A stretch of 64,000 nt of DNA from Lentzea indica (GTDB taxonomy: Bacteria > Actinomycetota > Actinomycetes > Mycobacteriales > Pseudonocardiaceae). The notes beneath the pieces are model-generated. The model did not search any database. It saw only the letters and a list, made by a program, of their open reading frames with translations, and was not told the DNA's origin. The position numbers and the translations under genes are program-made. Positions 1-64,000 of the stretch are shown piece after piece (the first letter of the stretch is position 1; each line of letters begins with the position of its first letter). The stretch is taken from NCBI RefSeq assembly GCF_012184385.1, contig NZ_VSRL01000013.1, forward strand, positions 1 to 64,000, written 5' to 3'.

Positions 1-439
1 AGCACGGCTGAAAATCCGCCTCCCACACGGGTTCCAGCACCAGCTTCAACGACGCCTGCACCACCCGATCCGCCACGGTCGGGATGCCCAACCGGCGCAA
101 CCTGCCACCAGACTTGGGAATCATCCGCTCCCGCACCGGAACCGGACGGAAACCACCGCCCCTCACTCGCGACCGCAACTGATCGAGGAACACCTCGACC
201 CCTTGCCCGTCACGAATACAGGCCACCGTCGCCCCGTCCACACCAGCGGTGCGCGCGCCCTTGTTGCTCCGCACCCTTTCCCACGCCACCAACAAGAACG
301 CGGGATCGACCACGAGATTGAACAGATCATCAAACCGGCGATCAGGATCCTCGATCGCCCAACGGTGCAACTTGGCCTGGATCTCCAGTACCCGGCGCTC
401 AGCCCAATACAAGACCAGCTCCGGTTCACGGGTATTCAC
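1..439 (-). CDS. ltrA: Group II intron reverse transcriptase/maturase, N-terminal part
   Basis: This is the intron-encoded protein of the element above. Translation from GTG 439 gives a start NTREPELVLYWAERRVLEIQ, then RVRSNKGARTAGVDG and MIPKSGGRLRRLGIPTVADR. These are the N-terminal RT-0 region and first reverse transcriptase blocks of LtrA-type maturases, which splice the RNA and prime retrohoming. The start is supported by GGGAGGA about 7 nt upstream (near 447-453). The frame is open to base 1, so about 146 residues are visible and the catalytic YADD box lies outside. A short reading frame beginning at 498 ends in a TGA that overlaps the GTG start, which may couple translation. The family call is secure. 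Whether the element is intact cannot be judged here. Confidence 0.85.
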   Translation of the reverse strand, partial: MNTREPELVLYWAERRVLEIQAKLHRWAIEDPDRRFDDLFNLVVDPAFLLVAWERVRSNKGARTAGVDGATVACIRDGQGVEVFLDQLRSRVRGGGFRPVPVRERMIPKSGGRLRRLGIPTVADRVVQASLKLVLEPVWEADFQPC

Positions 440-1048
440 CCGCGTCCTCCCGGCATTCCAGCATCCTCCGTCGCAGAATCACTGGTCCCCTTCGCCATGT
501 GCACGCCTCTCGCGTGCTCGGACTACTACGAGACCTCCGCCCCACCCGTGACCCTCAGCCGGCAACGAACCTGCCCCGCCCCGCAGGCTGGACGCCTGAG
601 GACAGGGCGGTCACGGACGGTTCCCACGTTCACTCGATGTTCGATCAGCCCGGCAGGCGCCCAGCTCTACCCCGGCAGCATCGCCACGCCTACGCCGCAG
701 ACCTTCAGCGTGGCCTCCACACCGACCATGAGAGACGGCCATAGAGTCGGCCCCCCGCGAGAAATCAGGGAACCGTGCACTGCACCCCGGCCCATATCCG
801 CCAGATTGGAGCCGGTTCCACTCTTACGGGGCGTCAACCACTGGTTCGCTCACGCTGCACCCTCGGGCCTCGCTAGCCGAACCCGCACCATCTGGCAGTA
901 CTGGCACGTCCCGGCGTTGTCAGAGCTGCTTTCCGCCCTCCCCGGCGTTCCCCAGGTCAGACTGCTCCCAGCTTCACCCAGCCGCTGCGACGACCAGGCG
1001 GCAAGGGCCTCTCACCCTCGCTCGAACATCAAGCGCCTCGTGGCGCAC
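1..1048 (-). mobile_element. Group II intron, 5' portion (cut by window edge)
   Basis: Read on the minus strand, the intron appears to begin at 1048 with the conserved group II 5' end GTGCG, followed by a domain-I-like leader (GTGCGCCACGAGGCG, then GAGCGAGGGTGAGAGGCCC) typical of actinobacterial group II introns. About 600 nt of structured, poorly coding RNA then leads to the reverse transcriptase gene starting at 439. The 5' exon ends CATCTTCATGAT. This is 43 nt past the stop of the VOC gene, so the element sits between genes on the same strand as that gene. The 3' half (rest of the RT, domains V and VI) lies outside the window. The boundary rests on the GTGCG motif alone; no folding was run. 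Confidence 0.75.
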
Positions 1049-1090
1049 ATCATGAAGATGGAAAAGGCTCGGTACTTGCAGACGCCGAAG

Positions 1091-1663
1091 TCAACTGTGC
1101 AAGCCAAGCCGGGCGAGCAACTTGGCCCTGAACTCCTCGGCCTGAATCCGCTCCTCCTCCGAGGCGTGCACCTCCCGCGCCAACGCCCCTTCGAGAATCC
1201 TCAGCGCCTGCCGCTCCGCCCCGTGCGACCCGGCGAGCGTCACCGCGCTGTCCAGCGCCCTGGCCAGCCGCGTGGGCGCGGGTTCCCGCTCGCGCACCGC
1301 CGGCACGATCCGGATCCAGTTGCCACCGGGATCGACGACGAGGAAGCCGTCGCGCCGAGGCCTTGTCATCCGGGGTATGCCGGACAGCGGCACCATCCCG
1401 TACACGGTCCGCATGCCGTGGGCGAACGCCTCGAACAGCTCCCGCGTGTCGTCCACCTGGATCAGGCACGAGCTGTACGACTGCTCCGGATCGTGGCCGC
1501 GAATGCCGAAGAAGTGGAGGTTGACGTCCTCCCGCCGCACCGACAGATACGGGTTCGGACGCCGCTGCCGGTGCGTGATCGTGAACCCGAGCATCACGTA
1601 GAACTCGGCGACCTCGTCGATGGAGGCGCACGGCAGCAGCGGGATCGTCACCTCGTTGGCCAC
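1091..1663 (-). CDS. VOC-family (glyoxalase/bleomycin-resistance fold) protein with helical tail
   Basis: A 190-residue cytosolic protein. Residues 1-120 read as one vicinal-oxygen-chelate domain, with an N-terminal strand ITIPLLP-like segment (actual VTIPLLPCASIDEV), the AEFYVMLGF turn, a Gly/Asp turn near residues 105-115 (FLVVDPGGNWIRI) and the usual four-strand repeats. Residues 125-190 are helical and Arg/Glu-rich and resemble a short repeat extension. VOC proteins range from antibiotic-binding proteins to small dioxygenases, and no substrate can be assigned. It lies downstream of the phospholipase D gene on the same strand (22 nt gap). The group II intron begins 43 nt after its stop. 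Confidence 0.75.
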   Translation of the reverse strand: MANEVTIPLLPCASIDEVAEFYVMLGFTITHRQRRPNPYLSVRREDVNLHFFGIRGHDPEQSYSSCLIQVDDTRELFEAFAHGMRTVYGMVPLSGIPRMTRPRRDGFLVVDPGGNWIRIVPAVREREPAPTRLARALDSAVTLAGSHGAERQALRILEGALAREVHASEEERIQAEEFRAKLLARLGLHS

Positions 1664-1685
1664 TTCGCCAAACTAGACCCAGAGA

Positions 1686-3065
1686 TCAGCCGTCGACCAG
1701 CAATCCACGTAACGGTCCTTGCAGCCTTCCAGCTCGCCGTGACACCCCAGGTAGCTCCATCACCCGTGAGCGGCCCTTCAAAGCGCGCCGCCAGACCTGG
1801 TCGACCACCTCGTCGACCGGTCCCGACACGTCCGCGGCCAGGTGCTCGGCCCACAGGCGCAGCCTCGTGCCGCGAGCGACCGCGGCGTCGTCGGTCACCA
1901 CGTTGACCTCGGTGTCGTTGAACAACGAGTGCTCGTTGAGGTTCGCCGAACCGACCGAAAGCCATTGATCGTCCACAACGGACAGCTTGGCGTGTACGTA
2001 GATCGGAGCATCGCCATGTGCGACAAGGGTTGCAGCGACCAGCCGTCCGTCGGCGTCTGCGTCGAGCAATCGGCCGAGCTGCCCGCGGGTGGTGTCGGCG
2101 CCGTTGCTGGGCTTCTGCGGCAGCAACAGCACCATCCGGAACTCCGGCGTCGGCGGCCGGAGCAGCTTCTCGATCAGCACCTCGGTGATCTCCGGCGACC
2201 ACAGGAACTGGTTCTCCAAGTAGATCAACGACTTGGCGGACCGCAGCGCCCGCAGGTACGAGTCGAGCAGGCTGAAGTCCCCGTGCGGCGAGAACCCGTA
2301 GGTCCGCTCCGGAATCGTCCGCACCAGCTGCACCGACGACGGTCCGGCTTCGGGCGGCGCCTCTGGCGCGGGCAGGGTCTCCCCCGCGATCTCCAGCCAC
2401 CGCGCGGCGAAGTGGGCCGCCACCTCGGCCACCACCGGTCCCTCCAGCCGCGCCACGTGATCGTGCCAGCCGAGATCACGCGGCGGGTGCTCCGGCGAGT
2501 CGTGGCGATCGCCTTCGACCGCCGTCATGTCGAGGCCTCCGACGAACGCGACGTCGTCGACGATCACGATCTTCTCGTGGTGGCAGTGCAGGGTTCGTTC
2601 GCGTGCGTCCAGTTCGCACCGGACCGCGCCGCACTCCAGGAACTCGCGCTGAGCCGCTTCAGCCCGCTTGCGCGTCGGCTCGAAGAACGGGATCGGCGGG
2701 CCCGCCCACAGCAGCACGCGCACCGGAACCCGTTCCGCGGCGGCCGAAAGCAGCTCGCGCAGCTGCGGCGCTCCCGGCTCGCGGGTCAGCCGGAAGTCCG
2801 CTGAGGCGTGCCAGTTCGCGATGTGGACGTACTTCTGCGCCTTCTCGATCGCCTGAGACACCACGGGAAACGCCGTGGCGCCGTCGATCAGGATCTCGAT
2901 CTTGTTGCCGTGCTGGACAGGGCGGCGCGGGGTGAACCACCCCGCGCCGTCGCCGTCCAGCACCTCTCCCCAGCCCAACCGGCGCAGTCTTCTGGCGTGG
3001 TGGGAGCACAGCACGTTCTCCAGCCCGTCACCGAGCCGCGCGTCGAGCGCGTCGAGTAAGCCCAC
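1686..3065 (-). CDS. Phospholipase D / cardiolipin synthase-like protein
   Basis: A 459-residue protein with two HKD (HxKxxxxD) catalytic motifs, the hallmark of the phospholipase D superfamily. The first is HHEKIVIVDDVAFVGGLD near residue 165, the second HAKLSVVDDQWLSVGSANLN near residue 360, followed by EHSLFNDTEVNV. The two half-domains form one active site that hydrolyses or transfers phosphodiester head groups. No signal peptide or strong membrane helix is seen, which is unlike cardiolipin synthase proper, so a soluble PLD-like role is equally possible. The C-terminal region is Arg-rich. It is read in the same direction as PTH2 and the VOC gene. Confidence 0.85.
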   Translation of the reverse strand: MGLLDALDARLGDGLENVLCSHHARRLRRLGWGEVLDGDGAGWFTPRRPVQHGNKIEILIDGATAFPVVSQAIEKAQKYVHIANWHASADFRLTREPGAPQLRELLSAAAERVPVRVLLWAGPPIPFFEPTRKRAEAAQREFLECGAVRCELDARERTLHCHHEKIVIVDDVAFVGGLDMTAVEGDRHDSPEHPPRDLGWHDHVARLEGPVVAEVAAHFAARWLEIAGETLPAPEAPPEAGPSSVQLVRTIPERTYGFSPHGDFSLLDSYLRALRSAKSLIYLENQFLWSPEITEVLIEKLLRPPTPEFRMVLLLPQKPSNGADTTRGQLGRLLDADADGRLVAATLVAHGDAPIYVHAKLSVVDDQWLSVGSANLNEHSLFNDTEVNVVTDDAAVARGTRLRLWAEHLAADVSGPVDEVVDQVWRRALKGRSRVMELPGVSRRAGRLQGPLRGLLVDG

Positions 3066-3108
3066 GAGCTGGGGATTTACCCGATTCGCGTGCTTTCAAA
3101 CAGCACCC

Positions 3109-5095
<1,987 letters not shown>

Positions 5096-6883
5096 TTACT
5101 TGTGGTCGGACTCCGACTTCTCGGAGGCCGTACCGGACTGGATCGCCGCGCCCGCCATCTCGGACGGCGCGGGCTTCGCGTTCTCGTGAGCGATCGTCTT
5201 GCCGGTGAAGGTCACGTGACCCTCGTTCCGGATGCGCTCGATCATGTGTGGGTAGTGCAGCTCGAACGCCGGGCGCTCGGAACGGATCCGGGGCAGCTCG
5301 GTGAAGTTGTGCCGCGGCGGCGGGGACGACGTGGCCCACTCGAGCGAGTTGCCGTAGCCCCACGGGTCGTCCGCCGTCACGACCTCACCGAAGCGGTAGG
5401 ACCGGAAGACGTTCCAGATGAACGGCAGCGTCGACGCGCCCAGGATGTAGGCACCGATCGTCGAGATCATGTTCAGCGTCGTGAAGCCGTCCGAGGCGAG
5501 GTAGTCGGCGTACCGGCGCGGCATGCCCTCGTTGCCCAGCCAGTGCTGGACGAGGAACGTCGCGTGGAAACCGAGGAACGTCGTCCAGAAGTGCAGCTTG
5601 CCGAGCGGCTCGTCGAGGAACCGGCCGGTGATCTTCGGGAACCAGAAGTAGATGCCGGCGAAGGTCGCGAACACGATCGTGCCGTAGAGCACGTAGTGGA
5701 AGTGCGCGACGACGAAGTACGTGTCGGACACGTGGAAGTCGATCGCGGGCGCGGCCAGCAGGATGCCGGAGAGGCCACCGAAGAGGAACGTGACGATGAA
5801 GCCGATGCTGAACAGCATGGGCGTCTCGAACGTCAGCTGGCCCTTCCACATCGTGCCGATCCAGTTGAAGAACTTCACACCGGTCGGGACCGCGATGAGG
5901 AACGTCATGAAGGCGAAGAACGGCAGCAGCACGGCGCCGGTCGCGTACATGTGGTGCGCCCACACGGCGACGGACAGTGCCGCGATGCCGAGCGTCGCGT
6001 AGACCAGGCCGTTGTAACCGAAGATCGGCTTGCGGCTGAACACCGGGAAGATCTCCGACACGATGCCGAAGAACGGCAACGCGACGATGTAGACCTCGGG
6101 GTGCCCGAAGAACCAGAAGAGGTGCTGCCACAGGATCACGCCGCCGTTGGCGGGGTCGAACACGTGGGCACCGAGATGGCGGTCGGCCAGCAGGCCGAGC
6201 AGCGCCGCGGTGAGGATCGGGAACGCGAGGAGCACCAGCACCGACGTCACCAGGATGTTCCAGGTGAAGATCGGCATCCGGAACATCGTCATGCCGGGCG
6301 CGCGCAGGCAGACCACGGTGGTGATCATGTTCACCGCGCCGAGGATGGTGCCGAGACCGCCGATCACCAGGCCGGAGATCCACAGGTCGGCGCCGACACC
6401 CGGCGAGTGGATGGCGTTGCTCAGCGGCGTGTACGCGAACCAGCCGAAGTCAGCCGCACCACCGGGGGTGATGAAGCCCGACATCACGATCAGGCCGCCG
6501 AAGAGGTACAGCCAGTACGAGAACGCGTTCAACCGGGGGAACGCCACGTCGGGCGAGCCGATCTGCAGCGGGAGCACGAAGTTCGCGAAGCCGAACACGA
6601 TGGGCGTCGCGTACAGCAGCAGCATCACGGTGCCGTGCATCGTGAAGAGCTGGTTGAACTGCTCCTGGCTGAGGAACTGCATGCCGGGACGGGCCAGCTC
6701 GGTCCGCATCAGCATGGCCATCGCGCCGCCGACCATGAAGAAGGCGAACGAGGTGACCAGGTACAAAATGCCGATCTGCTTGTGGTCCGTGGTGCGGAAC
6801 ATCCGCAGCAGGAAGGACCCCTTGACCGCAGTGCGCGTCGGATAAGGACGCGTTGCGATCGGCTGCGGGGCTACGGCCGTCAC
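5096..6883 (-). CDS. ctaD: Cytochrome c oxidase subunit I (aa3-type)
   Basis: A 595-residue polytopic membrane protein and the catalytic subunit of the aa3 terminal oxidase. Visible heme-copper motifs include [12 protein letters not shown], the CuB loop [17 protein letters not shown] with the Tyr of the His-Tyr cross-link, AHHMYATG, and the heme a/a3 ligand helix [15 protein letters not shown]. About twelve membrane helices are evident. I choose GTG 6883 because GGAGG sits 4-5 nt upstream and the protein then begins [14 protein letters not shown], as in actinobacterial CtaD. The longer frame from 6970 would run into the divergent promoter region. The other oxidase subunits are not in the window. 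The neighbouring serB on the same strand is a common actinobacterial arrangement. Confidence 0.95.
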
Positions 6884-7016
6884 GGTGCCTCCAGGCCTTG
6901 GTGGGACCAGTCGTTCGGGAAACTCACCGGATATTAGACGGAGCCGATCAGCTCCATTCGGGTGGGCCATGGCCGGTGGCCAGCGGCGTAGCGCACGTCA
7001 CACGTATCCTGCCGCC

Positions 7017-7535
7017 GTGCTCCGATTGCTCGCTGTCGCCGCCGCAGTCCTGTCGTTGGCCGCCTGTGGCTCCCCCGCCACGCAGAACTCCGCGGACGTC
7101 GCGTTCGCCCAGGGCATGGTCCCGCACCACGAGCAGGCGCTGGAGATGACGGAGCTCGTCGCGTCCCGCACCGAGAACCCCCACGTGATCGACCTGGCCT
7201 CGCGCATCTCCCGGTCGCAGAAGCCCGAGATCGACCGCATGAACGGCTGGCTGCGCTCGTGGAACGCACCGGTCCAGGCGTCGTCGCACAGCTCACACGG
7301 CCACTCCGACTCGCGCGGCATGGTCGAGCTGGGCAACCTCGCCGACCTCGACGGCACCGAGTTCGACCGCCAGTGGCTCTCGCTGATGATCCAGCACCAC
7401 CGCGGAGCCGTGGAGATGGCTCACAAGTACCTCGCCGCGGGCACGGATCCGGAGACCCGCAAGCTGGCCCAGGACGTCGTCGCGCATCAGGAGAAGGAGA
7501 TCTCGGAAATGGAGTCGCTTCTCCCCCAGGGCTGA
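7017..7535 (+). CDS. DUF305 lipoprotein (His-rich duplicated four-helix domain)
   Basis: A secreted 172-residue lipoprotein. The N-terminus LRLLAVAAAVLSLAACGSP is a type II signal peptide with a LAAC lipobox. The mature part contains two DUF305 halves carrying the histidine motifs QGMVPHHEQALEM and SLMIQHHRGAVEM, and between them a His/Ser linker HSSHGHSD. These histidines suggest metal (often copper) binding in other members, but the role is not established. GTG 7017 is chosen because the signal peptide starts there. A TATCCT hexamer at 7005-7010 would place the RNA start at or near the GTG (leaderless mRNA). It is divergent from ctaD, with a 133-nt shared promoter gap. Confidence 0.85.
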   Translation: MLRLLAVAAAVLSLAACGSPATQNSADVAFAQGMVPHHEQALEMTELVASRTENPHVIDLASRISRSQKPEIDRMNGWLRSWNAPVQASSHSSHGHSDSRGMVELGNLADLDGTEFDRQWLSLMIQHHRGAVEMAHKYLAAGTDPETRKLAQDVVAHQEKEISEMESLLPQG

Positions 7536-7551
7536 TGCCAGCCTCAGCTCC

Positions 7552-8343
7552 ATGAGCACCTCAGCTGTGCAGACTGCAGTGTCGTTGGCGGCCGCTCACG
7601 GTGTGGTTTCCACGGACCCTGTCGTGCTGAAGGACGGCAGCAACGTCATCGTGCACCTGCGCCCGGCCCCTGTCGTCGCTCGCATCGCCTCCCGCACGGC
7701 CCTGGTGCGCCCGTCCGTGGCCGTTCACCTGGCCCGAGACCTCTCGGTGTCGGCCTTCCTGGCCTCACGGGGCGTGCCGGTCGTGACGCCTTCGGCTGAG
7801 CTGCCCGCGGGGCCTCACACGGCTGACGGGTTCGTGCTCACGTTCAGCACGTACGTCCCGCACGACCCCTCGGTGGAACTGACGCGCCCCGACGTGCTCA
7901 AGATGCTGCCCGCCCTGCACGCCGAGCTGCGGCTGTACGAAGGCGAGTTGCCGGTGCGCGGCCCCATGGACGACGTCGAGAACACGCTCGAGTACCTGGA
8001 GGGCCTCGGCGTGCCCGATTTGGAGCCCTTCCGCGAACGCCACGCCGAGCTGCTGGCCGAATGGGACGTGCACTACAACGACGTCCAGCCGCTGCACGGC
8101 GACTCGCACTACGGGAACCTGCTGATGACCCCGTCCGGCCCGGTGTGGAACGACTTCGAGGACACGTGGCGCGGCCCCGTGGCGTGGGACCTGGCGTGCC
8201 TGGCCGGCGCCAGAGGCGAAGAAGCCGCCCAGCGCGCCGTGGAGATCTACGGCGGCGGGGCGGCTTCTGAAGACGTGGAGTTCCACGTCGAAACCCGCAT
8301 CAACTTCGGCACGCTGTGGGGCGTGCTGATGGAACGGAGTTAG
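7552..8343 (+). CDS. Aminoglycoside phosphotransferase-fold (APH) kinase family protein
   Basis: A 263-residue protein with the APH/choline-kinase fold. The Brenner-type catalytic loop is LHGDSHYGNLLMTPSG (near residue 180), where HGDxHxxN holds the catalytic Asp, followed by the metal-binding segment WNDFEDTWRGPVAWDLACL (DFG-equivalent Asp). The N-terminal lobe has VVLKDGSNVIVHLRPAPVVARI, with a weak lysine region. Targets of such proteins range from antibiotics to small alcohols, and none can be assigned here. It follows the DUF305 gene by 16 nt and is convergent with the LAxTG gene, overlapping it by 4 nt. Confidence 0.85.
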   Translation: MSTSAVQTAVSLAAAHGVVSTDPVVLKDGSNVIVHLRPAPVVARIASRTALVRPSVAVHLARDLSVSAFLASRGVPVVTPSAELPAGPHTADGFVLTFSTYVPHDPSVELTRPDVLKMLPALHAELRLYEGELPVRGPMDDVENTLEYLEGLGVPDLEPFRERHAELLAEWDVHYNDVQPLHGDSHYGNLLMTPSGPVWNDFEDTWRGPVAWDLACLAGARGEEAAQRAVEIYGGGAASEDVEFHVETRINFGTLWGVLMERS

Positions 8344-9041
8344 GCGCGGCGCCTGCGCAGCACGAGCAGCACGGCGGCACCGGCGGCGAGGAGCGCCGCA
8401 CCGAGACCGACGAGCCAGGCGGACCCGAAACCGGTCGAGGCCAGGTTGTCCTCGTTGACGACCGGCGCGACCGCGGCCGTCGTGGTCGTGGTGACCGCGA
8501 CCTCGGAGGACGACACGGTGGTCGAGGCGGACGTCGGAGCCGAGCTCGACGACGACGTGGAGGTCGAGGTGGAGGTCGACGACGAGGGGGTCACGCTGCT
8601 GCTCGGCGTCTCGTCCTCGATGCCGCAGCCGTACCAGTGACTGATCTGCGCCTGCTGACCGCCCTCGTTGAACGGGGAGCGCAGCTCGTTCCACGGCAAC
8701 GGGCCGAGGTCCTTGGCGAGGTAGACGTTGAAGTTGGGCCCGCCCTTGACGACCACACCGGTGACCGTCAGCCCGGCGGGCACGCCGGTGACGTTGAGGT
8801 AGATCTCGTTGTCCCCGCCGGTGTAGGTGAACTCGCTCGGGTGGATCGTCTCCCCGGTCAGCCCGCCAACGGTGCAGGCCTCAGGATGGTTGATGTCGAC
8901 GTTCTTGGTGTACGGAGTCGCGCGCTTGTCGTCCGTGGTCGGCGCTTGGGCGGAAGCGGTGCTCGTCAGGGCGAGCGTGGCCACAGCGGCCGCTGCGGCG
9001 GAAGCGAGCAGGCCGGTTCTTCTCAGGGGCGTCAGGCGCAT
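8340..9041 (-). CDS. Secreted LAxTG-anchored surface protein
   Basis: A 233-residue exported protein. Residues 1-31 form a Sec signal peptide (basic MRLTPLRRTG, an Ala-rich core, AQA cleavage). A folded region of about 110 residues with two cysteines follows, then a low-complexity Ser/Thr stretch (about 140-190, a likely O-glycosylated stalk). The C-terminal sorting signal is LASTG, a membrane helix and RRRRA. LAxTG is the class E sortase motif of high-GC actinobacteria, so the protein is probably attached to peptidoglycan. No sortase gene lies in the window. The function of the folded part is unknown. Confidence 0.85.
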   Translation of the reverse strand: MRLTPLRRTGLLASAAAAAVATLALTSTASAQAPTTDDKRATPYTKNVDINHPEACTVGGLTGETIHPSEFTYTGGDNEIYLNVTGVPAGLTVTGVVVKGGPNFNVYLAKDLGPLPWNELRSPFNEGGQQAQISHWYGCGIEDETPSSSVTPSSSTSTSTSTSSSSSAPTSASTTVSSSEVAVTTTTTAAVAPVVNEDNLASTGFGSAWLVGLGAALLAAGAAVLLVLRRRRA

Positions 9042-9450
9042 CGAGTTACTCCGTTGGGGATCGGCGGGATGCCGCGATCTAAGACCATCGACGTCCCCCT
9101 AACGGATTAAGAAGGGGTCCGCGGTACGCCCTGTGGCCTAGTTGTTATGCGCCTGTGAAGTTGAACCCTGAACGACCGAACGCCGAAGGGACCGGCGAAC
9201 CGGCCCCTTCGGGTGTGCTGGCGCGGACTCAGTGGTCCTGCACGACTTCGTCAGGTCGCAGGAACACGGGTCGCCGCCCTGCTCGAGTCAGCGTCGAGCC
9301 AAGATGTTCCGGCGTACACGGTCAAGAAAGCAGGCAAGCGTGCACGCACAGAGGAAATATGCGTCGCCAGCGGGAAAGCGCTCACGTTGCCGGAGTGCGG
9401 CTGACGAAGGCAGAAGGAGCCAGCGAGCCGACTCCTTCACCACGGGAAAG
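9042..9450. other. Intergenic region with a strong stem-loop
   Basis: This gap of about 400 nt lies between the start of the LAxTG gene and the end of the small-peptide gene. It holds a long hairpin, CCGAAGGGaCCGG / CCGGcCCCTTCGG (9183-9212), with a CGAA tetraloop and one mismatch, and a second hairpin at 9423-9448 listed separately. The LAxTG promoter should lie at about 9060-9150. Short frames here show no coding character and I call none. Confidence 0.5.
9423..9448 (-). terminator. Hairpin after the small-peptide gene
   Basis: GAAGGAG (9423-9429) and CTCCTTC (9442-9448) form a perfect 7-bp stem starting 3 nt beyond the stop of the 61-residue peptide gene. It is a likely end of the HExxH-peptide operon. 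Confidence 0.55.
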
Positions 9451-9636
9451 TCAGCTCTGGCGCCCATCTGCGGGCTTCGTGTAGACCGTGCCACCGGTGG
9501 GCATCCGCCTGAACCAGGAAACAGGGGTGACCGGCTGGCCGATCACCGGGCCCACCCCGGTCGCAGGGTGGGGAACAGGCACGCCGGCGTTCTGCGGGAA
9601 CTGCTGCCGGCGAAGAGGCTGGTTCGGGGTGGTCAT
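9451..9636 (-). CDS. Small Pro/Gln-rich peptide with WFRRMPTGG core (putative RiPP precursor A1)
   Basis: A 61-residue peptide. An N-terminal Pro/Gln/Val-rich stretch lacks a signal peptide and is followed by WFRRMPTGGTVYTKPADG (residues 41-58). A second peptide at 14507-14650 has the same core, WFRRMPTGGGTVHVRSAD, although the two N-terminal parts differ. A conserved core behind a variable segment, together with the gene's position 21 nt downstream of a HExxH peptide-modification enzyme, makes it a candidate substrate of that enzyme. GAAGGAATC before the ATG is a good ribosome site. The family was not recognised. It could instead be a small protein of a conflict or signalling system. The coding call is well supported by the paralogue; the precursor role is inference. 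Confidence 0.7.
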   Translation of the reverse strand: MTTPNQPLRRQQFPQNAGVPVPHPATGVGPVIGQPVTPVSWFRRMPTGGTVYTKPADGRQS

Positions 9637-9657
9637 GATTCCTTCTCGGGAGGCGAC

Positions 9658-10950
9658 TTAATGTGCTTGGCCGGACAGCCCGACGAGTGACGAACGCTGA
9701 AGCGAACCGAGTGCCATTTCCAGCCTCGCCGCCGCTGTGGCGGAGTCGACCTGCCATTCCTCGGTTGCCCGGGTGAGCATCCACCCGAACGTTTTCGGCG
9801 TTCTATCGTTACGCCACTGGTCCAGAGCCCAGCTCGCGTCCTCGTCGAGCCAGAAGACTTCAGGCGGTTGTGCCGCCCTGCCCGCCACCACACGTCCCGT
9901 GGCCGCGCACTTGTACCGCACGTCCGGGAGCAGGTGAAAATGGCTGTCTTCTGAAATCTCCAGGGATAGTGTCACACCGTCCACTTGCGACGGCACAACA
10001 CCCTCACCAGTGAGTTCCATCGTGTCGCCCATCAGGGCGTGCAAGAGCCAGCGCGCGTCCGCACGCAGGTCGTTTTCGTGCGTGACCAACCACTCGCCGA
10101 TCTCGTCGGCCCGTTCACTTGCTTTCGGCAGCAATGAATCAGGGCCGAGTCGTTCGGCGCCAATTGAGGTGTTGAACTGCGCGAGGCAGCTGTAGGCGTG
10201 CCAAGCCGCGAACGTCTGTTCCAGTGGCCACTGCACGTGCGACCACGAAGTCTCGAAATAATCCGCGTCCTCAGCCCTCGCGTCAAGAAATTCTTTCACG
10301 ATGGCGAGGTCGAAGAACTTTTCGTGCGCACCCTCGTGCACCAACGCCTCGGCGACCTCCATCGGCAGCGAGGGCTCGTCGATCAGCACGATGCCGGGGA
10401 CGTACCGCGACGACGCCGAGACGAGACCACCAGAGGTCTCCCGCTTGAGCACCGCGACCAACGACACGTGCGCGAGCAGGTCGTCAGCCATGGCCGGCGC
10501 CAGTTCGCGGAACATCCGGACGCCGGCTGCCACGATCGCAAGCGCGTTGTCGAACCTCTCACCATCCGACTCGGTGAGCGGCAACGGCCGGACACCAGAT
10601 TGAGCAACGATGCGCAGCGGGGCCTCGAGCACCTCGGCTGCCAGCGGATCTGCGGCCACGGCGACACCGGCGTCGCGCACGCGCATCTCCGCGATCTCGT
10701 TCAGCCGCTCCGGATCCAGGCCACCGTGCCCCGCGAGCGCCCTGCCGATCTCGTAGCGGACGATCGGGTGGTCCGCGAGGTTGTCGGACAACTCGGTGCC
10801 GGGCGCGAACAGGTCGACCGCGAGCCGGTAGAGGGTGCGTCGCTCGTCCACCAACGAGGACGCAGGAGCGAGCACCGCATGCATCGCATGCGTGCTCGCA
10901 GCGGGCGTACCCATCACCGAAGACCCCGTACTCACGTCCCCCGACGCCAT
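9658..10950 (-). CDS. HExxH motif-containing putative peptide modification protein (alpha-KG-HExxH type)
   Basis: A protein of up to 430 residues without signal peptide or membrane helix. The centre carries EALVHEGAHEKFF (HExxH at about 205-209) and, downstream, FAAWHAYSCLAQF, which would supply a further metal ligand. This layout matches the HEXXH putative peptide modification family (TIGR04267), members of which are now described as 2-oxoglutarate-dependent peptide beta-hydroxylases in RiPP pathways. No protease-type third-ligand motif of the gluzincins is obvious. The peptide gene A1 follows by 21 nt. The true start is uncertain: ATG 10950 has no clear ribosome site, and GTG 10935 (preceded by GGGGGAC) or ATG 10914 are alternatives. 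No radical SAM or transporter gene is adjacent. Confidence 0.75.
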   Translation of the reverse strand: MASGDVSTGSSVMGTPAASTHAMHAVLAPASSLVDERRTLYRLAVDLFAPGTELSDNLADHPIVRYEIGRALAGHGGLDPERLNEIAEMRVRDAGVAVAADPLAAEVLEAPLRIVAQSGVRPLPLTESDGERFDNALAIVAAGVRMFRELAPAMADDLLAHVSLVAVLKRETSGGLVSASSRYVPGIVLIDEPSLPMEVAEALVHEGAHEKFFDLAIVKEFLDARAEDADYFETSWSHVQWPLEQTFAAWHAYSCLAQFNTSIGAERLGPDSLLPKASERADEIGEWLVTHENDLRADARWLLHALMGDTMELTGEGVVPSQVDGVTLSLEISEDSHFHLLPDVRYKCAATGRVVAGRAAQPPEVFWLDEDASWALDQWRNDRTPKTFGWMLTRATEEWQVDSATAAARLEMALGSLQRSSLVGLSGQAH

Positions 10951-11045
10951 GGAGTCATGGGCCCCACCACACCAGCGGCGCCCTGATGGCGCGCAACTTT
11001 AGAGCACACCGCGGCCTGCACAACACGTGGATCCCCCCAGAAATG

Positions 11046-11090
11046 CCGGTGCCCCGATCCGCGCCGGGAAGACGCGAACCGGGGCACCGG
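11046..11090 (-). terminator. Hairpin after the 50-residue membrane peptide
   Basis: CCGGTGCCCCG (11046-11056) and CGGGGCACCGG (11080-11090) form a perfect 11-bp inverted repeat beginning 14 nt downstream of the small membrane peptide stop. It would separate that gene from the HExxH gene, unless it acts as an attenuator. Confidence 0.6.
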
Positions 11091-11104
11091 GTTGGTTCTG
11101 TCCA

Positions 11105-11257
11105 TCAGCCGAACATGATGCTGGCGACGTTCACGAAGCCGACGACGGCCAGCGCGACGACCGAGACGGCGATCATCGTGATCACGGTGCGCCAGCCGAT
11201 GGCGGTGACGGCGACTGCTACGGCGGCGGCGATTCCGAGTGCACTCCCTGCGGACAT
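11105..11257 (-). CDS. Small two-helix membrane peptide, 50 aa
   Basis: The minus-strand frame from ATG 11257 encodes 50 residues, almost all hydrophobic: SAGSALGIAAAVAVAVTAIG, then GWRTVITM and a second helix AVSVVALAVVGFVNVASIMFG. A strong ribosome site, GGGAGGGAACGAG, precedes the ATG and a hairpin follows the stop, so it looks real. The two-helix topology with a WR turn is reminiscent of small transporter or holin-like peptides, but I do not recognise a family. It is divergent from the GntR gene, sharing a 155-nt operator region, and lies upstream of the HExxH gene on the same strand. Confidence 0.65.
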   Translation of the reverse strand: MSAGSALGIAAAVAVAVTAIGWRTVITMIAVSVVALAVVGFVNVASIMFG

Positions 11258-11343
11258 CTCGTTCCCTCCCGACTAGGTGGCCCGGCCTCCTGGGTGTGGG
11301 CGGTCCCAGGCGTCCACCTGGTAGAAGGATCTCGTGTTGTAGG

Positions 11344-11384
11344 TTGTCTGTCAACGGTCGCCAGGTTGCCAGACAAGTTGCAAC
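11344..11384. promoter_or_regulatory. Putative GntR operator region
   Basis: Between the divergent membrane-peptide and GntR genes lie TTGTCTG (11344-11350) and its inverse CAGACAA (11370-11376), 19 bp apart, followed by the palindrome GTTGCAAC (11377-11384). The region starts 29 nt before the GntR ATG. Autoregulation and control of the divergent operon are inferred. Confidence 0.5.
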
Positions 11385-11412
11385 CAGACTGCGATAGGCC
11401 TAAACTGGACCA

Positions 11413-12210
11413 ATGCCCGCCGACGACGCACATCCTGGCGAGAGCTGGTCGCTCTCGCCTGATTCTCGACGGCCACTGCCGGAGCTGATCGAGCAAAAGC
11501 TCCGCGAGCAGATCATCGGCGGCACTCTCAAGGCGGGCGACCGCCTCCCCACCGAGCCGGAACTGGCACGCAAACTGGATGTCGCCCGGTCGTCGCTGCG
11601 TACAGCGCTTCAGCGGCTGCAGCTCCAGGGCATCGTCGAGGTGCGCCGTGGCCTCGGCTGGTACGTGCGCCGCACCGACCTGGCCGCTGTCGAGGAACAC
11701 CTCGAGGGCAGACTCGCTGCAAGGCAGTTCTCCCAGACGGACCTGCTGGAAGTGCGTATCGCCCTGGAGACCACGGCCGCGAGCCTCGCGGCGGTTCGCG
11801 CCGGTGACGGTGAGCTCGACGAACTGGCCAAGCTGAACCGCCGCTACCAGCGCGCGCCTGTCGAGGACATGCAGGAAGTGATCGAATCGGACGAGGAGTT
11901 CCACTCGGCACTGGTACGCGCGTCGCACAACGAGTTGCTGGAGCAGATGTACCAGGCGCTCGTGCCCGGCCTGCAGGACTGCAAGCGGCACGCGCACCCG
12001 TCCCGCGAGGTGCACAACCGTTCCGCGAACGAGCACGAGCAGGTCATCTGGTTCCTCCGGCGCCACGACGAGGTCGGCTCCAAGAGCGCGATGACCACTC
12101 ACCTGCTGGGTCTGTACAACGACGTGGCCACCGACGACACACAGCCGAGAGCCACCCTCAGCACGTACGTGGGGGTGTCAGACAACCCCATCTGGGGAAA
12201 GTCGCGCTGA
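11413..12210 (+). CDS. GntR-family (FadR-type) transcriptional regulator
   Basis: A 265-residue cytosolic DNA-binding protein. The N-terminal winged helix-turn-helix reads LIEQKLREQIIGGTLKAGDR, LPTEPELARKLDVARSSLRT, ALQRLQLQGIVEVRRGLGWYV, a textbook GntR domain. The C-terminal alpha-helical ligand domain (about 100-240) carries the FCD-type signature LLEVRIALETTAASLAA, SDEEFHSALVRASHNELL and a late histidine in HEQVI, which in FCD proteins bind a metal and a small organic acid. Divergent to the membrane peptide and HExxH genes and 90 nt before the next gene, it is the likely regulator of this region. Confidence 0.9.
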   Translation: MPADDAHPGESWSLSPDSRRPLPELIEQKLREQIIGGTLKAGDRLPTEPELARKLDVARSSLRTALQRLQLQGIVEVRRGLGWYVRRTDLAAVEEHLEGRLAARQFSQTDLLEVRIALETTAASLAAVRAGDGELDELAKLNRRYQRAPVEDMQEVIESDEEFHSALVRASHNELLEQMYQALVPGLQDCKRHAHPSREVHNRSANEHEQVIWFLRRHDEVGSKSAMTTHLLGLYNDVATDDTQPRATLSTYVGVSDNPIWGKSR

Positions 12211-12300
12211 TACGGCATGAGCCGAAAGGGTCTGGCGCTGACCCCGGCATCACTCCCACCATGTATGAACAGTTCGGTGGAGTGAGGGGGCGGCGATCAG

Positions 12301-13437
12301 GTGGTGGTGGCGCGCAGGGAAAAACAGGCGCTGGCCGTCGCCGGGTTGCTGATCCTGATCGCGGCGGCCGACCTGACCGCGGTGCTGCTCTGGCAACCGA
12401 CCTCGCGGATTCTGGCCCATGACGTGCTGGTCGTGCTGTGGCCGTTGCCGGCACTGGCGGGTTTCCTGCTAGGTGCCTACGAACTGTTCCTGCACCAGCG
12501 GCTGGTCAACGAGATGGGCCGCATCTCCGGTCCTGGCATCGTGGAGCACCTGCTGCCGAGCGAGGTGCTGCGGACGTTCCTGTCCAGGATCTACGGCAGC
12601 GGACAGCAGAACGACGATGTGGTGTCCGGTGTGCTCGGCGGCAGCGGCATGCACCCCAAGGGCGACGACCTGACGATCAGCACGCGCACGAGGGTACGGC
12701 TCGAACTGCAAGGTGTGGACACCAAGACGTACCACCTGACCACGACCCAGAGCCACCAGTTCCGGCACAGCGTTCCAGTCGATCGGTTCGTCATCTTCGC
12801 CACCAGCAACGCCCTGCTGCGCGACACGATCAGCGCCGCGTGCCGCTTCCCGCTGTTCGAGCTCTACTTCATGCCGGACGCGTCGCTGTTCCTCGACTCG
12901 GTCGACGACATCCGCGACTCGACGAAGATCACGATCGACTACCTCGACCACGACGACCAACGCCGGTCAGCGGAGCCGAGCCAGATCCCGCCGGTCGAGG
13001 TCAGGTTCGACCAGTGGGCGAACTACCTGACCTTCTTCCGCGAGGCGATGGCCCCGCTGCCGAAACTCAGTCCTCTCGACCACATGAGCGACCTGCGAAT
13101 CCTGGAGTGCGACCTCAGCGGGATCGCCGACGACCACGTCGTGCGCTCGATCCTCGGCCTGACTGTGTCATCACGTTCGCTGCAGCGCACCAACGACGGT
13201 TTCGCGTACTGGCAGTCTCCCTACCCGTCCTATGTGGACACCATAAGTTTCGATGCGACCGAGCTCGCCGTCGACCACTCGCCCGGCCACGAGTTCCGCA
13301 TCATGCCGTTCACGTTCAGGTCCGGTACCGAAGCGGCGCAGTGGCTGCGCGCGGACCAGTTGGGCGACCTGGACGTCCGGTCGTGGATGCTGCCGGGACA
13401 CGGCGTGGCGCTGCTGTGGCGGGAAGCCCGCCGCTGA
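12301..13437 (+). CDS. Membrane-anchored protein of unknown function (paralogue P1)
   Basis: A 378-residue protein with two N-terminal membrane helices (about 10-30 and 40-62) and a long soluble domain. I do not recognise a family. It is distantly related to the 347-codon gene converging on it at 13454-14497. Both share two N-terminal helices, a central stretch with SAACxxLFE-like spacing (SAACRFPLFELYF here, SAACPQLFEV there), an aromatic segment (FAYWQSPYPSYVDTISFDAT against FIYWYADRPMFIRSITVDVR) and the end GHGVALLW (GQGVVAVW there). GTG 12301 starts the frame, with GGAGTGAGGGGG about 12 nt upstream. It follows the GntR gene in the same direction. An accessory role with the peptide/HExxH genes is only inferred from position. 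Confidence 0.65.
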   Translation: MVVARREKQALAVAGLLILIAAADLTAVLLWQPTSRILAHDVLVVLWPLPALAGFLLGAYELFLHQRLVNEMGRISGPGIVEHLLPSEVLRTFLSRIYGSGQQNDDVVSGVLGGSGMHPKGDDLTISTRTRVRLELQGVDTKTYHLTTTQSHQFRHSVPVDRFVIFATSNALLRDTISAACRFPLFELYFMPDASLFLDSVDDIRDSTKITIDYLDHDDQRRSAEPSQIPPVEVRFDQWANYLTFFREAMAPLPKLSPLDHMSDLRILECDLSGIADDHVVRSILGLTVSSRSLQRTNDGFAYWQSPYPSYVDTISFDATELAVDHSPGHEFRIMPFTFRSGTEAAQWLRADQLGDLDVRSWMLPGHGVALLWREARR

Positions 13438-13453
13438 AGTCGGACGCCGCGAG

Positions 13454-14497
13454 TCACCACACCGCCACGACGCCCTGCCCCTGCACCACCCAGCGGTCCA
13501 GCCTCGTCGACAGATGCCCCTCATCCGTATCAAGCATCAACGAGTCGAGACCGCCGAGAAACGCGTGCACGACCACCTCACGTTTGCCGATCCGCAGCAG
13601 TTCGCGCACGTCCACGGTGATGCTGCGGATGAACATCGGCCTGTCGGCGTACCAGTAGATGAAGTGCTCTTTCAGATCCTGCGACCAGTGGAAGTACTGG
13701 CGCACGCGCACGAGCTCGGTGCTCTCCTGGCTCAGGTCGGCGACGAAGAGCGCGAGTTCGGAGGTCGCCATCCCGACCGGCGGTGAAATGTACTGCCGCA
13801 ACGCGTTCGCCGGCACCCTGCGGAACTCCACCCGCCTCGCCCCTCCACGCGGCGGCTCGACATAACATTCGAGCTGCTCTCCGTACGCCTTCACCGCCTC
13901 GTTGAAGGGGACAAGCCGTGGCAACGCGGTGACCTCGAACAGCTGCGGGCACGCCGCGGACAGCGCGGCCGAGTGCGTTGGCGACGTGGTGGCCGCGATC
14001 AGGATCAGCCCGCGCGGCATGGTCATCTCGAGCAGGTTTCCGACGTGCACGATGTCGCCGTCGACGCGCTCGACCCGCAGCGCCATCGACACTTCGTTGT
14101 AGGCAGGTCGCGGCGACAGCACCAGCGACACGAGCGAGGACTTGTCGGCCGCGTGTGGCATGTGCCGATCCAGTGCGGTCGCGGCGAGTTCCTCCGGTGA
14201 GGTCGAGTCCAGCACCAGCTGCCGGACCGCCGGTGCGGTCGCGGCGCGCAGGTCGTCGAGCTTGCGGTCGATGCCGCGCAACAACTCGCTGTGCTCCCTG
14301 GTGCGGACCCACTCGAAGTAGATCGAGATGAGCAGCACCAGCACCAGGTCCTTGGTGATGGAACCGAGGCTCCGGCCGACCGCGTCGCCGGCCTAGGGAT
14401 TCAGCACCGCGGACACGACGATCCTGGGCACCGGCGTGTTGATCAGTGCGATTGTTGCGAGCAGGCTGCCGAAGTAGACGAGCACACGCGACCGCAT
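13454..14497 (-). pseudogene. Membrane-anchored protein (paralogue P2) with in-frame TAG codon
   Basis: The frame from ATG 14497 encodes RSRVLVYFGSLLATIALINT and continues to VVSAVLNP, then meets TAG at codon 35 (14395-14393). It stays open in the same frame (AGDAVGRSLGSITKDLVLVL, second helix) for 313 further codons to the stop at 13454. The part after TAG is the conserved domain shared with paralogue P1. A CAG-to-TAG change is the simplest cause. Translation might also restart at GTG 14344, giving 296 residues with one helix, or TAG might be read through. The ATG lies 9 nt after the peptide gene A2 (AGGTG ribosome site), so A2 and P2 form an operon. Function unknown. Confidence 0.65.
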
Positions 14498-14506
14498 GGC
14501 ACCTGA

Positions 14507-14650
14507 TCAGTCGGCGGACCGCACGTGGACCGTGCCGCCTCCAGTCGGCATGCGACGGAACCAGTCAACTCCTTGCACCGGACGCGGCGGCCAGCACGTG
14601 CGCTCAGGCGGCTGAGGAACGGGAGCGGGCTGGACTGGGTCGATGGCCAT
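14507..14650 (-). CDS. Small peptide with WFRRMPTGGG core (putative RiPP precursor A2)
   Basis: A 47-residue peptide starting at ATG 14650 with ribosome site GAGGGAGA. The Pro/Gln-rich first half (AIDPVQPAPVPQPPERTCWP) differs from peptide A1, but the end WFRRMPTGGGTVHVRSAD repeats the A1 core with one extra Gly. One Cys at residue 19 is outside the conserved part. It is directly followed by the membrane protein gene P2 (9 nt). Two small, separately placed genes conserving the same 10-12 residues strongly argue for a real and selected peptide. Being a substrate of the HExxH protein 3.5 kb away is a hypothesis. Confidence 0.7.
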   Translation of the reverse strand: MAIDPVQPAPVPQPPERTCWPPRPVQGVDWFRRMPTGGGTVHVRSAD

Positions 14651-14745
14651 CGCGGTCTCCCTCACCTGCTGACGACGTTCAAGCCTATCGACGGCCCGGG
14701 TGCGCAGGCGCCTGCCAGGAGGGTGAGCGTGGTGCTGCAAGCGAG

Positions 14746-14780
14746 CGCAAGAACTTGCGTACACTTGCGTCATGACGCAA
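14746..14780. promoter_or_regulatory. Twin LacI-type operators at the lacI-family gene start
   Basis: CGCAAG-AA-CTTGCG (14746-14759) and the perfect 16-bp palindrome TTGCGTCATGACGCAA (14765-14780), which spans the ATG start, share the half-site TTGCG. CTTGCGAG recurs at 15771-15778 upstream of the ABC operon. This fits autorepression plus control of the transporter genes. Confidence 0.75.
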
Positions 14781-15755
14781 CGGAGGCTGGCCGAGGTCGC
14801 GGCCAAGGTCGGGGTCAGCGAGGCCACCGTCAGCCGGGTGCTGAACGGCAAGCCCGGGGTCTCGGACGCCACGCGGTCGGCCGTGCTCACCGCGCTTGAC
14901 GTGCTGGGTTACGAAAGGCCGACGCAGCTGCGGGGTGAGCGGGCGCGGCTCGTGGGGCTGGTGCTGCCCGAGCTGCAGAACCCGATCTTCCCGGCGTTCG
15001 CGGACGTGGTCGGGAACGCGCTGGCGCAAAGGGGCTTCACGCCCGTTCTCTGCACGAGGACTGCCGGCGGGGTGACGGAGGCGGAGTACCTCGAACTGCT
15101 TCTTGAGCAGCACGTGTCGGGCATCGTGTTCGCGGGCGGGCTGTACGCGCAGAAGGACGCGAGTCATGGGCACTACCAGCAGATGATGTCGCGCAAGCTG
15201 CCTGCGGTGCTGGTCAACGCGGCCATAGACGACCTGGCGTTCCCTCGGGTTTCGTGTGATGACGCGGTGGCGGTGGAGCAGGCTTACGGGCATCTCGTGT
15301 CGCTCGGGCACAAGCGGATCGGGGCCGTGTTGGGGCCGCCGGACCACGTGCCAAGCCTGCGGAAGCTGCAGGCCATCGAGAAGTGCGGCGGGGCGGTCGT
15401 CGAGCACGCCATGTTCTCGCTGGAGGGCGGGCAGGCCGCGGCGACGAAGCTCGTGCAGCGCGGGGTCACGGCGATCATCTGCGCCAGCGACCCGTTGGCG
15501 CTCGGGGCGATCAGGGCTGTCAGGCGAGCCGGGCTCGACGTGCCCAAGGACGTGTCGATCATCGGGTACGACGACTCCGCCTTCATGACCTGCACGGATC
15601 CGCCGCTCACCACCGTCCGCCAGCCGATCGAGGCCATGGGACGGGCCGCCGTGGAGCTGCTGGCCAACCAGATCTCCGGCAACGCCGTGGCGCCCGATGA
15701 GCTGCTGTTCGAGCCGGAGTTGGTGGTGAGGGCCTCGACCGCGCCGGCGAGGTAA
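14772..15755 (+). CDS. LacI-family transcriptional regulator
   Basis: A 327-residue repressor. Residues 1-50 carry the LacI helix-turn-helix and hinge (RRLAEVAAKVGVSEATVSRV, LNGKPGVSDATRSAVLTALD, LGYERP). The rest is a periplasmic-binding-protein-like effector domain (LVGLVLPELQNPIFPAFADV, ISIIGYDDSAFMTCTDPPLT-type region near residue 260, then TTVRQPIEAMGRAAVELL). It lies immediately upstream of, and is codirectional with, the alpha-glucoside-type importer and GH13 enzyme, so an inducer derived from that sugar is expected. The start codon is inside one of its own predicted operators. Confidence 0.93.
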   Translation: MTQRRLAEVAAKVGVSEATVSRVLNGKPGVSDATRSAVLTALDVLGYERPTQLRGERARLVGLVLPELQNPIFPAFADVVGNALAQRGFTPVLCTRTAGGVTEAEYLELLLEQHVSGIVFAGGLYAQKDASHGHYQQMMSRKLPAVLVNAAIDDLAFPRVSCDDAVAVEQAYGHLVSLGHKRIGAVLGPPDHVPSLRKLQAIEKCGGAVVEHAMFSLEGGQAAATKLVQRGVTAIICASDPLALGAIRAVRRAGLDVPKDVSIIGYDDSAFMTCTDPPLTTVRQPIEAMGRAAVELLANQISGNAVAPDELLFEPELVVRASTAPAR

Positions 15756-15863
15756 CAGGGCAGTCGCCTTCTTGCGAGTTTTCGTCTAGATATTGCGTTC
15801 AGATGTAACGACGACTTATGGTCGCCGTCACATCGACGCGCTCGCGAGAAGGGCGGCCCCACC

Positions 15864-17201
15864 ATGAAGAAGTCCGCTGCCGTGTTGCTCGGCGGTGTCC
15901 TCGCCATAAGCTCAGTGGGCTGTGGGAGCGGTTCCACGACCGAGCCGGGCGGCAAGGTCGTCATCAACATCAACGGCCAGCCGCCGCAGACCCAGGCGTT
16001 CGACCGCAAGGTCTTCGACGAGGACGTCGCGGAGTTCGAGAAGCAGAACCAGGACATCGACCTCGTGCCGCACGAGGGGTTCATGGACCCGAAGACGTTC
16101 TCGGCCAAGCTCGCCGGCGGGCAGCTTGAGGACGTCTTCTACGTCTACTTCACAGATCCCGCGGCTCTCATCGCCAGAAAACAGGCAGCCGACCTCACCG
16201 GCTACGTCAAGGACGTCCCGCATTACGGCGACCTCAAGCAGGAGCTCAAGGACGTCTTCACGGCCGACGGCAAGGTCTACGGCCTGCCCACCGCCAACTA
16301 CACGATGGGCCTGCTCTACAGCCGCACCAACTTCACCAAGGCGGGCCTGAACCCGGACTCGCCACCGAAGACGTGGGACGAGGTCCGGCAAGCCGCCAAG
16401 AAGCTCAAGGACGCCGGCGTCACCGGGTTCGCCGAGTACAGCAAGAGCAACCAGGGCGGCTGGCACTTCACCACGTGGATGAAGTCCGTCGGCGGTGACA
16501 TCGCCCGCAAGGACGGCGACACCTACAAGGCCGACTTCAACAACGACAAGGGCAAGGAAGTCCTGCGCCGTCTCAAGGAGATGCGCTGGGACGACAACTC
16601 CATGGGCGACAAGCAGCTCCTGGAGATCGGCGACGTGCAGAACATGATGGGCGCCGGCCAGCTCGGCATGTACCTCGCCGCGCCGGACAACGTCGCCGCG
16701 ATCGTCAACCAGTTCAAGGGCAAGTACGAGGACTACGGTCTCGCCGCGATCCCCGGGCAGAAGGGCACGTTGCTCGGCGGCGAGGGTTACATGATCAACC
16801 CCAAGGCCTCGCCGGAGAAGATCAAAGCCGGACTGAAGTGGGTCCAGTGGAAGTACCTGAACCCGGACCGCCTCGAGATGAACCTGCAGCGGTACAAGGA
16901 TCGCGGCCAGCCCGTCGGCCTGCCGATCCCGCCGATCGCCGACATCTGGACCGGTGAGCCGCGCAAGAAGCAGGAAGAGCTCAAGGGCAAGTACGCCACC
17001 ATGCCGGTGCAGAACTTCCAGGCCTATGTGGACGGTTCGGAGAAGACCAAGGGCTCGCTCGAACCGCCGCAGGCGCAGCAGGTCTACGCGATCCTCGACA
17101 GTGTCGTCCAGGCGACGCTGACCAACAAGGACGCTGATCACGCAGCTTTGCTCGCCGACGCCGAGACCAAGGTCAACGCCGTCCTGGCACAGGTGAAGTG
17201 A
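15864..17201 (+). CDS. ABC transporter sugar-binding lipoprotein
   Basis: A 445-residue extracellular solute-binding protein, family 1. The signal peptide KKSAAVLLGGVLAISSVGCG ends in a lipobox (SVGC), so the mature protein is lipid-anchored. The fold is shown by VVININGQPP, the hinge region DVFYVYFTDPAALIARKQAA, GKVYGLPTANYTMGLLYSR and TWDEVRQAAKKLKDAGVTG. It delivers the sugar to the two permeases that follow; the next gene begins at the base after its stop. Alpha-glucosides are suggested by the downstream GH13 enzyme. The 108-nt upstream gap holds LacI-type half-sites. Confidence 0.93.
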   Translation: MKKSAAVLLGGVLAISSVGCGSGSTTEPGGKVVININGQPPQTQAFDRKVFDEDVAEFEKQNQDIDLVPHEGFMDPKTFSAKLAGGQLEDVFYVYFTDPAALIARKQAADLTGYVKDVPHYGDLKQELKDVFTADGKVYGLPTANYTMGLLYSRTNFTKAGLNPDSPPKTWDEVRQAAKKLKDAGVTGFAEYSKSNQGGWHFTTWMKSVGGDIARKDGDTYKADFNNDKGKEVLRRLKEMRWDDNSMGDKQLLEIGDVQNMMGAGQLGMYLAAPDNVAAIVNQFKGKYEDYGLAAIPGQKGTLLGGEGYMINPKASPEKIKAGLKWVQWKYLNPDRLEMNLQRYKDRGQPVGLPIPPIADIWTGEPRKKQEELKGKYATMPVQNFQAYVDGSEKTKGSLEPPQAQQVYAILDSVVQATLTNKDADHAALLADAETKVNAVLAQVK

Positions 17202-18059
17202 GTGCGGCGCCACGTCACCGCGTACGGCTTTCTGAGTGCCGCACTGGTCGTCTTCGCGGTGTTCTCCTGGTATCCGATCGTGCGCGGGGTGGTCCTGAGC
17301 TTCCAGCAGGTCAACTTCGTCACGAGCCCCGACTGGGTGGGCTGGGAGAACTTCGAGCGGCTCTTCGCGGACCCGCTGTTCGCGGTGGCGTGGCGCAACA
17401 CCCTCTACTTCACGGTACTGGCGCTCGTCATCGGTTTCGGCGTCCCGTTCCTGACCGCCGTGGTGCTCAACGAACTGCGGCACGCCAAGGGCTACTTCCG
17501 GCTGCTGGTCTACCTGCCGGTGATGCTGCCGCCGGTCGTCACGGCCCTGCTGTGGAAGTGGTTCTACGATCCGGGACCCGGACTGTTCAACTCGGTCCTC
17601 AGAGGACTCGGGCTGCCGACGTCACAATGGCTCGACTCCAGCAGCACCAGCATGATCAGCCTCGTCCTGGTGATCACGTGGGCGAACATGGGCTCGGCCA
17701 CGCTGATCTACCTGGCAGCGCTGCAGACCATCCCCGGTGAGCTGTACGAGGCGGCCGACCTGGACGGCGCGGGAATCCTCAAGAAGGTCTGGCACGTCAC
17801 GATTCCGCAGACCAAGTTCGTGATCCTCATGCTCCTCCTCCTGCAGGTCGTCGCGACGATGCAGATCTTCACCGAGCCGTTCGTCATGACGGGTGGAGGA
17901 CCGGAGGAGTCCACGGTCACCGTGCTGCTCCTGCTCTACCGGTACGCCTTCTACTACAACGACTTCGGCACCGCGAGCGCGCTGAGCCTGATCCTCTTCG
18001 CGGTGCTGGGCGTCTTCTCCTTCCTCTACCTCAAGATCACCAGGAGGGCGGACGCATGA
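17202..18059 (+). CDS. ABC sugar transporter permease (MalF/UgpA type)
   Basis: A 285-residue inner-membrane protein with six helices. The EAA loop, contacting the ATPase, is ELYEAADLDGAGILKKVWHVTIPQ (about residues 182-205). GTG 17202 directly follows the TGA of the binding-protein gene, and its own end overlaps the next permease by ATGA. No ATPase is encoded in the cassette, so a shared MsiK-like ATPase encoded elsewhere is likely, as in other actinobacteria. Confidence 0.92.
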   Translation: MRRHVTAYGFLSAALVVFAVFSWYPIVRGVVLSFQQVNFVTSPDWVGWENFERLFADPLFAVAWRNTLYFTVLALVIGFGVPFLTAVVLNELRHAKGYFRLLVYLPVMLPPVVTALLWKWFYDPGPGLFNSVLRGLGLPTSQWLDSSSTSMISLVLVITWANMGSATLIYLAALQTIPGELYEAADLDGAGILKKVWHVTIPQTKFVILMLLLLQVVATMQIFTEPFVMTGGGPEESTVTVLLLLYRYAFYYNDFGTASALSLILFAVLGVFSFLYLKITRRADA

Positions 18060-18889
18060 GAACCCTCACGAGACCGGGCGGCAAGGCCTACTGGGTCGTC
18101 CTCACGCTCACGCTGATCCTGTTCACTGCGGCGTTCCTGCTCCCGCTGGTCTGGGTGCTGGTCGGCGCGTTCAAACCACCGGCGGAGCTGGCGCGGCAAC
18201 CGCCGACGATCCTGCCGGAGACGTGGGAACCGGGCGCGTACGCCGACGCCTGGAACTACATGGACCTCGGCCGGTTCTTCCTCAACACGTTCGTCGTCGC
18301 GATCGGCGCGTGGGCCGTCCAGATGGCTGTGATCGTGCCCGCGGCCTACGCGCTCAGCAAGCTGAAACCGTTGTTCGGAAACGCAATCCTCGGTCTGATG
18401 CTCGCCACGCTGATGCTGCCGGCGACGGCACTGCTGGTCCCGGTGTACCTCACGCTCACCGACCTCGGCCTGCTGAACAACCCGGCCGGCATCTGGCTGC
18501 CGGCCGCGGCGAACGCGCTGAACGTCTACCTGCTCAAACGTTTCTTCGACCAGATCCCGGAAGAACTCCTCGAAGCGGCCAGGATCGACGGTGCAGGCAC
18601 CTGGACGACCCTGGTGAGAGTGGTCCTGCCGATCTCGCGGCCCATCCTCGCCGTCGTCTCGATCTTCGCTGTCGTCGCGGCCTGGAAGGACTTCATCTGG
18701 CCGCTGCTCGTGTTCCCCGATCCGGCGAAGCAGACGCTCAGCGTGGCGCTGCAGCGCTTCGCCCCCGACACCCCGATCAACCTCCTGCTCGCGGGCCTCG
18801 TGCTCGCGAGCCTGCCGATGGTCGCGCTGTTCCTCGCGTTCCAGCGGCACATCCTCGCGGGGCTCACCGCGGGCGGCGTAAAAGGCTGA
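18056..18889 (+). CDS. ABC sugar transporter permease (MalG/UgpE type)
   Basis: A 277-residue membrane protein with six helices and an EAA loop ELLEAARIDGAGTWTTLVRV (about 177-196). It pairs with the preceding permease to form the channel of the importer. Start and stop overlaps with its neighbours indicate one operon with translational coupling. The stop is 11 nt before the GH13 gene. Confidence 0.92.
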   Translation: MRTLTRPGGKAYWVVLTLTLILFTAAFLLPLVWVLVGAFKPPAELARQPPTILPETWEPGAYADAWNYMDLGRFFLNTFVVAIGAWAVQMAVIVPAAYALSKLKPLFGNAILGLMLATLMLPATALLVPVYLTLTDLGLLNNPAGIWLPAAANALNVYLLKRFFDQIPEELLEAARIDGAGTWTTLVRVVLPISRPILAVVSIFAVVAAWKDFIWPLLVFPDPAKQTLSVALQRFAPDTPINLLLAGLVLASLPMVALFLAFQRHILAGLTAGGVKG

Positions 18890-18900
18890 AAGGACACCAG

Positions 18901-20382
18901 ATGAGTTGGTGGCGCAACGCATCCATCTACCAGGTCTACCTGCGCAGCTTCGCGGACGGCAACGGCGACGGCATCGGCGACCTGGCCGGCCTCCGCGCCA
19001 AGCTCCAGCACATCGCGAGCCTCGGCTTCGACGCCATCTGGCTGAACCCGTGGTATCCGAGCCCGCTCGCCGACGGCGGCTACGACGTGGCGGACTACCG
19101 CGACATCGAGCCGGTGTTCGGGTCGCTCGCCGACGCGGAGAAGCTCATCGCGGACGCGCACGGGCTGGGCCTGCGGGTGATCATCGACCTCGTCCCCAAC
19201 CACTGCAGCGACCAGCACCCGTGGTTCAAGGACGGACTGTGGGACCGCTTCCACGTCCGTGACGGCGAGGACATCCCGAACGACTGGCAGTCGCGGTTCG
19301 GCGGCCCCGCGTGGAGCAAGCTCGACGACGGCCGCTGGTATCTGCACCTCTACGCCGCGGAGCAGCCGGACTTCAACTGGGAGAACCCTGCCGTCGAGAA
19401 CGAGTTCGAGGACATCCTGCGGTTCTGGCTCGACCGCGGCGTCGACGGGTTCCGCATCGACGTGGCGGACGGACTGGTCAAGGACTTCAGCAGGCCCGAC
19501 GCCGACCAGCCGTACTCCGACCAGGACGGCGTGCACGAGATCTACCGGGAGTGGCGCAGGATCGTCGATTCCTACGACGGCGAGCGCATCCTCGTCGGCG
19601 AGATGTGGCTGCCGGACCCGATCCGGTTCGCCAGGTACCTGCGGCCGGACGAGATGCACAGCGCGTTCAACTTCGACTTCCTCTGCTGCCCGTGGAACGC
19701 GCAGGAGCTGCGGCAGGTCGTCGACGACACGCTGGCCGCGCACGAACCCGTTGGCGCGCCACCGACCTGGGTGCTGTCCAACCACGACGTCACCAGGCAC
19801 GTGACCCGCTACGGCCGCGAGAAGACGGGATTCTCGTTCGCCGACAGGCAGCACGGCGCCCCGACCGACTTCGCACTGGGCACGCGCAGAGCCCGCGCGG
19901 CGATCATGCTCACCGCAGCGCTGCCCGGTGGCGTCTACGTGTACCAGGGCGAGGAACTGGGCCTCTGGGAGGTCGAGGACCTGCCGGACGAGCTGCGCGA
20001 GGACCCGGTCTGGCACCGCTCCGGCTTCACCGACAGGGGCAGGGACGGCTGCCGCGTGCCGCTCCCCTGGTCCGCCGACGACGGCCCGAGCTGGTTGCCG
20101 CAGCCCGGGAACTGGCAGCAGTTCTCGGTGGCGGCCCAGACGGACGACCCTGATTCGATGCTCTCCCTGTACCGCCAGGTGTTCGCGCAGCGACGCGCGA
20201 TCGACGGCGACCTGGAGTGGCTCGACATGGGCGAGAACGTGCTGGCGTTCAAGCGCAACGACCACACCTGCGTCGTCAACCTGTCGGACCGGCCGATCGA
20301 TCTGCCCGCCACGCCAACGTTGTCGAGCATTCCGCTGACCAACGGCCAGCTGCCACCGGACGCGGCAGCCTGGCTCTCGTAA
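18901..20382 (+). CDS. GH13 alpha-glucosidase / oligo-1,6-glucosidase-like
   Basis: A 493-residue cytosolic enzyme that should hydrolyse the imported alpha-glucoside. The four GH13 regions are present: IIDLVPNHCSD (region I), GFRIDVADGLV with the nucleophile Asp (II), ILVGEMWLPD with the acid/base Glu (III) and VLSNHDVTRH with the stabilising Asp (IV). No signal peptide is seen, as expected for an intracellular enzyme acting after uptake. I start at ATG 18901, where a ribosome site GAAAGGACACC precedes it. Substrate choice (trehalose, maltose, isomaltose types) cannot be fixed by eye. Confidence 0.92.
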   Translation: MSWWRNASIYQVYLRSFADGNGDGIGDLAGLRAKLQHIASLGFDAIWLNPWYPSPLADGGYDVADYRDIEPVFGSLADAEKLIADAHGLGLRVIIDLVPNHCSDQHPWFKDGLWDRFHVRDGEDIPNDWQSRFGGPAWSKLDDGRWYLHLYAAEQPDFNWENPAVENEFEDILRFWLDRGVDGFRIDVADGLVKDFSRPDADQPYSDQDGVHEIYREWRRIVDSYDGERILVGEMWLPDPIRFARYLRPDEMHSAFNFDFLCCPWNAQELRQVVDDTLAAHEPVGAPPTWVLSNHDVTRHVTRYGREKTGFSFADRQHGAPTDFALGTRRARAAIMLTAALPGGVYVYQGEELGLWEVEDLPDELREDPVWHRSGFTDRGRDGCRVPLPWSADDGPSWLPQPGNWQQFSVAAQTDDPDSMLSLYRQVFAQRRAIDGDLEWLDMGENVLAFKRNDHTCVVNLSDRPIDLPATPTLSSIPLTNGQLPPDAAAWLS

Positions 20383-20390
20383 CGGGGGTC

Positions 20391-20428
20391 GTGAGTGGTT
20401 GTGGTCTGCGGCGACCACAACCACTCAC
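20391..20428. terminator. Bidirectional terminator hairpin
   Basis: Perfect 16-bp stem GTGAGTGGTTGTGGTC / GACCACAACCACTCAC with a 6-nt loop (20407-20412), placed between the convergent GH13 gene and the ESX-like operon. Confidence 0.85.
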
Positions 20429-20433
20429 GCACA

Positions 20434-21366
20434 TCACCTTGTGGCGTAAGGCGAGTCGTCGACCTTGGCGGCCTCGGTCGGCAGGTTCTTCACGACGCCG
20501 GTCGCGGTGGTGTTCACCGCGCCTGTCGCGATGTTCTCCGCGGCCTCGGTGAAGATCTTCGTGCCATCGGCCGGCAGGCCCTTCGGAACGACCTTGGGAG
20601 TCACGGCCTTCAGCGCGTTCTTGACCTTGTCCAGGACCTCGAAGATCTTGTCGATGACCTTGGACAGGCTGCGCATCGTCTTGATGATCTTGTCGAGCCA
20701 GTCGGAGACCTTCTTGGCCCACTTCATGATCAGCCGGATGCCGTCGGCGATGATGCCCGGCGTCGCGAGCCCGACCGTCAGCAGCGCGGCCGCCGCCCAC
20801 CTGATCAAAGCCTGCACGAGCTCGCTCATCGCCATGGAGATCAGGTCACGCACGATCGTGCGCACCGTCGCGACGGCGACACCCGCACCGGTCAGCGCGG
20901 CGCCGACGCCTTCCGCGGCGATGCCGGCGGCTTTGACGCCCTGCGCTTCCAGCTTCGCCACCGGCGTGTAGGCGGCGACAGCGGCGCCCTGCCACTGAGC
21001 GGTGTCGGCGTCGACGACACGCGCCATCTCCTCGCCGGCCTTCTTCAGATGATCGGCGACGTTGCCCCAGGTGGCCGCGTTCTGGTTGATCACGCCGGGG
21101 TTGCCGGCGAGCGAGTCGAGCATCGACTTCAACGGCTCGACGTGCTCGATGAACCAGGAGAACGCGGACGACAGCAGCGTCCCGAACGGGTCCGTGAGGA
21201 AGCCCAGCGCGTCGATGCCGGCGCCGAGGACGTTGATGCCCGCCTCCGCCCAGTCACCGCGCTGGACCGCGGACACCGCGTCCGCCGCGGGCTCGATCAG
21301 GTTGATGCCGGCCAGCTTGCCCGGAGCGTCCGGGGCCTTGGCCACCAGCGGGTTCGGTGCCGTCAT
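20434..21366 (-). CDS. WXG100/ESX-like large protein, putative type VII secretion target
   Basis: A 310-residue protein starting at ATG 21366, which overlaps the stop of the preceding small ESX-like gene (ATGA). The middle has a helical hairpin with AQWQGAAVAAYTP, a WxG-type turn, preceded by NVADHLKKAGEEMARVVDAD, as in WXG100/PPE-like proteins. A hydrophobic segment (AAALLTVGLATPGIIADG, about 195-215) and a long amphipathic Lys-rich helix region follow. No toxin domain is recognisable in the C-terminus. Secretion by an ESX machine is inferred from the fold and operon; no secretion ATPase (EccC) lies nearby. Confidence 0.65.
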   Translation of the reverse strand: MTAPNPLVAKAPDAPGKLAGINLIEPAADAVSAVQRGDWAEAGINVLGAGIDALGFLTDPFGTLLSSAFSWFIEHVEPLKSMLDSLAGNPGVINQNAATWGNVADHLKKAGEEMARVVDADTAQWQGAAVAAYTPVAKLEAQGVKAAGIAAEGVGAALTGAGVAVATVRTIVRDLISMAMSELVQALIRWAAAALLTVGLATPGIIADGIRLIMKWAKKVSDWLDKIIKTMRSLSKVIDKIFEVLDKVKNALKAVTPKVVPKGLPADGTKIFTEAAENIATGAVNTTATGVVKNLPTEAAKVDDSPYATR

Positions 21367-21704
21367 GACGTCAGCTCCCCGAGCTTCTCGATGATCTTCT
21401 TGAGGTGGCCGTCGATGGCCTCGTCGGTGGCGTCGTACACGTCGGCCATGCCGTTGACGCCGTCCACCGTCGCGTCGAGGACGGCCTTGGAGGTGGCGAT
21501 GGCGGCCTGGCCGGCGGCCTCGACCGTGCCCATGATCGGCTCCAGCAGCGGGCTGCAGAGGATGCCGTACGCGTTGGCGCCGTTGATCTGCGCCTGTCCG
21601 ACGGCCTGCTGCGCCGTCTCGATCTGCTTCACGATGCCGTCCAGCCGGCGCGCGTGGTCGCGCATCGCCTGGGTGTGGACGTTGAACCCGGTCATCGAGA
21701 TCAC
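21363..21704 (-). CDS. Small ESX/EspC-like helical protein
   Basis: A 113-residue all-helical protein (FNVHTQAMRDHARRLDGIVK ... AVLDATVDGVNGMADVYDAT) resembling the ESX-secreted EspC/WXG100-like proteins that heterodimerise with larger partners. The start overlaps the stop of the YbaB gene and the end overlaps the 310-residue gene, so the three are expressed together. There is no signal peptide. The assignment rests on length, helical pattern and context. Confidence 0.65.
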   Translation of the reverse strand: MISMTGFNVHTQAMRDHARRLDGIVKQIETAQQAVGQAQINGANAYGILCSPLLEPIMGTVEAAGQAAIATSKAVLDATVDGVNGMADVYDATDEAIDGHLKKIIEKLGELTS

Positions 21705-22162
21705 CAGCCCTTGTCGTCGCGGGCGAAGTTGTGCCCGCCGAAGTCGTCGTCATCGGAAGGACCGGAAGGCCTGCGAGGAGCGGGATCCTCCGGCTCGGGC
21801 TCCGGGAAGCGCTCGTGGTAGCCGCCCATCAGCGCGTCCATGGTCGCGGAGTCGCCGCCGAGGATCGGCGTCATGACCTCCTGCATCTTGGCCGCGATCT
21901 GCGCCTGGGCGGTGCGCATCGCGCCGAGGATCTCGGCGGACAGCTGCGCGGGCTGCTTGCGCAACGCCGCGTCGGTCAGGTCCAGTGCCGAGACGACACC
22001 GTTCTGGTCGACCGTGACGGACACCGAGCCGTCAGAAGAACGCTGGGTCACCTTGACCGCGTTCGCGACCTGCTTCATCTCGTCGGCCTGCTTGAGCTTG
22101 GCCTGGATCTGCTCGTTCCACTGACGCATCATCGCGTCGGGATCAGCCGCTGCCGGATTCAT
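21701..22162 (-). CDS. YbaB/EbfC-family nucleoid-associated-like protein
   Basis: A 153-residue protein. Residues 1-100 match the YbaB/EbfC fold: a long N-terminal helix with MMRQWNEQIQAKLKQADEMK, then the beta sheet VKVTQRSSDGSVSVTVDQNG and the closing helices. The acidic, disordered C-terminal tail (about 118-153, rich in Pro/Glu/Asp) is an addition. YbaB proteins bind DNA in recF/dnaX contexts. In actinobacteria, divergent copies sit in ESX-like operons with unknown, possibly chaperone-like, roles. It is the second gene of this four-gene cassette. Confidence 0.8.
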   Translation of the reverse strand: MNPAAADPDAMMRQWNEQIQAKLKQADEMKQVANAVKVTQRSSDGSVSVTVDQNGVVSALDLTDAALRKQPAQLSAEILGAMRTAQAQIAAKMQEVMTPILGGDSATMDALMGGYHERFPEPEPEDPAPRRPSGPSDDDDFGGHNFARDDKGW

Positions 22163-22633
22163 CTACTCCCTCTCCTGTGCTTTCTTGCGACGGGAAGCCA
22201 CGGTGCCGAGAACGGCCAGCGCCCCGATTCCACCGATTCCCACGCCCCCGAGCAGCGAGCCGAGGCCCAGTACCACGCTCGGTTCGAAATCGGCTCGATA
22301 CACCGGCGGGTTGCCAGAACCGTTGCGGACCTTGCTCTCGCCCCGTTGCACCACCGGCACTTCCTTGTCGGCCGGGGTGAGCTGGCCCGGTTCGGCCGTC
22401 ACTCGCGTCCGCGTCCCGCTCTCCCACTCCACGTCGGCCTGGCAGATCCACCAGGTGCCGAAGCCGTGCCTGCTGACAGGTCCCCTGCTCGTGCAGCCGG
22501 CGACGCGCGCGACGCCCCGGTCCGCGACGGCCGTGGTCGCCGCCGTCGGCTCGTACGCCGAGAAACCGGTCATCCCCAGCAACGCGCCACATCCCAAGAT
22601 CGCCAGAGCGAACAGACCCGCGACCCACTTCAT
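22163..22633 (-). CDS. Membrane protein, first gene of the ESX-like cassette
   Basis: A 156-residue protein starting at ATG 22633. One N-terminal helix (KWVAGLFALAILGCGALLGM), an extracytoplasmic region of about 80 residues with Cys in VAGCTS and WWICQADVEW, which may form a disulfide, and a C-terminal helix (VLGLGSLLGGVGIGGIGALA) ending RRKKAQERE. I do not recognise a named family with certainty. Its stop directly abuts the YbaB start (22162), which argues that it belongs to the cassette. Confidence 0.65.
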   Translation of the reverse strand: MKWVAGLFALAILGCGALLGMTGFSAYEPTAATTAVADRGVARVAGCTSRGPVSRHGFGTWWICQADVEWESGTRTRVTAEPGQLTPADKEVPVVQRGESKVRNGSGNPPVYRADFEPSVVLGLGSLLGGVGIGGIGALAVLGTVASRRKKAQERE

Positions 22634-22823
22634 GCGTCTTGCCCCCTCTTCGCCCCTGTTCGACTTCGTCCCGTCCCGTCCGGTTCCACCGAATTCAGCA
22701 GGCGCCTGGAGGCCATCCGGGCACATCGGCGGGGCGGTTCGGGCGTGCCCAGTCTGGTCGACCTGCGTGAAAGGTGCGTCACACACGGCGAGCCGGGCAA
22801 AAATCGGGCAGGATTTCACTCAG

Positions 22824-22841
22824 TTGTGGCACCGGCCACAA
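22824..22841. promoter_or_regulatory. Inverted repeat upstream of deoR-family gene
   Basis: TTGTGGC-ACCG-GCCACAA lies in the 275-nt gap between the divergent cassette and the DeoR-type regulator, 67 nt before its start. It is a plausible operator. Confidence 0.5.
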
Positions 22842-22908
22842 TGTTTCGAGGGTGTTTCATCTATGCACAGCCCGAACGGGCAACCCAAGAGCCGAATGGG
22901 CAGGTGTC

Positions 22909-23670
22909 ATGCGAGCCGAGGAACGCAAACGGCGCATCCTGGCCAGGGCCCGCGCCGACGGCCGCGTCGACGTGGTGGAGATGGCGCAGGAACTGCGCGT
23001 CGCACCCGAAACGGTCAGGCGCGACCTGCGCGTGCTCGACGAGCACGGCCTGGTGCGCCGCACGCACGGCGGCGGGGTCCCGGTGGAGAGCGCCGGCTTC
23101 GAGACCGGGCTCCGGTTCCGCGCCGGGTCGCACGTGCCGGAGAAACGGCGCATCGCGAAGGCCGCCGCCGAACGGATCGACGACGCCGAGACCGTGTTCA
23201 TCGACGAGGGCTACACCCCGCAGCTCGTCGCCGAGGCGTTGCCCACGTCCAACCCGCTCACGATCATCACCGCGTCGCTGCCGACCGCGGCGGCGATGTC
23301 CGAGCACCCGTCGTGCACCGTCCTGCTGCTGGGCGGCCGGGTGCGCGGGCACACACTGGCCACAGTGGACCACTGGACCACCAGGATGCTCGGCGAGATG
23401 GTCATCGACCTCGCCTACATCGGTGCCAACGGCATTTCCCGCGAGCACGGCCTGACCACACCCGACCCCGCGGTCGGCGCGGTGAAGGCCAAGGCGCTCA
23501 GCGCGTCCCGGCGGAAGATCTTCGTCGGGGTGCACACGAAGTTCGGCGTGTCCAGCTTCCACCGGTTCGCCGAGGTCGCCGACCTTGAAGCGATCGTCAC
23601 CGACTCCGGCTTGTCCGCACACGAGGCCCACCGCTACACCCTCCTCGGTCCCAAGGTCATCCGAGCCTGA
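22909..23670 (+). CDS. DeoR/GlpR-family transcriptional regulator
   Basis: A 253-residue repressor. The N-terminal DeoR helix-turn-helix reads RAEERKRRILARARADGRVD, VVEMAQELRVAPETVRRDLR, VLDEHGLVRRTHGGGVPVES. The C-terminal DeoR sensor domain binds phosphorylated sugars, with the IDEGYTPQLVAEAL, GGRVRGHTLATVD and IGANGISREHGLTTPDP motifs. I start at ATG 22909 because the HTH begins there. It lies 73 nt upstream of the ABC operon with the polyol dehydrogenase, which it most likely controls. Confidence 0.9.
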   Translation: MRAEERKRRILARARADGRVDVVEMAQELRVAPETVRRDLRVLDEHGLVRRTHGGGVPVESAGFETGLRFRAGSHVPEKRRIAKAAAERIDDAETVFIDEGYTPQLVAEALPTSNPLTIITASLPTAAAMSEHPSCTVLLLGGRVRGHTLATVDHWTTRMLGEMVIDLAYIGANGISREHGLTTPDPAVGAVKAKALSASRRKIFVGVHTKFGVSSFHRFAEVADLEAIVTDSGLSAHEAHRYTLLGPKVIRA

Positions 23671-23743
23671 TCTCCCCCACTTTCGGACGCGGTACGTCAC
23701 CTGTCTTCAGCGCGCCCGAAAATCCCCCGGAAAGGAAACGACG

Positions 23744-25078
23744 ATGTCGTCGATCCGCACACTCGGTGCCGCCACCGCTGTGTTGCTCCTGGCCTCCGCC
23801 TGCTCCGGCGCTGGAGGTGGCGGGGGTGGCTCCGACTCGGTGAACGTGCTGATGGTGAACAACCCGCAGATGCAGGACCTCCAGAAGCTCACCGCCGACA
23901 ACTTCACCAAGGACACCGGCATCAAGGTGAACTTCACCGTGCTGCCCGAGAACGACGTCCGCGACAAGATCAGCCAGGACTTCTCCAGCCAGGCAGGGCA
24001 GTACGACGTCGCGACGATCTCCAACTACGAGACGCCGATGTACGCCAAGAACGGCTGGCTCGCACCGATGGACGACTTCGTGTCCAAGGACAGCGCGTTC
24101 GACCAGGCCGACATCCTCCCGCCGATCAAGCAGTCGCTGACCGCGGCGGACGGCAAGGTGTACGCGCAGCCGTTCTACGGCGAGTCGTCGTTCCTCATGT
24201 ACCGCAAGGACCTCTTCGAGGCCAAGGGCATCACGATGCCGGAGAAGCCGACGTGGCAGCAGGTCGCGGAGGCTGCGCAGAAGGTCGCCACGCCGGAGGT
24301 CCGCGGCATCTGCCTGCGCGGCCAGCCCGGCTGGGGCCAGGTGATGGCGCCGCTGACGACGGTCGTGAACACCTTCGGCGGCACGTGGTTCACCAAGGAC
24401 TGGCAGGCGCAGCTCAACGCGCCGGAGTTCAAGGAGGCCACCAAGTTCTACGTCGACCTCGTCCGCAACTACGGCGAGGCGGGCGCCCCGCAGGCCGGGT
24501 TCGCCGAGTGCCTCAACAACATGACGCAGGGCAAGGTCGCGATGTGGTACGACGCCACGGTCGCCGCCGGTCTGCTGGAGGCCGACGACTCGCCGATCAA
24601 GGGCAAGCTCGGCTTCGCGCAGGCACCGGTCGTGAAGACCGACACCTCCGGCTGGCTCTACACCTGGGCGTTCGGCATCCAGAAGGCGTCGAAGAAGCAG
24701 GAACAGGCCTGGAAGTTCATCTCGTGGGCGTCCGGCAAGGGTTACGAGGAACTGGTCGGCAAGAACCTCGGCTGGTCGAAGGTGCCGGACGGCAAGCGTT
24801 CGTCGACCTACCAGCGCGCCGAGTACAAGCAGTCCTCCGGCTCGTTCTCCGCGCAGGCGGAGGCCGCGATCAAGGGCGCGAAGCCGCTCGACCCCGGCGT
24901 GCAGCCGCGGCCGGCGCCGGGCATCCAGTTCGTCGGCATCCCCGAGTTCACCGACCTCGGAACCCAGGTGTCGCAGCAGATCAGCTCGGCCATCGCGGGC
25001 GCCACCTCGGTGGACGACGCGCTGAACAACTCGCAGCAACTGGCCGAGAAGGTCGCAGCGAAGTACAAGGGGCAGTGA
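23744..25078 (+). CDS. ABC polyol/sugar-binding lipoprotein
   Basis: A 444-residue solute-binding lipoprotein (family 1). The signal peptide SSIRTLGAATAVLLLASACS carries the lipobox SAC, followed by a Gly-rich linker. The body shows VNVLMVNNPQMQDLQKLTAD, YDVATISNYETPMYAKNGWL and GKVYAQPFYGESSFLMYRKD, as in SmoE/MtlE-type polyol-binding proteins. Start chosen at ATG 23744 with ribosome site GGAAAGGAAACG. The next gene starts 1 nt past the stop. The downstream medium-chain dehydrogenase suggests a sugar alcohol as ligand. Confidence 0.92.
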   Translation: MSSIRTLGAATAVLLLASACSGAGGGGGGSDSVNVLMVNNPQMQDLQKLTADNFTKDTGIKVNFTVLPENDVRDKISQDFSSQAGQYDVATISNYETPMYAKNGWLAPMDDFVSKDSAFDQADILPPIKQSLTAADGKVYAQPFYGESSFLMYRKDLFEAKGITMPEKPTWQQVAEAAQKVATPEVRGICLRGQPGWGQVMAPLTTVVNTFGGTWFTKDWQAQLNAPEFKEATKFYVDLVRNYGEAGAPQAGFAECLNNMTQGKVAMWYDATVAAGLLEADDSPIKGKLGFAQAPVVKTDTSGWLYTWAFGIQKASKKQEQAWKFISWASGKGYEELVGKNLGWSKVPDGKRSSTYQRAEYKQSSGSFSAQAEAAIKGAKPLDPGVQPRPAPGIQFVGIPEFTDLGTQVSQQISSAIAGATSVDDALNNSQQLAEKVAAKYKGQ

Positions 25079-25079
25079 G

Positions 25080-26009
25080 ATGGCGGTCCTGACGCGGGAG
25101 CGGTCGGTCGTGGACCGGCCGCCTCCCGCCCCCCGCAACAAATACCCGAAGTGGGCGAGGCGGGCGCCGTTGCTGCCCGCGCTCATCTTCCTGATCATCG
25201 TGACGCAGCTGCCGTTCGTGGCGACGCTGGTCATCTCGTTCATGAAGTGGAACTCGCTCGACCCGGCAGGTCGCGGGTTCGCCGGGTTCGACAACTACGT
25301 CAACGTGTTCACCGACCCCGACCTGCGGTCCTCTGTCGTCAACACGATCGTGCTGACGGCGTCGGTGGTGCTGATCAGTCTTGTGCTCGGACTCGGTCTG
25401 GCTCTGTTGCTGGACAAGAAGTTCAAGGGTCGCGGTTTCGTCAGGACGATGCTGATCGCGCCGTTCCTGGTCGTGCCCGTCGCGGCGGCGCTGATCTGGA
25501 AGCACGTGCTCTACAACCCGGAGTACGGCCTGTTCAACGGCATCCTGAACTGGCTGGGCTTCGACGCCCAGCCGGACTGGATCAGCACCATGCCGATGAC
25601 CGCCGTGGTGGCGTCGCTGGTGTGGCAGTGGACGCCGTTCATGATGCTGATCCTGCTGGCGGGGTTGCAGAGCAAGCCGATCGAACCCGTTGAGGCCGCC
25701 AGGATCGACGGGGCCTCGCCGTTCCAGATCTTCCGGTACCTGACGTTCCCGCACCTGCGGCAGTACCTGGAGCTCGGCGGGCTGCTCGGCTCCATCTACA
25801 TCGTGCAGAACTTCGACGCGGTCTTCACGATCACGTCCGGTGGTCTGGGCACGGCGAACCTGCCGTACATGATCTACCAGACCTTCTACCAGGCCCACGA
25901 GTACGGCGAGGCGTCCGCGGCCGGTGTGATCGTGGTCGCCGGGTCGATCCTCATCGCGACCTTCGCGCTGCGCGTGGTGTCCTCGCTGTTCAAGGAGGAG
26001 GCACGATGA
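25080..26009 (+). CDS. ABC transporter permease (polyol type, MalF-like)
   Basis: A 309-residue membrane protein with six helices after a basic N-terminus. The EAA loop is EPVEAARIDGASPFQIFRYL (about 203-222). Its stop overlaps the next permease (ATGA). The cassette has no ATPase gene. Confidence 0.92.
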   Translation: MAVLTRERSVVDRPPPAPRNKYPKWARRAPLLPALIFLIIVTQLPFVATLVISFMKWNSLDPAGRGFAGFDNYVNVFTDPDLRSSVVNTIVLTASVVLISLVLGLGLALLLDKKFKGRGFVRTMLIAPFLVVPVAAALIWKHVLYNPEYGLFNGILNWLGFDAQPDWISTMPMTAVVASLVWQWTPFMMLILLAGLQSKPIEPVEAARIDGASPFQIFRYLTFPHLRQYLELGGLLGSIYIVQNFDAVFTITSGGLGTANLPYMIYQTFYQAHEYGEASAAGVIVVAGSILIATFALRVVSSLFKEEAR

Positions 26010-26806
26010 GCCGGATTTGGGGTGTGCTCGCCTGGTTCGCCGGCATCGTGTTCTTCGCGCCGGTGGCCTGGATGTTCCTGACCTCGCTGCACAGCGAGTC
26101 GGACGCGGCCACGAACCCGCCGTCCCTCGCGGCGCCGCTGACCTTGGACGGCTACACGGAGTTCTTCAACAGCGGTGCGTGGCCACCATTGATCAACTCG
26201 TTCTCCGCCTCGATCGGATCGACGATCATCGTGCTGCTGCTGGCGATTCCCGCCGCGTACGCGTTGTCGATCAAGCCGGTGGAGAAGTGGACCGATGTCC
26301 TGTTCTTCTTCCTGTCCACCAAGATGATGCCGGTCGTCGCGGCGCTTCTGCCGATCTACCTGATCGCGCAGTTCGCCGGGATGCTCGACAACATCTCGTT
26401 CCTGACGTTGCTGTACTGCTCGATGAACCTGCCGATCGCGGTGTGGCTCATGCGGTCGTTCCTGTCCGAGGTGCCGCGCGAGATCCTCGAGGCCGCTGCG
26501 ATCGACGGTGCCGGGCTGATCACGATCCTGCGCAGGGTGGTGGCACCCATCGCGATGCCCGGTATCGCCGCGACCGCGTTGATCTGCTTCATCTTCAGCT
26601 GGAACGAGCTGCTGTTCGCGCGGGTGCTGACCGGCGTCGTCGCCGGCACGGCTCCCGTGTACCTGACCGGGTTCGTCACGTCGCAGGGCCTGTTCCTGGC
26701 CAAGGTCTGCGCCGCGGCGGTCGTGGTCTCTCTGCCGGTGCTGATCGCCGGGTTCGCCGCCCAGGACAAGCTGGTCCAGGGCCTGTCGTTGGGAGCAGTC
26801 AAGTGA
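26006..26806 (+). CDS. ABC transporter permease (polyol type, MalG-like)
   Basis: A 266-residue membrane protein with six helices and EAA loop EILEAAAIDGAGLITILRRV (about 158-177). It forms the second half of the importer channel. The stop overlaps the GTG start of the dehydrogenase gene (GTGA), so all four genes are one operon. Confidence 0.92.
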   Translation: MSRIWGVLAWFAGIVFFAPVAWMFLTSLHSESDAATNPPSLAAPLTLDGYTEFFNSGAWPPLINSFSASIGSTIIVLLLAIPAAYALSIKPVEKWTDVLFFFLSTKMMPVVAALLPIYLIAQFAGMLDNISFLTLLYCSMNLPIAVWLMRSFLSEVPREILEAAAIDGAGLITILRRVVAPIAMPGIAATALICFIFSWNELLFARVLTGVVAGTAPVYLTGFVTSQGLFLAKVCAAAVVVSLPVLIAGFAAQDKLVQGLSLGAVK

Positions 26807-27792
26807 AAGCAGCAGTGATCACCGGCGTCGGGTCCGTCGAAGTGACCACTGTGGACGATCCGTCCTGTGGACCGCGTGAGGTCGTCGTGGACGTGGCGGC
26901 CTGCGGGTTGTGCGGAACGGATCTGCACATCCTGCAGGGCGAGTTCGCTCCGACCCTGCCGGTCGTGCCTGGCCACGAGTTCGCCGGCACGATCGTGGAG
27001 ATCGGTTCCCAGGTCAACGAGTTGCGCGTCGGTGACCGGGTGGCGGTGGACCCGTCGTTGTACTGCCACGAGTGCCGGTACTGCCGGGCCGGCCGGAACA
27101 ACCTGTGCGAGCGCTGGGCCGCCATCGGCGTCACGACCTCCGGCGGCGCTGCCGAGTTCGCGGTGGCTCCCGTGGCCAACTGCGTCCGGTTGCCCGACCA
27201 CGTGCGGACCGAGGACGCGGCGTTGATCGAACCGCTGTCGTGCGCGGTGCGCGGCTACGACGTGCTGCGCTCCCAGATGGCGTCACGGGTGCTGATCTAC
27301 GGCTCGGGCACCATGGGCCTGATGATGTTGCAGCTCGGCAAGCTCACCGGCGCGTCGTCGATCGAGGTCGTCGACCTGAACGCGGACAGGCTGGAAACAG
27401 CGGTGAAGCTCGGCGTCACGGCGGTGGCGGGATCGGCGGACGAGCTGGACCGGCCGGAGGGCTGGGACGTCGTCATCGACGCCACCGGCAACGAGAAGGC
27501 CATCCAGGACGGCCTCGGCCGGGTCGCCAAGGGCGGCACGTTCCTCCAGTTCGGTGTCTCCGACTACTCGGCACGGGTGAGCATCGAGCCGTACAGGATC
27601 TACAACCAGGAGATCACCATCACCGGCTCGATGGCGGTGCTGCACTCGTTCGAACGGGCGGCGGACCTCTTCGCGACCGGAGTGCTCGACCCCGAGATCT
27701 TCATCAGTGACCGGGTGCCATTGGACAACTACGCGGGGGCGTTGGACCAGTTCAAAGCCGGTAAGGGCCGCAAGATCCAGGTCCTGCCGTGA
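26803..27792 (+). CDS. Zinc-dependent medium-chain alcohol (polyol) dehydrogenase
   Basis: A 329-residue cytosolic MDR enzyme. It has the catalytic zinc motif ACGLCGTDLHILQGEF (Cys) and GHEFAGTIVEIG (His-Glu), the structural zinc cysteines CHECRYCRAGRNNLCERW, and the NAD Rossmann motif LIYGSGTMGLMMLQLGK with an acidic residue after strand 2 (EVVDLNADRL), favouring NAD. It likely oxidises the imported polyol, in the manner of sorbitol or xylitol dehydrogenases. Start GTG 26803 overlaps the permease stop. Confidence 0.92.
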   Translation: MKAAVITGVGSVEVTTVDDPSCGPREVVVDVAACGLCGTDLHILQGEFAPTLPVVPGHEFAGTIVEIGSQVNELRVGDRVAVDPSLYCHECRYCRAGRNNLCERWAAIGVTTSGGAAEFAVAPVANCVRLPDHVRTEDAALIEPLSCAVRGYDVLRSQMASRVLIYGSGTMGLMMLQLGKLTGASSIEVVDLNADRLETAVKLGVTAVAGSADELDRPEGWDVVIDATGNEKAIQDGLGRVAKGGTFLQFGVSDYSARVSIEPYRIYNQEITITGSMAVLHSFERAADLFATGVLDPEIFISDRVPLDNYAGALDQFKAGKGRKIQVLP

Positions 27793-27807
27793 AATGAGCG
27801 GAACGAT

Positions 27808-27841
27808 CGTGAGCACTCGTGTATCCAGACGAGTGCTCACG
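27808..27841 (+). terminator. Hairpin after the dehydrogenase gene
   Basis: Perfect 13-bp stem CGTGAGCACTCGT (27808-27820) / ACGAGTGCTCACG (27829-27841), beginning 15 nt after the operon stop and ending 13 nt before the next small gene. It terminates the polyol operon and may also lie in the leader of the following gene. Confidence 0.75.
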
Positions 27842-27854
27842 ACTCCTTCCAGAC

Positions 27855-28124
27855 ATGTCGAAGTCCGGGCAGAAAGTAGTACCGCCGTACTTTTCGCACA
27901 TGTCCGACGAAGAGCTCCTCGCGTGGTACGCGGAGCTTCAGGCGCGCGCGATGAACGCGCCGCCTGGGGACGTCGATTTCGACCACTCCCACAAGCCCGC
28001 CAAGCCGATGACCGTGGAGCAGTTGCGGCACCGGCTCATGACGTTCCAGGGCTGGCCGGGAGGCGTCTCCACGCTCGACGCCGGTTCGCCGTTTCACAAC
28101 CTGTGGCACTGGCTGAACGACTGA
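27855..28124 (+). CDS. Small protein of unknown function, 89 aa
   Basis: An 89-residue soluble protein starting at ATG 27855: SKSGQKVVPPYFSHMSDEEL, then LLAWYAELQARAMNAPPGDV, FDHSHKPAKPMTVEQLRHRL and the end GSPFHNLWHWLND. It is rich in His, Trp and Phe and contains no known motif. A longer GTG start at 27819 would lie inside the preceding hairpin and is disfavoured. The 3' end overlaps the predicted start of the histidine kinase gene by 22 nt, so the two may be coupled. Confidence 0.6.
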   Translation: MSKSGQKVVPPYFSHMSDEELLAWYAELQARAMNAPPGDVDFDHSHKPAKPMTVEQLRHRLMTFQGWPGGVSTLDAGSPFHNLWHWLND

Positions 28125-29977
28125 CCCGGGCAGAGGTCGTCCTCGCTCGGGTCATTGGCGCGCTGGTGGCCGCGTGTGTGCTCTTCGCCGTCGCGCACAC
28201 AGCGGCCACCGGCGCGGTTTCGCATCCGCGGAACTGGCTGGTCGCGTTCGCCTGCACCCTGCTCGGGGTGCGGGTGATCGGCCACGTCCGCAGGTCGGCC
28301 GTCGGGTGGCTGCTGCTGGCCATGGGCGTGTTCGGGGGTGTCGCCGTCGCGGTCGCCGGCCAGCCCGCCGATCATCCCGCCCGTTGGGTCGAGGCGTGGG
28401 TCTGGTGGCCCACGTACGCGTTGTTGCCTGCCGTGGCACTGGTTTTCCCGAACGGCAAACCGTTGAGCAACCGATGGTGGATCGCCATCGGCGCGTCGCT
28501 GTTCAGCGCTGTGGTGGGAACGATCGGGATCGCCTGGGCGTCCTGGGGAAATCCAGCCGACTTCTGGCAGACCCGCGGTGCCGGGCTCGCCAAGACCATC
28601 ACGCTGATCGCCGTGCTCGCGGCAGGGGTCGCGGTGGTCGCGGCCGTGGTGTCGTTGTTCCTGAGGTGGCGGCGGGCTGAAGGGGACGAACGCCGGCTGC
28701 TCGTGTGGGCCGTCGCGCTGTTGGCGTTGGCCGTCGTGGCGACCGTTGTGGAGACGACGGACGGACACGTCGCGTGGGTCGTTGGTGTGCTTGCGTTTCC
28801 GGCTGCCGCTGTCATCGCGATCGTGCGATACGGGCTGTACGACATCAGCCTGCTGATTCACCGGTCGTTGCTCTACGGCTCTTTGACCGTGGTGCTGCTG
28901 CTGGTCTACATGGGCGTGATGCTCGCCGGTGGCCAGGTGTTCACGGGCGAGGCCGAGGTCATCGGGGTGGTCGCCGCGGGACTGGTGTTCGCGCCGATTC
29001 GCAGCTGGCTGCAGCGCAAGCTCGACCGGTGGCTGTTCGGGGTGCGGGCGGATCCCTACGCGGCCTTGTCGACGTTGAGCGAGAAGCTCGAACGGTCGCA
29101 GGACGTGCTGCCGACCGTGGCCCAGACCGTCGCGGAGTCGTTGAAGCTGCCGTACGTGGCGATCCGCGGTGGCTCGGTGCTGGCCGAGCACGGACGCAGC
29201 CGCGGGTGGCCGCAGCTGCGCTTTCCCATGACGTACCGCGGTTCTCTGGTGGGCGATCTCGTCGTCGAGCCGCGTGCTCCCGACGAACGGTTGAGCGATC
29301 GCGAGCTGAGCCTGCTCGTGGACCTGGCCCGCTCCACCGCGCCGGCCGCGCAGTCGATCAAGCTGACCGCCGACCTGCAGCTCGCGCGCGAACGGCTGGT
29401 GCGTGCGCGTGAAGAAGAACGGCTGCGGCTCCGGCGCGATCTGCACGACGGCGTTGGACCGGCGTTGGTCGGCATTCGGTTGCAGCTCAGGGCTTTGCGG
29501 CGGACTCTGGGCGACGTCCTGGACCCGGTGCTCGGTGACGTCGACTCGACGGGCGGCGAGGTGCGCCGGCTGGTGGACGGGCTGCGGCCGCCGATCCTCG
29601 ACCAGGGGCTGGCGCTCGCCGTGCGCGACGAGGCCGCGCGGTTCAACGGCGACCTGCGGGTTCAGGTGGAGGCAGAGGAGATCGAAGGGCTGTCCGCGGC
29701 CGTGGAGGTCGCGGCCTATCGGATCGTCGCGGAGGCATTGACCAACACCGCGCGCCACTCCGGAGCGTCGACGTGCGTGATCACCGTCAGGCAGGACGGC
29801 GACCTCGTCGTGGAGATCGTGGACGACGGACGAGGCGTCGCCGCCGACGCCAAGCCCGGTGTCGGGCTCGACTCGATGCGGGAACGCTGCGCGGAGCTGG
29901 GTGGATCGTGCACAGTGGGACCCGCGCAACCACACGGGACACGGGTGGTGGCGCGGATCCCGTTGGAGGTGCAGTGA
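28103..29977 (+). CDS. Membrane sensor histidine kinase (NarL/DesK class, HisKA_3)
   Basis: A protein of about 624 residues. The N-terminal 300 residues hold roughly eight hydrophobic helices. A cytoplasmic GAF-like linker (LKLPYVAIRGGSVLAEHGRS) follows, then the HisKA_3 dimerisation box EERLRLRRDLHDGVGPALVG with the phosphoacceptor His, and the HATPase domain (YRIVAEALTNTARHSGAS, VDDGRGVAADA, GVGLDSMRERCAELGG). The start is uncertain: GTG 28103 is the first plausible codon in frame after the preceding gene's body, but no clear ribosome site is seen. Its partner regulator overlaps the stop (GTGA). Signal and targets are unknown. Confidence 0.88.
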   Translation: MALAERLTRAEVVLARVIGALVAACVLFAVAHTAATGAVSHPRNWLVAFACTLLGVRVIGHVRRSAVGWLLLAMGVFGGVAVAVAGQPADHPARWVEAWVWWPTYALLPAVALVFPNGKPLSNRWWIAIGASLFSAVVGTIGIAWASWGNPADFWQTRGAGLAKTITLIAVLAAGVAVVAAVVSLFLRWRRAEGDERRLLVWAVALLALAVVATVVETTDGHVAWVVGVLAFPAAAVIAIVRYGLYDISLLIHRSLLYGSLTVVLLLVYMGVMLAGGQVFTGEAEVIGVVAAGLVFAPIRSWLQRKLDRWLFGVRADPYAALSTLSEKLERSQDVLPTVAQTVAESLKLPYVAIRGGSVLAEHGRSRGWPQLRFPMTYRGSLVGDLVVEPRAPDERLSDRELSLLVDLARSTAPAAQSIKLTADLQLARERLVRAREEERLRLRRDLHDGVGPALVGIRLQLRALRRTLGDVLDPVLGDVDSTGGEVRRLVDGLRPPILDQGLALAVRDEAARFNGDLRVQVEAEEIEGLSAAVEVAAYRIVAEALTNTARHSGASTCVITVRQDGDLVVEIVDDGRGVAADAKPGVGLDSMRERCAELGGSCTVGPAQPHGTRVVARIPLEVQ

Positions 29978-30636
29978 CGCGGGTTGTGATCGCGGACGAC
30001 CACCCGGTGTTCCGGCGCGGGCTCAAGGCGTTGCTGGACGGCGAGGACGGGCTCGAGGTCGTCGGCGAGGCGGCCGATGGGCTAACGGCTGTGTCGGTCG
30101 TGCTGGACCTCGTCCCCGACGTCGTGGTGCTCGACCTGCACATGCCGGTCATGGGTGGTGTCGAGGCCGCCAAGCAGATCCTGGACGCGTTGCCGTCGCT
30201 GGGCGTCCTCGTGCTGACGATGCACGAGGACGACGAGCTGGTGTTCGCGGCGATGAAGGCCGGGGCCAGGGGTTATCTGGTCAAGACGACCGATGACGAC
30301 GAGATCGTGCGTGCGGTGCAGGCGATCGGAGCCGGTGAGGCGATCTTCAGCGCCACCATCGCGCAACGGATGATGGGCTACTTCACCGCGATCTCGTCGA
30401 AGGCGGTGGTGTTCCCGCAGCTCACCGACCGGGAACGGGACGTGCTGGAGCTGATGGCGTCCGGCCTCGACAACACCTCGATCGCGCACAGGCTCTCGCT
30501 GTCGGGCAAAACCGTGCGCAACCGGGTGTCCGCGATCTTCACCAAGCTGCAGGTCGCCGACCGCGCGCAGGCCATCGTGCGCGCCCGCGAGGCGGGACTC
30601 GGAAGTCCCTCCCAAGACGGGACAACGGTCACCTGA
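29974..30636 (+). CDS. NarL/FixJ-type response regulator
   Basis: A 220-residue regulator. The receiver domain has the acidic pair in VVIADDHPVFRRGLKALLDG, the phospho-accepting Asp in VVVLDLHMPVMGG, the Thr in VLTMHEDDE and the Lys in YLVKTTDDDE. The C-terminal LuxR helix-turn-helix reads LTDRERDVLELMASGLDNTS, IAHRLSLSGKTVRNRVSAIF. GTG 29974 overlaps the kinase stop. It forms a pair with the upstream kinase. Confidence 0.92.
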   Translation: MTRVVIADDHPVFRRGLKALLDGEDGLEVVGEAADGLTAVSVVLDLVPDVVVLDLHMPVMGGVEAAKQILDALPSLGVLVLTMHEDDELVFAAMKAGARGYLVKTTDDDEIVRAVQAIGAGEAIFSATIAQRMMGYFTAISSKAVVFPQLTDRERDVLELMASGLDNTSIAHRLSLSGKTVRNRVSAIFTKLQVADRAQAIVRAREAGLGSPSQDGTTVT

Positions 30637-30693
30637 CGGCGGGACTCCTCCCCCGCTTCGATCGGCGTCATCCGCCGAAGGGGGCCATACCGC

Positions 30694-31239
30694 ATGGACA
30701 TCACCTGGGACGTCGCACACGCGCGGCTCAGCCACGACCGCATGCTGCACATCGCTCAAGCGCTCATCTCGATGCGACCGGAGACCATCACGCTGGGCGG
30801 TGGGGAGCCCCTCTCCGTGCCCGGCCTGTTCGAGATCGTCGAACTGTTCCGCGCCGCCGGAATCGACGTCGTGCTGCGCACATCCGGCAAGTCGCTGCAC
30901 CCGTCGATGGTGCGGACGTTGCTCGTTTCGTGCGCACGCATCGAGGTGTGCGCGATGGCGTTCACGCACGCGATGCACGCGTTGCACCTGTTCGACATCG
31001 GTGCCGCCAAGTGCGACCGGCACGCCGTGTTCGGCCTCGACGCCACCGGCATCCGGCGCGGGTTCGACCGGCTGGAGGAGTTCTGCGCCACCACCGCGTT
31101 CGAGCTGCCTCATCTGGCCTTCATCGCGTTCAGCGACACGCTCGGGTCGGACCACGCGCAGTACCTGCAGTCGCTGGCTCCTCAGTCCGTGCGGGTGACC
31201 GTGGAGACCGCTAACACGTCGGTCGTCAGGACCAGTTGA
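30694..31239 (+). CDS. Radical-SAM-like protein lacking the CxxxCxxC cluster motif
   Basis: A 181-residue protein. The order of segments follows a radical SAM core: start DITWDVAHA, then ETITLGGGEPLSVPGLFEIV (the SAM-binding GGE motif), IDVVLRTSGKSLHP (the TNG-like strand) and further beta-alpha units. In normal members the TWDVT-like strand leads directly into the cysteine loop that holds the 4Fe-4S cluster. Here that loop is missing and HARLSHDRMLHIAQAL follows at once. No upstream in-frame cysteines exist. The protein cannot bind the canonical cluster, so it is a degenerate or truncated homologue, possibly regulatory. It stands alone downstream of the two-component genes with an AGGGGG ribosome site. 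Confidence 0.6.
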   Translation: MDITWDVAHARLSHDRMLHIAQALISMRPETITLGGGEPLSVPGLFEIVELFRAAGIDVVLRTSGKSLHPSMVRTLLVSCARIEVCAMAFTHAMHALHLFDIGAAKCDRHAVFGLDATGIRRGFDRLEEFCATTAFELPHLAFIAFSDTLGSDHAQYLQSLAPQSVRVTVETANTSVVRTS

Positions 31240-31257
31240 TCTAGGCGCGTCGGGTGG

Positions 31258-31287
31258 AGAACGCGAGAATGTCACCGCTCGCGTTCT
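31258..31287. terminator. Convergent-gene terminator hairpin
   Basis: AGAACGCGAG (31258-31267) and CTCGCGTTCT (31278-31287) form a 10-bp stem between the radical-SAM-like gene and the convergent asparaginase gene. Confidence 0.6.
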
Positions 31288-31324
31288 TCGTGTCTCGCAC
31301 CACGAGGCAACCACCACCGACCTG

Positions 31325-32260
31325 TCAGAAGACTCCGCCACGAGTCGCGAACACGTCCTCTACCGGGCTTTGCGAACCGAGGGCGAGCCTCAGCAGCACA
31401 CGCGCCTTGCGCGGGCACAGCCACCCAGCCATGACCGCGCCGCGCTTGATCAGATCCGACTCGGATCCGGTGAAGCCGTAGGTGTTTCGGAACGTGGTGC
31501 CCGCACCGGTCCGCGTCGCCACGACGACAGGGAATCTGGCCCGCGAGATCGCCTCGGCCATGCCCACCGACACGTGACCGACACCCGTTGCGGCGACGAC
31601 GGCACCCTTGACGTTGAGCCAGTCGAGGATCGAGCCGTCATCGTCCAAAGTGGCCTCGATGAGCGGAACCGCCGGCGCGTCGAGAGGGCGTGGCAACGCC
31701 GGCAGCTTGTGCGCGGGGTGGAAGTACTGCGGTGCGCCCTCGATCTGGAGTCCGATCGGGCCGGGGAACGACTCGAAGGCGTTCATGAGGCTGCTGTGCG
31801 CCTTGCGGACCCAGCGCGCGGCGTGGATCTCGTCGTTGAGGACGAGCAGGGCTCCGCGGCCACGGGAGTTCGCAGCCGCGGCGACGGAGACGGCGGCGGC
31901 GAGGTTGGCCGGGCCGTCGGCGCCGGGCAGTCCTGGGTGTCGCATCGCGCCGGTGACGACGAGCGGTTCCTCGTGCTGCCACAGGCAGTCGAAGAAGTAC
32001 GCGGTCTCTTCGAGGGTGTCGGTGCCCTGGATGATCACCACGCCGTGAGCGCCGCGCGAGACCTGTTTGTCTGCCCAGTCGAAGGCTTCCAGCAGCGTGG
32101 CGAACGTCAGCGAGGCGCCGGGGGTCGTGGCCAGGGTGGCGATCTCGCCCACCTCGAGACCCTGCACCAGGTCCTTCGCGCCGAGTGTCGGTGACACCGC
32201 TCCGGAACCGGTCATCGTGATCGTGCCGCCGAGCGATGCCACCGCCACCTGTGAGCTCAT
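31325..32260 (-). CDS. L-asparaginase (bacterial class)
   Basis: A 311-residue amidohydrolase converting asparagine to aspartate and ammonia. Both catalytic threonine regions are present: VAVASLGGTITMTGSG (Thr of motif 1) and VVIIQGTDTLEETAYFFDC (GTDT motif 2), plus the conserved Lys in HAARWVRKAHSS and PGADGPANLAAAV. No signal peptide, so likely cytosolic. The GNAT gene follows 4 nt... upstream on the map, ending at 32265, so the two are cotranscribed with GNAT first. Confidence 0.92.
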   Translation of the reverse strand: MSSQVAVASLGGTITMTGSGAVSPTLGAKDLVQGLEVGEIATLATTPGASLTFATLLEAFDWADKQVSRGAHGVVIIQGTDTLEETAYFFDCLWQHEEPLVVTGAMRHPGLPGADGPANLAAAVSVAAAANSRGRGALLVLNDEIHAARWVRKAHSSLMNAFESFPGPIGLQIEGAPQYFHPAHKLPALPRPLDAPAVPLIEATLDDDGSILDWLNVKGAVVAATGVGHVSVGMAEAISRARFPVVVATRTGAGTTFRNTYGFTGSESDLIKRGAVMAGWLCPRKARVLLRLALGSQSPVEDVFATRGGVF

Positions 32261-32264
32261 GCAC

Positions 32265-32936
32265 TCACCTTAAGGTCGGTGCAGCCGCCAGGTGGGCGGC
32301 GGTGATCGGTGACTCGACCGTCCACCCGAGCTTCTCGTACAACGCGAGCCCTGCTTCGGTGGCGACCAGCACGGCGCGCACCGCACAGCGCACCGAGGCG
32401 ACGTGGGTCAGCTCGGACATGACGACGCTGCCGAGACCGCGCCTGCGGTGCGCGGGGTCGGTTTCCACCATGTCGATGACAGCGGCGCCACCGCGGACCG
32501 CGACCCGCCCCTTCGCCGCGCACTCGCCGCCGGCGGTGCGGACGACCGCGTCGTGCACGTCGCCGGTGCTGCGCAGCTCCAAGGTGTAGGGATCCGGCGG
32601 GATGGTGGGCGGGTGCGTCCCCAGCTCGGTGCTCATCAGGTACTCCGGCGCACCGATCGTCCACCTGGAGCTCAGTCCGGCCCGCACCTGCTCGGGCGAA
32701 CCGCAGACCTTCAGCCAGGTGCCGGGTTCGGTGAGCTCGGCGGCACGCGGGCCGACCGAGCTCGGGTCCGGCAGGACGTAGCGCACCCGGTGTTCTGGCA
32801 ACCCGACGTCGATGCGGTAGCCGTCGGGCTCCGTGACGGGATCTGGGGCGCCGCGGGACAACGCCCAGCCCCACACCCAGTCGGCGACGACCTCGCCGGC
32901 TCGTGACCCGGATACCGGAGTCCAGAAGTCGATCAC
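32265..32936 (-). CDS. GNAT-family N-acetyltransferase
   Basis: A 223-residue protein. The C-terminal half is a GNAT domain with the acetyl-CoA motif A VIDMVETDPAHRRRGLGSVV (RRxGLG P-loop) and motif B ALYEKLGWTVESP. The N-terminal 100 residues are a lead-in without known motifs. The start is taken at GTG 32936; longer frames would run into the secreted-protein gene. Substrate unknown. It is directly upstream of the asparaginase gene. Confidence 0.8.
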   Translation of the reverse strand: MIDFWTPVSGSRAGEVVADWVWGWALSRGAPDPVTEPDGYRIDVGLPEHRVRYVLPDPSSVGPRAAELTEPGTWLKVCGSPEQVRAGLSSRWTIGAPEYLMSTELGTHPPTIPPDPYTLELRSTGDVHDAVVRTAGGECAAKGRVAVRGGAAVIDMVETDPAHRRRGLGSVVMSELTHVASVRCAVRAVLVATEAGLALYEKLGWTVESPITAAHLAAAPTLR

Positions 32937-32955
32937 GCCAACTACTCTGCCATGA

Positions 32956-33603
32956 TCACTGACGCCAGTAGGTGATGTTGCGGAACCTGGCCTCCGCGCG
33001 GCCGCTGCCGTGGTGGTAGACGCCGTTCTTGAAGTGCCTTGTGGCCCTGCCGCGATCGTTGACGGTCGCCTTGAGCACCCCGTTGGCGTAGACCTTGATC
33101 TTGCCGGTGCCGCCGGCGACGGCGCTGTGCTCGACTCGGATGCGGACCCAGGTGTTGTAGATGTTCTGGGCGATGACGGTGCTTGTGTAGTACCGGAGCG
33201 TGCCGCCGTTGGCGTTGGTGGCGTTGAGCATGAAGTCGGTCGCCGGCGTGCCGGGGGCGCCGCCGCGCACGCGCAGGATTTGCATGACCGTGGGGCCGTT
33301 GACGCCGCTCGGGACGAAGATCTCGCCCTCCCAGGCGTGCTGGCCGCCGGAGTACTCCTGCAGCCAGCGCATTTCGGTGCGCGGATCCGTGTTGCTGCCT
33401 TCGCTGTGCGGCTTGTCGGTGTCGTAGACCCACATCGAGTGAACACCGCCCTCGAACTTGTACCGAGCGCTCTCCGGCAGGTTCCACGGTTTCTGGATCT
33501 TGTAGGTGAACGGCGTCTGGGTCCAGGCGGGAGCCGCTTGTGCGGGCGTCGCGAGCAGGGCGACGGCGGGCAGGGCGAACAGGGAACGACGGGGCAGGGT
33601 CAC
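32956..33603 (-). CDS. Secreted polysaccharide-lyase-like (jelly-roll) protein, copy 1
   Basis: A 215-residue exported protein. The signal peptide has a twin-arginine-like start TLPRRSLFALPAVALLATPA and ends AQA. The mature part looks like a concanavalin-type jelly roll: YKFEGGVHSMWVYDTDKP, TDPRTEMRWLQEYSGGQHAW, and the end FKNGVYHHGSGRAEARFRNI. RTEMR and the FKNGVY strand recall the RxELR and FKAGxY motifs of alginate-lyase-like families (PL7/PL20 type), but exact family and substrate are unproven. GTG 33603 has GGAGG 5 nt upstream. A dre-like box lies at 33626-33637. The tandem paralogue follows upstream. Confidence 0.65.
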   Translation of the reverse strand: MTLPRRSLFALPAVALLATPAQAAPAWTQTPFTYKIQKPWNLPESARYKFEGGVHSMWVYDTDKPHSEGSNTDPRTEMRWLQEYSGGQHAWEGEIFVPSGVNGPTVMQILRVRGGAPGTPATDFMLNATNANGGTLRYYTSTVIAQNIYNTWVRIRVEHSAVAGGTGKIKVYANGVLKATVNDRGRATRHFKNGVYHHGSGRAEARFRNITYWRQ

Positions 33604-33625
33604 GGAAGCCTCCGGCCTCGGTTAG

Positions 33626-33637
33626 TGGTCTGGACCA
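33626..33637. promoter_or_regulatory. dre-like (DasR-type) box before copy 1
   Basis: AG-TGGTCTGGACCA differs by one base from the core of the DasR consensus TGGTCTAGACCA. It lies 22 nt before the GTG start, overlapping the probable promoter. Confidence 0.65.
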
Positions 33638-33692
33638 GAATGTCCACACCGAGGCCGGGCTCCGCAATGGCCGGGCCGCACCGGAATTCCGG

Positions 33693-34370
33693 TCACTGGC
33701 GCCAGTACGTGATGTTGCGGAAACGGGCCTCCGCGCGGCCGCTGCCGTGGTGGTAGACGCCGTTCTTGAAGTACCGCGTCGCCGGGCCCTCGTCGGGATG
33801 GGTCAGCTTCAGGGTGCCGTTGTAATAGGTCTTGACGGTGCCCCGGCCGCCCGCGACCGCGGTGTGTTCGACCCGGATCTTGAACCACTTGTTGTAGATG
33901 CCGGTGGCGATGACCTGGTTGCTGTCCTTGCGCAGGGTGCCGCCGTTGATGTTCGCGACGTTGAGCATCACGTCGGTGGCGCGCGTGCCGGACGGACGGC
34001 TGCCGCGCAGGATCTGCACGACCGTCGGGCCGCTCACGCCGGCCGGGACGTAGATCTCGCCCTCCCAGGCGCGCTGCCCGCTGGAGTACTCCTGGTGGAA
34101 GCGCATCTCGGTGCGCGGATCCGTTGGGCTGCCAGGGGTGTGCGGCTGGTCGTAGTCGTAGACCCACATCGTGTGGACGCCGCCTTCGAACTTGTACCGC
34201 GAGCTCAGGGCCAGGTTGTGCGGCTTCTGCACGGTGTAGGTGTACGGCGCCGACGTCCACTGAGCTGACGGAGGCTGGGCGAGGGCCTCTCCAGCCGGTG
34301 CCACGATCAGCGGTGTCGCCAGCGCCAGTGCTAGCACGGAGCGGCGAGTGTGGAGTGCAGGGGTTTCCAC
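33693..34370 (-). CDS. Secreted polysaccharide-lyase-like (jelly-roll) protein, copy 2
   Basis: A 225-residue paralogue of the preceding protein with the same order of motifs: YKFEGGVHTMWVYDYDQP, TDPRTEMRFHQEYSSGQRAW, IRVEHTAVAGGRGTVKTYYN, and the identical end FKNGVYHHGSGRAEARFRNI. Differences cluster in the central loops, as expected for changed specificity. The signal peptide is twin-arginine-like (HTRRSVLALALATPLIVAPA) ending ALA. GTG 34370 is chosen for its ribosome site GGAGGG at 7 nt. A near-perfect dre-like box lies 25 nt upstream. The family call has the same uncertainty as for copy 1. Confidence 0.65.
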   Translation of the reverse strand: METPALHTRRSVLALALATPLIVAPAGEALAQPPSAQWTSAPYTYTVQKPHNLALSSRYKFEGGVHTMWVYDYDQPHTPGSPTDPRTEMRFHQEYSSGQRAWEGEIYVPAGVSGPTVVQILRGSRPSGTRATDVMLNVANINGGTLRKDSNQVIATGIYNKWFKIRVEHTAVAGGRGTVKTYYNGTLKLTHPDEGPATRYFKNGVYHHGSGRAEARFRNITYWRQ

Positions 34371-34394
34371 GATGAATCCCTCCGACCTTCGATA

Positions 34395-34410
34395 AGTGGT
34401 CTGTACCACT
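34395..34410. promoter_or_regulatory. dre-like (DasR-type) box before copy 2
   Basis: AGTGGTCTGTACCACT has perfect AGTGGT/ACCACT arms and matches the DasR consensus with flanking A(C/G)T, differing only in the central GT. It suggests GlcNAc/chitin-linked repression by a DasR homologue not in the window. Confidence 0.75.
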
Positions 34411-34481
34411 TTGGGGGCACGAAGGTGGAGGGATCAATACTTCGTTCAGTTTCCGGAACAGGATTCAGGTGGCTGAACTTT

Positions 34482-35045
34482 TCACATTCCTGAACGCAGC
34501 TCGTCGAAGGTCGGGAACTTCGTCGCGATGTCGCTGCCGGTGAAGTTTCCGATCCAGCCGTCGTCGTCGTGGAAGAACCGGATCGACACGTAGTCCGGCG
34601 TGGTGCCCATGTCGAACCAGTGCGTGGTGTTCGCCGGAACGCTCAGCAGGTCGCCGGCCTCGCAGAACACCGCGTACACCCTGTCGCCGATGTGCAGGTA
34701 GAAAACGCCTGCGCCACGGGCGAAGTAGCGGTCCTCGTCGTCGTCGTGGGTGTGCTCGGCGAGGAACTTGTTGCGGAACTCGACGGCCTTCGCGCGGTAC
34801 TCGTCGGTGTCCGCCGGGGTCATCTCCATCGCGTCGACGTAGGTGTAGCCCTCCGTCTCGCTGACGCGGGCGACGTCCTTGGAGTAGATCTGCAAGGCGT
34901 TCTCGGCGGTCACACCGTCCACAACAGACCAACGGTGGAAGCGCACGCCGTGCTCCTTGAGCGCGGTGGCGATCTCCTCGGGGTCGGTCGTGCGGACGAG
35001 GGTCTCCTCGGGGCCGGAGTCCGGCCACACCGTCAGCAGCGTCAT
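34482..35045 (-). CDS. mtnD: Acireductone dioxygenase (methionine salvage)
   Basis: A 187-residue cupin enzyme of the ARD family. It oxidises acireductone to the 2-keto acid precursor of methionine (iron form). The cupin metal site is visible as FLAEHTHDDDEDRYFARGAG (HxH...E) and a later His in VPANTTHWFDMG. The start at ATG 35045 overlaps the mtnB stop (ATGA). It is the last gene of the operon. Confidence 0.92.
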   Translation of the reverse strand: MTLLTVWPDSGPEETLVRTTDPEEIATALKEHGVRFHRWSVVDGVTAENALQIYSKDVARVSETEGYTYVDAMEMTPADTDEYRAKAVEFRNKFLAEHTHDDDEDRYFARGAGVFYLHIGDRVYAVFCEAGDLLSVPANTTHWFDMGTTPDYVSIRFFHDDDGWIGNFTGSDIATKFPTFDELRSGM

Positions 35046-35638
35046 GAGTGCCTCCCCGTAAAGATGTCTCGCGTCTCCACTTTGAAGCGCAGCAACCACT
35101 CCAGGCATTCCAGGCGGTGCCGGGCCTGCATCAGGTCGTCGCCCCACACGTACACGCCGTGCCGTGCGACGAGCAACGCCGGCACCTTCGGGTCGAAGCC
35201 CTTCTCGAAGGCGTCGCCCAGTTCCAGCATGTCCTGTGAGTTCTTGACGACCGGGATCACCACTTCTTCGTGGTCGTAGCGGCCAAATCCCTTGAGCATT
35301 TCCAAATCTTTGAGCACGACACCGTCCGGCCAGTGCTCCGCTGCGACGACCGAGGCCAGCGCGTGGACGTGCACGACCGCGCCCGCTTCGGCGACCTTCG
35401 CGATCCTGGCGTGCAGAGCGGCTTCGGCGGACGGGATCTTCGGCGAGTCGACCGCGTTGCCGTCGACGTCGATGACCACGCTGTCCTCAGCGGTGATCTC
35501 GCCCTTGTCGACGCCGCTGACCGTGACCGCGAGCCTCAGCGGATCACGTTGCAGGACCACGGAAAGGTTGCCGGACGTGCCGCGCATCCAGCCCATCGCG
35601 GCGTACCGCGCGCACTCGCGAGCGAGCTCTGCCGTCAC
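35042..35638 (-). CDS. mtnB: Methylthioribulose-1-phosphate dehydratase
   Basis: A 198-residue class II aldolase-fold enzyme that dehydrates methylthioribulose-1-phosphate. Zinc-binding histidines appear in AGAVVHVHALASVVAA and LLVARHGVYVWGDDLMQA, with the sugar-phosphate site MRGTSGNLSVVL near residue 20 and the catalytic Glu in IPSAEAALHARI. It overlaps mtnC and mtnD by a few bases each (GTGA and ATGA). Confidence 0.9.
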   Translation of the reverse strand: MTAELARECARYAAMGWMRGTSGNLSVVLQRDPLRLAVTVSGVDKGEITAEDSVVIDVDGNAVDSPKIPSAEAALHARIAKVAEAGAVVHVHALASVVAAEHWPDGVVLKDLEMLKGFGRYDHEEVVIPVVKNSQDMLELGDAFEKGFDPKVPALLVARHGVYVWGDDLMQARHRLECLEWLLRFKVETRDIFTGRHS

Positions 35639-36291
35639 GAGAGTTCCCAGACCGTCGGGTGCGGCGTGAAGTCGGCGTTGCCGTACGGCTCACCGGCGCG
35701 CGCAACGCCGACCGTCTTCCAGCCCGCCTCCTGCGCGGCGTGCAGCTCGGCAGGAACGTCGCTGTAGAAGGTGATGTCGTCGGACCGCAGCGTTTCCGCG
35801 ATCTTGTGATACGACGCGGCCTCGCGCTTCGGACCAGCGTTGACCGTGTCGAAGTGGTGCTCCAGCAACGGGGTCAGGTCGCCGTCGGTGGTGTGCCGGA
35901 AGAACGCGATCTGGCCCGCGACCGAGCCGGAGCTGAAGATCGCGAGCTTCACGCCGTCGTCGTGCCACTTGCGCAGCGCGGGGACGACGTCCGGGAAGAA
36001 CTCCGCGGTCAGATCACCCTGGGCGTAACCCTGCTGCCAGATGAGTCCCTGCAACGTCTTGAGAGGCGTGACCTTCTGGTCGGCGTCCATCCAGTCGTGC
36101 AACGCCTTGACAACGTCGTCGCGGCCCGCGAGTTCCTTGATCTGCTTGACCGCGTCGGCGACCACGGGGTCGTCACCGTGCTGCTCGATCCACGGCCCGA
36201 GCCTGGGCCTGGCGTAGTCGTACAGGACGACCAGCACCTGGTCCGTCGCGCTCAGCGTGCCCTCGATGTCGAGCACGACCCACTTGCTCAC
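35635..36291 (-). CDS. mtnC: Acireductone synthase (enolase-phosphatase E1)
   Basis: A 218-residue HAD enzyme. Motif I is WVVLDIEGTLSATDQVLVVL (D-x-E-G-T, the MtnC variant of DxDGT), motif II LAIFSSGSVAGQIAF, and motif III/IV ends in ITFYSDVPAELHAAQEAGW. It enolises and dephosphorylates the diketone to acireductone. GTG 36291 overlaps the mtnA stop. Confidence 0.92.
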   Translation of the reverse strand: MSKWVVLDIEGTLSATDQVLVVLYDYARPRLGPWIEQHGDDPVVADAVKQIKELAGRDDVVKALHDWMDADQKVTPLKTLQGLIWQQGYAQGDLTAEFFPDVVPALRKWHDDGVKLAIFSSGSVAGQIAFFRHTTDGDLTPLLEHHFDTVNAGPKREAASYHKIAETLRSDDITFYSDVPAELHAAQEAGWKTVGVARAGEPYGNADFTPHPTVWELS

Positions 36292-37289
36292 CGCTGTTCT
36301 CCCTCGTAGTACTTGTCCAGCTCCCCGGCGTCGAACACCCCTCTGTCCGTCACCACGTCCGTGACGAACCGCGGTGGCGTCACATCGAACGCCGGGTACA
36401 GCCCTTTCACCCTCGGCGTGGCACTCGGCCTGCCGAGCACCTGCAGCACCTCGGCGCCGTCGCGATACTCGATCTCCACGTGCTGAGTCGTCGGCGCGTG
36501 CAGATCCGGTGCCTGCACCTGGGCGTGGAACGGTACGCCGAACGCGTGCGCGGCCACGGCCAGCCCCAGTGTGCCGACCTTGTTGACGACGTGCCCGTCC
36601 ATGGTGACCCGATCGGCCGCCGTGACCAATGCGTCGACCTCTCCGCTTTGGAGGACGGCGGCGCCCATGCCGTCCGTGATGAGCGTGGTGTCCACGCCCA
36701 TCTCGATCAACGTTTCGGCGGTGAGCCTGGCTCCCTGCAGGTACGGCCTGGTCTCGGTGCAGAAGAACCTGAGCCGCTTGCCCTGGTTCTGGGCTGCCCT
36801 GACGGTTTCCGTGAGGTAGAGGTCGGCCCAGCAGTGGGTCATCACCGTGGCTTCCCAGGGCAGCAGGTTCGCCGTGTGCTCGCCGAGTGCCTGGCTCTTG
36901 GCCCGATAGGCCTGGTCGCCGGTTCTGGCACCTTCCAGTGCCTTGGTGACGTCCTGGGCTTCGTCGACCGCTTTGAGGACGGCCGCGGTCGCCTTGCGCA
37001 ATGCGTTGTTGGTGCGCCTCGTGTTCTCGAGATGCTTCGCGGTCTTCGCGAGCTCTTCGCGGGCGTGGACGAACGGCTCGTTTTCGAGGGTCCTGGCCTT
37101 GAGCACCATGCCGTACAGCGCCGCGAAGTACGGGCCGGAGGACTGGGTGACCATGTCCTCGATGGCCTGCGCGACGTCCTCTGCCGTCCGGCACAGCACC
37201 CAGTCGCGCTCGAACGGGAACCGGCGGCGGTCGAGGATCAGCACGCCGTCGTCGGTGAGCTTCACCGAGTCGGCGAGCACCGGCTGCAT
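36288..37289 (-). CDS. mtnA: Methylthioribose-1-phosphate isomerase, divergent MtnA
   Basis: A 333-residue member of the eIF2B/MtnA isomerase family. Catalytic residues appear kept: the Cys in VMTHCWADLYLTETV and the Asp in VTAADRVTMDG, together with FFCTETRPYLQGARLTAETL and NKVGTLGLAVAAHAFGVPFH. The cysteine loop differs from the usual HCNAG/HCNTG, so this is a divergent clade. The ATG 37289 shares one base with the upstream stop (TGATG). Genes for making methylthioribose-1-phosphate (MtnK, MTA phosphorylase) are not in the window. Confidence 0.85.
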   Translation of the reverse strand: MQPVLADSVKLTDDGVLILDRRRFPFERDWVLCRTAEDVAQAIEDMVTQSSGPYFAALYGMVLKARTLENEPFVHAREELAKTAKHLENTRRTNNALRKATAAVLKAVDEAQDVTKALEGARTGDQAYRAKSQALGEHTANLLPWEATVMTHCWADLYLTETVRAAQNQGKRLRFFCTETRPYLQGARLTAETLIEMGVDTTLITDGMGAAVLQSGEVDALVTAADRVTMDGHVVNKVGTLGLAVAAHAFGVPFHAQVQAPDLHAPTTQHVEIEYRDGAEVLQVLGRPSATPRVKGLYPAFDVTPPRFVTDVVTDRGVFDAGELDKYYEGEQR

Positions 37290-38389
37290 CAGCTGTACCC
37301 GGTGTAGGCGGGACGCGCGCCGGTCAGGAAGTGCTCGCCGACCTCGCGGGCCTTGTAGACCACCGGGTCGTGCAGCGTCAGCGTGCGGGCGTTGCGCCAG
37401 AAGCGGTCCACGCCGTACTTGGCGGCCGTTCCGCGTGCCCCGACCTGCTCGAAGATCCGGCTCGTGACCTCGTTGACGAGCTTGGTGCTGACGACCTTGG
37501 ACTCGGAGATGGTGACGGCGACCTCTCCGCGCTTGGCCGGCGTGAGGTGCCTGCCGAGCTCGCTCGCCTCCCAGAGCTGACGGCCCGCCTCGTCCGCGAG
37601 CAGACCGGCGGCCCTGGTCTGCGCGACCATCTCGCCGTACGCCGCGACGATGTACGGGTCGTCGGTGGCCTGATCGACCCCGCTGACGAACCACGGACGG
37701 GTCTTCGTGCGGGTGTAGTCGGCGGCCTCCTGCAGCGCGCCTTCCGCGATCGCCACGTAGAGCTGGGCGAGCACGAGCTGGAAACCGATCGCGGCGAGGC
37801 TGATGCGCGGGTCCTCGTTCGCCGGCTGCACGCCGAGGATTTCGGTCACCTCGACGTTCTCGAAACCGACACCACCGGACGCGGTGAGGCGCTGGCCGAT
37901 GTTGTCCCAGTCGTCCAGGTAGGTGATTCCGTCGGCCTTGCCGTTGAGCAGGAAGGTGAGCTTCTCACCGTTGTCCGTGCGCGTGGCGCTGACCACGAGC
38001 CGGTCGGCCTGCGAGGCGCCGGTGGCGAACGTCTTGCGGCCGTTGAGGAGGAAGCCCGTTGCGGTGGGCGTGAGTTCGAGAGCCGCGTCGAGAGGGTTGC
38101 TGACGCCGGCCCAGAACTGGTCCTCGGCCTTGCTGAACGGGACGTCGAACAGCCCGCTGCGCCAGATCTGCAGGTAGTGGTACCCGAGGAGGTGTCCGGC
38201 GTTGGCGTCGGCCGCCCCGACGATCCTGTTGATCTTCTGCTGCAGGGCCCATTCCTCGACGTTCAGCAGGCCGCTCTGCCGGAGAAGTTCCACCTCTTTG
38301 GCAGGTGGCTGGTTGGCCCGGTCCCTGTCCGCCGCGTCGGACCTGAGCGTCGCCGCCACGTCGTGCGCGACGTCCAGCCAGTTCGTCAT
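37289..38389 (-). CDS. Acyl-CoA dehydrogenase-fold flavin monooxygenase-like protein
   Basis: A 366-residue protein with the acyl-CoA dehydrogenase fold but without the catalytic Glu context of true dehydrogenases. Segments such as GHLLGYHYLQIWRSGLFDVP, GFLLNGRKTFATGASQADRL and YDWD-like LDDWDNIGQRLTASGGVGFE resemble the DszC/SfnC group of FMN-dependent sulfur-compound monooxygenases. ATG 38389 is preceded by AGAGGAGCAGGG. It is the first gene of the methionine salvage operon, so oxidation of a methylthio or organosulfur compound is a reasonable guess, not a demonstrated role. Confidence 0.75.
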   Translation of the reverse strand: MTNWLDVAHDVAATLRSDAADRDRANQPPAKEVELLRQSGLLNVEEWALQQKINRIVGAADANAGHLLGYHYLQIWRSGLFDVPFSKAEDQFWAGVSNPLDAALELTPTATGFLLNGRKTFATGASQADRLVVSATRTDNGEKLTFLLNGKADGITYLDDWDNIGQRLTASGGVGFENVEVTEILGVQPANEDPRISLAAIGFQLVLAQLYVAIAEGALQEAADYTRTKTRPWFVSGVDQATDDPYIVAAYGEMVAQTRAAGLLADEAGRQLWEASELGRHLTPAKRGEVAVTISESKVVSTKLVNEVTSRIFEQVGARGTAAKYGVDRFWRNARTLTLHDPVVYKAREVGEHFLTGARPAYTGYS

Positions 38390-38528
38390 CCCTGCTCCTC
38401 TCGGTGGTACCCGGTCCAACTTACTTCTTCACACCACCGGGCTAACCACGATGTGAGAGAGACCGTCCACTGGCAGACTGCCCGCGCACCCCGCTGGGCG
38501 GGGGCATGAACTCTAGGGAGCAACAGGT

Positions 38529-38732
38529 ATGGCGCAGGGCACCGTTAAGTGGTTCAACGGCGAGAAGGGCTTCGGATTCATCGCGCAGGACGGCGGTGGT
38601 CCGGACGTGTTCGTGCACTACTCGCAGATCGAGGGCAACGGCTTCAAGTCGCTGGAGGAGAAGCAGCGCGTGGAGTTCGAGATCGGCCAGGGTCAGAAGG
38701 GACCGCAGGCACAGGCCGTCCGCGCCGTCTGA
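38529..38732 (+). CDS. Cold-shock protein (CspA family)
   Basis: A 67-residue single OB-fold RNA/DNA chaperone. RNP1 is [13 protein letters not shown] and RNP2 is DVFVHYSQI, with the start AQGTVKWFN. The 139-nt upstream region contains a hairpin CCCCGC-TGG-GCGGGG (38489-38503), as often found in csp leaders. A terminator follows the stop. Confidence 0.95.
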
Positions 38733-38741
38733 TGTTTCCGG

Positions 38742-38771
38742 AGCCCGCTCGGCGCCACCGCCGGGCGGGCT
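38742..38771 (+). terminator. Terminator after cold-shock gene
   Basis: AGCCCGC (38742-38748) pairs with GCGGGCT (38765-38771), followed by TCTTC, 9 nt after the stop. Confidence 0.75.
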
Positions 38772-38791
38772 TCTTCGTACCGGAAAACGAG

Positions 38792-38878
38792 TGGCAACCG
38801 AGGGAGTCGAACCCTGCGCGGCTTGTGAAGGCGGCGCCCCAAGACCGGCCCTAACCTTTCGGCTGGGCGACGGCTGCC
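38792..38878 (-). tRNA. tRNA-like gene with 8-bp acceptor and 4-bp T stem, anticodon unclear
   Basis: On the minus strand an 87-nt stretch folds like a tRNA. The acceptor GGCAGCCG (38878-38871) pairs with CGGTTGCC (38800-38793; one G-U), with discriminator A at 38792. Linker TC. D stem GCCC/GGGC (38868-38865, 38851-38848) with the loop AGCCGAAAGGTTA, which has the A14, GG and A21 hallmarks. T stem AGGG/CCCT (38815-38812, 38804-38801) around the loop TTCGACT. The 32 nt between D and T stems pair poorly. One arm reads CGGT-CTTGGGGC-GCCG (Pro-like anticodon GGG or TGG); CTTCACAAG could be a short variable arm. The 8/4 geometry is unusual. It may be a tRNA pseudogene or a specialised tRNA. Confidence 0.5.
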
Positions 38879-38935
38879 GTGGAGTTGTACTACCCGTGTA
38901 GTGGACTTGACGGAGCGTGGGATACCCACAGTGTT

Positions 38936-38961
38936 AAACGTCCAAACGCTTGAGGACGTTT
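38936..38961. promoter_or_regulatory. Inverted repeat upstream of PI-PLC gene
   Basis: AAACGTCC (38936-38943) and GGACGTTT (38954-38961) form a perfect 8-bp inverted repeat 19 nt before the likely start. A TTGACG at 38908-38913 could be the -35 element. It is an operator candidate. Confidence 0.45.
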
Positions 38962-38979
38962 CATGTTTCACTCAAGTGG

Positions 38980-40191
38980 GTGACCCTGGTCACCGTGCGA
39001 TACCTCCCTGCCGTCGCAGCTCTGCTGCTGCTTCCCCTGGTGCCCACCACCGCGAACGCGGCTCCCACGGGCACGTACTACGTCACCAGTGTCAGGACCG
39101 GCCTCAACGTCGCCCAGAGCGGCAGTGGACTGGCGCTGCACCGGCCCAAAGGCAACGAAGACCACCAACAGTGGCGACTGAACGACGGGAGGTTCGAGAA
39201 CACCGACTCGCCCGGCCAGTGCATCACCCGCCAGCTCACCATGGGTTCGTGCTCACAGGGGGATACGGTTCACGAGCCGCGACAGTTCGGTGATCAATGG
39301 GAGTTCTTCAGCCTCAGCGGTGAGTCCCGCTGGTACCTGACTCCCGTCCAGAGCAGGACAGAGCCGATGCCGCAGGACCCGCGGCTCGACCAGATGACGT
39401 TCCTGACCGCCCACAACGCTTACGCGAACGGGGTGGACGGCGGGTTCGCACCGCCGTTCGTCAACCTCGCCAAGAACCAGACGCGCGGCATCGTGCAGCA
39501 GCTCAACGACGGCGTGCGCGGCTTCATGCTCGACATCCACCAGACCCCGGACGGCGCGATCCTCTGCCACAACAGCTGCACGCTCGTCAGCAAGCCCGTG
39601 GCGCTCAACGTCGACGTCCAGCGCATCGTGGACTTCCTGCGCGCCAACCGCAGCGAGATCATCACGGTGTTCCTGGAGGACTACGTGTCGGCGGACGTCC
39701 TGCGCGCCGAGCTCCGCAAGGTCCAGGGCCTGGCCGACGTCCTGTACCGGGCTGAAGGCGTGCGGCAGAACGGGTGGCCGACGCGAAGCCAGCTCCAGAA
39801 CGCGAACAAGCGGCTGATCATCTTCACCGACCACGGCAAGGACGGCCGTGAGGACAGCGGCGTGCTGTACCAAAAGGACTGGACGGTCGAGAACCATTGG
39901 TCGATGGGGTCAGGCCTCGGCAGCTCCGACTGGTCCTGTTTCAGCCGATGGGATGAAAAACCGCTCACGGCGACCGGCAACTTCCAGCCGTTGTTCGTCA
40001 TGAACCACTTCCGGGACGTTCCGTTCACCGGCACGGCCACGACGGACAACGGCAAGCTCGCGAACCGGGCACAGCAGTTCTGCCAGCCGGCGGCCAGGAA
40101 GAAGCCGAACTACCTGTCGGTCGATCTTTATCACCTGGGCAACGCGGCTCAGGCAGTCGGCCTGCTGAACTCATACGTATATGGGCCGTAG
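38980..40191 (+). CDS. Secreted phosphatidylinositol-specific phospholipase C-like protein
   Basis: A protein of about 403 residues. The signal peptide (PAVAALLLLPLVPTTANA, AxA cleavage) precedes a beta-trefoil-like segment of about 90 residues (GTYYVTSVRTGLNVAQSG, NEDHQQWRL). The catalytic PI-PLC X-type TIM barrel follows: MTFLTAHNAYANG (first His), VRGFMLDIHQTPDGAILCHN (second His region) and the C-terminal YLSVDLYHLGNAAQAV. It cleaves phosphatidylinositol or related head groups outside the cell. The start is GTG 38980 or GTG 38995, since the frame upstream begins with a TTG lacking a ribosome site. Confidence 0.85.
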   Translation: MTLVTVRYLPAVAALLLLPLVPTTANAAPTGTYYVTSVRTGLNVAQSGSGLALHRPKGNEDHQQWRLNDGRFENTDSPGQCITRQLTMGSCSQGDTVHEPRQFGDQWEFFSLSGESRWYLTPVQSRTEPMPQDPRLDQMTFLTAHNAYANGVDGGFAPPFVNLAKNQTRGIVQQLNDGVRGFMLDIHQTPDGAILCHNSCTLVSKPVALNVDVQRIVDFLRANRSEIITVFLEDYVSADVLRAELRKVQGLADVLYRAEGVRQNGWPTRSQLQNANKRLIIFTDHGKDGREDSGVLYQKDWTVENHWSMGSGLGSSDWSCFSRWDEKPLTATGNFQPLFVMNHFRDVPFTGTATTDNGKLANRAQQFCQPAARKKPNYLSVDLYHLGNAAQAVGLLNSYVYGP

Positions 40192-40221
40192 CCCAAATAG
40201 TGGGAGTTGTACGCTCCGCGC

Positions 40222-41301
40222 ATGGCCTCGATCCTGTTCACGCGCGGAGCGCCCTCTCTCGACATCATTGACCAGGAGGGCCTGCGCGACGCGGCGCAAC
40301 AGGCCTTCACGACCGACCCCGGCGGGACGTTCGCGTACGGCACGAGCGTCGGCTACGTGCCGCTGCGCGCGTGGATCGCGGAGCAGCACGGTGTCGAGCC
40401 GGAGCACGTGCTCGTCACCAACGGCTCGATGCAGGCCGACGCGTTCCTGTTCGAACTGCTCGTCCAGCCGGGCGACGACGTGGTGGTCGAGGCGCCGACC
40501 TACGACCGCACGCTGCTGAACCTCCGTCAGCGCGGCGCGAAGATCCACGCCATCGAGCTGGAGACCGACGGCATCAACGTCGACGCACTGGAGAAGCTGC
40601 TCGAAAGCGGCGTGCGCCCGTCGCTCGCGCACATCATCCCGAACTTCCACAACCCGGCCGGCTACACGCTGTCCGAGGCGAAGCGCGCGCGTCTGCTGGA
40701 GCTCGCGGCCAAGTACGACTTCGTGCTGTTCGAGGACGACCCGTACATCAAGGTCCGCTTCGAGGGCGAGCCGCTGCCGACGATGCTGTCGCAGGACAAG
40801 AACGACAAGGTCGTCTACGCGTCGTCGTTCTCGAAGACCATGGCGCCCGGCATCCGCTGCGGCTACCTGGTCGGCCCGAAGGCGATCATCAAGAAGATCC
40901 AGGACATCGCCACCACCACGTACATCTCGCCGAACATGGTGGCGCAGTCGATCGTGAACTCGTACTGCCGCTCCGGCCGCCTCGACGAGTCGGTGGTCAA
41001 CGTCCGCACCGCGCTGCGCGCCCGCAAGGACGCCCTCGTCGCGGCACTCCAGCGCGAGCTGCCGGAGGCCGTCTTCACCGCGCCGCAGGGCGGCTACTTC
41101 ATGTGGGTCGAGCTGCCGGGCGTGTCGATCGAGAAGCTGTTCGGTGTCGCCAAGGAGCACGGCGTCGAGTTCGTGAAGGGCTCGGACTTCCTGCTGGAGG
41201 GCGGCGACAACGCCATGCGCCTCGCGTTCTCGGGCGTCACCCCGGAGCAGATCGACGAGGGCATCACCCGGCTCGCGACGGCCGTTCGCTCACTTTCCTG
41301 A
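40222..41301 (+). CDS. PLP-dependent aminotransferase, class I/II (2-aminoadipate/MocR-type fold)
   Basis: A 359-residue fold-type I aminotransferase. The PLP lysine is in VVYASSFSKTMAPGIRCGYL, the substrate Asp/Tyr region is LFEDDPYIKVRF, and the N-terminal arm has GGTFAYGTSVGYVPLRAWIA with GSMQADAFLFELLV. Such enzymes transaminate aromatic or aliphatic amino acids (LysN/KAT-like). There is no HTH domain, so it is not a MocR regulator. ATG 40222 is used. The 3' end overlaps the convergent glycosyltransferase gene by 38 nt. Confidence 0.9.
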   Translation: MASILFTRGAPSLDIIDQEGLRDAAQQAFTTDPGGTFAYGTSVGYVPLRAWIAEQHGVEPEHVLVTNGSMQADAFLFELLVQPGDDVVVEAPTYDRTLLNLRQRGAKIHAIELETDGINVDALEKLLESGVRPSLAHIIPNFHNPAGYTLSEAKRARLLELAAKYDFVLFEDDPYIKVRFEGEPLPTMLSQDKNDKVVYASSFSKTMAPGIRCGYLVGPKAIIKKIQDIATTTYISPNMVAQSIVNSYCRSGRLDESVVNVRTALRARKDALVAALQRELPEAVFTAPQGGYFMWVELPGVSIEKLFGVAKEHGVEFVKGSDFLLEGGDNAMRLAFSGVTPEQIDEGITRLATAVRSLS

Positions 41302-42091
41302 TCTGCGCCTCCAGGTGCCCCGGCAGCGCACGCCGCTGCCGGAGCGCCTGACGCAGCCGGGGCACGGCGGCCCTGAACGCCCGCGGGTCCTTCAGCGACA
41401 CCGCCAGCGCTCGGTGCACCGGCCGTCGCATCCACGAGGCCAGCACCGCGTTGCGCCGCTCGACGAGATCACCGTCCGGTGCCCGCTCCGTTGCCGGATG
41501 GTGGTGCGCCACCACGTCCTCGACGTAGCAGAGCGACCACCCCTGCGCCGCGAGATCCCACGACAGCAATGTTTCCTCGCCACGGAAGAACAACACCGGG
41601 CTGAACCCGCCCACCTTCAGGAACGCCTGCCGCCGCACGATCGCCGAGCAGGCCATGAACCCGAGCACCGCGGGCCCCGCGACACCGTCGCCCAACGGGC
41701 TGTCGCGGAGCAGCGGCGTGATCGGATCCGGCTTCTCCCCCGGCCCGACGAGGGTGCGCGCGGCGATCAGCGCCAGAGCCGGGTGGTCGTCGAAGATCGG
41801 CTCGGCCCGTTCGAACGCGTCGGGTGCCCACCACGAGTCGTCGTCCGCGAAGGCCACGAACGGTGTCCGTGCCGCCCGCACGCCGAGGTTCCTGGCGACG
41901 GCGCCCAGGTTCAACGGCGACTCCAGCACCTTGACGTGCGGAAAGTCACGCCGCACGCGGAAGACGGTGTCGTCGGTGGAGGCGTTGTCCACCAGGATCA
42001 CCGGAACCGCGAGCTCACTGAGATGCGTGAGCGTTCTCAGCAGGCTGCTCGAACGGTTCCGCGAAGCGATGACGACGGTCGTGCGGGCCAT
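41264..42091 (-). CDS. Glycosyltransferase family 2
   Basis: A 275-residue GT-A enzyme. It has the nucleotide-sugar strand TTVVIASRNRSSSLLRTLTH, VILVDNASTDD, the DxD-type metal motif FVAFADDDSWW, and the acceptor region FFRGEETLLSWDLAAQGWSL (ED-like). No membrane helix, so a cytosolic inverting transferase acting on an unknown cell-surface acceptor. Confidence 0.88.
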   Translation of the reverse strand: MARTTVVIASRNRSSSLLRTLTHLSELAVPVILVDNASTDDTVFRVRRDFPHVKVLESPLNLGAVARNLGVRAARTPFVAFADDDSWWAPDAFERAEPIFDDHPALALIAARTLVGPGEKPDPITPLLRDSPLGDGVAGPAVLGFMACSAIVRRQAFLKVGGFSPVLFFRGEETLLSWDLAAQGWSLCYVEDVVAHHHPATERAPDGDLVERRNAVLASWMRRPVHRALAVSLKDPRAFRAAVPRLRQALRQRRALPGHLEAQIRKVSERPSRAG

Positions 42092-42145
42092 GCCAGTCGT
42101 CTACCCCAGAACGCACCGCCAACACTCCGGCGGCCCATGAGTTAC

Positions 42146-42155
42146 TGTGTACACA
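42146..42155. promoter_or_regulatory. Palindromic operator before the OhrR-like gene
   Basis: TGTGTACACA ends one base before the ATG at 42157, and a further half TAGTACAC occurs in the first codons. It fits autorepression of a leaderless mRNA. Confidence 0.55.
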
Positions 42156-42156
42156 A

Positions 42157-42606
42157 ATGATTAGTACACCAAGTATCCCGGAGAACCCGCTCGAGCTGGA
42201 GCGGCAGGTCTGCTTCGCCCTCGCCGTGGCCAGCAGGACGGTGATCGCGGTCTACCGGCCGATCCTGGAGCCGCTGAACCTCACCCACCCCCAGTACCTG
42301 GTGATGCTGGCCCTCTGGGAACGGTCCCCGCGCACCGTCAAGGACCTGAGCACCGTCCTGCAGCTCGACCCCGGCACCCTCAGCCCGCTGCTGAAGCGGC
42401 TGGAGGCGATCGGTTACATCGAGCGGCAAAGGGACAAGGCCGACGAACGCGCGCTCGCTCTCACCCTGACCAGGACCGGCCAGGAACTCCGAACCGAAGC
42501 GCTGAAGATCCCTTTCAAGGTCGTGGAGCAGCTGGACATGACGTTCGAGGAGCTCGCGCAGCTGAACGAGGTGCTGCACAAGGTGATCGCCAAGGCGACG
42601 AGATGA
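42157..42606 (+). CDS. MarR-family regulator, OhrR-like
   Basis: A 149-residue winged helix repressor. The OhrR pattern is clear: LERQVCFALAVASRTVIAVY with the peroxide-sensing Cys at about residue 19, LNLTHPQYLVMLALWERSPR, then the recognition region LQLDPGTLSPLLKRLEAIGY and DERALALTLTRTG. OhrR proteins derepress a peroxiredoxin (Ohr) upon organic peroxide oxidation. No ohr gene is adjacent; the following gene is a membrane protein. The ATG overlaps the operator-like palindrome region. Confidence 0.88.
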   Translation: MISTPSIPENPLELERQVCFALAVASRTVIAVYRPILEPLNLTHPQYLVMLALWERSPRTVKDLSTVLQLDPGTLSPLLKRLEAIGYIERQRDKADERALALTLTRTGQELRTEALKIPFKVVEQLDMTFEELAQLNEVLHKVIAKATR

Positions 42607-42998
42607 ACCCGGCGCTGAAGGTCTGGTACTACGCGGGCGGGCGGCTGCCGCTGAAGTACCGGGAGTACGTCCACAACGACGTGACCGGTCCGAAGTGGTT
42701 GATGCGCTTCACGATCCGCAGCCTCGTGCAGGTCACGCCGCTGGTCACGGTCATCGCCGTCGCACTCGTGCACGGGCTGGGCTCGCCGTGGCCGTTGGCA
42801 ATCGCGTGCGGTGGGCTCGGTTTCGTTGTAGGACTGTACTTCGCGTTGTCCTACGCACAGGAAAGTGTGGATTATCGGCTCACCAAGTACGGGTACCCAC
42901 GAGGGTCGGCGACTCAGGGACGCCGGGAGCGAAACGCCACGCAGGACCGCGAACGACAAGCGAAGTACGACGCGGTCTGGCGGCGATCCGAAGGGTAG
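42603..42998 (+). CDS. DUF5313-like membrane protein
   Basis: A 131-residue protein overlapping the OhrR stop (ATGA). It has the actinobacterial DUF5313 look: KVWYYAGGRLPLKYREYVHN, two membrane helices (about 45-65 and 68-90), then YAQESVDYRLTKYGYP and a charged tail. Function unknown. Coupling to the OhrR gene suggests peroxide-responsive expression. Confidence 0.75.
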   Translation: MNPALKVWYYAGGRLPLKYREYVHNDVTGPKWLMRFTIRSLVQVTPLVTVIAVALVHGLGSPWPLAIACGGLGFVVGLYFALSYAQESVDYRLTKYGYPRGSATQGRRERNATQDRERQAKYDAVWRRSEG

Positions 42999-43006
42999 GA
43001 CGGAAC

Positions 43007-43336
43007 ATGGCCTTGTTGAGCGACGAACTCGAGTTCACAAGGCCGCAGATTCTCACCCTGACAGCGGGGCTGGCGCAGCTCGCGTTCGGATGGTTCGACG
43101 TGTTCGGACTGGACCCCGACTACCACGTGATCCAGATCGGGGTCGGGGCGCTGGGCGTCGCGATGGCATGGCGGCACGACCTGGCGCGCATGTACGGGAT
43201 CCTCTTGTTGCTTTCGTTTGGGACGTTGGCTTTCTCGCTCAACGACGTGACCACCGAAAGCTTTCTCGAGGTCCGCACTGCGCTGATCGGACTGGTGATC
43301 ACGCTGGCCAGGCCGGCAAAGGACGCTCGGCGCTAG
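43007..43336 (+). CDS. Small polytopic membrane protein, 109 aa
   Basis: A 109-residue protein starting at ATG 43007, eight bases after the previous stop, with three to four hydrophobic helices (ILTLTAGLAQLAFGWFDVFG, HVIQIGVGALGVAMAW, MYGILLLLSFGTLAFSL). No family is recognised. Its 3' end overlaps the convergent surE gene by 38 nt. Confidence 0.6.
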   Translation: MALLSDELEFTRPQILTLTAGLAQLAFGWFDVFGLDPDYHVIQIGVGALGVAMAWRHDLARMYGILLLLSFGTLAFSLNDVTTESFLEVRTALIGLVITLARPAKDARR

Positions 43337-44054
43337 TGTCGCGTCCCACGGAGTGCAACGCCGTGAGAGTCGCGTAACCGGAAGCCAGCAACGACGCGTC
43401 CGTGCCCGGCACGAGCGTCTCTTCCGAGTACACGGTCACGAGCTCGATCTCGTTGTCGTCCACCTCGTCCACACGGCTCTGCACGGAGCCGAACCGCGCC
43501 AACTCGGCCCAGCGAAGTCCTTGCACGTCACCGATGTTCGGCACGTTCAGGGACAGCACCGATGCAGGTGGCGCCTCCAGCAACAGTGGCAGCACGACGC
43601 GCACGACCTCGCCGGCCTTGTCCCACAACGGTTCGGGCCCGTCCAATCCGGCGTCGAGCGACACCGCCATCGACGAGACGTCGTTCAGGTGCCCGGTCAG
43701 CGCCGCGCCGACGGTGCCGGAATGCAGGATCGCGCGGCCAACGTTCGCGCCGAGGTTCACGCCGGACAGCACCAGGTCGGGCTTGCCGCCGAAGCCGCCC
43801 CGGCACGCGATCAGCGAGATCAGGCCCGGATGCGCCGCGACCGCGTAGGCCTCCGCGTCGAGACCGGGCAGTGAGCGGCGTTCGCTGAGCACTCGGTTGT
43901 TCTCACCGACAGCCGCGACCGAAGCGCTCGTACCGCTCGACTGCGTCATAGGAGCAGCGACGATGACATCGAGCCCGCACTCCACCGCGGCAAGAGCCAG
44001 GGTCGCCAGACCAGGAGAGTCGATTCCGTCGTCATTGGTGATCAGCGCCCGCAT
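43299..44054 (-). CDS. surE: 5'/3'-nucleotidase SurE
   Basis: A 251-residue metal-dependent nucleotidase. The signature is RALITNDDGIDSPGLATLAL (metal-binding DD), then IVAAPMTQSSGTSASV, and the second region DLVLSGVNLGANVGRAILHSG TVGAA. SurE acts on nucleoside monophosphates in stress physiology. The gene follows the PfkB kinase on the same strand with a 4-nt gap. Confidence 0.93.
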   Translation of the reverse strand: MRALITNDDGIDSPGLATLALAAVECGLDVIVAAPMTQSSGTSASVAAVGENNRVLSERRSLPGLDAEAYAVAAHPGLISLIACRGGFGGKPDLVLSGVNLGANVGRAILHSGTVGAALTGHLNDVSSMAVSLDAGLDGPEPLWDKAGEVVRVVLPLLLEAPPASVLSLNVPNIGDVQGLRWAELARFGSVQSRVDEVDDNEIELVTVYSEETLVPGTDASLLASGYATLTALHSVGRDTSAERPLPAWPA

Positions 44055-44058
44055 CAGC

Positions 44059-44964
44059 TCATTCCTCGGTCGGCTCCAGTTCCACGCGTTTGCTCAGCTC
44101 GCGCACCGCTTCTCCCCCGCCGCTGCCGAGGCCGTGCCGCGTCACGTTGACCGCGCCGGCCGCCGCGCCGAGCTTCACCGCGTCCTCCAACGACATACCC
44201 AGTGCGAGTCCCGCTGAAATCCCCGCGGTCATGGAGTCGCCGGCGCCACGCGTGTCGACGGGTTGCAACTGAGGCATCCGCACGAAGTACAACTGGTCGT
44301 CGAGCAGCGCCAACGCCGGCTCGTCCGCACGCGACACCACCACACCGTGCGTGCCGGAAGAAGCAATCTTGCGGCACGCCTGCACGAGCCGCGGCAGCTC
44401 TTCCTCGCCGAGTTCCTCGTGACTGACCTTGACGACGTACGGACCACCGCGCACCGCTTCGGTGAGCCGTTCGCCGGCCAGGTCGACGATCACGCGGCAG
44501 TCGTTGCCTCCCAGGTCGGCGGTCAGGCGGAAGTACGTGTCGTGTGGCAACACGCGGTCATCGGACGGCCCGCTCAACACGGCCGTGCCCGCACGGATGC
44601 CTTCCACCAGCGTCGACTCGTACAGATCGTCGAGCTCGTGCCGGGGCAACGCGTCCGGCGGCATCTCGACCATCTCGGAACGGTGGCCGTCGCGGCGATC
44701 GTGCACGTAGGCACCGTTGCGCGCAGTGACGTCCCGTGCGCACAGGCTGACGTGCTCACCCTCCAGCAACGTGCGCAGCACACGACCCGTCTCGCCGCCG
44801 AACGTCGCGCACACCACGGCTTCGACGCCCAGGGCGGCGATCATCCTGGACTGCCAGAAACCCTGTCCACCCGCGTGCAGGTGCACGTCGGGCTCACTGT
44901 CGAGGTCCTCGACCGTGACGGTCAGCTGAGGAGACGGGGCAAAAACGGCAACTCGGGCATCCAC
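44059..44964 (-). CDS. PfkB-family carbohydrate kinase
   Basis: A 301-residue ribokinase-like enzyme. The N-terminal Gly-Gly motif is HAGGQGFWQSRMIAALG and the C-terminal ATP/catalytic motif VDTRGAGDSMTAGISAG (DTxGAGD with the base Asp), followed by the AAGAVNVTRHG helix. The sugar substrate (fructose-1-P, tagatose-6-P, ribose types) is not evident. Pairing with surE is unusual and suggests nucleoside or sugar-phosphate salvage. Confidence 0.88.
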   Translation of the reverse strand: MDARVAVFAPSPQLTVTVEDLDSEPDVHLHAGGQGFWQSRMIAALGVEAVVCATFGGETGRVLRTLLEGEHVSLCARDVTARNGAYVHDRRDGHRSEMVEMPPDALPRHELDDLYESTLVEGIRAGTAVLSGPSDDRVLPHDTYFRLTADLGGNDCRVIVDLAGERLTEAVRGGPYVVKVSHEELGEEELPRLVQACRKIASSGTHGVVVSRADEPALALLDDQLYFVRMPQLQPVDTRGAGDSMTAGISAGLALGMSLEDAVKLGAAAGAVNVTRHGLGSGGGEAVRELSKRVELEPTEE

Positions 44965-44977
44965 GCCCCCTGGATTA

Positions 44978-45012
44978 CCCGGTGCGGGCGAACGGTACTC
45001 GCCCGCACCGGG
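44978..45012. terminator. Terminator hairpin downstream of hexosaminidase gene
   Basis: Perfect 14-bp stem CCCGGTGCGGGCGA / TCGCCCGCACCGGG with a 7-nt loop, 15 nt after the hexosaminidase stop and just before the PfkB start. Confidence 0.8.
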
Positions 45013-45027
45013 ATCAAGCGCCGGAGC

Positions 45028-46755
45028 TCAGCAAACGCCGTCGTCGCGCCAGACGCCCCACTGGCCGGTGGTGCCGGGCTCCTCGCCCTGCGTCCACCAC
45101 TTCGCGGTCCACTTGTGACCGTTGTGCGAGACCACGTTGCCGCCGGTGTAGACCTTCGAGCGCTCCCACGCCGGCTGCGAGCACGGACCGGGCGGCGGAC
45201 CGCCGGTGTCCCACGGCACCTGCGCGGACCTGTAGAAGTTGATGCCCATGGTCGTCCAGCGCGGTGCCTGGTTGCCCAGGCGCACCTTGAACTGGTCCCA
45301 GTTGTGCGTCGACCACGGCGACCAGCCGAGCTCGGAGTGCGCGGCGAGGCGCGGGAACGCCATGAACTCGATGTCGCGCGACGTCACGATCGTCTCCGTC
45401 CACAGTGGAGACTCGACGCCGCGGACCGCGGACTCGGGGACACCGCTCAGGTGCGTGCCCGGGTTCCAGTTGTAGGCGTCCTGGACCTCGATGAAGCCGG
45501 CCCACGACAGGCCCAGCGGCGTGCTGGAGTTGTACTTCATGTCCAGGTACGCCTTGTTCGCGGGCGACATGATGACCTTGTTGCCGCGCGCCGCCGCTGC
45601 CTGCACCGTGGCGTTGGACGTCGTGGTGCCCCAGTACTGCGGGATGGCGGTGGTGTCGGTCGTGGTCTTAACGAACTCGTGCCAGCCGAGCACGGTCTTG
45701 CCGTACTTCTTCACGATCGGCAGTGCGCGGTTCATGAACGCCTGGTAGTCGGCGTCGGAGGTCGCGTGCGCCTCGTCACCGCCGATGTGGAAGTACGGGC
45801 CGGGTGTGAGCGCCGCGATCTCTCGGACCACGTCGTCGATGAACCGATAGGTGATGTCCTTGTTCACGCACAGCGAGGAGTAACCGACCTCGATGTCCGT
45901 GCGCAGCGGCGGAGCCTGGTTGTTGCAGTTGAGCTCCGCGTACGAGGCCAGCGCCGCGTTGGTGTGGCCTGGCATGTCGATCTCGGGAATCACCGTGATC
46001 TTGCGCGCGGCCGCGTACTGCACGATCTCGCTGTACTGCGCCTTGGTGTAGTAGCCGCCTGGACCGCCGCCGACCTGCGTGCTGCCGCCGTACGTCGCGA
46101 GCCGCGGCCAGCTGTCGATCACGATCCGCCAGCCCTGGTCGTCACTCAGGTGCAGGTGGAAGTAGTTGATCTTGTAGAGCGCCAGCTGGTCGATGTAACG
46201 CTTGACCGCCGCGACCGGGTGGAAGTGACGGGCCACGTCGAGCATCGCGCCGCGGTAGGAGAACCGCGGATGGTCGACGATCAGCGCGCCCGGCACGGTC
46301 CACGGACCTGGCTGGGCAGTCGCGCTCTCCACAGCGGCTGGCAGCAGCTGCCGGAGCGTCTGCACGCCCGCGAACAAGCCCTCCGACGTGTTGGCGCGCA
46401 ACACGACCGCGTTCGCGGCGACGTCGAGCTGGTAGCCCTGCTGGCCGACCGTGCCCGGCGCACCGGAGAGCAGCAACGAGATGCCGTCCGAGGGAGTGCC
46501 TGCCGCGTCCGAGACCGGCAGCGCGTAGCCGGTGGAGGGACGCAGGACACCCGCGAGGAAGTTGCCGACGTCTCTCGCGGCAGGCGTGGTGTAGATCTTC
46601 GTGGCAGCCGTCAGCATGTGCGTGACACCGCTTCTGGCCTGCACCGACACTGGGACCGGTACCAGGCTCTGCAGTGGTTCCGCGGCTTGCGACTGCGCAC
46701 TCACGGAGAGTGCCCCGGTCACAGCGATGACCGCGGCGAGAACGCGAGTTCTCAC
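45028..46755 (-). CDS. Secreted GH20 beta-N-acetylhexosaminidase with chitin-binding module
   Basis: A 575-residue exported enzyme. Signal peptide (RVLAAVIAVTGALSVSAQ), the N-terminal GH20b domain, then the catalytic barrel with FHIGGDEAHATSDADYQAFM (the D-E pair of GH20), HLHLSDDQGWRIVIDSWP and VIPEIDMPGHTNAALASY. A C-terminal CBM5/12-type module (about 525-575) has AWERSKVYTGGNVVSHNGHK and TQGEEPGTTGQWGVW. It releases GlcNAc from chitin oligomers outside the cell. A dre-like box sits 70 nt upstream of the start, within the end of the neighbouring gene. Confidence 0.93.
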   Translation of the reverse strand: MRTRVLAAVIAVTGALSVSAQSQAAEPLQSLVPVPVSVQARSGVTHMLTAATKIYTTPAARDVGNFLAGVLRPSTGYALPVSDAAGTPSDGISLLLSGAPGTVGQQGYQLDVAANAVVLRANTSEGLFAGVQTLRQLLPAAVESATAQPGPWTVPGALIVDHPRFSYRGAMLDVARHFHPVAAVKRYIDQLALYKINYFHLHLSDDQGWRIVIDSWPRLATYGGSTQVGGGPGGYYTKAQYSEIVQYAAARKITVIPEIDMPGHTNAALASYAELNCNNQAPPLRTDIEVGYSSLCVNKDITYRFIDDVVREIAALTPGPYFHIGGDEAHATSDADYQAFMNRALPIVKKYGKTVLGWHEFVKTTTDTTAIPQYWGTTTSNATVQAAAARGNKVIMSPANKAYLDMKYNSSTPLGLSWAGFIEVQDAYNWNPGTHLSGVPESAVRGVESPLWTETIVTSRDIEFMAFPRLAAHSELGWSPWSTHNWDQFKVRLGNQAPRWTTMGINFYRSAQVPWDTGGPPPGPCSQPAWERSKVYTGGNVVSHNGHKWTAKWWTQGEEPGTTGQWGVWRDDGVC

Positions 46756-46811
46756 GACTCCTCCTCACGAGGCGGGGGGCGGCGACCCGAGCACCAGCGT
46801 GACGATGTCTC

Positions 46812-47927
46812 CTATTTGTCGTCAATGGTCTGAGCCAATTCACCGTAGGTGGGCAGCTGGAGGCTGTTCACCACGTCGCCGAACTCCTCCGTGGGCCCGC
46901 CGTTCGCCTGGTTCTTCAGCGCCATCTCCTGGTTGGCCGTCACGTACGGCCGCAGGATCTCCTCGTAGCGCTGGAAGGCGCCATCAGGGTTCGACGCCAG
47001 CTCGCCGGCCAGCACGTACGCGCCGACCAGCGCCATGCTGGTCCCCTGGCCCGACAACGGCGAACCGCAGTAGCCGGCGTCTCCGAGCAGCACCACGTTG
47101 CCGCGGGACCAGGTCTCCATCCGGATCTGGCTCATCGAGTCGAAGTGGAAGTCCGGCGCCTCCCACATGTGCTTCAGCGCGGTCGGCCACACCCAGCCGG
47201 CGTCGGCGAACATCTCGGCGAGCAGCCGCCGCTGCCCGTCCACATCGCGGTAGTCGAAATCAACGGAACCGTTGAAGCCCATGTAGACACGGCATTCCGC
47301 GTTCGAGCGGGCGCTCATGATGCCGCCACCGACGACATCGCCCTGCTGGAAGATCTGCCAGTGGTCCAGCCCGAGGAAGTTCGGCGCGGTGAAGACGGCG
47401 AGGTTCGTGCCGAGGTGGCTGATGAACTGCTCCTCCGGCCCGAAGACGAGCCGGCGGACGTTGGAGTGCAGGCCGTCCGCGCCGACGATGACGTCGAAGT
47501 CGCGCGGCGCGGCCTTCTCGAACGTGACGCGGGTGCCGTCGATCGCGGTGATCGTGTCGTCGAACAGGTACTCCACGCCGTCCACGGCGTCGAAGAGCAG
47601 CCGGGCGAGGTCGTCGCGCAGCAGCTCGACGTCAGGGCTGGAGAGGTCACCGCCGCTGAGGGTGTGCGTGGTGGAGCTGAACAGTTCGTTGCCCTCGGGG
47701 TCGACCATGCTCATGCCGCGCATGTTGGTGCTCAGCGACCGCAGCTGGTCGCCGAGGCCCATGCGCTCGACGACCTCCAAGGCGGGACCGCGCACGTCGA
47801 TGGCCTGGCCGCCAGGCCGCATTCCGCGGGCACGCTCGACGACGGTGACGCTGAAGCCGTAGCGGCGCAACCAGTACGCCAGTGCGGGTCCGCCGATGCT
47901 GGCGCCGGAGATCAGGACGTTCTTCAT
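46812..47927 (-). CDS. FAD-dependent monooxygenase (group A, TetX/PHBH-like)
   Basis: A 371-residue flavoprotein. The FAD Rossmann motif is NVLISGASIGGPALAYWLRR (GxSxxG), the DG motif VIVGADGLHSNVRRLVFG, and the GD motif VVLLGDAGYCGSPLSGQGTS. These define class A aromatic or antibiotic hydroxylases. ATG 47927 is used, with GGGGGCAAC upstream. Directly repeated boxes at 47972-47993 precede it. Substrate unknown. Confidence 0.9.
   Translation of the reverse strand: MKNVLISGASIGGPALAYWLRRYGFSVTVVERARGMRPGGQAIDVRGPALEVVERMGLGDQLRSLSTNMRGMSMVDPEGNELFSSTTHTLSGGDLSSPDVELLRDDLARLLFDAVDGVEYLFDDTITAIDGTRVTFEKAAPRDFDVIVGADGLHSNVRRLVFGPEEQFISHLGTNLAVFTAPNFLGLDHWQIFQQGDVVGGGIMSARSNAECRVYMGFNGSVDFDYRDVDGQRRLLAEMFADAGWVWPTALKHMWEAPDFHFDSMSQIRMETWSRGNVVLLGDAGYCGSPLSGQGTSMALVGAYVLAGELASNPDGAFQRYEEILRPYVTANQEMALKNQANGGPTEEFGDVVNSLQLPTYGELAQTIDDK
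46826..46837. promoter_or_regulatory. dre-like box upstream of the hexosaminidase gene
   Basis: TGGTCTGAGCCA matches 10 of 12 positions of the DasR core TGGTCTAGACCA. It lies about 70 nt before the hexosaminidase start, inside the last codons of the FAD monooxygenase gene. Confidence 0.5.
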
Positions 47928-47971
47928 GGTGTTGCCCCCTGTGAGTCGGTGTTGCCCACAAGGTGCCGACC

Positions 47972-47993
47972 GGCACTGACCGTCCACTGACCG
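47972..47993 (-). promoter_or_regulatory. Direct repeats with 11-bp period before the monooxygenase gene
   Basis: On the minus strand CGGTCAGTGGA and CGGTCAGTGCC are adjacent 11-mers (9 of 11 identical), followed by GGTCGGCACC. They lie 45-66 nt upstream of ATG 47927. This helical-period direct repeat is the geometry of SARP binding sites. Confidence 0.5.
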
Positions 47994-48053
47994 AACGTCG
48001 TCAGCGAAGATCAGGGTTTGACAGCGACTCCCGCGACGCGACCCGCGCGTGGC

Positions 48054-50351
<2,298 letters not shown>

Positions 50352-50381
50352 TCAGCCCAGCCGGTCTCAGCCGGCACGCAC

Positions 50382-50930
50382 TCAGCGCACCAGCGACTGA
50401 GCGCTCAGCTTCACCGCGAACGGGAACTGCAGCTCGATGATCTCTTCGCCGTCCGACCGCGCCTGCTCGACGTAGACGCCGTTCTCGAGGTGCAGGCACC
50501 GCAGCCAGGGACTGTCGTAGTCGATCATCCAGTAGTTCTCGCAGCCGACTTCCTGGAACTTCGCCCGCTTGAGCTCCAGGTCCACGTGTCGCGTCCGCGG
50601 CGACAGGACCTCGACCGCCAGCACGGGAGGTCCCATGAGCGCCTGCCTCGTGAACTGCTCGCGCCTGCCCACCACCAGGTCCGGGATGAAGACCGTGTCG
50701 TCGGCGAGCACCACGTCGACCGGAGCCGGGAGGACTTCCAGCTCCGGAGGGCAGACAGCCGTCAGCGCCACCAGCAGCCGGGCGACGACGCGCTGGTGCA
50801 CGGGGCGGGGTGAGGGGCTCATCACCAGCACCCCGTCGACGAGTTCGAAACGGTGCCCGTCATCAGGCATCGCCTCCAGGTCCGCCCACGTCAATGGCCT
50901 GCCGTGGGGAAACGTCGGGACACCACCCAT
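50382..50930 (-). CDS. Uma2-family (DUF820) putative nuclease
   Basis: A 182-residue PD-(D/E)XK-like protein. The Uma2 core reads FELVDGVLVMSPSPRPVHQR, FIPDLVVGRREQFTRQALMG and PPVLAVEVLSPRTRHVDLEL KRA, where the Asp, Glu-x-Val and Lys make the nuclease site. Uma2 proteins are abundant in cyanobacteria and actinobacteria, with unclear roles. ATG 50930 begins the conserved part; frames further upstream look non-coding. Confidence 0.85.
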   Translation of the reverse strand: MGGVPTFPHGRPLTWADLEAMPDDGHRFELVDGVLVMSPSPRPVHQRVVARLLVALTAVCPPELEVLPAPVDVVLADDTVFIPDLVVGRREQFTRQALMGPPVLAVEVLSPRTRHVDLELKRAKFQEVGCENYWMIDYDSPWLRCLHLENGVYVEQARSDGEEIIELQFPFAVKLSAQSLVR

Positions 50931-51290
50931 GGTGCGTTCCACCCCCTGGTCGAGGCCACCGTCCGCCGGCCGGATCCCGGCGATGCCATTAGACAAGACT
51001 GGTCCGATTCTCACGACTCGTAAGCCCCTTTTGGCCGACCTCGCACCCCTGCACGCACACGTCTCCGTGACCACGGCCCCGGAGGGTGAGGGTCCACTGG
51101 TCCCGTAGTGGACGGCGACACCCCGATGGAGCAGCGTTTTGGTTGCAATCGAACAAGTGGCTAATTTTTGATCAATTTTCGGGCGATTTTCGGTAACGCC
51201 ATCGACCCTGCCAATTGCTCGCGAATGCGACCCTAACGGAATCTTACGAGTCAGCCAAGCAGTCGGTTGGAGCAATACCTCACGAGCGCC
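50931..51290. other. Intergenic region with SARP-box-like triple repeat
   Basis: This 360-nt gap lies between the NB-ARC gene end and the Uma2 gene start. At 51161-51193 three consecutive 11-mers, CTAATTTTTGA, TCAATTTTCGG and GCGATTTTCGG, share A-ATTTT-C/T-G at exactly 11-bp spacing. The stretch at about 51140-51200 is clearly AT-richer than its surroundings, as in a regulatory region. No coding frame is supported. Confidence 0.6.
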
Positions 51291-53333
51291 TCACATCTGG
51301 AAGATCAAATCGCCCTGGACCGGTTTCAGCCCGAATTCCGAGTAAACCGCACGGGCGGCTGCTTCCATCTCGGAGGCGAGTCGGGTTTCGCCACACGCGT
51401 GGTGCACGCGGGACAGTTCCAACCAGGCCCGAGCGGCACCCACGACGTCGAAGTTGGCCTCGCAGATGGCGGCCGCCTCGTGCAGCAACGTGCGGGCGGA
51501 ACCGAGCCGGCCGCGCGCGAACTCGTTGCCTCCCAACGCATACAGCACAAAGCTCTCGCCACGACGGTCGCGCCCATCGCGTGCCAGGTCCAGCGCGGCG
51601 GTCAGCACGTCGAATGCCTGGTCGTGCCGCTGCTGGGACGCCAACAGCTTGCCCAGCCGGTAGTTGATCTGTGCCAGCACGCGAGCTGGCCCGATCCCGT
51701 CGCACACGTCCACTGCGGCACTGAGCCGATCCAGCGCCCCGGCGGTGTCACCGTCGTACAGGTCGATCTGGGCGAGGTTCTGCAGCACGGACGCCTGGCC
51801 CACCGGGTCTTCCAGCCGTTCGTACACGGCCAGCCCCCGCTGGTACCACTGCCGCGCCTCGGCCAGCTCACCCGACGACCGCGACACGATGCCGAGGTTG
51901 CGGTAGACCAGCCCGAGCCCGGCGAGATCGTCCAGTGCCTCGAAGGTGTCCTTGGCCGGCACAGTCATCTCGCGCGCGAGGTCGTAGCGGCTCTGGCTGA
52001 TGTGCAACGACGCCAGCGAGCACCGCAGCACGGCCGAACCCCGCCGGTTGCCCGCCGCTTCACAGGCCGCCAGTGCGACATCGTGCGTGCGCTGCCAGCC
52101 GTCGTAGTCCGTGCGGCTCTCGAACAGCGTCACCAGCCGGTGCGCCAGCTCCCAGGCCAGCTCGTCCAGACCGGACTCGGCGGCCAGCGAGACCGCCTCG
52201 CACAGGGTGGCGCGTTCGGACTCCAGCCACGCCACCGGATCGGACCGCAGCAACGGATCTGGCCGCACCACCTCACGTACGGCCGAGCCGCGCACGACGG
52301 AGAAGTCGCCGCCGTACACAGCGATGCGGGCACGGTCCAGCAGGTACAGCCAGCCGCCGAGCAGGCGCCGCAAGGCATCAGCGGTGTCGGCTTTCCCTGC
52401 CGCGAACTCCCGCACGAGCTCGGGCACGACGTAGCGGTCGCCGTCGACCGAGACGAGGTGCGCCGACACCAGTTCGTCCACAGCGGACTGACCGCGCACG
52501 TCACCGAATGCCGCTACGGGCGCCCACGAAGGCAACCGCCGCGCACCCGCGGCCGCGAGCAACCACAGCAGCCGGCGCGCGTGCACGCCCAGGTCGCCCG
52601 TCGTCTCCTCCAAGCGTGCCCGAAGGGACAAACCGCCGTGGGACAACACCTCCAGGCGTCCACGCGGATCCTTCAGCTGCTCGACCAGCAACGAGATCGG
52701 CCAGTGCGGACGGGCGGCGAGCCTGGCCCCGGCGATCCGCAGCGTCAACGGCAAACAGTCCGATACCGCTACCAGAGCGTCAGCTCCCGCAACTTCACCG
52801 GCCACGCGCCGCGAGCCGATCTGGTTGCCCAGCAACGTCATCGCCTGCGCGGGTTCCAACGCGCCGACGTCGATGACGTGAGGCAACCGCAGTCGGTGCC
52901 GTGAAGTCACGAGCACCGCGCAACCCGGCGCGTGCGGCAGCAACGGGGTCACCTGCTCCACGCTCGTCGCGTCGTCCAAAACCAGCAAAAGTGACTGGCG
53001 CGCAACAGCGTCTCGATAGGCGCTCAGACGGGCGCCGAAATCCCCTGGAACGGACAACCCGAACGATGTGAGAAAACGGCCGAGCACCGTGTACGGGGTC
53101 GTGCCGCGCAGCCGCACGAACAGCTGACCGTCAGGGAAGCAGCCGTTCGCCACCCGATGGGCGGCGTGCACGGCGAGCGTCGTCTTGCCCGTCCCCACAG
53201 GGCCGGTCAGCAGGACCACCTGCGGAAACGGGGTGATCCCGTCCACGACGGACTGGACCAGCTCCTCCCGTCCCACGAAGTCGGCGACGGCGGCAGGCAG
53301 CTGGTGCGGGCGAGGGAACAGGTCGATCTGCAC
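51291..53333 (-). CDS. NB-ARC/TPR regulatory ATPase without DNA-binding domain
   Basis: A 680-residue cytosolic STAND ATPase. The P-loop is VVLLTGPVGTGKTTLAVHAA (about residues 40-58), Walker B LLLVLDDATSVEQV, and the GxP-like DCLPLTLRIAG. From about residue 380 to the end lies a TPR superhelix. Unlike AfsR it has no BTAD/HTH start (MQIDLFPRPHQLPAAVADFV), so it should act through a partner, perhaps the full AfsR-type gene 24 nt upstream. Its ligand is unknown. Confidence 0.85.
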   Translation of the reverse strand: MQIDLFPRPHQLPAAVADFVGREELVQSVVDGITPFPQVVLLTGPVGTGKTTLAVHAAHRVANGCFPDGQLFVRLRGTTPYTVLGRFLTSFGLSVPGDFGARLSAYRDAVARQSLLLVLDDATSVEQVTPLLPHAPGCAVLVTSRHRLRLPHVIDVGALEPAQAMTLLGNQIGSRRVAGEVAGADALVAVSDCLPLTLRIAGARLAARPHWPISLLVEQLKDPRGRLEVLSHGGLSLRARLEETTGDLGVHARRLLWLLAAAGARRLPSWAPVAAFGDVRGQSAVDELVSAHLVSVDGDRYVVPELVREFAAGKADTADALRRLLGGWLYLLDRARIAVYGGDFSVVRGSAVREVVRPDPLLRSDPVAWLESERATLCEAVSLAAESGLDELAWELAHRLVTLFESRTDYDGWQRTHDVALAACEAAGNRRGSAVLRCSLASLHISQSRYDLAREMTVPAKDTFEALDDLAGLGLVYRNLGIVSRSSGELAEARQWYQRGLAVYERLEDPVGQASVLQNLAQIDLYDGDTAGALDRLSAAVDVCDGIGPARVLAQINYRLGKLLASQQRHDQAFDVLTAALDLARDGRDRRGESFVLYALGGNEFARGRLGSARTLLHEAAAICEANFDVVGAARAWLELSRVHHACGETRLASEMEAAARAVYSEFGLKPVQGDLIFQM

Positions 53334-53357
53334 ACCGCTCCCTCCGCCGGAGAACCG

Positions 53358-56300
53358 TCAATCGACGTCAGTTTCACACAGAACGCCTGCGGGATCACCG
53401 CCCTGGACTCCGGTCATCCGTGCGACGATCGCTCGCATTTCGTGCAGGTGCTGGGCTGCCTGAGGTGGGTCGGCGCGGCTCAACACGAGCAACGACTCCG
53501 CCTGTCCCCACGCGAACCCGGTCTCCCGTTGCACCGCCACCGCCTCGGTCGCGAGCCCGCGCGCCCGTTCCATTTCACCGGCTTTGAGGCTCAGCAACGC
53601 GAGCGTCGCCAACGCCCTGCCGCGCTGCATCAGGAACCCGAACCTGGTCGCCTGCACGAGCGCGCGTTCCGCCAGTTCGGAGGCGGACCCGTCACCGGCC
53701 GCGTGCAGGACGCGGGCCAGGTCGATCAGGTACTCGACCTGGTTCTCCACCCTCCCCAGTGCTTCAGCCAGCTTCAACCCGCGCCGCAGTGCCTCGACGG
53801 ACTCGTCCAGCCGCCCCAGGCGGTGGCAGGCGGTTCCCACGATCACCAGTCCCAGCAACGGGTACAGCCCCGCCTCGTCCTCGTCCACCAGCGCGAGTGC
53901 GCGGACCAGAGCGCGCTGCGTTCGTCCGGCGTCGCGATCGATCTTCGCCTCGGTCAGCGCGTGTGCGCTGGACCCGTCAGCGCCGCGATCGACACACTCC
54001 CGAGCCGGCACCAGATCGCCGAGCAGCGCGTGGATCTCCGCCAGCGCGAACTCCACCCGAGCGTCCGGCAGTTCCCGCGCTCGCTCGCAATGCTCCAACG
54101 ACTCGCGGAGCCGGCCGGACTGCGCCGCGGCCACGCCGAGGTTGAGGTGCACGACGGCGGCCAGCCTCACGTTGTCGTCGACCAACGACATCGCCTGATG
54201 CAGCAACCCGATCGCGTCCTGGGTGCGGCCGAGGGCGAGGTGGAGGACGGCGAGGTTGTTGAGGCAATGGAACTTTCCGACCCGGTCGCCGGCCTCCGCG
54301 TAGAGCGCAAGCGCGGTTTCCAGGTGCCCGATGCCCTGCCTGCCGTCCAGCTCGCAGTGCAGCGTGCCGAGCGACAGGTGCATCGAAGCCTGACCACGCA
54401 AGTCGTTCTCCTGCTCGGCGGCGGCGAGACCGGCCGACGAGGTCTCGTGCCACCTGCCGAACTGCTGGCGCAAGTACCACATGCGGCGCAACGAGTCCGC
54501 CAGCTCCCAGCGGTAGTGCGCCGGTTCGGCCATCAAGGCGAGGGTCGCCACCGACTCCCATTCGGCGTCCAACCAGGACAGTGCTGCTTCCTTGCTGCCG
54601 AACGAAAGCCCTGAGTCGCCGGAACGGTCGAGCCGGTACATCTCCGGCGCCAGCACGTCCAGCGCCGCGTCCGTGGTGTGCAGGTAGTGGTCGAGCAGCC
54701 GCAGTGCGGCCTTCTCGGCGTCCTCGTCGGAGCTGACGAGGTCCCGCGCGTACAGGTGCAGCAGGTCGTGCACCCGGAACCGGCCGCGGGTGTGCGGCTC
54801 GACCAGGCTCGCGCCCTCCAGCAACGAGACGAGCCCTCGCGCGTCGTCGACACCCATCAGCACCGACGCGGTGTGCGCGGTGAAGTCCGTACGTGGCAGC
54901 AAACCCAGCAACCGGAACAACCGCACGGCCTCGTCCGGCAACGACTTCAGCGAAAGCTCGAACGCCGCCGTCACCGCTGCCCGCCGGTCGCCGCGGATCG
55001 CGAGCTGCGCGAGCCGGTTGCCGTGCGCGAGATCCTCGACGGCGTCGGCGATCCTGTCGTGCGGGCGGCACGCGAGGTTCGCCGCGGCGATCCGGATGGC
55101 GAGCGGCAGGTACCCGCACAACGCGGCGAGGTCCGCGACCGCCTCCGGTTCAGCCTCGGCACGCCGGCCGCCGAGCACGCGGCTGATCAACGTGTGCGCC
55201 TCGTCCGCTGTCAGCAGGTCCAGCTCGACCCTGCGCGCGTCGTCCAACGCTGCCAGCCCGCGCAGGTCGTTGCGACTGGTGATGATCACCGTGCAACCGG
55301 GTGTGCCTGGCAGCAGCGGCCGGACCTGCTCCTCGCTCGCCGCGTTGTCCAGCAGGATCAGCACCCGCCGGTTCGACAGGATCGAGCGGTACAGGCTCGC
55401 CTGCTCGTCCACCTCGCGCGGGATCTGGTCCGGCTCCACGCCGAGGCCGCGCAGGAACTGGGTCAGCGCGTCGGCCGGTGTCGTGGCGGGCGCGTCGTCG
55501 TAGCCGCGCAGGTTCAGGTACAGCTGACCGTCCGGGAACTGGTCCCGCACCCGATGCGCCCAGTGCACGGCCAACGCGGTCTTGCCAACGCCCGCGGTGC
55601 CGGCGATGGACGTGATCACGACGCTGGACGACGACAGGCTCGCGTCCAGCTCGTCCAAACAGGACTCGCGGCCGGTGAACCGCGCCAGGTCGGCCGGCAG
55701 CTGCGCGGGGGCCTTGGGTGAGACGGGACCCGAATCGCTGTCCTGGTTGAGGATCGCCAGGTGCGCGGTCCGCAGGCTCCTGCCGGGATCGATGCCCAGC
55801 TCGTCGGCGAGCAAACGGCGTGTCCTGTCATAGAGCTCCAGCGCGTCCGCCTGCCGGTTGGACCGGTACAGCGCGATCATCAGCTGCTCGACCAGCTGCT
55901 CGCGGAACGGGTTCGCGGCCACGAGCGCCGACAGCTCGGTGATCACCTGCTCGTGCTGGCCGAGTTCCAATTGCAGCGCGAAGCATTGCTGTGCAACCGC
56001 GATCCGGCGTTCGTCGAGCCGTTCAGCCTCGATCCGCAACGCCTGACTGTTCAGGCCGGCCAGCGCGGGGCCGCGCCACAACGACAGCGCCGTGCGCAGC
56101 AACCGCACCGCCTCGGAGGGCTCCACGGTCTGCGCTGTCGCCACGTGCCGCTCGAACGTGACCACGTCGAGCGACGCGGAGCCGAGCACGAACCGGTAGC
56201 CGGGACCATCGGTGACGATCATGCCCGGCACGCCGAGCACGGCCCGCAGGTCGCCCACCGACTTCTGGATCTGGTGCTTGCCGGTCGACGGCGGCTCACC

Positions 56301-56462
56301 GTCCCACACCACGTCGACCAGGTGCGCGAGCGGCACCACCCGGTTCGGCGCGAGCAGCAACGCGGCGAGCACCTTCTGACCGCGCACACCGCCGAGCTCG
56401 AGCCGCACGCCCCCGTCACGAGCCTGGACAGGCCCCAGAATCCCCAACTCCACGGGCGTCAC
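53358..56462 (-). CDS. AfsR/SARP-family regulator (BTAD-NB-ARC-TPR)
   Basis: A 1034-residue regulator. Residues 1-95 form the OmpR-like DNA-binding domain (VELGILGPVQARDGGVRLEL, KVLAALLLAPNRVVPLAHLV, IQKSVGDLRAVLG) and 100-245 the BTAD TPR domain. The NB-ARC domain has P-loop IAGTAGVGKTALAVHWAHRV (about 290) and VLILLDNAASEEQV, with GYLPLAIRIAA. TPR repeats fill residues 600-1034. Such proteins bind 11-bp direct repeats and turn on antibiotic or developmental genes in response to an unknown signal. No biosynthetic cluster is seen nearby. Confidence 0.93.
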   Translation of the reverse strand: MTPVELGILGPVQARDGGVRLELGGVRGQKVLAALLLAPNRVVPLAHLVDVVWDGEPPSTGKHQIQKSVGDLRAVLGVPGMIVTDGPGYRFVLGSASLDVVTFERHVATAQTVEPSEAVRLLRTALSLWRGPALAGLNSQALRIEAERLDERRIAVAQQCFALQLELGQHEQVITELSALVAANPFREQLVEQLMIALYRSNRQADALELYDRTRRLLADELGIDPGRSLRTAHLAILNQDSDSGPVSPKAPAQLPADLARFTGRESCLDELDASLSSSSVVITSIAGTAGVGKTALAVHWAHRVRDQFPDGQLYLNLRGYDDAPATTPADALTQFLRGLGVEPDQIPREVDEQASLYRSILSNRRVLILLDNAASEEQVRPLLPGTPGCTVIITSRNDLRGLAALDDARRVELDLLTADEAHTLISRVLGGRRAEAEPEAVADLAALCGYLPLAIRIAAANLACRPHDRIADAVEDLAHGNRLAQLAIRGDRRAAVTAAFELSLKSLPDEAVRLFRLLGLLPRTDFTAHTASVLMGVDDARGLVSLLEGASLVEPHTRGRFRVHDLLHLYARDLVSSDEDAEKAALRLLDHYLHTTDAALDVLAPEMYRLDRSGDSGLSFGSKEAALSWLDAEWESVATLALMAEPAHYRWELADSLRRMWYLRQQFGRWHETSSAGLAAAEQENDLRGQASMHLSLGTLHCELDGRQGIGHLETALALYAEAGDRVGKFHCLNNLAVLHLALGRTQDAIGLLHQAMSLVDDNVRLAAVVHLNLGVAAAQSGRLRESLEHCERARELPDARVEFALAEIHALLGDLVPARECVDRGADGSSAHALTEAKIDRDAGRTQRALVRALALVDEDEAGLYPLLGLVIVGTACHRLGRLDESVEALRRGLKLAEALGRVENQVEYLIDLARVLHAAGDGSASELAERALVQATRFGFLMQRGRALATLALLSLKAGEMERARGLATEAVAVQRETGFAWGQAESLLVLSRADPPQAAQHLHEMRAIVARMTGVQGGDPAGVLCETDVD

Positions 56463-56802
56463 CGTAGGGGCATTTTCCCTGGTTGTGGCAATGGGAACGA
56501 GACGGTAACGAGACGGGACACCGCGCCGCGGCCCTCGGGTTCGTGAGGCCGATCGTCAACGCGGACGCTCCTGCGCGATCACGTGATCGTGCGCCGCACC
56601 AGCGCGTAAGCGCTCCCATCCACCGCCTCTCCTGCGGCGGCGAGCTTGGTCCGTTCCGAGGGATCCGCAGCCCGCCGTTCGGAGCAGCACCGGAATTTCG
56701 CTGCGGCTGACCTCGCCTTTCACGCCCGTGTGATCGCCGTGGGGGCGATGTGTGGGCGGGCTCCAACACCCTCGGTGGCACCACCACCGAGGGGAGCCGG
56801 GG
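56463..56802. other. Divergent promoter gap with stem-loop before a small gene
   Basis: This 340-nt gap lies upstream of the AfsR-type gene (minus strand) and of the 31-residue peptide (plus strand). A perfect 10-bp hairpin CCCTCGGTGG (56769-56778) / CCACCGAGGG (56784-56793) overlaps the peptide's ribosome site GGGGAG and could hide it. The remainder shows nothing I can interpret. Confidence 0.5.
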
Positions 56803-56898
56803 ATGCGCAGGACCAAGGACAGGGCACAGCAGTGGGTGGCGTTCGCCGTGCTGGCGGCAGCCGTGATCACGCTGGTGGTGCTGGGGCTGACGCTCTAG
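56803..56898 (+). CDS. Single-helix membrane peptide, 31 aa
   Basis: A 31-residue peptide: basic start RRTKDRAQQW, then one membrane helix VAFAVLAAAVITLVVLGLTL. Ribosome-like GAGGGGAGCC precedes the ATG, partly inside a hairpin. It overlaps the 3' end of the convergent SARP gene by 32 nt. Being this short, it may be spurious, but helix, charge pattern and ribosome site fit a small membrane protein. Confidence 0.5.
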   Translation: MRRTKDRAQQWVAFAVLAAAVITLVVLGLTL

Positions 56899-59797
56899 CC
56901 AGGTTCTGCTTGGCGAAGGCGATGGCCCGCGGCTGACGCGAGTGCTCGGCGGCCGCCACCGCCTCCTCGCCGTACCGGATGGCGGTCTCCCGGTCGCCGA
57001 GCGCCAGGTGCACGGCGCAGAGCTGCCCGAGCACGCGGTCCTCACTCCACCAACGGCGGTGCTGGACGATGGCCAGGCACCGCCGAAGGTGACCGAGCGC
57101 CTCGATCAGCCGGCCCTCCACCTGGGCGTCGAGCGACAGGGACACGAGCAACGCGACCTGACCGATGTGGTCGCGAACCTCCTCCATCGCCGCCAGCACC
57201 GCGTGGTCGTCCGGCAGGTTCATGTACGCCCGGCACAGCCTCGTCACCTCGCGCGCCACCTCACCTGCGGCGGCGAAGTGCCCCATCTCGTAGCGCCAGT
57301 AGGCGAAGTCGGCCAAGGCGAGTGCCTCACCGCGCCGGTCACCCGACTCGCGGTAGGCGGCCAGCGACCGCTCCGCACAGGACAGGCACTCATCGTCGTT
57401 GAACGAGTCGAAGTGCACATGGGCGATGTTGTGCAACGTCAACGCGGTCGACCGAACGTCGCCGTGTTCGGTCTGCAACGTGACCGCCTGTTGCATGTGC
57501 GCGAGGGCCTCCTCGGGCTGCCCCAGCTCCGCGTGGTTGATGCCGATGTTGTGCAGCGCGCTCGCTTCGCCGGTCGGGGCGCCCACCTGCCGCATCAGCA
57601 CGACACCGCGTTGGAAGTACTCCATCGACTTGTCGAACTCGCGCCGTTCGCGCGCGACCATGCCGAGCAACCCCATCGTCGACGCCTCGCCGCGCACGTC
57701 ACCGATCTGCCGCATCAGGCCGAGCGCCTCACGCAGGTACTCCTCTGCCCTCGGATCGCCGTCGTCCATGTACGCGGAGCCCAAGCCCCGCAACGCTTCC
57801 GCGCGAGCCTTCAGATCGCCGAGCTGGTGCGTGGCCGCGAGCGCGACGCTCTGCACCTCGACCCGTTCCCTGCCCAATCCGCGCAACAGCAGGAAGTGCG
57901 CGAAATGGTGCGGCAGCTGCCATGCGTGCCGGAAGTGCCCCTCGTACGCGGCCAGGTAGACGGCCGCCCTGAGATTCGACCGCTCCGCCTCCTGCCACGC
58001 CAGCGCCTCGACCGGAGTGGCGAACACGGGTGGGTCGACCAACTCGGACGTGACAGCGGAGACGATCTCCGGACGGCCAGGCACGATCCGCAGGGCGGAG
58101 GCTTCTGCGCCGTGCAGGTAGTGGTCGAGAATGCGGACGATCGCCTCGTTCCGCTCTGCCGGGGCGACCGCCGCTTTCGCGTGGTCCGCCAGGAGATCGT
58201 GGAAGCGGTAACGGCCGTTCTCCTTCTGTTGCACCAGATGTGCGTCCAGGAGTTCGCCGAGCAGGCGTTCCGCCTCCACGCGCGTCGTACCCACCACTGC
58301 TGCGGCGAGGTAGGCATCCCAGTCCTCGCCGGTGTGCAAGCCGAGTCGCCGGAAGAGCCGCTGCTGTTCGGGCGTGAGTTGCTGGTACGACAACGCGAAC
58401 GCGCCCGCGACACTGCGTTCGCCCGCGGTCAGCTCCGTCAGCCGTTGCTCAGTCAAGCGACGCGTCACGTCCTGCGCCGACCACGCAGGCCTTGTGCGCC
58501 AACGGGCACCGACGATCCGCACGGCCAGGGGCAGGTAGCCGCAGAGCCGGACGATCTCGCGGGCGGAGTCCAGGTCCTGGTCGAGCTTTCGTTGCCCGGC
58601 AATGCTCGCGAGCAGGTTCAGCGAGTCCTCTTCGGACAGTACGTCCAGCGAGATCGTGTGTGCGGCGTCCAGGTCGACGAGCCTGCGCCTGCTGGTGACC
58701 AGCACCAGGCCGGTGCCGGGGAGCAGCGGACGGACCTGGGCGGCGCTGCCCGCGTTGTCGAGCACCACGAGTGCCTTGCGGTGGGCCATTTCCGCCCGCC
58801 ATCGCGCGGCGCGGGCGTCCAGGCCGTCCGGGATGTCCTGTGCGGGCACGCCGAGCGCGGTCAGCAACGCCAGCAGCGCGTCCGACGGCGTCCGCGGCTC
58901 GACGCCCTCGGTGTAGGAGTGCAGGTCGACGAACAGCTGTGCGTCGGGGAACTTCCTGGCCAACCGGTGGGCGGCGCGGACCGCGAGCGTGGTTTTGCCG
59001 ATGCCGGCCATGCCGTCGATGGCGGTGATCGCGACGCAGCCGGACGGGACGGCGGCGAGGATCTCCTCGAGGTCGTCGGCGCGGCCGGCGAAGTCGGGGA
59101 TGTCGCCGGGAAGGTCGTTGCGGGCCCTGGGCCGGTTGTCGGCCGTGAGCACCTGCTGGTGGGCTTTCTGCAGGTCCTTGCCGGGATCGAGGCCGAGCTC
59201 GTCGGCGAGCCGGGTGCGGATGTCGTCGTAGGCCCGCAGCGCTTCGGTCTGCCGGTCGCAGCGGTGCAACGCCACGATCAGCTGGGCCCACATCCGTTCC
59301 CTGGTCGGGTTCTGCTGGGTGAGCGAGCGCAGTTCGGGGACGAGCCGCTCGTGCCTGCCCTGCTTCAGGTCGTTCTCGATGCGCGCTTCCAGCGTCGCGA
59401 GGTACTTCTCGGTCAGCGCGGGCACGTGGTCGCGTTCGAGCGCGTCGCTGCCGATGTCGGCGAACGGGCGGCCGCGCCAGAGCGTCAGCGCTTCCCGCGG
59501 TTCCAGCCGGCCGAACCGGTGGACGTCGACCTCGTCGGGCCGCACGTCCAGCAGGTAGCCACCCGGCCTGGTCTGCACGAGCTCCGCTCGGCCCAGGTCC
59601 TCGCGCAACCGGCCGACGGTGGTCTGCAGGGCGTTGCGCGAGCCACCGACCAGCTCGATCAGCTCGTCGACGCCGACCACCTGACCAGGCCGCAGCAGGA
59701 GCGCGGCGAGCACCACCCGCCGTTTGCCTGGCGGGATGTGGACGTGGTGCCCGTCGAGCACCACGTCCAACGGCCCGAGCAGGCCGAACGATCTCAC
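56867..59797 (-). CDS. AfsR/SARP-family regulator, second copy (BTAD-NB-ARC-TPR)
   Basis: A protein of about 976 residues. DNA-binding part (VRSFGLLGPLDVVLDGHHVH, RRVVLAALLLRPGQVVGVDE, LQTTVGRLREDLG), BTAD (about 95-240), NB-ARC with P-loop ITAIDGMAGIGKTTLAVRAA (about 285) and ALVVLDNAGSAAQV, LCGYLPLAVRIVG, and a C-terminal TPR array. GTG 59797 overlaps the nitroreductase stop (GTGA), so the two are coupled; GTG 59803 is an alternative. A longer upstream frame lies within the nitroreductase gene and is rejected. Confidence 0.92.
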   Translation of the reverse strand: MRSFGLLGPLDVVLDGHHVHIPPGKRRVVLAALLLRPGQVVGVDELIELVGGSRNALQTTVGRLREDLGRAELVQTRPGGYLLDVRPDEVDVHRFGRLEPREALTLWRGRPFADIGSDALERDHVPALTEKYLATLEARIENDLKQGRHERLVPELRSLTQQNPTRERMWAQLIVALHRCDRQTEALRAYDDIRTRLADELGLDPGKDLQKAHQQVLTADNRPRARNDLPGDIPDFAGRADDLEEILAAVPSGCVAITAIDGMAGIGKTTLAVRAAHRLARKFPDAQLFVDLHSYTEGVEPRTPSDALLALLTALGVPAQDIPDGLDARAARWRAEMAHRKALVVLDNAGSAAQVRPLLPGTGLVLVTSRRRLVDLDAAHTISLDVLSEEDSLNLLASIAGQRKLDQDLDSAREIVRLCGYLPLAVRIVGARWRTRPAWSAQDVTRRLTEQRLTELTAGERSVAGAFALSYQQLTPEQQRLFRRLGLHTGEDWDAYLAAAVVGTTRVEAERLLGELLDAHLVQQKENGRYRFHDLLADHAKAAVAPAERNEAIVRILDHYLHGAEASALRIVPGRPEIVSAVTSELVDPPVFATPVEALAWQEAERSNLRAAVYLAAYEGHFRHAWQLPHHFAHFLLLRGLGRERVEVQSVALAATHQLGDLKARAEALRGLGSAYMDDGDPRAEEYLREALGLMRQIGDVRGEASTMGLLGMVARERREFDKSMEYFQRGVVLMRQVGAPTGEASALHNIGINHAELGQPEEALAHMQQAVTLQTEHGDVRSTALTLHNIAHVHFDSFNDDECLSCAERSLAAYRESGDRRGEALALADFAYWRYEMGHFAAAGEVAREVTRLCRAYMNLPDDHAVLAAMEEVRDHIGQVALLVSLSLDAQVEGRLIEALGHLRRCLAIVQHRRWWSEDRVLGQLCAVHLALGDRETAIRYGEEAVAAAEHSRQPRAIAFAKQNLARASAPAPPA

Positions 59798-60381
59798 TGC
59801 CACTGATCCCAGTGCACCATCTCGTCGAACGCCAAGCGCTTGCGCGTGCGCGGCGACGCACCCTCGGAGATGCCCTCCTCCGCGGGGTGGCCGATCGCGA
59901 TGATGCCGATCGGCACGTAGATGTCCGGCACGCCGAACGCCTCGCGCAGCGCCGGCCACTCGTCCTTGTCCGTCCCGAAGAACACGGCGCCGAGGCCCTC
60001 GTCCACCGCGGTCTGCAGGATCAGCAACGCGGCCATGCCGGTGTCGATGTCCCAGTACGGCACCGGCCAGTGGTCCTCGCTGCGATCCGTCCAGCCCTTG
60101 TCGGCCTGCGCGTACCGGTCGAGGTAGACGTCCTTGGCCGAGAAGGGGATGACGGCGACGGGTGCGGTCTTCGCGTCCTCCCCGCCCCACCACTCGAACA
60201 TCTCGGTGAGCCGCTTGAGCGACTCGCCCCGCAGCACGAGGAAACCCTGGCCCTGCGAGAACCCCGCGGACGGGCCGCGCACGGCGTTGCGCATGATCCG
60301 CTGGACGCTCTCTTCGCTGACCGGCTCGTCGCTGAACTTGCGCACCATGCGCCGGCGGCGGACGACGTCTTGGAACTCCAC
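59794..60381 (-). CDS. Nitroreductase-family flavoprotein
   Basis: A 195-residue FMN enzyme. It shows RRRRMVRKFSDEPVSEESVQ at the N-terminus (FMN phosphate site), RGPSAGFSQGQGFLVL and the C-terminal GLGAVFFGTDKDEWPALREAF, IAIGHPAEEG. It may reduce nitro compounds or quinones; some family members tailor natural products. The TGA overlaps the SARP gene start, suggesting joint regulation. Confidence 0.88.
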   Translation of the reverse strand: MEFQDVVRRRRMVRKFSDEPVSEESVQRIMRNAVRGPSAGFSQGQGFLVLRGESLKRLTEMFEWWGGEDAKTAPVAVIPFSAKDVYLDRYAQADKGWTDRSEDHWPVPYWDIDTGMAALLILQTAVDEGLGAVFFGTDKDEWPALREAFGVPDIYVPIGIIAIGHPAEEGISEGASPRTRKRLAFDEMVHWDQWQ

Positions 60382-60411
60382 TCCGACCTCCCCAGGTAGA
60401 CCTCGACCGTA

Positions 60412-62978
60412 TCAGCGTCCGAGGCGTCCCACCTGGGCTGCCACACCGGCACGTGACCGCACGCCGAGCTTGGCGAAGATCCGTGACAGGTGGCCCTCGA
60501 CGGTCTTCTCGGCCATCCGGAGCTGACGGGCGACCTGGCGGTTGGTGAGGCCTTCGCCGACGAGCTGGGCGACCTGGCGTTCGCGTGACGTCAACGCGTC
60601 GAGCCCGTCCTGGGCCGGCATCGGTGCCCCACAGGCGGCGAACAACCCTTGTGCGCGGCGAAGTTCGGCCTCGCCCTCCGCGCGTGAGCCGAGGGAGACG
60701 AGCGCGGCACCCCTGGTCAGCCGCGCTCGTGCCTCCTCCAGCCGCTGGCCGGCCGTGTCGAAACGGCGCACCGCCCGCGCTGCCCGTTCCTCTGCTTTCG
60801 CGAGCTCACCGCGTGCCTGATGGACCTGCGCCCACGCCAGGTCCGCGAACCCGAGGCAACCTGCCAGCCCAGCCTGGTCGGCCGCGGTGGACGCGTGCTC
60901 TGCCCACTCGGCGGAACCCGTTGCCTGCACGAGGAGTTCGTACATCTCGGCGCGGTAGACCAGCGGGACCTTCGGCAGCAGCGCACCGCCCGCTGCCGAC
61001 AGCATCTCGGCCGCAGCCGCCTCCTTCTCCCCTGCCGCGAGCAGCGCGTGGCCGACCCGCAGGCGGGCGATCGTCGGGTGCCAGCCCTCGATCGCGCGGC
61101 CACGTCGACCGCCTGCGCGCCACCTTCCATCGGCCCCGTTGATGTAGTCGCTCTCAACAGTCAAACAGCCACGAGTGACACCGGGAGAGCGTGAGGGCAT
61201 GCAGGTCCTTGCTGCCGCCGAGGAACGCCGCCTCCGCCGACTCCGCCGCGCCCTCGCACGCCTCTCGCAGGCACCCGAGCCAGCGCAACGCGTTCGCCGC
61301 GCCGAGCAGGAGGTTGCCGAGCATGTGGTGCTGGCCGGTGGCACGGGCGACCGCGAGGGCACGTTCGTAGTGCCGCAACGACTCGCGGTATTTGCCGAGC
61401 CGCAGTTCGCTCCACGCCAGCCACACCACGGACTCCAGCCTGCGAGCCACGTCCTGGTCCGTCGCACCGTCCACAGCGGACGCGGCGAACTCCAGCCGTG
61501 ACGCGTCGCCGTCCGACAGCGAGGCCACCGCTGCCGCTCCGGCTTCGAGGACGACGTCGCCGTCCGCCCTGGCGATCGCCTTCACGTCGGCCAGCAGGGA
61601 TGCGATCGTCTCGGCCGGCTCCATCACCTGCAGCAGGGACACGGACAGGACCAGCTTCAGGACCGCGTTGTCCTGCGCGGATTCCAGCTCGCGTGCCGCC
61701 AGCGCCCTGACCTCTGCGTGCAGGCCGAGCGCGCGTTCCACGTGGGCGCAGAACGCCACGACGTCGAGCCGTTGCGGGTGGTCTTTCGGCAGCACCGAGA
61801 GCAGGTCGTGCAGCGCGGCACGGCTGTCGGGCAGGCGTCCGGAGAGGCCGAGTGCTCTGGCGTGGCCCCAGCGCAGTTCCCATTCGTCGCCGGTGCCGAG
61901 GGACAACGCCGTCGCGTACCACTGGGCCGCGGTCGCAGGGGCCTTGTGCATCACGGAGTTCGCGGCGGCGGACAGGACGCTGACGGCGTGCCGATCTCCT
62001 GGTGTCGCAGCCAGTTCGACGTGGTGCGCGCGGGCTTCCGCCGGTGCGCCAAGACGTTCGAGCACCTTCGCGGCTCTGCAGTGGGCTCGGTGCCTGGTGG
62101 CCACGGGTGCCGAGTGGTAGGCCGCGTTGCGCACGGTCGGGTGCCTGAAGTGGTAGGCGCGCTGGTCGTGCCGCACGAGGTCGGCGGCGATGAGGTCGTC
62201 CAGGCCGGTCAGCGCGTCCTCGATGTCCAGGCTGGCGATCTCGGCCACGACCGCGGCCTCGAACTGGTCCCCGCACACAGCCGCGACCTGCAGCAGCGTG
62301 GCCGTTCGCGGTGCCAGGGCGGACATCTCCCCTCTGAGCGCGGACTGCAGCGCCTCCGACCCGCCCGCGAGCGTCTCCAGGTAGAACGGGTTGCCGCCGC
62401 TCTCGTCGTACAGCGCCTGCGAGACCGGCGTTCCGAGCAGTTCCTCTGCCTCGTCCCTGGTGAGCGGGCCGAGTTCGACGACGGGCATGGAGTCGACCCG
62501 CAGCTGGCGTGGCCGGAACCCGCAGGCGATCTTCGTGTGTTCCGGCCGGTGCCGGACCAGGTGGTGCAGGAGGTCGAGCGACGCCGCGTCGGCCCAGTGC
62601 AGGTCGTCGAGCACCAGCAGGACCTCGCCCAGTCCGTTCAGCAGCGACCTGATCTCGCGGTGCAGCGAGTGCCGTCCGGCAGCGGTGAGGTCGGCGCTCA
62701 GGTCGAGCGTCCAGTGCTCGCCGAGTGCGTCCACGAACACGCCGAACGGGATGCTGCGCTCGAACTCGCCCATCCGTCCGGACAGCACGCGGTGTCCCGG
62801 CGTGCTGTGGGTGAGGGCGGTGAGCAACGTCGACTTGCCCATGCCCGGATCACCGGCCAGCGCCACGGCTCCCCCCCGCCAGGTGCCGGGTGAGCTGCTG
62901 CCACTCGCGGTCGCGGCCGACCCGAGGGTTTTCCCCCGTTGTGGCCGCTGTCCTGTCGCTGACAATCTGAGCCGTCAC
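60412..62978 (-). pseudogene. LuxR-family large ATPase regulator (LAL), broken by two frame changes
   Basis: The gene would encode a LAL-type regulator. N-terminus from GTG 62978: TAQIVSDRTAATTGENPRVG, RDREWQQLTRHLAGG. After a run of seven G (plus strand C at 62871-62877) the frame changes to AVALAGDPGMGKSTLLTALT (Walker A), VLLVLDDLHWADAASLDLL (Walker B) and a long TPR-like region that ends at a TGA at 61154. The C-terminal part sits in another frame (about 61150 to 60412) and carries the LuxR helix-turn-helix LTSRERQVAQLVGEGLTNRQ, VARQLRMAEKTVEGHLSRIF. Conserved domains on both sides indicate recent decay or sequence errors. Nitroreductase and SARP genes follow. Confidence 0.75.
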
Positions 62979-63049
62979 GGCCCGCAGCCTGCCGCCGACG
63001 TGCACCGTTTCCGCACCGTCGGCGCATTTGCGCTGCTAGCGTGCCTTCT

Positions 63050-64000
63050 GTGCGATTTCGCGTGCTGGGTCCGCTCGAAGTCTCCGGGTGCACGCCGGAC
63101 GGCCCGCGCAAGCGCAAGATCCTCGCCGCGCTGTTGCTCAACGCCGGTCGTGTGGTGAGCGTCGATCAGCTGACCGCCGTCGTGTGGGACTGCGACTCGC
63201 CCGCGACCGCCGCACGCCAGATCCGCAACACCACTACGTCGTTGCGCCGCGACCTGGTTTCCGCCGGTGCTCCTGAGGGGGTCATCTCGGCGAGCGGGCC
63301 TGGCTTCGTGCTCGACCTGACGGGGTGCTGGTTCGACCTGGCCGAGTTCGACCACCTGGTGGCGGACGACGTCGGCGGTGCGCTCGCGTTGTGGCGCGGT
63401 CCCGCACTCGACGGGCTGGGCAGCGCGGCACTGGCACCGGCCGCCACAGCTTTGGACGAGCGCCGGCTCTCGGCTCTGGAACGCCGCATCGGAGCGGATC
63501 TCGACCTCGGCGTGGACGTCCTGGAAGAGGTGCACGAGCTCGTTTCGCGCCACCCGTACCGCGAAACGCTGGTCGCGCACCTGATGCGCGCCCACTACCT
63601 GGCCGGGCGGCAGGCCGATGCGCTGGCCGCCTATCACCGCCTGCGCGGTTTGCTGGACTCCGAACTGGGTGTCACTCCCTCCCCGGCTGTTCGCTCGCTC
63701 TACGAGCAGATCCTGCGCCAGGACCTGAACGCTCCTGCCGCGGGTCCGCGTCAGCTGCCTCCCGCTTCCGACCTTTGTGGACGGTCGAGCTTGATCACCG
63801 AGGTGGTTTCCGCGCTGCCGGTCGTGGTGCTGACCGGGCAGGGCGGGGTCGGCAAGTCGGCGCTGGCGGTGCGGGTGGCGCACGACCTAACGGCCCGCTA
63901 TCCCGGTGGCCAGCTGTACGCCAAGCTCCTCGGGACCTCCGCTTTCGAGGTGCTCGGCCGGTTCCTCCGCGCGCTCGGCGTTCCTCTCGCCGAAATGCCG
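63050..64000 (+). CDS. AfsR/SARP-family regulator, third copy, cut by window edge
   Basis: 317 codons are visible. DNA-binding domain (VRFRVLGPLEVSGCTPDGPR, KRKILAALLLNAGRVVSVDQ, ARQIRNTTTSLRRDLV), BTAD (about 95-225) ending LLDSELGVTPSPAVRSLYEQ, and the start of the NB-ARC domain with P-loop VVLTGQGGVGKSALAVRVAH. GTG 63050 is chosen where the domain begins; TAGCGT at 63038-63043 could be a -10 element for a leaderless mRNA. It is divergent from the LAL gene with a 71-nt gap. Confidence 0.9.
   Translation, partial: MRFRVLGPLEVSGCTPDGPRKRKILAALLLNAGRVVSVDQLTAVVWDCDSPATAARQIRNTTTSLRRDLVSAGAPEGVISASGPGFVLDLTGCWFDLAEFDHLVADDVGGALALWRGPALDGLGSAALAPAATALDERRLSALERRIGADLDLGVDVLEEVHELVSRHPYRETLVAHLMRAHYLAGRQADALAAYHRLRGLLDSELGVTPSPAVRSLYEQILRQDLNAPAAGPRQLPPASDLCGRSSLITEVVSALPVVVLTGQGGVGKSALAVRVAHDLTARYPGGQLYAKLLGTSAFEVLGRFLRALGVPLAEMP

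Follow-up and report, generated by a model that had tools for sequence, protein, structure and literature searches.

What does a HExxH enzyme do beside a short Pro-rich ribosomal peptide when no exporter, protease or radical SAM gene accompanies the pair? The question is raised by a locus in a 64,000-nucleotide window of Lentzea indica (contig NZ_VSRL01000013.1, the whole stretch of DNA analysed here), which a first-pass annotation had read as a candidate peptide-modification system; the features it listed are all found where it placed them (Table 1). As an overall explanation, we consider it slightly more likely than not that the locus is a conserved cassette of the Pseudonocardiaceae type, occurring in Lentzea and related actinobacteria, in which a peptide-modifying enzyme is paired with a short ribosomal peptide. 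New here are a PqqD-like C-terminal domain in the enzyme model, an operator pair and the occurrence of the core motif in viral proteins.

Table 1. Features of the Lentzea cassette, with positions in the window.
Feature	Position	Strand	Remarks
PEP1, Pro-rich 61-aa peptide, core VSWFRRMPTGGTVYTKP	9451..9636	-	Candidate substrate of the HExxH enzyme; ribosome site AGAAGG
aKG-HExxH-type peptide oxygenase	9658..10914	-	TIGR04267 match; PqqD-like (putative RRE) C-terminal domain in model; HEGAH is residues 193-197 of the 418-aa form
TM2, two-helix membrane peptide, 50 aa	11105..11257	-	Same strand as enzyme, upstream
Predicted paired inverted operator TTGTCTGTCAA-N11-TTGCCAGACAA	11344..11376	.	Divergent promoter region; likely GntR site
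GntR/FCD regulator	11413..12210	+	GntR 8.7e-18, FCD 2.8e-25
P1, membrane-anchored protein with N-terminal helices and a probably cytoplasmic soluble domain	12301..13437	+	Matches no known family
P2, P1 paralogue, mainly in Lentzea	13454..14344	-	Optional accessory
PEP2, second peptide, 47 aa, core VDWFRRMPTGGGTVHVR	14507..14650	-	Optional accessory

The assignment of the enzyme to the peptide beta-hydroxylase family is borne out by TIGR04267 (68.8 bits against a cut-off of 40, E 5.6e-19, residues 141-305 of the 430-aa form). The ORF was listed as 9658-10950 on the minus strand, and the ATG at 10914 is the likelier start because two of 19 orthologues (L008 and L016) have stops upstream of it. 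HE..H is retained in all 22 sequences chosen from five genera and, in a separate alignment, is invariant in 20 of 20 orthologues. By sequence the protein is a member of the aKG/Fe(II) HExxH oxygenase family, and peptide hydroxylation is its predicted activity. In Foldseek searches, the best PDB fold match of the enzyme model (mean pLDDT 68.7) was the HExxH domain of ChlB (8s5f; E 3.7e-7, TMq 0.46, rmsd 7.0), followed by SjiH (22ob, E 5.6e-4). PqqD (5sxy) also matched with probability 1.00, TMt 0.72 and rmsd 2.9 over 94 columns at E 0.053; the Foldseek table gives no range, and residues 325-413, folded as three strands followed by helices, are the sole stretch of the model that fits PqqD. In the Lentzea model the C-terminal domain is PqqD-like, a putative RiPP-recognition element (RRE). 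The Pfam PqqD profile reaches no better than E 0.079, in two of 20 enzyme members, and the RRE helices are shorter in genus g26 while the domain is absent from L085.

The two short peptides had been noticed for a shared core, and this core proves to define a real family. Its consensus across cassettes is V.[WF]F.R.P.GG.T[VAI][YF], with WFRRMPxGGTVY as the shared motif. Among 65 distinct cassette cores, Phe and the first Gly are present in all, Pro in 64 and the second Gly in 59, and GG is followed by Thr (62/65), then by V/A/I and mostly by Y/F, often with K/R-P. PEP1 lies 21 bases downstream of the enzyme and PEP2, with the same core, about 5 kb from PEP1. This repeat goes beyond chance, since the core pattern is found precisely two times in the 9.97-Mb genome (four further sites each carry three mismatches), 38 peptides from 20 loci can be aligned (a small number was excluded, among them stop-bearing peptides and those in second tandem places), and both peptides look to be under purifying selection, with pooled, uncorrected pN/pS values of 0.41 for PEP1 (n=20) and 0.50 for PEP2 (n=10). 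The pN/pS value for TM2 is 0.16 (n=18); the dN/dS subsets comprised 20 PEP1, 10 PEP2, 20 HExxH, 18 TM2, 12 P1 and seven P2 sequences.

The leaders of the two peptides, at first described as unrelated, are not wholly so: both are Pro-rich and both close with PV..V, followed by one further residue and then the core. In most Lentzea-type orthologues the ATG of PEP1 stands 40 codons ahead of the core Trp. Candidate peptides of genus g5, WFRGGDRPVGGGGNTVF and WFDRSAGGGSTV, are divergent and were spotted by eye, not by profile. PEP1 and PEP2 matched no family in NCBIfam, Pfam or PHROGs, and the core profile gave chance matches only against the PDB. As for the reaction, His-, Asp- or Pro-type hydroxylation had been suggested; the first two are unlikely judging from the alignment, because the core conserves neither residue (no position has a fixed His, and 48 of the 65 distinct cores retain Asp), which leaves Pro as a candidate.

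Whether all these genes form one system can be answered in part. The grouping is well supported for GntR-P1-TM2-HExxH-PEP1 by cross-genus synteny and a shared operator, and weak for P2 and PEP2, which occur in eight and 15 of the 19 Lentzea-type loci, respectively (P2 is partial or stop-bearing in two, and one PEP2 has a stop at the core Trp). Both are erratic extras almost confined to Lentzea. The synteny of the cassette is identical in 19 of 19 Lentzea-type loci, and a conserved small peptide adjoins the enzyme at every locus that can be read whole, loosely so in g5. Neighbouring ORFs of at least 80 aa were compared by BLASTP (E<=1e-12) across five genera (10 cassette loci) and at one g42 locus. 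Common to all five cassette genera were GntR, P1 and the enzyme only, and no transporter, protease or radical-SAM gene recurred in these 11 representative loci, in agreement with the minimal arrangement first described. By tblastn, TM2 was not found in the g3 and g5 loci or in L070. At the g3 loci candidate start codons of the enzyme lie within P1 or where it ends; the sole candidate in L076 is 38 bases inside P1. In L075 the candidates lie 23 or 53 bases ahead of the P1 end.

The co-occurrence of enzyme and peptide, proposed by the first-pass annotation as a check, extends across genomes. Among 297 genomes of the family Pseudonocardiaceae, the enzyme is found in 50 (E<1e-40) and the peptide in 48 by the full profile or 50 by the core profile (E<1e-4); every one of the 24 Lentzea genomes sampled encodes the enzyme. 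The enzyme is present in 48 of the 50 genomes with a strong core match; in the two exceptions it is split (G168) or not seen (G102), and both loci lie at contig ends. P1 is found in all 52 genomes with enzyme or peptide, and in six more. These counts are not additive to those of the named contigs, as the two sets overlap (G051 and L022, for example, are seemingly one genome). The family core search also gave one borderline match (G220, E 0.0032), and G180 holds a weak enzyme homologue (E 7.6e-15) with neither P1 nor a visible peptide. An order-wide search matched the peptide at E<=0.1 in 57 of 397 genomes; 11 of these had E<1e-8, all of them cassette-bearing family genomes, and of the other 46 matches 19 were rejected on reading as chance fragments and the remaining 27 were weaker. 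A class-wide search matched two of 394 genomes, namely the own genome and one chance fragment known from the order search. A wide spread of the peptide without the enzyme, which the first-pass annotation had named as refuting its reading, was not seen: the partly overlapping samples of 297 genomes from the family, 397 from the order and 394 from the class gave no clear case.

Regulation probably ties the two arms of the cassette together. All 41 TM2-GntR intergenic regions from three genera have an inverted operator pair between the divergent arms (allowing at most one mismatch per half), none of 8200 mononucleotide shuffles has it, and the exact pair occurs at one site in the whole 10-Mb genome. 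From this position between the arms, GntR-P1 and TM2-HExxH-PEP1 probably form a single regulon, with GntR as the likely repressor that switches the cassette. A third operator-like site was seen near or in the HExxH gene at 22 of 41 loci; in Lentzea it overlaps LSDN codons and was set aside as a probable coding by-product, and in L058, L066, L067 and L069 it is located upstream of the portion of the gene that aligns.

The two membrane-anchored proteins are related, as first suggested: P1 as tblastn query matches the P2 of L007 at 23% identity (E 5e-5). The longer frame of P2 is interrupted by an in-frame TAG at 14393-14395, and the stop-bearing P2 of L022 was excluded from the P1/P2 alignment. 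Attempts to identify P1 by fold were uninformative, the best PDB matches being large peptidases (TMq ~0.25) and the BFVD match an uncharacterised giant-virus protein (TMq 0.26); its sequence had no PDB match at E<=0.1. In five g42 genomes GntR-P1 is found with neither enzyme nor peptide; G089 likewise has P1 and P2 without them, and G242 carries an additional P1 that stands alone. P1 is therefore not bound to serve the peptide.

Taking these results together, we lean towards a leader-guided peptide oxidation cassette under GntR control with P1 as reader, an explanation that we rate as a whole slightly above even. GntR would repress both arms until a metabolite or signal frees it. The enzyme would then bind the peptide through its putative RRE, with the conserved V.WF segment also taking part, and oxidise a residue in the F.R.P.GGT stretch, likeliest by beta-hydroxylation of Phe or Pro; leader-guided oxidation of the WF.R.P.GGT segment, whether Phe/Pro hydroxylation or oxidative cleavage at Gly, is the most likely chemistry. 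The modified peptide would remain in or at the cell, which we infer solely from the absent linked genes, as the cassette has nothing to export or trim it. In the least certain step, P1 would be the membrane partner that uses the modified peptide. The enzyme in 24 of 24 sampled Lentzea genomes, an operator devoted to the cassette and the absence of export genes beside it are suggestive of a function inside the cell, not of a secreted product.

An ordinary exported RiPP, whose precursor is modified by the cassette and finished by unlinked housekeeping proteases and transporters, would suit the RiPP-like layout of enzyme, RRE and precursor, as well as the tandem pair of precursors downstream of the enzyme in seven of 19 Lentzea-type loci. 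However, the lack of a linked transporter or protease, the absence of any signal peptide or cleavage site visible by eye, and the uniform synteny of those 19 loci, closer to a housekeeping role than to a variable metabolite cluster, make this unlikely in our view. Somewhat more doubtful is that the enzyme serves as its own protease-like release step, alpha-hydroxylating an invariant Gly of GG and breaking the backbone to leave a C-terminally amidated Pro-rich peptide ending in ..WFRRMP(T/N); PflC/PosC break the backbone in this way at a small residue. This would account for the missing protease and fits the conservation of both Gly residues, and PosC partly cleaves its A91G variant; its authors infer that Ala or Gly tips the reaction towards alpha-hydroxylation and cleavage (PMC12636437). 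Conservation after GG is nevertheless odd for a discarded tail, there is no ARMD-like site, and cleavage and hydroxylation are inseparable by sequence alone.

The core motif also recurs in viral proteins. It is present in three prophages, all within cassette genomes, and in five further viral contigs that were separated from 101 chance-like frames and carry the motif at the extreme N-terminus in four cases. A phage origin of the peptides among known records was not upheld: tblastn produced no convincing match in 50,697 phage records, where the queries were two cores and three viral motif proteins, or in 72,556 plasmids, where the query was one core. An IMG/VR profile scan confirmed no relative; pattern scans were required, and the majority of their matches are chance. 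PADLOC models gave no match for HExxH, TM2, P1 or P2. One may imagine a host-phage interface in which the motif serves as a short linear tag, recognised by the enzyme or P1, that phages carry to be modified by the host system or to titrate it. The host's own peptide scores best of 50 loci for two of the three prophages, but by margins of 1-2 score units, and for the third 25 of the 50 loci outscore it, so host-specific mimicry is not claimed. Moreover, every sampled Lentzea genome has the enzyme, so a Lentzea prophage would almost inevitably lie in a cassette genome; one viral contig (L141) is unlikely to stem from the cassette-bearing family because of its 43% GC over 10 kb, and the PADLOC matches are weak Csa3/CARF ones to GntR (best E 0.001). 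We regard this interface as very improbable, and equally so its extension to a non-exported cytoplasmic switch, where the GntR-controlled enzyme would mark a resident peptide, P1 would read the mark, and phages would carry the motif on their own proteins to be oxidised or to saturate the host enzyme. For such an oxygenase-based interface between host and phage, the literature searches gave no described counterpart.

The cassette offers a very small natural pair of enzyme and putative substrate, and since dozens of orthologous pairs vary in core and leader, its substrate rules are directly testable. The recurrence of the motif in phage proteins raises a further testable question, namely what reads it.

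HExxH oxygenases were recognised as a family only recently. Authors in the field regard their reactions as unpredictable at present (PMC13060819), and published members hydroxylate His, Asp, Phe, Gln and Pro (PMC12636437, PMC13060819). Across the 11 compared loci no further gene of the pfl/pos, pes or bip partner sets recurs, and ARMD, RVDN and FRF are not conserved features in the 65-core tally. In the sections of the papers cited here, PflC/PosC of Pseudomonas resembles our enzyme as a stand-alone HExxH enzyme of the same family acting on a short precursor, whereas its clusters have an MNIO-nitroreductase fusion and substrates with Gln runs and a C-terminal ARMD, all missing from the Lentzea cassette (PMC12636437). 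PesO of the nitrilobacillin pathway likewise comes with two precursor peptides and hydroxylates Pro immediately before an Arg-containing motif; its cluster differs in having an MNIO, an asparagine-synthetase-like enzyme, M16 peptidases and a transporter, and its precursors end in R(V/T)DN (PMC13060819). BipH and BpmH of the biphenomycins, the latter predicted only, represent HExxH beta-hydroxylases of actinobacterial RiPP clusters, yet BipH is described as working on an FRF core that has already passed through MNIO, arginase and B12-radical SAM steps, in a pathway with a TldD-type protease (PMC12707348, PMC12257519). The closest solved fold to the Lentzea enzyme model remains the HExxH domain of ChlB, a radical SAM fusion acting on cyclophane cores (as cited in PMC12636437), whereas the Lentzea cassette lacks radical SAM and its enzyme model carries a PqqD-like domain at the C-terminus.

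The HExxH enzyme scores 68.8 bits against TIGR04267 (cut-off 40) and forms a cassette with a GntR regulator, the membrane-anchored protein P1, the two-helix membrane peptide TM2 and the short peptide PEP1; P2, a paralog of P1, and PEP2, which shares the WFRR-type core of PEP1, lie beyond P1.

Cassette genes and the additional P2 and PEP2 in the window
Feature	Coordinates	Strand	Remark
TM2	11105-11257	minus	
HExxH enzyme	10914-9658	minus	start most likely 10914
PEP1	9636-9451	minus	21 bases past enzyme stop
GntR	11413-12210	plus	divergent from TM2-HExxH-PEP1
P1	12301-13437	plus	divergent arm with GntR
P2	13454-14344	minus	
PEP2	14507-14650	minus	

The enzyme is encoded, at 62-80% identity, in 19 named Lentzea-type loci, 18 labelled Lentzea and one Nocardia sp. 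None of the 19 lacks TM2, GntR or P1, and in each the enzyme is followed downstream by one peptide or, in seven of them, two. An upstream PEP2-type peptide occurs in 15/19, a stop codon falling on the core Trp in L016. P2 occurs in 8/19, fragmented in L011 and stop-bearing in L022; both P2 and PEP2 give the impression of optional or decaying additions. The longer frame of P2 in the window is interrupted by an in-frame TAG (14393-14395), the L022 copy likewise having a stop. A Thr/Ser-rich surface protein with an LPXTG-type anchor (8340-9041) adjoins PEP1; its gene is present in 18/19 Lentzea-type loci and was not seen in the loci read from genera g26, g22, g3 and g5. In a divergent genome of the same genus (G182, L077:9169-10413), the orientation of HExxH-PEP is reversed with respect to TM2-GntR-P1.

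The enzyme profile matched 50 of 297 family genomes at E<1e-40 and five more weakly; in G180, a weak match, P1 was not found and no peptide was visible. The full peptide profile matched 48/297 and the core profile 50/297 at E<1e-4, with one borderline match (G220, E 0.0032). The first-pass annotation had placed peptides and enzyme in one system, which is well supported for GntR-P1-TM2-HExxH-PEP1 and weakly for P2 and PEP2. The enzyme is present at E<1e-40 in 48 of the 50 core-positive genomes, and the other two cases lie at contig ends, the enzyme gene being split across two of them in G168 and not seen in G102, where peptide and P1 each face a contig end. In the two g5 genomes with the enzyme (G192, G281), the peptide is divergent and was found by eye alone.

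Outside Lentzea the cassette was found in g26, g22, g3 and g5. The flanks differ in g26, yet P1, GntR, HExxH and PEP stay together, with TM2 in all loci read except L070. All four genes are co-directional in g3, where candidate enzyme starts fall inside P1 or at its end (38 bases inside for the sole candidate of L076). Across 11 representative loci, only GntR, P1 and HExxH are common to all five genera (at least 80 aa, BLASTP E<=1e-12), the remaining widely shared ORFs being overlaps of these three in other frames; for genes of this size, the minimal arrangement proposed earlier is supported. P1 itself occurs in 58/297 genomes. Because six of these have P1 without enzyme and peptide (five of genus g42 with GntR-P1, and G089 with P1 and P2) and G242 has a second P1 separate from its cassette, we regard GntR-P1 as a wider module. 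The HExxH-PEP pair was seen only together with GntR-P1.

In the TM2-GntR gap, TTGTCTGTCAA is followed 10-12 bases on by TTGNCNGACAA in 41/41 head-to-head loci (23 Lentzea-type, 17 g26, one g22; at most one mismatch in each half), and in 0/8200 mononucleotide shuffles, a control that ignores kinship among loci. The exact pair occurs at one place, this locus, in the 9.97 Mb genome searched. Since 4/5 g42 loci (L218-L221) likewise have the pair, or single sites, ahead of GntR-P1, the site goes with GntR, which from position and symmetry would bind this putative operator. The g3 loci, with their co-directional genes, gave no match to the strict form.

Searches of NCBIfam, Pfam and PHROGs assigned neither PEP1 nor PEP2 to a family. 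We could align 38 peptides from 20 Lentzea-type loci; those downstream of the enzyme mostly have a leader of 40 residues and an ATG preceded by an AGAAGG-type ribosome site. Pooled, uncorrected pN/pS is 0.41 for PEP1 (n=20) and 0.50 for PEP2 (n=10), and 0.38, 0.31, 0.16 and 0.45 for HExxH, P1, TM2 and P2. On this evidence we take PEP1 and PEP2 to be genes. Synonymous divergence of TM2 is far below that of its neighbours (pS 0.217 vs 0.41-0.53, from differing locus subsets), hinting at extra DNA- or RNA-level constraint at 11105-11257.

The 77 core rows of the cassettes comprise 65 distinct cores, with F10 and G16 in 65/65, P14 in 64, T18 in 62, V7 in 61, G17 in 59, R12 in 58 and D8 in 48; His is conserved at no position. 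These residues limit the possible chemistry. For published HExxH enzymes the reported targets of hydroxylation are His, Asp, Phe, Gln or Pro, and backbone cleavage at a small residue is described for two of the enzymes (PMC12636437, PMC13060819, PMC12707348, PMC12257519). The first-pass annotation had suggested His, Asp or Pro hydroxylation of the core; His and Asp, not being conserved, are unlikely targets, and Pro is kept as a candidate. With Phe, Pro and GG conserved and Asp and His not, we favour oxidation within F.R.P.GGT and rank Phe or Pro beta-hydroxylation first among the predicted chemistries, backbone cleavage at Gly being the main rival.

The AlphaFold model of the enzyme (20 sequences, mean pLDDT 68.7) best matches the HExxH domain of ChlB (8s5f, E 3.7e-7), and also SjiH (22ob, E 5.6e-4) and PqqD (5sxy, probability 1.00, TMt 0.72, E 0.053); by sequence, SjiH (22nu/22ob, E 9.1e-4) was the sole PDB match at E<=0.01. 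PqqD has the fold of RiPP recognition elements (RREs), and residues 325-413 of the model hold the strands and helices matching it, the match table listing no ranges. As this part is shortened in g26, absent in L085 and barely detected by Pfam, we limit the predicted RRE to Lentzea and to the level of the model. The soluble domain of P1 is probably cytoplasmic, judging from positive residues past the last helix; its fold search returned uninformative matches.

An extra core match lies within a longer gene in L068, L095 and L096, all from cassette-bearing genomes of the family, and we assign these regions to prophages by their PHROG matches (terminase and portal proteins in both L095 and L096, RecT-like proteins besides in L095, and an antirepressor in L068). 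The prophage motif best resembles the peptide of its own host in two of the three, by small margins, and fails to in the third. Pattern scans of IMG/VR gave 108 distinct frames, of which 102 score at most 4, none 5 and six 6-8 (L102, L101, L141, L173, L184, L194), where the score, matches at unfixed conserved positions, is descriptive only, as we devised it and picked positions after seeing the family. The L102 protein is the same as in the L096 prophage, and that of L137 (score 4) the same as in the L068 prophage. In L141, L173, L184 and L194 a start codon is 6-7 residues away from the motif Phe, and L101 has two full copies and a partial third. The L101 ORF (2855-3250), on a metagenomic viral contig, precedes the gene for a TROVE/Ro60-type RNA-binding protein. 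A 51-aa ORF beginning MIKKVEIFQRMPTGGTVYEK (L141:6436-6591) is separated by two ORFs' distance from a gene for DNA polymerase; its viral contig has 43% GC, far off actinobacterial base composition.

The genome of the window has a second TIGR04267 protein, a 680-aa ORF (L099:7569-9611) flanked, by eye, by a helix-turn-helix-like and a TPR/NB-ARC-like gene; no WFRR peptide was found on that contig, and we presume the locus to resemble FxSxx-type clusters. Our literature search, with subscription journals mostly outside its coverage, found no paper on the Lentzea/Pseudonocardiaceae cassette or motif. PMC11118758, the closest by title among the matches listed on phages and RiPP precursors, mentions neither HExxH nor phage-encoded precursors in the portion consulted. 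Set against known systems, we rate the enzyme family as known, the peptide family and the partners as new, and the minimal layout as unusual.
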